IMG/VR virus record: IMGVR_UViG_3300047994_000180
Coordinates: 1-20,663 of that record
DNA length: 20,663 bases
Reading direction: 5' to 3' (one strand)
Source of the DNA: a virus
A model generated the notes under the pieces. It saw only the letters and a list, made by a program, of their open reading frames with translations. It made no database searches and was not told the DNA's origin. This document shows, in pieces, positions 1 through 20,663 of the stretch (position 1 is its first letter; each line of letters starts with the position of its first letter). Position numbers and translations under genes: made by a program.

Positions 1-25
1 GCTACTGGATTTTTAGTCCAGTGGT
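1..25 (-). terminator. Hairpin after the leftmost gene, possible terminator
   Basis: Bases 1-9 pair with 17-25 around a 7-base loop, giving a stem of about 9 bp with two G:T pairs. It lies 14 bases past the stop codon of the gene at 40-675 on the minus strand. Any U-tract would fall outside the window, so terminator function is only suggested. Confidence 0.35.
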
Positions 26-39
26 AGTTCACATTGAAA

Positions 40-675
40 TTAGAACAGTCTACTTATTGCTGATATTGCATAGTTATTCTTACGAAAAAACTGTGTTACA
101 GATTTTTGATAAAGTTCGGCCCACTCTTTATCATAAAACATTGCATTATACGTAGCGAGATGGTGTGGGATTAAAGGAAGACTGAAAATTCTATGACACA
201 CCATTGGATCTAATAGATTGCATATTCTAAGGTCTGGCTCTATTCCAATATTCGTGTAATAGTATCTTGAACAAATAAATAATTGATCCGTATTTATTTT
301 ATTCTCAATTGAGTTTTCTATTTCGGGAAGATCGTTTATTGTTATATATTTACCGGGTGTAAGCCTAGAACCTTTATACAAAACACATTCTTTAAATTCA
401 AAAAGCCCGGCAGTTTCGTAATCATATTGATTTGTTCCAATCTGTCTTAGTGTACCATTTGCATCAACAAACCAGACATCGTTTCCCACTAAGTCAAAAA
501 GCTGTTCGATAAACTCAATGCGCTTTTGCCACACAAAGGTGATGTCATCTACTCTATCTTCTGGTTTAATATTATTTAGAAGTGTTTCTGTATTCTTGTA
601 AAATTTTAGGTCAGAGGGAGAACACTTTAGATACTTAAAGCTTCTATATTCTTCTGTAAAAAATTCAGGATTCAT
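40..675 (-). CDS. Hypothetical phage protein, 211 aa
   Basis: This 211-residue protein is not recognised. It is aromatic-rich and charged, with no signal peptide, membrane segment or obvious catalytic motif. A Trp-Phe-Val-Asp-Ala-Asn-Gly stretch near residues 68-74 and a His-rich stretch near 160-172 are visible. The ATG at 675 overlaps the end of the upstream gene (stop at 665) by 11 bases, so the two are probably translated from one message. It is the last gene of the string starting at the promoter near 1883, and a hairpin follows it. Coding status is supported by its length, its tight packing and the shared strand; function is unknown. Confidence 0.8.
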   Translation of the reverse strand: MNPEFFTEEYRSFKYLKCSPSDLKFYKNTETLLNNIKPEDRVDDITFVWQKRIEFIEQLFDLVGNDVWFVDANGTLRQIGTNQYDYETAGLFEFKECVLYKGSRLTPGKYITINDLPEIENSIENKINTDQLFICSRYYYTNIGIEPDLRICNLLDPMVCHRIFSLPLIPHHLATYNAMFYDKEWAELYQKSVTQFFRKNNYAISAISRLF

Positions 676-1042
676 CTATATCTACTACTTCTTGGATAGT
701 AAAAAATCTTTCGGGCCACATATCAACGCGTGTTGCAGATGTACCAACTGAAATACAAAACTGCAATGCATCCATTTCATCAGCAAAACACCAATAGGAG
801 CGCATTTTACTTAATTGATTTATATAAGAAATTGCATTAAACTTATCGGGTGATATTATACCAATGACTTCGTATTCGGGTAAACAATATCCCCATGTAC
901 CATGAATATTTTTTCTAGCCATTTTAAGGGCAGAACGATAGGAGCTTGACACTATATTAGTATCGAGCTCATTATAATCCAGCCTAATCACATACGGATT
1001 AGGGAAAAATATTTTTGTTTTTGTATATAACTTTTTGACCAT
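665..1042 (-). CDS. Hypothetical small phage protein, 125 aa, possible tail-motif family member
   Basis: A soluble protein of unknown function. I start it at the ATG at 1042, not the TTG one codon upstream, because this ATG forms a TGATG overlap with the stop of the preceding gene, the junction style used throughout the window. Residues 84-100 (Trp-Cys-Phe-Ala-Asp-Glu then Asp-Ala-Leu-Gln-Phe) resemble the C-terminal tail shared by several other small proteins here, but about 25 residues follow it, so membership is tentative. The C-terminus is acidic. No Shine-Dalgarno sequence is evident, which fits translational coupling. Confidence 0.8.
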   Translation of the reverse strand: MVKKLYTKTKIFFPNPYVIRLDYNELDTNIVSSSYRSALKMARKNIHGTWGYCLPEYEVIGIISPDKFNAISYINQLSKMRSYWCFADEMDALQFCISVGTSATRVDMWPERFFTIQEVVDIDES

Positions 1043-1284
1043 CAAATATATTCATGATGTAACCGATGAAATTCAGTTAAATCTTCCTTATGTGAAAATC
1101 GGATCAAAATATATTGACCCAAATCAAGTTCAGTGTAGATTCCCTTAACTTTTTCAAAGCCGGCATCGAACTCTTCGTATCTGCGATAAAAAGTAGCAGG
1201 ATGTAAACGAACAGATAGCCAATCAGAGGTAAAATTATCGACCTGAATCGGGTCGCCGGTAAGACATTTTCCAATTTGCTTCAT
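1042..1284 (-). CDS. Hypothetical small protein, 80 aa, tail-motif family
   Basis: A short soluble protein of unknown function. Its last 20 residues form a hydrophobic strand (Ile-Leu-Ile-Arg-Phe), then Ser-His-Lys-Glu-Asp-Leu-Thr-Glu-Phe, a divergent version of the C-terminal tail seen in the genes at 2852, 3073, 3824 and 4231. The ATG at 1284 directly abuts the upstream TAA (TAAATG), and its own TGA overlaps the next ATG. Both junctions suggest coupled translation within the run 1823 to 40. Start and strand look secure; function is unknown. Confidence 0.8.
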   Translation of the reverse strand: MKQIGKCLTGDPIQVDNFTSDWLSVRLHPATFYRRYEEFDAGFEKVKGIYTELDLGQYILIRFSHKEDLTEFHRLHHEYI

Positions 1285-1554
1285 TTATTTTCCAGTTAAC
1301 GTGTAACACCACTTATCAAAGATAGATTCACGGCCAGCTTTAATACCTTCTATTCCCCAGTTAAGCTCATTAAATTGATGTCTTACAGAAATAATATATT
1401 CCTTACCGGACACCATGACGACCTCTATATAGAGGTCGTCCTTTAGCTTTGCTATAGTAAGATCTTCGCCTGAAGGATATGACATACTCTCGATAAACTT
1501 TAAAGCAATAGCTTTATCATTCTCGAGATATAGAAAATCTTTTGTAAATAGCAT
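1285..1554 (-). CDS. Hypothetical small protein, 89 aa
   Basis: Unrecognised 89-residue protein. It alternates hydrophobic strands and charged loops (for example Leu-Tyr-Ile-Glu-Val-Val-Met-Val near residues 41-48), suggesting a small beta-rich domain, with no membrane segment or metal motif. The ATG at 1554 shares bases with the upstream stop (TAATG), and the stop abuts the next ATG. A short palindrome (CTCTATATAGAG) lies within the gene near 1422-1433. Position in a tightly packed string is the main support for coding. Confidence 0.78.
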   Translation of the reverse strand: MLFTKDFLYLENDKAIALKFIESMSYPSGEDLTIAKLKDDLYIEVVMVSGKEYIISVRHQFNELNWGIEGIKAGRESIFDKWCYTLTGK

Positions 1555-1823
1555 TAGATCAAGTTAAGGTACATTGCCGCAGTAGTGTCGAAGTCCTGTC
1601 GGAAGATATAGATCTTTGGAGACAGTGACTTGCCTTGTTTAAGGTGCTTCAGTACACGACCTTCAATGGTCCACTTGTCTTCGCCCTTGCCAACGTTGGT
1701 GTTCAGCCAGTTAACAAGCTTGTAGAAATGTTCACAATCACGAATCGTAACTCGAAAGGTATGAGCTGCGTTCTGTTCTTTCAGGTTCACCGGTTGAGCC
1801 TTAGGAGTAGTTTGCTTGGTCAT
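1554..1823 (-). CDS. Hypothetical small protein, 89 aa, first gene of an early-type operon
   Basis: Soluble basic protein of unknown function. The N-terminal 20 residues are Gln/Thr/Lys/Pro-rich and probably flexible. The C-terminus reads Tyr-Ile-Phe-Arg-Gln-Asp-Phe-Asp-Thr-Thr-Ala-Ala-Met-Tyr-Leu, related in layout to the tail-motif family (beta strand, acidic residues, an A-x-x-aromatic/L helix). The ATG at 1823 is preceded by GAAAG at a suitable distance, and a TTGACC-N17-TAAAAT promoter lies just upstream, so this is the likely lead gene of the string down to position 40. Base composition is less AT-rich than its neighbours by eye. Confidence 0.8.
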   Translation of the reverse strand: MTKQTTPKAQPVNLKEQNAAHTFRVTIRDCEHFYKLVNWLNTNVGKGEDKWTIEGRVLKHLKQGKSLSPKIYIFRQDFDTTAAMYLNLI

Positions 1824-1854
1824 ATTACACTTTCTATAAAGGGGTTGTATTACT

Positions 1855-1883
1855 ATTTTAGCTGGTCAGTGTGGATAGGTCAA
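1855..1883 (-). promoter_or_regulatory. Sigma70-like early promoter upstream of the 1554-1823 gene
   Basis: On the minus strand TTGACC (1883-1878) is followed after exactly 17 bases by TAAAAT (1860-1855). It lies between the upstream zinc-motif gene and the 1823 start. The sequence after the -10 (AGTAA) matches that after the promoter near 5041. Confidence 0.65.
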
Positions 1884-1889
1884 CTGATG

Positions 1890-2072
1890 TCAGAGCAATA
1901 GCATCTTCGGACATGTCTTGCACCTATAGAGAATATCATCTCCATATCTATTTACAAATTCATATCCTTTGGAATGCGGACATTTTCCTTGTAAGATTAA
2001 AATCAATTGATTTTCTTCTGCAAGAAATATCTTTTTCTTATCCTCTTTCTGTGTTAGCGATTCTTGGAACAA
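1890..2072 (-). CDS. Small zinc-binding-type protein, 60 aa, TTG start
   Basis: The protein has Gly-Lys-Cys-Pro-His at about residues 29-33 and Cys-Lys-Thr-Cys at about 51-54, a Cys/His set that could bind one zinc ion. No ATG is available; the TTG at 2072 has a strong AGGAG six bases upstream, inside the end of the dCMP deaminase gene, which supports this unusual start. It is a paralogue of the gene at 3358-3531: both carry Lys-Ile-Phe, then Leu-Gln-Gly-Lys-Cys-Pro-His, then a Gly/Val spacer and Cys-Lys-x-Cys. Function is unknown; a nucleic-acid or protein adaptor is possible. Confidence 0.8.
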   Translation of the reverse strand: MFQESLTQKEDKKKIFLAEENQLILILQGKCPHSKGYEFVNRYGDDILYRCKTCPKMLLL

Positions 2073-2508
2073 TTTTGACTCCTGCTTCGGTCAGCATTTC
2101 TTGAGCTACAAGCATATCTTCTTGCCATCGTTCTGGCATTTTTTCTGCGGTATGGTTTTCATCAACGACCAATGTCTTGATGCCGCGCTGAATGATTGAT
2201 TGGGCACAGTTAGTACATGGTGAGAAAGTGACAAACATGACACAATCACTAAGATCGGCCCTGGATGCTAAATCCATTGCATTGCGCTCAGCATGGCAGA
2301 ACCATTTGTATTTGAGCGGACGGTCATGTCTCTCAGGAACAGTGTCGTCTGTTCCCATAGGCATTCCATTAAATCCCCACGATATGGGTTTTCCATCGGA
2401 TGTAGTGATAACTGCACCCACTTTGGTAGATTCGTCTTTCGACCATGACGCCACATCGTGCGCCATTTTTAGCAATCTACCTGCCCATTTATCGTTAGTT
2501 ATTTCCAT
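2038..2508 (-). CDS. Deoxycytidylate (dCMP) deaminase
   Basis: Converts dCMP to dUMP, feeding thymidylate synthesis for phage DNA replication; a cytosolic zinc enzyme. The 156-residue protein has the cytidine/deoxycytidylate deaminase signature: His72-Ala-Glu74 (zinc ligand and proton shuttle) within Cys-His-Ala-Glu-Arg-Asn-Ala, and Pro97-Cys98-x-x-Cys101 (the other two ligands). An early Lys-Asp-Glu-Ser-Thr-Lys-Val-Gly-Ala stretch (24-32) is typical of the family. Length fits a single-domain enzyme. It may belong to the ComE-like deaminases, whose substrate preference cannot be told by eye. The ATG at 2508 has no Shine-Dalgarno sequence; an ATAAATA box ends five bases before it, suggesting a leaderless late transcript. 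The 3' end overlaps the zinc-protein gene by 35 bases. Confidence 0.93.
   Translation of the reverse strand: MEITNDKWAGRLLKMAHDVASWSKDESTKVGAVITTSDGKPISWGFNGMPMGTDDTVPERHDRPLKYKWFCHAERNAMDLASRADLSDCVMFVTFSPCTNCAQSIIQRGIKTLVVDENHTAEKMPERWQEDMLVAQEMLTEAGVKIVPRIANTERG
2079..2083 (-). promoter_or_regulatory. Shine-Dalgarno AGGAG deciding a TTG start
   Basis: AGGAG on the minus strand lies six bases before the TTG at 2072. There is no in-frame ATG between the upstream stop and the conserved zinc motif, so this site fixes the start of the 60-residue protein. Confidence 0.7.
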
Positions 2509-2513
2509 GCGAA

Positions 2514-2521
2514 TATTTATT
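2514..2521 (-). promoter_or_regulatory. Late-promoter-like box AATAAATA, five bases before ATG
   Basis: On the minus strand AATAAATA (2521-2514) is followed by TTCGC and then the ATG of dCMP deaminase. T4 late promoters have TATAAATA at -10 and start about six or seven bases downstream, so transcription would begin at about the start codon. Confidence 0.5.
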
Positions 2522-2526
2522 TAGGA

Positions 2527-2847
2527 TTATCTCGACAGGGATTCCTTTGTGATAATCTGTGCAAGTTCTTCGCCTAGATCTTCCTTATCGGTAACAATAT
2601 ATAGGGTGGCAACAGGTCTGTCTGTTCTTGGATCGTAAGAATGAATCTGGATTACTTTACCACCTACTGCACCGAATACAGTAAAATTCATTCCGTTGTT
2701 TAGATCATTTATATTTGATCGTGAATGACTAGCACTGCTAGATTTTATTCCATTATAAGGTACGGGTATCGTAGATGGTTCTTGCGAATAATCGTCTCGA
2801 TGGGCCCAATCGATAATGTCTTTTAGTGCTTTCTTAATTATGTTCAT
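2527..2847 (-). CDS. Conserved hypothetical phage protein, 106 aa
   Basis: An amphipathic start (residues 1-18, Lys/Ile/Ala-rich) is followed by a Ser/Asn-rich linker (30-50) and a compact domain beginning Gly-Met-Asn-Phe-Thr-Val-Phe near residue 52. That domain has a Gly-Gly-Lys-Val-Ile-Gln strand, a Ser-Tyr-Asp-Pro-Arg-Thr-Asp-Arg turn and a closing acidic helix (Glu-Asp-Leu-Gly-Glu-Glu-Leu-Ala). From memory, similar domains occur in small uncharacterised proteins of large myoviruses; no function is known to me. The ATG at 2847 lies four bases after the upstream stop, with AAGG nearby. It closes the operon that starts near 5068. Confidence 0.82.
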   Translation of the reverse strand: MNIIKKALKDIIDWAHRDDYSQEPSTIPVPYNGIKSSSASHSRSNINDLNNGMNFTVFGAVGGKVIQIHSYDPRTDRPVATLYIVTDKEDLGEELAQIITKESLSR

Positions 2848-2851
2848 GTTT

Positions 2852-3076
2852 CTATGCCTTGTAATACCATCTTAGTTTGAATGCAAGCAACGTCTCTTCA
2901 TCATTGAATGCATATATAATTCCATCATCTTGTAGGTAACTATACCAATGGACAAATCTTCTACCAATACATTCTTTGCACCATTCTTCGACGTTTTTGA
3001 TTAACATTACGTCTTGGAGATTTTCTCTTTGTACTAAAATCTGATATGGCCAAACTTCTTTCTTGAGTTTTCTCAT
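2852..3076 (-). CDS. Hypothetical small protein, 74 aa, tail-motif family
   Basis: I use the ATG at 3076, which overlaps the previous stop as ATGA, instead of a TTG two codons upstream. The protein is Trp/Tyr-rich (Lys-Lys-Glu-Val-Trp-Pro, Val-His-Trp-Tyr-Ser-Tyr) and ends with a clear copy of the shared tail: Tyr-Ala-Phe-Asn-Asp-Glu-Glu-Thr-Leu-Leu-Ala-Phe-Lys-Leu-Arg-Trp. The same tail occurs in the neighbouring genes at 3073, 3824 and 4231 with unrelated N-terminal parts. Soluble, no metal motif, function unknown. Confidence 0.83.
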   Translation of the reverse strand: MRKLKKEVWPYQILVQRENLQDVMLIKNVEEWCKECIGRRFVHWYSYLQDDGIIYAFNDEETLLAFKLRWYYKA

Positions 3077-3357
3077 AACCAAGTCAACTTGAAAAGAGTT
3101 GCATCTTCGTCATCTTTTATGCAAACGGTGTGCATAACATCGCCACCTTTGAATCTAAAGGAGCAATGATAGTAGCCCTTCATATTTTCTTGCATCCACT
3201 TTTCAAAGAGTCGTTCGTCATCTGAATACACCCAGCAATACCATCCTACTATCTCTTCTCTGAACTCTCTGTCGAGTCCACCGTAGGATTTTCTTAGAAC
3301 TTCGGGAATGTCGAACCAACCGTCAACATATTTCCAGTTTCTAACAACGATTTTCAT
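3073..3357 (-). CDS. Hypothetical small protein, 94 aa, tail-motif family
   Basis: Aromatic-rich protein (Trp-Tyr-Cys-Trp-Val-Tyr near residue 39). It contains a helix with Leu-Phe-Glu-Lys-Trp-Met at about 50-55 and ends with the family tail Asp-Asp-Glu-Asp-Ala-Thr-Leu-Phe-Lys-Leu-Thr-Trp-Leu at the exact C-terminus. The order of a beta strand, a helix that could position a Trp, another strand and the tail also fits the genes at 2852 and 4231, suggesting a small common alpha/beta fold. The ATG at 3357 directly follows the TAA of the upstream gene. Function unknown. Confidence 0.83.
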   Translation of the reverse strand: MKIVVRNWKYVDGWFDIPEVLRKSYGGLDREFREEIVGWYCWVYSDDERLFEKWMQENMKGYYHCSFRFKGGDVMHTVCIKDDEDATLFKLTWL

Positions 3358-3531
3358 TTACCACCACTTGGTCTCTCTACATAATTTGCATTCATGTGCA
3401 TCATCATTATGTCCGTGTCCAACATGTCTCCATCCGCCATTATGCGGGCACTTTCCCTGCAGAATTCGCAGGGTCTGCTCTTCCTTAGATGGAGTAAAGA
3501 TTTTCTCCATTTGTTCGTCGTCTAATGTCAT
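3358..3531 (-). CDS. Small zinc-binding-type protein, 57 aa, paralogue of 1890-2072
   Basis: I choose the ATG at 3531, which forms an ATGA overlap with the stop of the preceding gene, instead of an in-frame GTG 13 codons upstream with no spaced Shine-Dalgarno sequence. The protein has Ile-Leu-Gln-Gly-Lys-Cys-Pro-His, several more His residues, and Cys-Lys-Leu-Cys near the end, so a Cys/His zinc site is likely. It aligns over nearly its full length with the 60-residue protein at 1890-2072. The ATG start makes the two N-termini almost equal in length, which supports it. Confidence 0.82.
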   Translation of the reverse strand: MTLDDEQMEKIFTPSKEEQTLRILQGKCPHNGGWRHVGHGHNDDAHECKLCRETKWW

Positions 3532-3833
3532 ATGCCTATCAACTTCTTGATTACCAAAAACTCTTCCCACGCCTGTTTCAATGCAGGATGTTTTTCTAAT
3601 TGCTCTCTTGTCGGTGGGCTGAGGGGCGCTTCTTTGTTACCACTAAAAAGTGCCCAATTGGTACCAATCCATACATAAGCCTGGTCGGTATTGTGATCCA
3701 TATACACATCACCGTGCTGTGGATTAGTTGGTTTTGTACCAAGAAAGTTTATTCCTGCCATAGCTCTTAGATCAATCTCCGCTTTGGTTATGCAATATTG
3801 TGGTGGATTCTGTAGATTTGTTATTACGGCCAT
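3528..3833 (-). CDS. Hypothetical phage protein, 101 aa
   Basis: Two recognisable parts: residues 33-65 (Pro-x-x-Pro-x-x-Gly-Asp-Val-Tyr-x-Asp, then Ala-Tyr-Val-Trp-Ile-Gly-Thr-Asn-Trp) look like the short beta-hairpin repeats found in phage tail and adhesin proteins. Residues 73-101 (Pro-Pro-Thr-Arg-Glu-Gln-Leu-Glu-Lys-His-Pro-Ala-Leu-Lys, ending in Trp-Glu-Glu-Phe and Lys-Lys-Leu-Ile-Gly-Ile) match a C-terminal element that I recall from many large-phage proteins of unknown role. A minor structural role is possible. The ATG at 3833 overlaps the end of the upstream gene by 10 bases. Confidence 0.8.
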   Translation of the reverse strand: MAVITNLQNPPQYCITKAEIDLRAMAGINFLGTKPTNPQHGDVYMDHNTDQAYVWIGTNWALFSGNKEAPLSPPTREQLEKHPALKQAWEEFLVIKKLIGI

Positions 3834-4231
3834 GTTAGTTCAAATAGCGTAGCATGTTCTTGAGTAACAAAGTAAATCTCCAAAATATTAAAATCGTGGC
3901 TAGATATATCCCAATCCCAATCTATTTGTTGTATTCCTATATTTTCCTCGAGCCAAGGGCGATAACGATCATTAGGTTCGGTACTACCGGGAGGCATAAA
4001 AGGCCGCCTCGCCATATAAGTGTGATTTATTTTTTTCAATTTTAAATTTTTATCAGATATAAAATTTGTTCTTTTTTGTATTATATCTTGTAAAGTTAAT
4101 ACATATGTAAATAGACTACCGTACATATTGTAATCTTTACATACCGGACATCTCCATGGATGTTTTATATCTGATTCATCCAATCGTCCTATTACCATGC
4201 ACTTCGTGCATACAGGTGGCCCTAATCCCAT
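3824..4231 (-). CDS. Zinc-ribbon protein with the shared C-terminal tail
   Basis: The N-terminus carries Cys-Thr-Lys-Cys and, about 18 residues on, Cys-Pro-Val-Cys-Lys, a four-cysteine zinc ribbon. The C-terminus is the family tail, Val-Thr-Gln-Glu-His-Ala-Thr-Leu-Phe-Glu-Leu-Thr-Trp-Pro. I prefer the ATG at 4231, giving 135 residues beginning Met-Gly-Leu-Gly-Pro-Pro and a TAATG junction with the upstream stop. An ATG eight codons upstream (4255, 143 residues) is possible. The middle (Met-Ala-Arg-Arg-Pro-Phe-Met-Pro) is basic. The modular layout suggests the tail is a reusable domain; function is unknown. Confidence 0.82.
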   Translation of the reverse strand: MGLGPPVCTKCMVIGRLDESDIKHPWRCPVCKDYNMYGSLFTYVLTLQDIIQKRTNFISDKNLKLKKINHTYMARRPFMPPGSTEPNDRYRPWLEENIGIQQIDWDWDISSHDFNILEIYFVTQEHATLFELTWP

Positions 4232-4575
4232 TACACTGGAAGAGAATTTTGCCATCTTAGTACAAATGCAGTAAGCGTTTCTTCATCATAGATATTCACA
4301 TAATATGCGTTATCGTTATATAGCCTTACTTTTTGTGTCCAGTAATTGGACTCAGGAAACTGTTTAAGCCATTCTTCTATAGCAGTAATTGAATCTTCGT
4401 TAATATTTGTAATAAATTCGCAGCACCAATGATTATCGAATTTTATTTTCTTAAAGGTAATATTACGAGACAGCGTTTTTGTATAAATGCTACCACCAAC
4501 ACCTGTCATCGGTTGAACACCAATTATACCTTGAGCTATAGTTCCGGGAGTAATATGCCGAATCATCGGCATCAT
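4231..4575 (-). CDS. Small protein with gp23-like N-terminal segment and shared C-terminal tail
   Basis: The first 30 residues (Met-Pro-Met-Ile-Arg-His, then Ile-Gly-Val-Gln-Pro-Met-Thr-Gly-Val-Gly-Gly) resemble the conserved early region of T4-type major capsid protein gp23 (Gly-Val-Gln-Pro-Met-Thr-Gly-Pro). The rest does not look like a capsid protein: it is a short alpha/beta domain ending in the family tail Tyr-Asp-Glu-Glu-Thr-Leu-Thr-Ala-Phe-Val-Leu-Arg-Trp. I start at the ATG at 4575 (114 residues) because an upstream ATG at 4701 would overlap the MazG gene by 110 bases. The true start is uncertain. Function unknown. Confidence 0.75.
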   Translation of the reverse strand: MMPMIRHITPGTIAQGIIGVQPMTGVGGSIYTKTLSRNITFKKIKFDNHWCCEFITNINEDSITAIEEWLKQFPESNYWTQKVRLYNDNAYYVNIYDEETLTAFVLRWQNSLPV

Positions 4576-4591
4576 TATTTTTCTAAACTCT

Positions 4592-4999
4592 TTATATGTC
4601 GTCGGCTGCTCTGTTTTCCGAATACCAAACAGAGAACTTACCGCCCGGATAACGTGCTTCCAGTTTGCGTACATTTTCTTCAATAACTTCATTTGGGTCA
4701 ATTCCTAATGCAATACAGGCATTTATCCAATACCACATAATATCGCCGAGTTCTCGTTTCATATGAAACACATTATCTTCGTTATATTCCTTACCGTGGA
4801 AAAGAATCTTTTTTACAATTTCGTTAAATTCGCCGCCTTCGCTTGCAAGACCAATGCCGGCTGTGGTAAGACGTGCTACCTGAATTCCTTTGGCTGATAA
4901 TTCTCTAATACGGGCAATATATAGCTCATCATTTTTGCTTACGTCGCTTGTTACTCCGTCTACGAATGTTTGGTAGTTTGTTAGAATAGTTTTGTCCAT
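4592..4999 (-). CDS. MazG-like nucleoside triphosphate pyrophosphohydrolase
   Basis: Predicted to hydrolyse (d)NTPs to monophosphate and pyrophosphate with Mg2+. Phage versions have been proposed to clean up nucleotide pools or affect host alarmones. The 135-residue protein shows the all-alpha NTP-PPase signature: Glu54-Gly-Gly-Glu57 with Glu60, then Glu83-Leu-Gly-Asp86, inside Ala-Ser-Glu-Gly-Gly-Glu-Phe and Glu-Leu-Gly-Asp-Ile-Met-Trp-Tyr-Trp. A later Asn-Val-Arg-Lys-Leu-Glu-Ala-Arg-Tyr-Pro segment is also typical. Single-domain length suits a phage MazG-like enzyme. The ATG at 4999 has AAGGA five bases upstream, and a sigma70-like promoter lies about 45 bases further up. Confidence 0.88.
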   Translation of the reverse strand: MDKTILTNYQTFVDGVTSDVSKNDELYIARIRELSAKGIQVARLTTAGIGLASEGGEFNEIVKKILFHGKEYNEDNVFHMKRELGDIMWYWINACIALGIDPNEVIEENVRKLEARYPGGKFSVWYSENRAADDI

Positions 5000-5006
5000 G
5001 AGTTCC

Positions 5007-6173
5007 TTATAAATACGTCTCTGTTTTGACGTTCTTTACTATTTTATAGTATTTTGTAAAGTTGTCAAGACTTTTCGGATGAAATTTTATCTTATAAGAA
5101 TATCCTCTAAACGTATGTGAGGATAACACTGGAGAAAGACCTTCTGTTGGAGTTAAATCACAAGATACCTGAGTAACTTCAAATGAATTTATATCGGCAG
5201 GCCTCTTAGAAGAGGAATATAACGAAGGTGGATGTTCAATTAAGAATTTTAGTCCCGATGGATCAAGTAGTAATAATAATCCGTTATCCCAATTTCTATG
5301 TCCTTGATTAAATAATATTTCTGCTGTATTTCTATCTACTTCTTCAAATGTCATAATACATTTTGGAACAGCACGCGTTGACACATAAGTGATCATTCCG
5401 CGTGTAGAATAATATCCATTGGGATTAAAATGCGAAGAAGTAGAAAATTGAGTTCTTGTAGTTTTTATTTCGTGATTGATAAGTTCTACAGCCTCTTCTC
5501 GAGTAATAACTTCTTTGGCCTTATTTGTAATCTGTAGTATTTTAGCATCAGTTTGATAATAATATTTTCCCTTTGAAATTTTTATTACCTGTCTTCTTAA
5601 GAACACTTGTGGTTTAAAAGTTGACTTAGTAGGTACTTCCTGTATAGGACCGTATAAGGAGATGCTGCCCATATATTGACCTTCGATACCCGACTGTGTT
5701 AGCACAGTATCACCAATACCAATATCTTTTACATCAACTTTACTCTCTATCATCTCTGTATTTTTTACAGCATCGATATAATCTGTAGAAGTAACAGGAA
5801 CTAGAATCATTTTAGTTTGGGAATTTTCTCTAGCCCAAACACATTTTTCTTGTATAAGTCCTTCTGTAATACCCGTAACGTGCAAAATCTTTTCCAAATT
5901 ATTTGGTGTAATTCTTGATAAAAATCCACGTGGATCAATTACTAACCAAGTTTGATCTAAAGATCCCCATGATTTTTTTTCTGTTTTAAGTAATGTAAAT
6001 CCGGGTAACGGTATATTATCGTATTCTTTAAGAATAGTATGTGTATTAGTTAACCCTTGCAGTTTTCTTTTTTCGTGTGTTGTATTTCCAATTGGAACAA
6101 TTTCTGCTTCTGGTAGTGATGATGTGGTATTTTGTCCCCATCCTGCTTGTATTTGTCTAGCGATATTTAGCAT
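5007..6173 (-). CDS. Conserved hypothetical phage protein, 388 aa
   Basis: A mostly beta-rich soluble protein with no transmembrane segment. Notable stretches are Pro-Leu-Pro-Gly-Phe-Thr-Leu near residue 55, Trp-Leu-Val-Ile-Asp-Pro-Arg-Gly-Phe at about 76-84, His-Val-Thr-Gly-Ile-Thr-Glu-Gly-Leu-Ile-Gln-Glu-Lys-Cys at about 98-111, and a Gly-Asp-Thr-Val-Leu turn near 155. From memory this architecture recurs in T4-like and other large phages as a protein of unknown function; I can assign no activity. The ATG at 6173 lacks an evident Shine-Dalgarno sequence, and a 15-bp perfect hairpin lies 24 bases upstream. Its own 3' end contains the MazG promoter. Confidence 0.85.
   Translation of the reverse strand: MLNIARQIQAGWGQNTTSSLPEAEIVPIGNTTHEKRKLQGLTNTHTILKEYDNIPLPGFTLLKTEKKSWGSLDQTWLVIDPRGFLSRITPNNLEKILHVTGITEGLIQEKCVWARENSQTKMILVPVTSTDYIDAVKNTEMIESKVDVKDIGIGDTVLTQSGIEGQYMGSISLYGPIQEVPTKSTFKPQVFLRRQVIKISKGKYYYQTDAKILQITNKAKEVITREEAVELINHEIKTTRTQFSTSSHFNPNGYYSTRGMITYVSTRAVPKCIMTFEEVDRNTAEILFNQGHRNWDNGLLLLLDPSGLKFLIEHPPSLYSSSKRPADINSFEVTQVSCDLTPTEGLSPVLSSHTFRGYSYKIKFHPKSLDNFTKYYKIVKNVKTETYL
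5041..5068 (-). promoter_or_regulatory. Sigma70-like early promoter upstream of MazG
   Basis: Minus-strand TTGACA (5068-5063), 16-base spacer, TAAAAT (5046-5041), placed inside the 3' end of the preceding gene. The -10 lies within nested inverted repeats (TACTAT-AAA-ATAGTA and outer CTTTAC/GTAAAG). It would drive the run from 4999 to 2527. Confidence 0.6.
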
Positions 6174-6196
6174 GTATTAGTATGTTTATTCGTAAG

Positions 6197-6229
6197 ATAG
6201 TATCAGCCTTTATTAAAGGCTGATACTAT
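6197..6229 (-). repeat. Perfect 15-bp hairpin between two genes
   Basis: Bases 6197-6211 pair perfectly with 6215-6229 around a three-base loop. It lies in the 71-base gap between the 63-residue gene and the 388-residue gene. No U-tract follows on the minus strand, so a processing, stability or protein-binding element is as likely as a terminator. Confidence 0.6.
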
Positions 6230-6244
6230 TGGTTTATTTAAAAT

Positions 6245-6436
6245 TTATTTGTCACCGGAAAGTTCTTTCATTCTATCAAGAACATTAGAGCGTAATATTA
6301 CAATTTCAAGTTTTTCTTCAGGATCAGTGGTATCCTGTAGCATATGTTTATAATTATAATCAAGAATTTCAACATCTTCCATGCCGGCATTCTTAATAAT
6401 AATCAACTTGTCGTCAAGGTTTAGATTTTCGCTCAT
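6245..6436 (-). CDS. Hypothetical small protein, 63 aa
   Basis: A short acidic, mainly helical protein (Asn-Leu-Asp-Asp-Lys-Leu at the start; Glu-Glu-Lys-Leu-Glu-Ile-Val near residues 40-46; a charged C-terminal helix). It has one of the best ribosome-binding sites in the window, AGGAGG four bases before the ATG at 6436, so high expression is expected. A CATAAATA late-type box lies at 6469-6462, overlapping the end of the upstream gene. A strong hairpin follows its stop codon. Function not recognised. Confidence 0.8.
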   Translation of the reverse strand: MSENLNLDDKLIIIKNAGMEDVEILDYNYKHMLQDTTDPEEKLEIVILRSNVLDRMKELSGDK

Positions 6437-6461
6437 ACTAACCTCCTGTGATGTGATAAAC

Positions 6462-6469
6462 TATTTATG
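6462..6469 (-). promoter_or_regulatory. Late-promoter-like box CATAAATA
   Basis: CATAAATA on the minus strand, overlapping the preceding stop codon and 25 bases before the start of the 63-residue gene, which carries AGGAGG. ATAAATA also occurs by chance in this AT-rich sequence. Confidence 0.4.
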
Positions 6470-6698
6470 AACCGAATCCAAATTGAATTCTGAACATTGT
6501 TGCGTCTGTAGCCTCTTCAAATCCAAATTTATTTCCACCTAACATTGTCCATCTACCTTCTAAATTTTCCACACACCATATAACTATGCCTTTTTTTGCA
6601 ATTTCTGTATAAGGAATATTTAAATGTGTAAATGTCCAACTTGTATCTTTGTCCCTAATGAGTTCATTCATAGGAACATACATATTTTTTTTTGTCAT
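6465..6698 (-). CDS. Hypothetical small protein, 77 aa, tail-motif family
   Basis: I start at the ATG at 6698, which has GAGAGGG about six bases upstream. A longer frame to 6764 would run through the promoter at 6718-6746. The protein contains Ile-Val-Ile-Trp-Cys-Val-Glu-Asn and Gly-Arg-Trp-Thr-Met-Leu-Gly-Gly, then ends in a divergent family tail, Phe-Glu-Glu-Ala-Thr-Asp-Ala-Thr-Met-Phe-Arg-Ile-Gln-Phe. The early promoter and good Shine-Dalgarno sequence point to early expression; function unknown. Confidence 0.78.
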   Translation of the reverse strand: MTKKNMYVPMNELIRDKDTSWTFTHLNIPYTEIAKKGIVIWCVENLEGRWTMLGGNKFGFEEATDATMFRIQFGFGS

Positions 6699-6717
6699 AG
6701 TGTGCCCTCTCTGTGTT

Positions 6718-6746
6718 ACTATACAGTGTTTTAGTAAGTATGTCAA
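6718..6746 (-). promoter_or_regulatory. Sigma70-like early promoter, near consensus
   Basis: Minus-strand TTGACA (6746-6741), 17-base spacer, TATAGT (6723-6718). An inverted repeat TTACTA-N10-TAGTAA spans the spacer and -10. The expected start lies just upstream of the GAGAGGG ribosome-binding site of the 77-residue gene. Confidence 0.75.
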
Positions 6747-6766
6747 CATTCCATTAGAGGTCATAA

Positions 6767-6791
6767 ATAAGCCGACTCTCGGTCGGCTTAT
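6767..6791 (-). terminator. Hairpin at the end of the hydrolase gene
   Basis: A 10-bp perfect stem (6767-6776 with 6782-6791) around a five-base loop overlaps the hydrolase stop codon. On the minus strand it is followed by only a short T-rich stretch, so it is a modest intrinsic terminator candidate separating the hydrolase from the next early-type unit. Confidence 0.55.
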
Positions 6792-7516
6792 CCTTTAAAA
6801 GGTGTCCAATTATCTTTTGTTTGTGCTAATCTGTTAGCAACAATATATATAGATATTGGATTATGCACTAAACCTAAATGACTTGAACCAACTACTTCTA
6901 TGTTTTGAACAAATTTTCTTTCTTCCTCGATAGTCGCTTCCCAAGATACTACTCCATCTGTCTTACTATACAACGAAGTAAACGGAACTGGCGGAGGAAT
7001 AGAAATCTTTTTGATTATTTCGGGATTTTTATATTCTGTATCCTTACTAAGAAACTCGTAAAGTTTTTCAACATTTGTTGCATTATTGGTACCCTTAAAT
7101 GGCGTACCTAAAGTGATAACTTGCCTTACTAAATCCGGAGATTTCTTAGCGACCTCTCTTCCATAAATTCCGCCTAAACTCCAGCCTATAATGCTTATTT
7201 GTTTATTTCCCTCTTCCATATAAATAGATTCAAGTATTTCTGCAATATTAAAAATCATAGAATCTAATCCTTCCCTGGGTCCCAAATTCCTTCCTAATCC
7301 CCAAGGATATGGTTTATATCCTATTTCTTTAAGAAAATTTCGCATAAAATGAGTAGAAGAATCAGTTGTCCCAAGTCCCGGGATAATTAAAACAGGATGA
7401 CCGTCGCCTTTAGGGGAAATATTTTGGAGATGTAGATTTAAAATACAACCAAGTCCATATTCGGCTATACATCTGGGAGCTTCGAGACCTAATAGTAGTG
7501 TTGATGGTGATTTCAT
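6788..7516 (-). CDS. Alpha/beta hydrolase (lipase/esterase-like)
   Basis: Predicted serine hydrolase of the alpha/beta fold; the substrate is unknown (an ester or acyl lipid is a guess). Visible motifs in order: Ile-Pro-Gly-Leu-Gly (45-49, oxyanion-hole region), nucleophile elbow Gly111-Trp-Ser113-Leu-Gly-Gly, the following Thr-Leu-Gly-Thr-Pro-Phe (135-140) typical of lipase-like members, Asp187 in Lys-Thr-Asp-Gly-Val-Val, and His213 in Gly-Ser-Ser-His-Leu-Gly. At 242 residues it is a compact single domain. No clear signal peptide, so it probably acts in the cytoplasm or is released at lysis. The ATG at 7516 has AAAGGA seven bases upstream, with a GATAAATA late-type box before it. Confidence 0.85.
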   Translation of the reverse strand: MKSPSTLLLGLEAPRCIAEYGLGCILNLHLQNISPKGDGHPVLIIPGLGTTDSSTHFMRNFLKEIGYKPYPWGLGRNLGPREGLDSMIFNIAEILESIYMEEGNKQISIIGWSLGGIYGREVAKKSPDLVRQVITLGTPFKGTNNATNVEKLYEFLSKDTEYKNPEIIKKISIPPPVPFTSLYSKTDGVVSWEATIEEERKFVQNIEVVGSSHLGLVHNPISIYIVANRLAQTKDNWTPFKG

Positions 7517-7537
7517 AGGTAATCCTTTGTTGATTTC

Positions 7538-7663
7538 CTATTTATCGCAAAAATCATATAACTTAGTGTTATGATTGAAATAGACTTTTCCCGATTTTAC
7601 CAGATCAAAAATCAAAAGTTCAGACTTAGCATGTGCATTATTATGTTCTTCTACTGTCAGCAT
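7538..7663 (-). CDS. Possible small protein, 41 aa
   Basis: A short ORF filling most of the gap between clpP and the hydrolase. It encodes a soluble peptide starting Met-Leu-Thr-Val-Glu-Glu-His with a central Leu-Leu-Ile-Phe-Asp-Leu-Val segment and a Tyr/Phe/Asn-rich end. AAAGAG lies upstream but farther than usual. Support is that it exactly fills the gap on the shared strand and ends at the late-type box; I recognise no family. Confidence 0.5.
   Translation of the reverse strand: MLTVEEHNNAHAKSELLIFDLVKSGKVYFNHNTKLYDFCDK
7539..7546 (-). promoter_or_regulatory. Late-promoter-like box GATAAATA upstream of the hydrolase
   Basis: GATAAATA (7546-7539 on the minus strand) lies 22 bases before the hydrolase ATG and overlaps the stop of the small 41-residue ORF. 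The leader that follows contains the AAAGGA ribosome-binding site. Confidence 0.45.
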
Positions 7664-7682
7664 TACAAGGTTTGCTCTTTTA

Positions 7683-8279
7683 TCATACTCTCTTATTTAC
7701 TATTTGATCTGCTAATCCAAGGTCAACTGCCTGTTGTGAGGTTAACCACCTGTCTCTATCAAGTAAAGTTACAAATTCCTCATATGTTTTACCCTTCGAG
7801 TTATGCTTAACATAAAGTTCGGTCATTTCTTTTTTAATACGAATACCTTCGATAAGATCAATTTCCATATCCGAAACTTTACCTCTTGTACCCGATGATG
7901 GTTGATGAATCATTGTCATAGCGCGAGGAAGAATGTAACGATGACCAGGTTCTCCGGCCTGGGCGATAAAACTACCCATACTTGCGGCCCAGCCAGTAAC
8001 ATAAGTATGTACCGGGCACTTGATATATTGCATAACATCATATACAGCTAGGCCATCATATACCGATCCGCCGCCGGAAGTAATATACATATTTATTGGT
8101 TGTTCTGGATTTTCTGCTTCTAAAAATAAAAGTTGTGCAACGACTATATTGCACATATTTTCTTCAACTTCGCCTTTAAAGAAAATAATTCTCTCTTTTA
8201 GAAGTCTACTATACAAGTCGTAACTTCTTTCACCTCGGGCGGTTTGTTCAACAACCATAGGGATCAGGGCATTTTGCAT
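7683..8279 (-). CDS. clpP: ClpP-like serine protease subunit
   Basis: Proteolytic subunit of the Clp type; family members form tetradecameric barrels fed by AAA+ unfoldases. The protein has the full triad: Ser100 in Gly-Trp-Ala-Ala-Ser-Met-Gly-Ser, His125 in Met-Ile-His-Gln-Pro, and Asp176 in Asp-Arg-Trp-Leu. The Ser-Gly-Gly-Gly-Ser-Val substrate-binding loop is at 68-73. Length (198) is close to bacterial ClpP without a long propeptide. No phage unfoldase is visible, so it may use the host's ClpA or ClpX. In some phages ClpP-like enzymes serve as head maturation proteases, but here no capsid genes are adjacent. AAAGGA lies before the ATG at 8279. It is divergent from the plus-strand gene at 8307. 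Confidence 0.93.
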
Positions 8280-8293
8280 TTTTGTTTTCCTTT

Positions 8294-8301
8294 GATAAAT
8301 A
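8294..8301 (+). promoter_or_regulatory. Late-promoter-like box GATAAATA, five bases before ATG
   Basis: GATAAATA on the plus strand is followed by GTGTT and then the ATG at 8307. No Shine-Dalgarno sequence precedes this ATG, and there are only 27 bases to the divergent clpP start, so a leaderless message is suggested. Confidence 0.5.
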
Positions 8302-8306
8302 GTGTT

Positions 8307-8696
8307 ATGAAACTAAAAGACATTCTTCTTGAATCACCCACCGATGTAGTAGCTCGATTTTACAAGGAAGCGAGCGAGTCCTACGACCGTTTCTATAATC
8401 CAGAGGATGTCAAATATAAGAAAAAGAATAAAGAATATTACGATGAACACTTTAAAGAATGGTTCAATGAAGATATAGTTCCTATTTTTACAAGACCAGT
8501 AACCGAACCTCAACCCGAATATCGTCCAAAGCCTCAAGAAGGTAAACTTCAGACACCGGGTTATCGAGGTTTACAGTATGCGCTTGCTGCTGCAGGATTA
8601 CCATACAACCATAATGTTCAAAGATATAAAGAAGATCCTGCTCGAGCAGTTGCATCAACTACCATGGACGCGACCCGAAATTCAAATGGGCAATAA
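8307..8696 (+). CDS. Hypothetical phage protein, 129 aa, lone plus-strand gene
   Basis: Starts [10 protein letters not shown], resembling the short N-terminal peptides of T4 internal head proteins. A Lys/Tyr/Glu-rich helical region follows (about 25-55), then a Pro-rich linker, then [18 protein letters not shown] at about 90-107. I place the start at 8307 and not 21 codons upstream, because the upstream extension would overlap clpP and the late-type box sits five bases before this ATG. It is the only gene clearly on this strand and converges with the homing-endonuclease remnant, overlapping it by 15 bases. A virion role is inferred from the N-terminus; not established. Confidence 0.82.
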
Positions 8697-8889
8697 TCTA
8701 CAGTTATTATTGTGATATCTGTTTACTGATCTTATTCCTACAAGTTTATTACAAACACTACACTGAATCTTTGGATGAGTTTGTCCAATCATTGTATTTC
8801 TTATCTTTTCCCTTTCCTATATAGTACGGTGTTCCTGCCTCGGCTGTTATCGAATCTTTTGATCTTATATATGCATAGATATAAAACAT
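8682..8889 (-). pseudogene. Decayed GIY-YIG homing endonuclease remnant
   Basis: Two overlapping short frames form the two ends of a typical phage GIY-YIG endonuclease. Frame one (8889-8758, 43 residues) starts Met-Phe-Tyr-Ile-Tyr-Ala-Tyr and has Pro-Tyr-Tyr-Ile-Gly-Lys-Gly-Lys at 21-28, the GIY-YIG motif. Frame two (8792-8682, 36 residues) has Cys-Ser-Val-Cys at 11-14 and His-Asn-Asn-Asn-Cys at 27-31, like the C-terminal zinc finger of these enzymes. The catalytic middle (conserved Arg and Glu) is missing and the frames are out of register, as after an internal deletion. Alternatively one or both frames may still be expressed as mini-proteins. The start has no good ribosome-binding site. Confidence 0.75.
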
Positions 8890-8900
8890 ATCAGTAATTT

Positions 8901-9206
8901 TCAATAATTGTATTTAAGTTTCTTAAAGGTAAGAAATTCTACTTGTTCAGATGTTAATTTTGTAACTTCCAATATATTGTCTACATAGATAATAGAAAGT
9001 TTACATTTTCTATAGTAGACGTCCTGATAATCTTCATCTACGAAAGGAAGTCCGACATCATCAAATTTTTGCCAATGGCAAAAATTAAATTTTTGCCATA
9101 TTGGATTAATTGATAAATCAATATTTCCAAAAGAATCAACTGGTATAGTTTTACCTCCAGTTTTATCACAAAGATAATATTCCCCATCTCGTAAAATAGC
9201 GTACAT
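8901..9206 (-). CDS. Hypothetical small protein, 101 aa
   Basis: I use the ATG at 9206, which forms a TAATG overlap with the upstream stop, not the TTG at 9212. The protein begins Met-Tyr-Ala-Ile-Leu-Arg-Asp-Gly-Glu-Tyr-Tyr-Leu-Cys, is rich in Asp, Tyr and Phe, and ends with Leu-Thr-Ser-Glu-Gln and Lys-Lys-Leu-Lys. The immediately upstream gene has the same kind of ends (Met-Tyr-Gly-Ile, Thr-Glu-Glu-Gln, Lys-Lys-Leu-Lys), so the two may be diverged tandem duplicates. No catalytic or membrane motif. Function unknown. Confidence 0.8.
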   Translation of the reverse strand: MYAILRDGEYYLCDKTGGKTIPVDSFGNIDLSINPIWQKFNFCHWQKFDDVGLPFVDEDYQDVYYRKCKLSIIYVDNILEVTKLTSEQVEFLTFKKLKYNY

Positions 9207-9436
9207 TACCAACCTTTTAATTTTTTTATTATATACTCTGCTTCTTGTTCTTCAGTAAACTTAAATACAGACATAGAATAGTCATCTGAATCAGACATCA
9301 GTTGTTGTAATAGATTATCTATCTCCATTGGAGATTCTTTTATCACTGGATTATTATATCTTGATAATGGATAAAAATTCATTCCACGGCTTGCTGCCCA
9401 GCAAAGTATTCCGTATTTTCCTTTTATTCCGTACAT
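9206..9436 (-). CDS. Hypothetical small protein, 76 aa
   Basis: A compact protein beginning Met-Tyr-Gly-Ile-Lys-Gly-Lys-Tyr-Gly-Ile-Leu-Cys-Trp, with an acidic middle (Asp-Ser-Asp-Asp-Tyr near 50-54) and the ending Glu-Glu-Gln-Glu-Ala-Glu-Tyr-Ile-Ile-Lys-Lys-Leu-Lys. Its ends resemble those of the next gene downstream. The ATG at 9436 lies two bases past the exonuclease stop, so it is very likely co-transcribed with the exonuclease. Function unknown. Confidence 0.8.
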   Translation of the reverse strand: MYGIKGKYGILCWAASRGMNFYPLSRYNNPVIKESPMEIDNLLQQLMSDSDDYSMSVFKFTEEQEAEYIIKKLKGW

Positions 9437-9438
9437 TA

Positions 9439-10200
9439 TTACAATACTGCTTCAATGCTTGCTGCCAAATCTGGATCAAAATTATCAGCTTCCTCATTGA
9501 ACCAGTCTGTACTTCTAGCGGCCCATTGCCAATATGATTTAGGAATATCTTTCATTAATTCGCCTCGGTGTTTACCAAAAGGCATACGTTCATAGATGAT
9601 CGGGGATGATGCCCATTCTTGAATTTGTGGCCCGTAAGGTTGATTTACATCAATTATATCGGATTCTTCTAATAAATCAACTAATACTTCAAGAAGTTTT
9701 GCCGTAATAAAAGAATCATTGCCGGCGCGATGGCATCTCATCTCAATAGGAATGTCTAATTCGAGTGCAAAACGTAAATATGGAAGATTTGTTTCTTCAA
9801 TACTTTCCATACTATTAAATAACTTTTTAGCCATTCTCCATGTGCAGATAGAATTTGTTGGAAGGATAATATTATAACGATTTAACACCTTCATATCATA
9901 AAAATAATTATGACCTACTACATATCCTTCTTTATATCCGTTCATTACTGCCTGAAATGTATCTTTAGATTCTATAAATGATAATTTATCTTTTACCATC
10001 TTATCGGTAATATAACAAATAGATTGTACCGTTGCTGGAATATTATTTAATGGTTTATGTAAATCTTGAAAAATAGCCCAATCGTTACCGTCCCTGATAA
10101 CAAATCCAGATTCTATAATTTCAGCGGTATTATAATCTTTTCCTGTTGTTTCTGTATCAAGGATTAGGCAGCTCTTTAAAAAATCTTCTTTATTTGACAT
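9439..10200 (-). CDS. DEDDh 3'-5' exonuclease with C-terminal ExoX-like domain
   Basis: Predicted to remove nucleotides from DNA 3' ends with two metal ions, in repair, recombination or end processing. The DEDDh catalytic set is visible: Asp15 and Glu17 in Leu-Asp-Thr-Glu-Thr-Thr-Gly, Asp102 following Gly-His-Asn (96-98), then His157 and Asp162 in His-Arg-Ala-Gly-Asn-Asp. Residues 206-253 carry Met-Pro-Phe-Gly-Lys-His-Arg-Gly-Glu, then Trp-Gln-Trp and a terminal acidic helix, a short domain also found at the end of exodeoxyribonuclease X-type proteins (DUF3820-like). The ATG at 10200 has GGAG at good distance, with an early-type promoter just upstream. Confidence 0.9.
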   Translation of the reverse strand: MSNKEDFLKSCLILDTETTGKDYNTAEIIESGFVIRDGNDWAIFQDLHKPLNNIPATVQSICYITDKMVKDKLSFIESKDTFQAVMNGYKEGYVVGHNYFYDMKVLNRYNIILPTNSICTWRMAKKLFNSMESIEETNLPYLRFALELDIPIEMRCHRAGNDSFITAKLLEVLVDLLEESDIIDVNQPYGPQIQEWASSPIIYERMPFGKHRGELMKDIPKSYWQWAARSTDWFNEEADNFDPDLAASIEAVL

Positions 10201-10221
10201 AAAAATTCTCCAATAAGTAAT

Positions 10222-10250
10222 AGTGTAACATTTACTTACTAGATAGTCAA
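10222..10250 (-). promoter_or_regulatory. Sigma70-like early promoter of the exonuclease operon
   Basis: Minus-strand TTGACT (10250-10245), 17-base spacer, TACACT (10227-10222), with GGAG and the exonuclease ATG following. A 7-bp inverted repeat (TAAGTAA/TTACTTA, 11-base spacer) is centred on the -10. Confidence 0.65.
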
Positions 10251-10272
10251 TCTTTCTTTAAAGAAAAATAAT

Positions 10273-10443
10273 TTATTTTTTCTTTGCGTCGTTATCGAAC
10301 TGCTTTTTAGTTGCTTGTACAATTCCGTGAAATCTTTTATCAGCTTTTTTTGTATCGCCGGCCTTATCTGCCGCTGTGGCATCTTTACCAGCAGCAGTCT
10401 TATAATCAGCAAGCTTCTTAGTCGATATCTCGTCTAATCTCAT
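10273..10443 (-). CDS. Small basic phage protein, 56 aa
   Basis: A short Lys/Ala/Asp-rich protein beginning Met-Arg-Leu-Asp-Glu-Ile-Ser-Thr-Lys-Lys-Leu-Ala-Asp-Tyr-Lys and ending in a lysine run. The ATG at 10443 forms an ATGA overlap with the stop of the 563-residue gene, so it is almost certainly co-translated with it. The opening and the Arg-Phe-His-Gly-Ile-Val-Gln-Ala segment recall, from memory, small uncharacterised proteins common in T4-like phages. It is the last gene of the late-type block; only a weak AT-rich hairpin follows. Confidence 0.78.
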   Translation of the reverse strand: MRLDEISTKKLADYKTAAGKDATAADKAGDTKKADKRFHGIVQATKKQFDNDAKKK

Positions 10444-12131
10444 CTTCCGTAACCCTTCATGTTACCCAAAGATGCAAAACGCTTCATCCATGTCAGCACA
10501 TCGGGATCTGCTTCGTTACTTTCTTCAAGCTTACCGGCTTTTGCCATTTTAGCGTGAACTGCACCAGCAACTTTTTCTCCAGCTTCCTTACTTCCGTACT
10601 CTTTAGCTGCTTTCTTTTCTACAGCTTTGAATCCAGTTGTCTTTCCGTTGTTGTGCTTACCTTCGTCCTTTTCAGAAACAATTGCTTCGTCGATTTCTCC
10701 GCCTTCGGAGTCAGATTCACCATCTTTATTTTCTTTTTCTTCAGCTTTCTTTTCGGCATCAATTAACCATTCTGGTTTTCCGCCTTTCTTTTCACCTAAT
10801 GTTCTCATACCGAGTACAGGTGCTACAGATTCTACAAGTTTATCGTATTTTTTCAACGATTGAAGGATTGCTGCTATATCTTTATCTACGTTTTCCATAA
10901 TTCTTCCTTTGTTTACCGATTCCGGCATTGTTGGTGCAGTTCCGGGGGGATATTTCCCACCTCCCGATGGGCCGACACCTGCACCCATTGATCCTAAACT
11001 TCCACCTGTCTGCATATCACCGGCCTCATCGTCCTCTTCACTAAGCTGAGGTTGCTCTGGAGGAGTATCTGTAGCTGGTTGTTCTACCTTTTTGGGTCTT
11101 ACTTTATCTGTAAAATAACCTGCATTTACAAACTTATGTAATTTTTCAAGTTCCTTATCTAATTCGTAGGTCTTTATTTTGAAATCATTATCTTGCAATG
11201 TAGGATCATCAGAAAGTTCTTTGAATGCTTGTTCGATTTTTTCTTTGTTAGATTTGATCCCATGAACAATATCAGTATAGATATAAGGAAAACGTTCCTT
11301 GATTATATTCTTATTAACTTGATCGTCAGCAATATCTTTGAATGATAATCCACTGTCGGCACCAAACTGATATTTTTCATCTCCAGTAATGTGCTTTTGA
11401 TTAAATCCACTAATCTTATCAACTTTTTCAGGATTCTTAGGAAACATTTGGAACAAGAAAGCTTCGCCGGCATATCTATGGAAATGACTATCGTGATTTG
11501 AATTGGCTGTACACCATTGTGTACCTAACCCAACAGCACAAGCAGCAGCCCTGTTCAATGTAACAAAGATCTTGTAGTCGTCATTATCAACAACCTTGAT
11601 AGTTTTTGCCTTTTTATTTCTTTCTGCATTCTTTGCAGCATCACGAACCTGCTCAAGCTTATCATTATAGTGAACAGTCATGTATCTACCAAGATCTCTT
11701 ACACTATTGAACTTGGGAATATCCCTGTGATTGGCATCAAGCATGTTTCTATTCTTTAGAATAGTCCAATCGCGCATATTCATATTCATAACACCGGTAA
11801 TATCTTCCCAGTTATGACTTCCAGCAATATAGCGTCTTACAATCCATTCACTATAGGCACCATCTCTCGAATAAATAGTGCCTTCGTAACCGGCAGCTTC
11901 GATTCTGTCAAGATTTTCTAGGAACCATTGTGCTAATTCCTCATCCGGTAACTTTTTTGCCTGTTTACTAAATCCTGCAGCAAATGCACGAGGATTTGAT
12001 GAAGCATCATCTCTGATAGCATCTGCTAAATTAGAAACCAAATTTTTATCATTCATAACACGCTGGCTGCCCTTTGTTAGGGCAACCGCCTCAGTTAAGA
12101 ATGCTTCAATAAGCTGATCTAATTCATTCAT
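10440..12131 (-). CDS. Large putative virion-associated protein with GTxWCTA motif, 563 aa
   Basis: The N-terminus Met-Asn-Glu-Leu-Asp-Gln-Leu-Ile-Glu-Ala-Phe-Leu-Thr-Glu-Ala resembles T4 capsid-targeting peptides, with Leu-Thr-Glu|Ala fitting the gp21 protease cleavage rule. Residues 30-300 form a conserved-looking domain with Gly203-Thr-Gln-Trp206-Cys207-Thr-Ala, then His-Phe-His-Arg-Tyr; this motif recurs in phage proteins I cannot assign a function. Residues about 345-400 are a disordered Pro/Gly/Glu linker, and the rest is Lys/Glu/Ala-rich and helical. The ATG at 12131 overlaps the previous TAA (TAATG). Co-transcription with the 1045-residue gene suggests a late structural or injected protein; this is inference. 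Confidence 0.82.
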   Translation of the reverse strand: MNELDQLIEAFLTEAVALTKGSQRVMNDKNLVSNLADAIRDDASSNPRAFAAGFSKQAKKLPDEELAQWFLENLDRIEAAGYEGTIYSRDGAYSEWIVRRYIAGSHNWEDITGVMNMNMRDWTILKNRNMLDANHRDIPKFNSVRDLGRYMTVHYNDKLEQVRDAAKNAERNKKAKTIKVVDNDDYKIFVTLNRAAACAVGLGTQWCTANSNHDSHFHRYAGEAFLFQMFPKNPEKVDKISGFNQKHITGDEKYQFGADSGLSFKDIADDQVNKNIIKERFPYIYTDIVHGIKSNKEKIEQAFKELSDDPTLQDNDFKIKTYELDKELEKLHKFVNAGYFTDKVRPKKVEQPATDTPPEQPQLSEEDDEAGDMQTGGSLGSMGAGVGPSGGGKYPPGTAPTMPESVNKGRIMENVDKDIAAILQSLKKYDKLVESVAPVLGMRTLGEKKGGKPEWLIDAEKKAEEKENKDGESDSEGGEIDEAIVSEKDEGKHNNGKTTGFKAVEKKAAKEYGSKEAGEKVAGAVHAKMAKAGKLEESNEADPDVLTWMKRFASLGNMKGYGR

Positions 12132-15100
12132 TATGCTAGTTGTACCAAGTTATCTCTTAGTGAATCAAGAACAGGTCCTAAAGCTGCTGAATTTCCATTA
12201 GCAACATCGGTAATAAATGCTTTATATTCATCTGAACCTTGATGAGAATGTGATGCATCAGCAAGTGCTGTTCTTAGTTGATAATAAAATGTACCCGACA
12301 TATTTACATCTCCCGAAGTATCAATTGTTGCAAGAAAATTCTTTAACTTGATTGCTTTTTCCGATAAATCTTTAGCACCTTCAAAATTTCCACCATCAAT
12401 ATAACGCTTGATACGATTGTTGATTTGAAGAACTGCTTGATTTCCAAGTTTCTTAAGTACAGGACGTACCTTTTTAAAGATAATCGAGATTGCTTTTTGT
12501 TCAAACATCTCGGGGGTCTTCTTCATATCGGCTCTTTTATTTATTTTATCGCGAGGAACGGCACCATATCTCCATCCTTTACGATTGATAGAATCACTTT
12601 CTTCGTCATCTGGTCGATCTTGTACACCAGTAACCCAAATTGTCTGGAGTCTACCAATTTGTGCAGCCAATAGATCAAATGCATTGTCGGAATTTTGAAT
12701 ATCCTTATTTGCAATCTTACCCATTCTTGCTTTAGATACAGTTGGATCACCAAAACGGTCTGATTTTTCTGGATTTTTTTCTTCTGGCTTTAGTAATTCT
12801 GGATCAATTTGTTGTCCATCGTCGGTAAAAGCAATAATTTGATACGGAATAGTATTATCGCGAGCTGGATTATATTCTTTACCTTTCATATCAAATTCTT
12901 CTTTTCTATCATTAATATATTTTGTGTATGGCTTTATAGCAGCAACACCATTTGATGCCGAGACAATAACAAAGTTATCTCCATTCTTTTTAAATTCAGT
13001 CCATAGAGGTCTATGGATGTCGGCGTTTGTAATTTTTAGAGGTTGCAAATCGGCATCATTGTCTAAACGATGGCGCTTGTGCAACCAGCGAACTAAATGT
13101 TGTCCGCCTGGCTTTTTACCAATTAGTTTGCTTAGTGAACTTTCTTTGATAAATGCTTCATCGAGTTCAGCACCAAATTTAATCTTCTCAAAAAGTGTTG
13201 CCTTTAAGAAATTTTGTGCTTCTGTTAAACGTGGGAAATCATTATTCATATATGGAATAGAAGGTGCGCCAGGAGTTACCGCATCTTGATCAGGATATGC
13301 ATAGATATATTGTCCGACTGGATCGCGAACTACGTGGAATCTTACACCATCGGCTCTAAATTCCCTAATATCTGGCTTATATCCGGGAATGGCCATACCG
13401 AAACTTAGATCTACCTTTCCTAAATCTTCAGCATTATTTAGAAGCCATGAACCCACTGCGCGCATTTCTGCATCTGTATTTGGACCTTTTCCATCTACAT
13501 TAGCAATAGTTTGAATTTGTTCAAGTGGAGTTCTAGTAAACATACCGAATACCTGTCTACCCATTCCGCGAATATTTTTTTGCATAAATCCTGGAAGATT
13601 TTCTACATCATGCCACTCTGGAGACTGTACACCAGTTGCTTGCATTGCTTTAGAAATAACAGCCGGAACATCTGCCCCAGTAACATGAGCTACTTCAGAT
13701 CCGGGTATTTCCGGTTCAAGTTCTGGTTCTCCAGTACCTGCCTCTGGATTAATGCGATTCATTAAATCACGCATAGAAGGCGAATCTCCAATACCGGATG
13801 TTTTTTGCCTTGTATTTGCAGCACTCGATTTAGGAAGAGACATCGAACCTGGAACTTCTGGATTATCTTCGGGCTCGTCAATAACAGTAGGAGCATTTTT
13901 GTTGCCAAGAATATCCATATCATCAAAATCAAATCCGACATCATGTTTTGTTTTTGTCGATTTTGTTTCTTCGGAAACTTTACCCATAACTTCATCATGA
14001 ATCTTAGTTAATTGCGTTGGATCCATACTCATAAGTTCATTAGCATGATACATCTTTGATGACTTGCTTAATCCTAAATCTTGCATGTATTCGATTTGAT
14101 CAACAAGTGCTAATGCGTCATCACCATTCATTGATGGATGAGACATTTCTTTATTAAATTCTCCACGAGCAACTTCATCGTCTATATCTGGTTCTTCTGT
14201 TGAAAGATCATCGTGAGATGGATCATACCATCCTTCTTCATCAAGATTTTCGTCACCATAAGTCATTGGCGAATTTTGTCCCCCTGTTGGAACTACTCTT
14301 GTAGACTGAACAATATTTCCAAGTTTAACACCTTTACCAGAACGTGGTTTTTCGGAAAAATGTTCCTCTTCTTCGTCTACTTCGCCCAGCAAAGGCATCT
14401 CGACTTCAATTTCTCCAGGAACTTCTTCACACCCGTGCATCTCATTTTTATCATGATGACCACACATAGGACAGACTTTCGATTCTCCATCTGACATACT
14501 CATTTCTGGATTATTTTCTGGAAAGCATTCTGAACAATCCCAAGAACCACATCCGCAAACGTGTCCCGGCATTACTTCTGCTATTTCTTGTACACTTTCT
14601 GTGTTTAGTGCTTCTTCGACCGCACCAATCCATTTACTAAATTCGTCTCTTTGATCCATTGCTGGCTCCCTTGATTGCATACCAACATTCTGTGGTTGTT
14701 CGAGTTTTACGTTATCTGATCCTAAGGACATTGGTGATAAATTACCATCGTTATCCATTTCTCCAAAATTATCTTTTGCATCTTGTTCTAGAACTGTTGC
14801 TACATTTGCAACGGGAACAACAATCTGTTTATTATCAAAACTAATGATACAATCTTGTCCTGTTGTACCGTATCCGATAAAAACACCAAATCCGGGTCCG
14901 ATAACAGCGCCATAAACATCTGCAACTTTTACCATATCACCTGGACGAAATTCTGGCTTGTCCCTTTGTGTTCCAATAGAATCAGCTTCCTGACTCATAT
15001 GAAACCAATCGTTTCCTTTTTGATACGGATCTTCGTAATCGCGTTCTGGTGCAGAAAATCCATCAGCGGAAAGTTCTCTATTGATACCTTTTATATCAAT

Positions 15101-15268
15101 TATGGCACCATTAGGAGTGCTATGCATAAATCTTCCCGTGCCGCCACCGAATTTTGGATCAATCATTACGGTAGCGTGTTTTTTGAACATTACCTGTTTT
15201 TCAGGTTGGTTCGAAAATACTGCCGGAACGCTTTCCATAATTTTTAGCCATTTTCTAATATCTGACAT
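12131..15268 (-). CDS. Giant multidomain putative virion protein, 1045 aa
   Basis: Starts Met-Ser-Asp-Ile-Arg-Lys-Trp-Leu-Lys-Ile-Met-Glu-Ser, a capsid-targeting-like peptide (Ile-Met-Glu|Ser). Residues 105-160 form a KOW/SH3-like beta segment (Phe-Arg-Pro-Gly-Asp-Met-Val-Lys-Val). Residues 238-280 hold a cysteine cluster (Cys238, 240, 245, 248, 266, 269, 280; His271-272), likely zinc-binding. Residues 290-560 are acidic and low-complexity; after about 640 comes a folded Lys-rich C-terminal region with an internal Ile-Lys-Glu-Ser site. AAGGA precedes the ATG at 15268, and a GATAAATA late box lies 25 bases upstream. A structural, head-internal or DNA-delivery role is inferred; I know of no established function. 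Confidence 0.83.
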   Translation of the reverse strand: MSDIRKWLKIMESVPAVFSNQPEKQVMFKKHATVMIDPKFGGGTGRFMHSTPNGAIIDIKGINRELSADGFSAPERDYEDPYQKGNDWFHMSQEADSIGTQRDKPEFRPGDMVKVADVYGAVIGPGFGVFIGYGTTGQDCIISFDNKQIVVPVANVATVLEQDAKDNFGEMDNDGNLSPMSLGSDNVKLEQPQNVGMQSREPAMDQRDEFSKWIGAVEEALNTESVQEIAEVMPGHVCGCGSWDCSECFPENNPEMSMSDGESKVCPMCGHHDKNEMHGCEEVPGEIEVEMPLLGEVDEEEEHFSEKPRSGKGVKLGNIVQSTRVVPTGGQNSPMTYGDENLDEEGWYDPSHDDLSTEEPDIDDEVARGEFNKEMSHPSMNGDDALALVDQIEYMQDLGLSKSSKMYHANELMSMDPTQLTKIHDEVMGKVSEETKSTKTKHDVGFDFDDMDILGNKNAPTVIDEPEDNPEVPGSMSLPKSSAANTRQKTSGIGDSPSMRDLMNRINPEAGTGEPELEPEIPGSEVAHVTGADVPAVISKAMQATGVQSPEWHDVENLPGFMQKNIRGMGRQVFGMFTRTPLEQIQTIANVDGKGPNTDAEMRAVGSWLLNNAEDLGKVDLSFGMAIPGYKPDIREFRADGVRFHVVRDPVGQYIYAYPDQDAVTPGAPSIPYMNNDFPRLTEAQNFLKATLFEKIKFGAELDEAFIKESSLSKLIGKKPGGQHLVRWLHKRHRLDNDADLQPLKITNADIHRPLWTEFKKNGDNFVIVSASNGVAAIKPYTKYINDRKEEFDMKGKEYNPARDNTIPYQIIAFTDDGQQIDPELLKPEEKNPEKSDRFGDPTVSKARMGKIANKDIQNSDNAFDLLAAQIGRLQTIWVTGVQDRPDDEESDSINRKGWRYGAVPRDKINKRADMKKTPEMFEQKAISIIFKKVRPVLKKLGNQAVLQINNRIKRYIDGGNFEGAKDLSEKAIKLKNFLATIDTSGDVNMSGTFYYQLRTALADASHSHQGSDEYKAFITDVANGNSAALGPVLDSLRDNLVQLA

Positions 15269-15293
15269 TTAGCCGTCCTTGTTCTAATCTTTG

Positions 15294-15301
15294 TATTTAT
15301 C
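15294..15301 (-). promoter_or_regulatory. Late-promoter-like box GATAAATA of the large-protein operon
   Basis: GATAAATA (15301-15294, minus strand) sits 25 bases before the ATG of the 1045-residue gene, with AAGGA between. It lies just after the RNA ligase terminator, in a true intergenic gap, and is the best-placed late-type box in the window. Confidence 0.6.
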
Positions 15302-15326
15302 AAGGATCGCCCTTATTTCGGCCATT

Positions 15327-15352
15327 AAAAAAGGCACTTTTCAAAGTGCCTT
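15327..15352 (-). terminator. Rho-independent terminator of the ligase operon
   Basis: Bases 15331-15339 pair with 15344-15352 (AAGGCACTT/AAGTGCCTT) around a four-base loop; on the minus strand the stem runs into a T-rich tract. It lies 15 bases beyond the RNA ligase stop. The plus strand also has a T-rich exit, so it may work both ways. Confidence 0.85.
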
Positions 15353-15367
15353 TATTATTTGTCATTT

Positions 15368-15988
15368 TTATTTCTTTAGTTCGTTCGGAATAAGCATTTG
15401 TGTACGCCAGTGGCTTTCATTATCGACGTGTCCCTTGCGGACGTATTTAGCCACAGATTTACCAAAATCGTTATAATGAAAACTTCTGGCAAACCTAATT
15501 ACGAAGCCTTCGTCTTTCTCAAAGTCCAATTCTTCGTGAAGTTTCCTGATTTTAGCTTCATCCCATATGCCATCGTAGATAATGGGGACAGGAACAATGC
15601 CTAGAAGGTCGAAATATTGCAGAGTATCGTCCCAACTCAGACACATATTAGAATCGTCCCAGATGGAAAAGCCCATAAAGTACGAGGGCAGATCTGTGTA
15701 GTGGATCGCGTGCCTGGCCCACAGGTTCTCACCGCAAATTCGCCAGTTTTCGGGGATACTATGCGCTATCTGTGCGTGTAGTTGCTTGACCCAGTCGCGG
15801 TCAACGCCTCCCCTGCTGTCTAAACTACGGGCATGAACAAAATCCGGTCGCATGGTAGTGTTTTCACCATCCATTTTCTTCGACCCTATCACTCGCTCAC
15901 CAACAAACGACGAAAGGTCCGTAAGGACCTTGTCATCACTCGTGAAGCCTGGGCTCCACGGGAGGTGGTAAGTGCGTGGATATTTCAT
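15368..15988 (-). CDS. RNA ligase (Rnl2-like nucleotidyltransferase)
   Basis: Predicted ATP-dependent RNA ligase that seals 3'-OH/5'-phosphate breaks, for example tRNA cut by host defences. Nucleotidyltransferase motifs are visible: motif I Lys38-Met-Asp-Gly-Glu (adenylated Lys38), a His-Ala-Arg-Ser-Leu-Asp-Ser-Arg stretch (52-59), motif III near Gly-Glu-Asn-Leu-Trp-Ala-Arg (86-92), motif IV Asp-Glu-Gly-Phe-Val-Ile-Arg (159-165) and motif V Val-Ala-Lys-Tyr-Val-Arg-Lys (179-185). At 206 residues it is catalytic core only, without the C-terminal domain of T4 Rnl2. The ATG overlaps the preceding stop (ATGA). It appears more GC-rich than its neighbours by eye. Last gene of the ligase operon. Confidence 0.9.
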   Translation of the reverse strand: MKYPRTYHLPWSPGFTSDDKVLTDLSSFVGERVIGSKKMDGENTTMRPDFVHARSLDSRGGVDRDWVKQLHAQIAHSIPENWRICGENLWARHAIHYTDLPSYFMGFSIWDDSNMCLSWDDTLQYFDLLGIVPVPIIYDGIWDEAKIRKLHEELDFEKDEGFVIRFARSFHYNDFGKSVAKYVRKGHVDNESHWRTQMLIPNELKK

Positions 15989-16149
15989 TTACAAATCTTT
16001 TGAATATCGTCTGCAGACTTACCAGCCTTAACAGACTCAATTCTGCATTGTGTTTTTGAATAGTCTTCGTATACCGTACTGCCGACTAGGGCAATAAGAA
16101 ATAAAGACAATCCAATATAATACCATCCAATATAATACCATTTAGTCAT
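15985..16149 (-). CDS. Small membrane protein between the two ligases, 54 aa
   Basis: This short ORF fills the whole gap between DNA ligase and RNA ligase, with ATGA overlaps at both ends and AAAGGA before its ATG at 16149. It has one predicted transmembrane helix (about residues 7-26, Ile/Leu/Tyr/Gly-rich) and a charged C-terminal half with Cys35 and Cys53. The start encodes Trp-Tyr-Tyr-Ile-Gly twice in a row, from a tandem 15-base DNA repeat. The perfect packing argues strongly that it is real. Role unknown; a membrane anchor, inhibitor or lysis accessory are only guesses. Confidence 0.8.
   Translation of the reverse strand: MTKWYYIGWYYIGLSLFLIALVGSTVYEDYSKTQCRIESVKAGKSADDIQKICK
16112..16141 (-). 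repeat. Tandem duplication, 2 x 15 bp
   Basis: The plus-strand unit CCAATATAATACCAT occurs twice without interruption (16112-16126 and 16127-16141). It keeps the reading frame of the small membrane protein and doubles the Trp-Tyr-Tyr-Ile-Gly segment at the start of its membrane helix. Confidence 0.95.
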
Positions 16150-17492
16150 TTGATTTCCTTTGTAGAATCTGCAATCAGTTTGTCTGTTCGAAATGAACTA
16201 AATCTAGGAAGAAAAAGGCTATCACTAGTGCCACGCCCCTTGCTGCTAATTCGTTCATTGTATAATATTTCAACAATGGTACCTTTCAAGTTATCAAAAT
16301 TGTCGGTAATCCATTGACGCAACTCGTCGGAAAATCCGCTAATCGATACCTCGACTAGACGATCGCTGGATGCACAGATCAAACTACCTACCATTCCAAC
16401 AAATTTGCCTTCACCTGGATTATAGCCGATAATTTCTAAATCACACGACTTCTCAGCTTTCATCTTTACAAGATGCTTGCTGCGGGTGTCTTCCCAATGA
16501 CCGCAGAAGTTTTTCAGGATGGTACCTTCTTCGCCTGCAGCCAGCAATTCGTTGAAGTGAGTAACTGCTTCCTCTAGACTGTTGACAATCTTAAACGGAA
16601 TCGGACGGAAACGAAGAGGACCGTAAGTAAGAACATGTGAGGTAAATTTGGAATCAGAACGTATCAGTGTTCCTGCACAGATAAGCTTTTCGAAACGTGT
16701 CTTGTAGTCTTCTTTAGACTTACCAGCATAGAATTCAGACAGCGGAAATGCATCCCACACCTGAAATCGCACCAGTGCTGCTTCTTCTTGACTAATAGTT
16801 CCTTTAATTGCCTTGTTGATAATACCGTTGCCAGTTTTACGGTCAATAATATTTTCGGAAAAATCAACAACAACAAATTCGCCGTCATAAAACATATCAG
16901 TATGATATTGCTCGCTTAAAAGAAGCATATCCCTATCTAACTCACCTAGCAAGTCAATTGCACGACCAGAACGACCACATAAGGTTACTTTTCCGTTCTT
17001 AACAATAACGTTTGCACGTAGGCCGTCAGCCTTTAATTGACTGTATGCCGGATAGGTAATATTTTTAATGTTCTTGTCGTCATAGGGGCGAGCAAGTAAA
17101 CAAGGATATTCGGGAATGTAGTTTTTAATTACGGCGTTGACTGTACCGTCCGCCATACCGCAGCGAAGATCTTTACCGATAATCCTAGAAACAACAATGG
17201 CATCATCGAGAGAGACGCTAGAAAGGATATTACGCAGATGCTCAATACCTGCGTTACCAGTGACTGTTCTCTCAGCAAGCCTTTCAAGTTCAACCAATGC
17301 CCAGTCGAGGGTCTGTCCACCTTTTGGGTCATAATCTGGAATTTTTCTAATGTAAAAGTTAAAATATGGATTCAAAGCCATTTTTACAACCTTTAAGAAC
17401 AATGCGTTGTCCTTATGTTGTTCGATAAGTGCAAGCTTATGACTACGCTTAGTATCCGAACCAATGCTTTCGAGAATATTTAGAATGCTCAT
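16146..17492 (-). CDS. ATP-dependent DNA ligase, T4 gp30-like
   Basis: Seals nicks in duplex DNA during replication and repair, using ATP. The 448-residue protein has the ligase motifs: Lys154-Ala-Asp-Gly (adenylated lysine, motif I), Arg-Ser-Gly-Arg (174-177), Asp-Gly-Glu-Phe-Val-Val-Val-Asp (203-210, motif III), Glu-Glu-Gly-Thr-Ile-Leu-Lys (321-327, motif IV) and Leu-Val-Lys-Met-Lys (341-345, motif V), followed by an OB-fold region. The N-terminus (Ile-Leu-Asn-Ile-Leu-Glu-Ser-Ile-Gly) matches the T4 ligase start in style; T4 gp30 is slightly longer at 487. AAAGG precedes the ATG at 17492 and an early-type promoter lies upstream. It heads an operon with a membrane peptide and RNA ligase. Confidence 0.95.
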   Translation of the reverse strand: MSILNILESIGSDTKRSHKLALIEQHKDNALFLKVVKMALNPYFNFYIRKIPDYDPKGGQTLDWALVELERLAERTVTGNAGIEHLRNILSSVSLDDAIVVSRIIGKDLRCGMADGTVNAVIKNYIPEYPCLLARPYDDKNIKNITYPAYSQLKADGLRANVIVKNGKVTLCGRSGRAIDLLGELDRDMLLLSEQYHTDMFYDGEFVVVDFSENIIDRKTGNGIINKAIKGTISQEEAALVRFQVWDAFPLSEFYAGKSKEDYKTRFEKLICAGTLIRSDSKFTSHVLTYGPLRFRPIPFKIVNSLEEAVTHFNELLAAGEEGTILKNFCGHWEDTRSKHLVKMKAEKSCDLEIIGYNPGEGKFVGMVGSLICASSDRLVEVSISGFSDELRQWITDNFDNLKGTIVEILYNERISSKGRGTSDSLFLPRFSSFRTDKLIADSTKEIK

Positions 17493-17512
17493 AGTATGCC
17501 TTTGTTGCCACT

Positions 17513-17541
17513 ATTATGTAGCACTGTGTCGACTATGTCAA
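17513..17541 (-). promoter_or_regulatory. Sigma70-like early promoter of the ligase operon
   Basis: Minus-strand TTGACA (17541-17536), 17-base spacer, CATAAT (17518-17513). The -35 overlaps the stop codon of the upstream 57-residue gene. The DNA ligase start follows at 17492. Confidence 0.65.
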
Positions 17542-17711
17542 TCGGTATCTTGAAAATTAGATTTAAGTTCTTTTTCTATTATGTATTCTGCCATCTCTGG
17601 AAATAATACGATATACATCCTATCATGGTGTTTTTCACAATATGATTTGCCTAGGATAGTAGGTGCTCTACATCCCTCCCCCTCCCCAATCCAGACACAA
17701 ACAGATTGCAT
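17538..17711 (-). CDS. Small Cys/His zinc-finger-like protein, 57 aa
   Basis: Cysteines at 5, 14 and 25 with His28-His29 (Cys-x8-Cys-x10-Cys-x2-His) suggest a single zinc site. The segment Ala-Pro-Thr-Ile-Leu-Gly-Lys-Ser-Tyr-Cys-Glu-Lys-His resembles, from memory, a family of small proteins common in large phages, and the rest is a charged helix (Met-Ala-Glu-Tyr-Ile-Ile-Glu-Lys-Glu-Leu). The ATG at 17711 forms a TAATG overlap with the upstream stop, so it is coupled to the 109-residue gene. Function unknown; nucleic-acid or protein binding is plausible. GGGGAGGGGGAGG inside the coding strand is an unusual purine run for this genome. Confidence 0.82.
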   Translation of the reverse strand: MQSVCVWIGEGEGCRAPTILGKSYCEKHHDRMYIVLFPEMAEYIIEKELKSNFQDTD

Positions 17712-18040
17712 TACTCGTCTTGATCTTCAATATATTCGAGGATAATTTTATCGTAATTATTCTTGATTGCAAACTCAATAACTTCAGCAAGTACAATTTC
17801 TTCTACTGTAGAAGAATACCAAAGAACTTTATTGTGATTTACTTGTTCAAAATTTGATAATACTTTTATTGACTTTTCAAGATATTCATCAAATGTGCCA
17901 AATTCCTCATTATAGGGGCCAAGTGCTGCATCGAGAATATCAGATTGTGTCATAATCTGAATTGTTTTTAGTATTTTACCTGAACGATCGGCGACTGTAT
18001 AATCTGTGCCTAAAGAAAGAACATCGGTATTTTTGTACAT
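17711..18040 (-). CDS. Hypothetical acidic protein, 109 aa
   Basis: I start at the ATG at 18040, which forms a TAATG overlap with the SOD stop and has GAGG upstream; a longer frame to 18070 would run further into the SOD gene. The protein begins Met-Tyr-Lys-Asn-Thr-Asp-Val-Leu-Ser-Leu-Gly-Thr-Asp-Tyr and has an acidic C-terminus (Glu-Tyr-Ile-Glu-Asp-Gln-Asp-Glu). Two helix-like hydrophobic segments occur but no membrane span. Coupling to SOD suggests co-expression; no family recognised. Confidence 0.8.
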   Translation of the reverse strand: MYKNTDVLSLGTDYTVADRSGKILKTIQIMTQSDILDAALGPYNEEFGTFDEYLEKSIKVLSNFEQVNHNKVLWYSSTVEEIVLAEVIEFAIKNNYDKIILEYIEDQDE

Positions 18041-18588
18041 TATGATAACCTCACATTTACAATATCCCAATTCACTATTTTCCAGAATTCTTTTAAATAT
18101 TTTTCTTTATCAGCACCGTAGTCTCTTTGGTAAGAATGTTCCCACATATCTATAATAAATGCTACGTTATCTGTAATTTTATGATTTGGAATGGTTTTAA
18201 TAGCACCTGATGTGCTGAGATACACCCAACCCGAACCGTGTATGCCAAGGGCTATTTCGGTTAGTTTAGATTTGAATGAATCGAAGCTCCCAAATTTATT
18301 TTCAATAAGAATTTGAGATGCCCCGGTTGGTTTATTGTTATTCTTAGGTGCCTGAAGCTGCGTAAAGAATAGTGTATGTAATTTTGCTCCGGCTGTCTGA
18401 AATTCGCCTTTGCCTGCAAGTGATTTCTTTACATAATTTTTGTATAATGTGCCATAATGTAAAGAGATTATTTCTTTTGAAAGTACTGGTGATAGAGCAC
18501 TTTCTGATACTGGTAGCTTTGCATAGTAAACATCTTGTTCTGCTGTTACTTTTTCAATAAGAGTGCGAAATGAGGTTGGATCATTCAT
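18040..18588 (-). CDS. Fe/Mn-type superoxide dismutase
   Basis: Predicted to convert superoxide to oxygen and hydrogen peroxide. All four metal ligands are in place: His44 (Ser-Leu-His-Tyr-Gly), His71 (Lys-Leu-His-Thr-Leu-Phe-Phe), Asp147 and His151 in Asp-Met-Trp-Glu-His-Ser-Tyr. The Gly-Ser-Gly-Trp-Val-Tyr-Leu segment (118-124) and the C-terminal Trp-Lys-Ile-Val-Asn-Trp are also typical. Length (182) is slightly short of bacterial SodA/SodB, and Fe versus Mn cannot be decided by eye. No signal peptide, so cytoplasmic. The ATG at 18588 has no Shine-Dalgarno sequence; a CATAAATA box lies five bases before it. It is coupled downstream to an acidic small protein. Confidence 0.92.
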   Translation of the reverse strand: MNDPTSFRTLIEKVTAEQDVYYAKLPVSESALSPVLSKEIISLHYGTLYKNYVKKSLAGKGEFQTAGAKLHTLFFTQLQAPKNNNKPTGASQILIENKFGSFDSFKSKLTEIALGIHGSGWVYLSTSGAIKTIPNHKITDNVAFIIDMWEHSYQRDYGADKEKYLKEFWKIVNWDIVNVRLS

Positions 18589-18593
18589 AGTAG

Positions 18594-18601
18594 TATTTAT
18601 G
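18594..18601 (-). promoter_or_regulatory. Late-promoter-like box CATAAATA, five bases before ATG
   Basis: CATAAATA (18601-18594, minus strand), then CTACT, then the ATG of superoxide dismutase. It overlaps the stop codon of the upstream gene. The spacing to ATG equals that at dCMP deaminase and at the plus-strand gene. Confidence 0.5.
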
Positions 18602-19634
18602 TGAAATGTAGAAACTTTGACTTGATTTCGTAAAACCGTTTTGCTCCTGCCATTCTCTCTAGAACAGCTCTATCAACGATTTCCTTAATATATTCGGATA
18701 CAACTTCTTCAATTTTATCAAAAGGAATATCATTAATATTAATATTTGATACATTAATAAATGTATCATTAGAAATTTCTTGACCTTGTATTGCTGGGAA
18801 GAAGGTAACATTAGCACCTTCTCTTAAAATATTTCTATAGTCGATATTTATATCGTAATTATTTGCTACCGGTTGTACCGATAGTATAGTATGAAAATTT
18901 CTACCGTCAGAATTTACGCATCCAAAAATTTCAACTTTAGAATTATGATGTGCGGTAATTCTATTTTCATCTATTATGCCCGAAGAACCTTTACCAAATG
19001 TTATATGACTATAGGCTGAAGATTCAAGTGCAATGATATTTCTATACACAAACGAAAGTGCCGAAATATGATTTTTATAAAATGTAGATAAATGTAGACT
19101 AGAAGAAATTCCAAGAATATAATTAGTTACACAATTTAATGCACAATGACTTTCTATTTCTTCTACTATTTCTACAGATAATGTGTCATTTATTTTAAAT
19201 ACAACAACTGAATTATAAAATGTTTCATAATCAGTTTTGTAAGTTACATAAATTGGTTCATCTATATCGCCTACAATCTCAAACATAGTGTGATTTTGGC
19301 ATACAAGATAAGCCAATGTCGAAAATGTTTCGGCATTATATAGACTTTTTGGATTACTATTTTGATTATTAGACTCGACTGAATTAGTAATCAAAATGTA
19401 AGGATGATCATACATTTCTTTACTGACATGTATTTCATTACCGGAAATAATTATGGTCATACCCTTTAGGGTAGGATCTACAATCATTTGCGTTTTATTA
19501 TTTTGAATTAAAAAACGCTGTTCGAAAAATTTATCAAGTTCGGTATTTTTGTATTTTTCTTGTGAAGCTGAATACAATAATTCCGAATAATATTTTCCTA
19601 AAAAAGTTTTAATTGGTATAAGATTTGTCGACAT
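18597..19634 (-). CDS. Uncharacterised beta-rich protein, possibly SufB/SufD-like, 345 aa
   Basis: Not firmly recognised. The first 100 residues are mixed alpha/beta. Residues about 140-290 show regularly spaced short strands (such as Val-Val-Val-Phe-Lys-Ile, Ile-Ala-Leu-Glu-Ser-Ser-Ala-Tyr-Ser-His, Asn-Ser-Lys-Val-Glu-Ile-Phe-Gly) that recall the beta-helix of the Fe-S scaffold proteins SufB/SufD, followed by a C-terminal helical region with Lys-Ile-Glu-Glu-Val-Val. The resemblance is one of pattern only; the catalytic Cys/His of SufB are not identifiable. If right, adjacency to SOD would make an iron-sulfur/oxidative-stress pair. GGGA lies before the ATG at 19634 and a late-type box upstream. 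Very AT-rich. Confidence 0.75.
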   Translation of the reverse strand: MSTNLIPIKTFLGKYYSELLYSASQEKYKNTELDKFFEQRFLIQNNKTQMIVDPTLKGMTIIISGNEIHVSKEMYDHPYILITNSVESNNQNSNPKSLYNAETFSTLAYLVCQNHTMFEIVGDIDEPIYVTYKTDYETFYNSVVVFKINDTLSVEIVEEIESHCALNCVTNYILGISSSLHLSTFYKNHISALSFVYRNIIALESSAYSHITFGKGSSGIIDENRITAHHNSKVEIFGCVNSDGRNFHTILSVQPVANNYDINIDYRNILREGANVTFFPAIQGQEISNDTFINVSNININDIPFDKIEEVVSEYIKEIVDRAVLERMAGAKRFYEIKSKFLHFT

Positions 19635-19658
19635 CGATTTCCCGTATCTGCTACGAGA

Positions 19659-19666
19659 TATTTATT
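19659..19666 (-). promoter_or_regulatory. Late-promoter-like box AATAAATA
   Basis: AATAAATA (19666-19659, minus strand) lies in the short gap between clpS and the 345-residue gene, 24 bases before its ATG. The placement fits a late promoter, though AT-rich chance matches are possible. Confidence 0.4.
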
Positions 19667-19667
19667 G

Positions 19668-19973
19668 TTATAGTTCTTCAAAAGTAGCAGTTAAAGGAAA
19701 TCCATTAGCACGGGAAAACATTAATGTTTCCAGTGCTTTTTCTTCTGCGATCTCCCTAGTATATGGAGATCCGGCTATGCCTTGTCCTTCTACATGAATT
19801 GCTTTTGTTATTTCAATTGCATCTTCTACATTTCTATGAAAAATTTGTACAAGTACCATGATAACAAAATCAAAGGTAGTAGAATCATCGTTATGCAGTA
19901 AAACTTTATACAGTTTAGGTTCCTGTATTTGAGTTACTGATTCAACTTTATCAAGAATGCCAGTATCAGACAT
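19668..19973 (-). CDS. clpS: ClpS N-degron adaptor
   Basis: ClpS binds N-terminal destabilising residues (N-end rule) and delivers proteins to ClpAP. The 101-residue protein covers the whole core: Tyr-Lys-Val-Leu-Leu-His-Asn28-Asp29-Asp30 (binding-pocket Asn/Asp), Phe-Asp-Phe-Val, Ile-His60-Val-Glu-Gly-Gln-Gly (pocket His), Tyr-Thr-Arg-Glu-Ile-Ala-Glu-Glu-Lys and the final Gly-Phe-Pro-Leu. The N-terminal tail of about 18 residues, needed for ClpA regulation, is present. It has its own sigma70-like promoter within a long inverted repeat, seven bases of which separate from the ATG. With clpP in the same window it could steer the host Clp system. Confidence 0.93.
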   Translation of the reverse strand: MSDTGILDKVESVTQIQEPKLYKVLLHNDDSTTFDFVIMVLVQIFHRNVEDAIEITKAIHVEGQGIAGSPYTREIAEEKALETLMFSRANGFPLTATFEEL

Positions 19974-19980
19974 GATAAAT

Positions 19981-20016
19981 CCCGGGTAGTGTAGCTGTTA
20001 TTTTACACTGCCCGGG
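19981..20016. repeat. 13-bp inverted repeat overlapping the clpS promoter
   Basis: CCCGGGTAGTGTA (19981-19993) pairs with TACACTGCCCGGG (20004-20016), one G:T pair, 10-base loop. The -10 element of the clpS promoter lies in the loop. On the plus strand a CCTTTTTG tract follows, as in an intrinsic terminator, but no plus-strand gene precedes it. On the minus strand the downstream arm ends seven bases before the clpS ATG and contains its only purine-rich GGGA. Confidence 0.8.
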
Positions 20017-20028
20017 CCTTTTTGTCAA
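20000..20028 (-). promoter_or_regulatory. Sigma70-like promoter of clpS
   Basis: Minus-strand TTGACA (20028-20023), 17-base spacer, TAAAAT (20005-20000). The expected start, near 19993, falls at the edge of the downstream arm of the inverted repeat, so the mRNA from this promoter would not contain the full hairpin. Confidence 0.65.
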
Positions 20029-20035
20029 GTTATTA

Positions 20036-20464
20036 TTATTTGATAGCAATCAATTTCGGTTTAGCCTCATCTGGAACATTTTTTACAAATGTTACAGTAA
20101 GAATTCCGTCTTCTAATGTAGCATTGTTTACTTCAAAGTATTCTGCAATTCGAAAACTTTTAGTAAACGAACGGCCTGCAATACCACGATATTGATATGT
20201 GGGAAGATTTTCTGCCGATGTATCAAGGTCAACTTTTTTTTCTGCACTAATAGTTAACAGCCCCTGATGTTCCTGCATATGAATTTCACTTTTCTTAAAT
20301 CCTGCTACTGCAAGTTCAAGATTAAATTTTTCATCATTGATGAAAACAATATTGTGAGGTGGATAATTAGAAGTCGGATTTTGTAGATCCCTAAAGACTG
20401 GACCAAAACCGATTGAGAGAGCCTCTAGTTGATCGAAGAGGCGTGAAAAGTCATTTCTAGACAT
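20036..20464 (-). CDS. Small heat-shock protein, Hsp20/alpha-crystallin family
   Basis: An ATP-independent chaperone that holds unfolding proteins. The alpha-crystallin domain spans about residues 35-135: Leu-Ala-Val-Ala-Gly-Phe-Lys-Lys-Ser-Glu-Ile (strand and loop), Leu-Leu-Thr-Ile-Ser-Ala, Arg-Ser-Phe-Thr-Lys-Ser-Phe-Arg-Ile, Ala-Thr-Leu-Glu-Asp-Gly-Ile-Leu-Thr-Val, and the C-terminal Lys-Leu-Ile-Ala-Ile with the I-x-I-type anchor. The N-terminal arm (Phe-Ser-Arg-Leu-Phe-Asp-Gln-Leu) resembles IbpA-like and T4-like phage Hsp20. Length 142 is usual. AAGGAG lies just before the ATG at 20464, and the leader upstream contains hairpins and a late-type box. T4-like marine phages are known to carry hsp20. 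Confidence 0.93.
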   Translation of the reverse strand: MSRNDFSRLFDQLEALSIGFGPVFRDLQNPTSNYPPHNIVFINDEKFNLELAVAGFKKSEIHMQEHQGLLTISAEKKVDLDTSAENLPTYQYRGIAGRSFTKSFRIAEYFEVNNATLEDGILTVTFVKNVPDEAKPKLIAIK

Positions 20465-20489
20465 ATATACTCCTTTTAAGCAAGTTTAT

Positions 20490-20548
20490 CGGTGCTTATA
20501 TTGCACCGTGTGCGTCACCATGACGCTAAATGCAGGTCCCCAATTGGG
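20490..20548 (-). other. Structured 5' leader of hsp20
   Basis: Three inverted repeats lie between the late-type box and the hsp20 ribosome-binding site: 20490-20495 with 20503-20508 (CGGTGC/GCACCG), 20512-20517 with 20521-20526 (GCGTCA/TGACGC), and the palindrome CCCAATTGGG at 20539-20548. A leader of roughly 90 bases is unusually long for this genome. An expression-control RNA, such as a thermosensor, is possible but no pairing with AAGGAG was found. Confidence 0.5.
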
Positions 20549-20561
20549 CGGCCTACAAATT

Positions 20562-20569
20562 TATTTATC
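20562..20569 (-). promoter_or_regulatory. Late-promoter-like box GATAAATA upstream of hsp20
   Basis: GATAAATA (20569-20562, minus strand) lies in the non-coding gap before hsp20. It matches the boxes before the hydrolase and the 1045-residue gene. Confidence 0.5.
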
Positions 20570-20597
20570 TGTCGAGCGTAAAACCATACGATCTTTA

Positions 20598-20663
20598 TTA
20601 GTATGTATGTAAGCGATTTGAGGCTAAATACACCATCACTGTTTGTATTGACTCATCATTCAT
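20598..20663 (-). CDS. Partial ORF at the right edge (C-terminus only)
   Basis: A frame open to the window edge ends at TAA TAA (20598-20600 is the first stop). The 21 visible residues end Val-Met-Val-Tyr-Leu-Ala-Ser-Asn-Arg-Leu-His-Thr-Tyr. It may be the tail of a longer gene entering from the right, or a chance frame. No family can be assigned. Confidence 0.4.
   Translation of the reverse strand: MNDESIQTVMVYLASNRLHTY

Follow-up and report, generated by a model that had tools for sequence, protein, structure and literature searches.

G-ATAAATA boxes four or five bases before ATG mark candidate leaderless late genes in jumbo phages related to PA5oct

The window analysed here, by which we mean the whole stretch of DNA, is a virus contig of 20,663 bases. 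It encodes ClpP, ClpS, Hsp20, a superoxide dismutase (SOD), dCMP deaminase, MazG, an ATP-dependent DNA ligase and an RNA ligase, a gene set that matches one block of the Pseudomonas jumbo phage PA5oct. In that phage the orthologs of SOD (172979), of a plus-strand gene starting at position 8307 of the window (the 8307 gene; gp213 in PA5oct) and of dCMP deaminase (183218) are found within 11 kb. A nearer relative than PA5oct is the 369-kb IMG/VR contig G001, with a DNA ligase at 71% identity. Judged from these matches, the window is a piece of a PA5oct-related jumbo phage. Small adjacent proteins encoded at 2852-4701 and 6465-6764 have a common C-terminal pattern (e.g. EDATLFKLTWL, DEETLLAFKLRW, QEHATLFELTW and DEETLTAFVLRW) and look like a paralog family. 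The gene for a 345-aa protein upstream of SOD (18597-19634) adjoins the ClpS and Hsp20 genes and gives a weak match to the SufBD core (PF01458, E 1.6e-4, below the cut-off).

The motif ATAAATANNNNNATG, in which ATAAATA is followed by ATG after exactly five bases (a spacing denoted N5), occurs three times in the window, at 2520-2506 (minus strand), 8295-8309 (plus strand) and 18600-18586 (minus strand), and an upstream Shine–Dalgarno (SD) core of at least four bases is found at none of the three sites (0/3). Both observations agree with a preliminary description of this DNA, in which the three genes were proposed to form a distinct class of leaderless late genes. On the plus strand, the late promoter box GATAAATA (8294..8301) and a five-base spacer, GTGTT (8302..8306), precede the 8307 gene, a candidate leaderless late gene encoding 129 aa (8307..8696). 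On the minus strand, CATAAATA (18594..18601) precedes a gene for an Fe/Mn SOD (18040..18588; PF02777, E 6e-23; PF00081, E 2.3e-6), also a leaderless candidate, and AATAAATA (2514..2521) precedes the gene for dCMP deaminase (2038..2508; PF00383, E 5.6e-21; phrog_174, E 2.6e-41). Late-type boxes with a longer leader are likewise present on the minus strand: GATAAATA at 7539..7546 (N22 before 7516, with AAAGGA), GATAAATA at 15294..15301 (N25 before 15268, with AAGGA) and AATAAATA at 19659..19666 (N24 before 19634). These three had been listed previously together with one before 20464, which is a weak example because the nearest exact ATAAATA lies about 98 bases away; a further leadered box, CATAAATA at 6462..6469 (N25 before 6436, with AGGAGG), had been missed. 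Dinucleotide shuffling of the window gave a mean of 0.28 matches to ATAAATANNNNNATG, and three matches were reached in 2 of 100 shuffles. Within the window the three sites are suggestive and post hoc, and the strong evidence comes from relatives; as the window is only a fragment of a jumbo phage, the genome-wide test was run in those.

All 16 orthologous records of the 8307 gene, of which about 12 are distinct and which include PA5oct, have GATAAATA at exactly N5; the spacers vary, and the start is kept from M1 in all orthologs. The N5 spacing is retained in PA5oct gp213 at 34% identity, and also in a 35%-identity homolog on the viral contig L224. The 8307 gene is the sole plus-strand gene in its neighbourhood and gp213 is likewise inverted relative to its neighbours, so that no upstream gene can supply a leader. 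Moreover, clpP no longer abuts the box in several relatives, and the box consequently belongs to the 8307 gene. The protein has no PHROG match, and Pfam gives only a sub-cut-off match. Its N-terminus, MKLKDILLE, ends in LxE and resembles a T4-type capsid-targeting peptide. In the PA5oct record (NC_071039.1, 180252-180267) the annotated ATG of gp213 lies 15 bases (five codons) upstream of the conserved start, the AUG of which begins at 180252 on the minus strand; the frame as annotated thus includes the late promoter box.

The SOD gene is preceded by the box in 8 of 8 close orthologs, at N4 in six, N5 in one and N8 in one (N4/N5 in 7/8). In PA5oct the SOD box is leadered (N23), so SOD is not leaderless everywhere. 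The dCMP deaminase site fared differently from what had been proposed: its 15 orthologs all lack the box, and the site is an outlier of the N5 set, with C at -1 and G at +4 where the class consensus has other bases. On both grounds the site is probably fortuitous or very recent, and dCMP deaminase was dropped as a third leaderless gene. These two genes are also where coupling to, or read-through from, an upstream gene has to be weighed, with the box incidental or serving as an extra late start. The gene upstream of SOD has a leadered late promoter of its own, and its TAA stop shares bases with the SOD box, so that translational coupling is possible there; dCMP deaminase begins 18 bases past a same-strand stop, and its orthologs have neither the box nor an obvious SD. 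However, in a relative in which the upstream stop has moved (13 instead of 10-11 bases before the ATG) the SOD box is still at N4, and the explanation is inapplicable to the 8307 gene, alone on its strand. We regard coupling or read-through as rather unlikely, and leaderless late transcription as having strong sequence support at the 8307 gene and at SOD, two of the three sites.

In the genome-wide test, ATAAATA was counted at every spacing upstream of ATGs that begin ORFs with a minimum length of 50 aa. In the profile of G001, N4 has 10 matches and N5 has 9; other spacings below N15 are sparsely represented, and the counts rise again in a wide hump over about N16-N31. The 19 matches at N4 and N5 compare with ~1.7 expected from other A/T 7-mers of the same composition (Poisson P ~6e-14), and among all 21 permutations of A5T2 (five A, two T), which served as composition control, the next-best after ATAAATA had 5. 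In 16 further relatives, deduplicated by N-terminus, the counts are 9 at N4, 14 at N5, 4 at N6 and 5 at N7, followed by a trough at N8-N15 and a hump at N17-N32 centred near N22; one of the genomes contributing to the enrichment has 45% GC. The genome-wide enrichment anticipated in the preliminary description is thus found in relatives. The identical N5 spacing claimed there describes a real class, but N5 alone is too narrow, since the box stands at N4 as well as at N5, with a tail of cases reaching N7. An N5 excess is found also in SCTP-2 (7 at N5 and 0 at N4, N6 and N7) and in XacN1 (50% GC). Atu_ph07 has no matches at N4-N6, and the whole genome of PA5oct has 4 at N4 and N5 together, not above other A/T 7-mers; the evidence from PA5oct is the conserved gp213 site rather than a genome-wide count. 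When T4 was analysed in the same way, no ATG was found at N0-N11 from ATAAATA. RaK2, KVP40, P-SSM2 and S-PM2 show no real N5 excess, with counts close to those of a reversed-pattern control; of the single matches checked, P-SSM2 64245 is an annotated start, and P-SSM2 227087, S-PM2 122216 and RaK2 99440 are not. N5 as a general feature of the T4 superfamily was rejected on these results. Across IMG/VR, the module TGATAAATA-N3-TT-ATGAAAAT occurs in 59 stretches; a control lengthened by three bases occurs in 15. ORFs of 50 aa or longer begin at 48 of the 59 and at 9 of the 15, respectively.

Two late-gene architectures are thereby distinguished. SD cores of at least four bases are absent from the N4-N7 class (0 of 58 genes) and accompany 108 of 148 genes (73%) in the N16-N32 class. 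The box is preceded by G in 64% of the former and 66% of the latter, giving a common G-ATAAATA, and since this same box occurs in both classes, the same promoter would serve both. Start codons at N4-N5 comprise 43 ATG, 2 GTG, 5 TTG and 3 CTG, the non-ATG codons being near background; a few TTG ORFs are found at N5-N7 as well, and the preference for AUG is thus not absolute. In the N5 class, T occupies -1 in 25 of 27 genes and A follows the ATG (+4) in 24 of 27, and the segment upstream of the box is T-rich. Alternative downstream starts with an SD were considered for the N4-N7 class and discarded, with only two weak TTG/GTG cases encountered. The distinct leaderless class put forward in the preliminary description accordingly stands as an N4/N5 class lacking an SD across relatives, with the 8307 gene and SOD as members; its extension to dCMP deaminase and to T4-type phages in general does not.

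AU-rich sequence upstream of SD-less start codons helps initiation. The A/T box, flanked in the N5 class by the T-rich segment, might by this token not be a promoter but lie within a longer mRNA, where, as an AU-rich site for ribosomal protein S1, it would enhance translation independently of an SD. We consider this very improbable: in G001 the N4/N5 enrichment is confined to ATAAATA and does not extend to the 20 other arrangements, the leadered late promoters have the preceding G as well, and upstream of the 8307 gene there is no gene on its strand. Chance, in the form of three post hoc matches in an AT-rich genome, finds some support in the two shuffles that reached three and in the unconserved dCMP deaminase site, for which it is the best reading, but can hardly account for the whole: the enrichment and conservation in relatives, including the 45% GC genome and the excess in the 50% GC XacN1, refute it for both the 8307 gene and SOD.

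The genes with short-spaced boxes, read here as candidate leaderless late genes, include many endonucleases. In G001, 9 of 23 N4-N7 genes match PHROGs of homing, HNH or other endonucleases, and PhoH and NUDIX are also among them; recurrent members across relatives are PhoH (N6-N7) and a membrane protein (N4). The leadered set holds matches to tail tube, baseplate wedge and head-tail adaptor proteins, plus some homing endonucleases. Homing endonuclease genes of G001 often have an N4-N7 late box of their own (77524, 186873, 262810, 275045, 288938, 293862 and 321900), as if promoter and start codon travelled as a single cassette. A family of viral proteins of 67-80 aa (MKINEIISENFAGAFASV...DVGNLxYxxPVKxPMIKR) is preceded by TGATAAATA-N5-ATG in many IMG/VR contigs (L186, L189, L207, L208, L242 and others); the one member searched, a 68-aa protein with the N5 module, had no relative among the phage records covered. 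Many late genes, furthermore, start with a peptide ending in (L/I)xE, for instance at 8307-8696, 10440-12131 and 12131-15268 of the window and at loci of SCTP-2, XacN1 and PA5oct. These N-termini are like the T4 capsid-targeting peptide with its gp21-type site, which suggests that a large set of proteins may be packaged into the head of these jumbo phages. Such N-termini were tried as a hallmark of the leaderless class and rejected, as they are common in leadered late genes too (24/75 against 50/259; Fisher P 0.03, inflated by orthologs).

In T4, the late box TATAAATA lies at -13 to -6 (PMC1524935), so that +1 is the sixth base after the box (box+6), where a purine peak of 78% is seen in the T4 genome. 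Base composition over 105 leadered, SD-bearing promoters of the clade shows A peaking at box+5 (62%) and box+6 (52%), with purine at 71% and 67% respectively; this A peak precedes the purine-rich SD zone. Box+5 and box+6 are the positions held by the A of the ATG at N4 and N5, respectively. From this promoter geometry we infer that transcription of the N4/N5 genes starts at the A of the ATG, the predicted +1 of the 8307 gene being the A at 8307. A candidate late sigma was located through weak matches to T4 gp55: the proteins in question, of 304 aa in G001 and 280 aa in PA5oct, match the PHROG late sigma family phrog_12791 (E 4.7e-78 and 8.1e-82, respectively), with phrog_12791/phrog_234 matches found in both genomes. 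A gp55-like sigma is encoded also by SCTP-2 and XacN1; the 20.7-kb window itself carries no sigma gene. A search for PF02916, the family of the T4 gp45 clamp, gave a match in T4 and none in four relatives. Their late activator may accordingly not be the one known from T4; a divergent gp45 clamp is possible.

In combination, these results lead us to propose, at a probability of roughly 85%, that the short-spaced boxes are T4-type late promoters used by a gp55-like sigma, with G-ATAAATA set so that transcription would start at the A of the ATG and produce a leaderless mRNA, in the 8307 gene and SOD but not in dCMP deaminase. The proposal builds on what was observed directly: the box, its spacing, the absence of an SD, the enrichment, the conservation and the gp55-like gene in relatives. 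The gp55-like phage sigma on RNA polymerase would recognise the TATA-like G-ATAAATA box, the placement of which would bring the transcription start onto the A of the ATG. A leaderless mRNA (5'-AUG...) is the expected product, and it could be translated without an SD in the way usual for leaderless messages, with the ribosome recognising a 5'-terminal AUG. The 5' ends, the timing and the leaderless translation of the N4/N5 genes are in this manner predicted from the sequence. In one architecture, serving recognisable virion structural genes, the box would lie 16-32 bases upstream and the leader would contain an SD; in the other, serving homing endonucleases, PhoH, NUDIX, SOD and the 8307 gene, it would lie 4-5 (to 7) bases upstream with no SD. 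The N4/N5 architecture appears to be a lineage-specific second form of T4-type late genes, and apparently one undescribed in the searchable literature. In that literature, made up of openly readable papers, 'leaderless' was not found together with TATAAATA, and a search for leaderless late phage genes returned only AR9 and unrelated work.

A broader proposal, which we hold to be about evenly balanced between right and wrong, is that a T4-related jumbo-phage lineage fused late promoter and start codon into a compact module, G-ATAAATA-N4/5-ATG, making leaderless late mRNAs for mobile homing endonucleases, for accessory enzymes and for candidate capsid-targeted proteins. Translation in the late phase would thereby have an SD-dependent structural part and an SD-independent leaderless part that are separately regulable. 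If this is true, a single phage sigma drives two mechanistically different kinds of late mRNA, and late expression could be tuned at the level of the ribosome, e.g. by late phage changes to initiation factors or ribosomes. The dozens of genes concerned, with their orthologs, would constitute a natural set for testing leaderless translation in bacteria that otherwise use SD sequences. They would also offer annotators a start-codon rule, applicable for example to PA5oct gp213, whose annotation extends five codons beyond the conserved start.

A close parallel is provided by the T4 late promoters (TATAAATA; gp55/gp33/gp45), with which the clade shares a 7-base core, the lack of a conserved -35 motif, a gp55-like sigma (in relatives) and leadered genes with an SD; the start predicted for the clade, about six bases past the box, would agree with T4 as well. 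Unlike that of T4, which starts with T, the box of the clade starts with G, the first base being variable among other T4-like phages (PMC1524935); T4 also lacks an N4/N5 class, and the relatives tested lack a PF02916 clamp match. phiKZ and AR9 are likewise jumbo phages with a late promoter class of their own, but employ phage multisubunit RNA polymerases and TATG or AACA-N6-TA/G motifs, and the AR9 leaders measure 26-491 bases (PMC5312081). Leaderless mRNAs such as that of lambda cI and mycobacterial transcripts (PMC4633059) resemble the proposed ones in the absence of an SD and in having +1 at the A of the AUG, a position predicted for the clade; they differ in that the module of the clade, known here from sequence, is linked to the box of a phage late sigma and recurs at many genes within a single phage. 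Finally, the T4 homing endonucleases I-TevI and SegB have their own late promoter just upstream, which confines their expression to late infection (PMC2988022), and such a close late promoter recurs in the clade class, in which homing and HNH endonucleases are frequent. The T4 versions, however, keep an SD about eight bases before the AUG and are regulated by an RNA hairpin (PMC2988022), whereas the module of the clade leaves no room for an SD.
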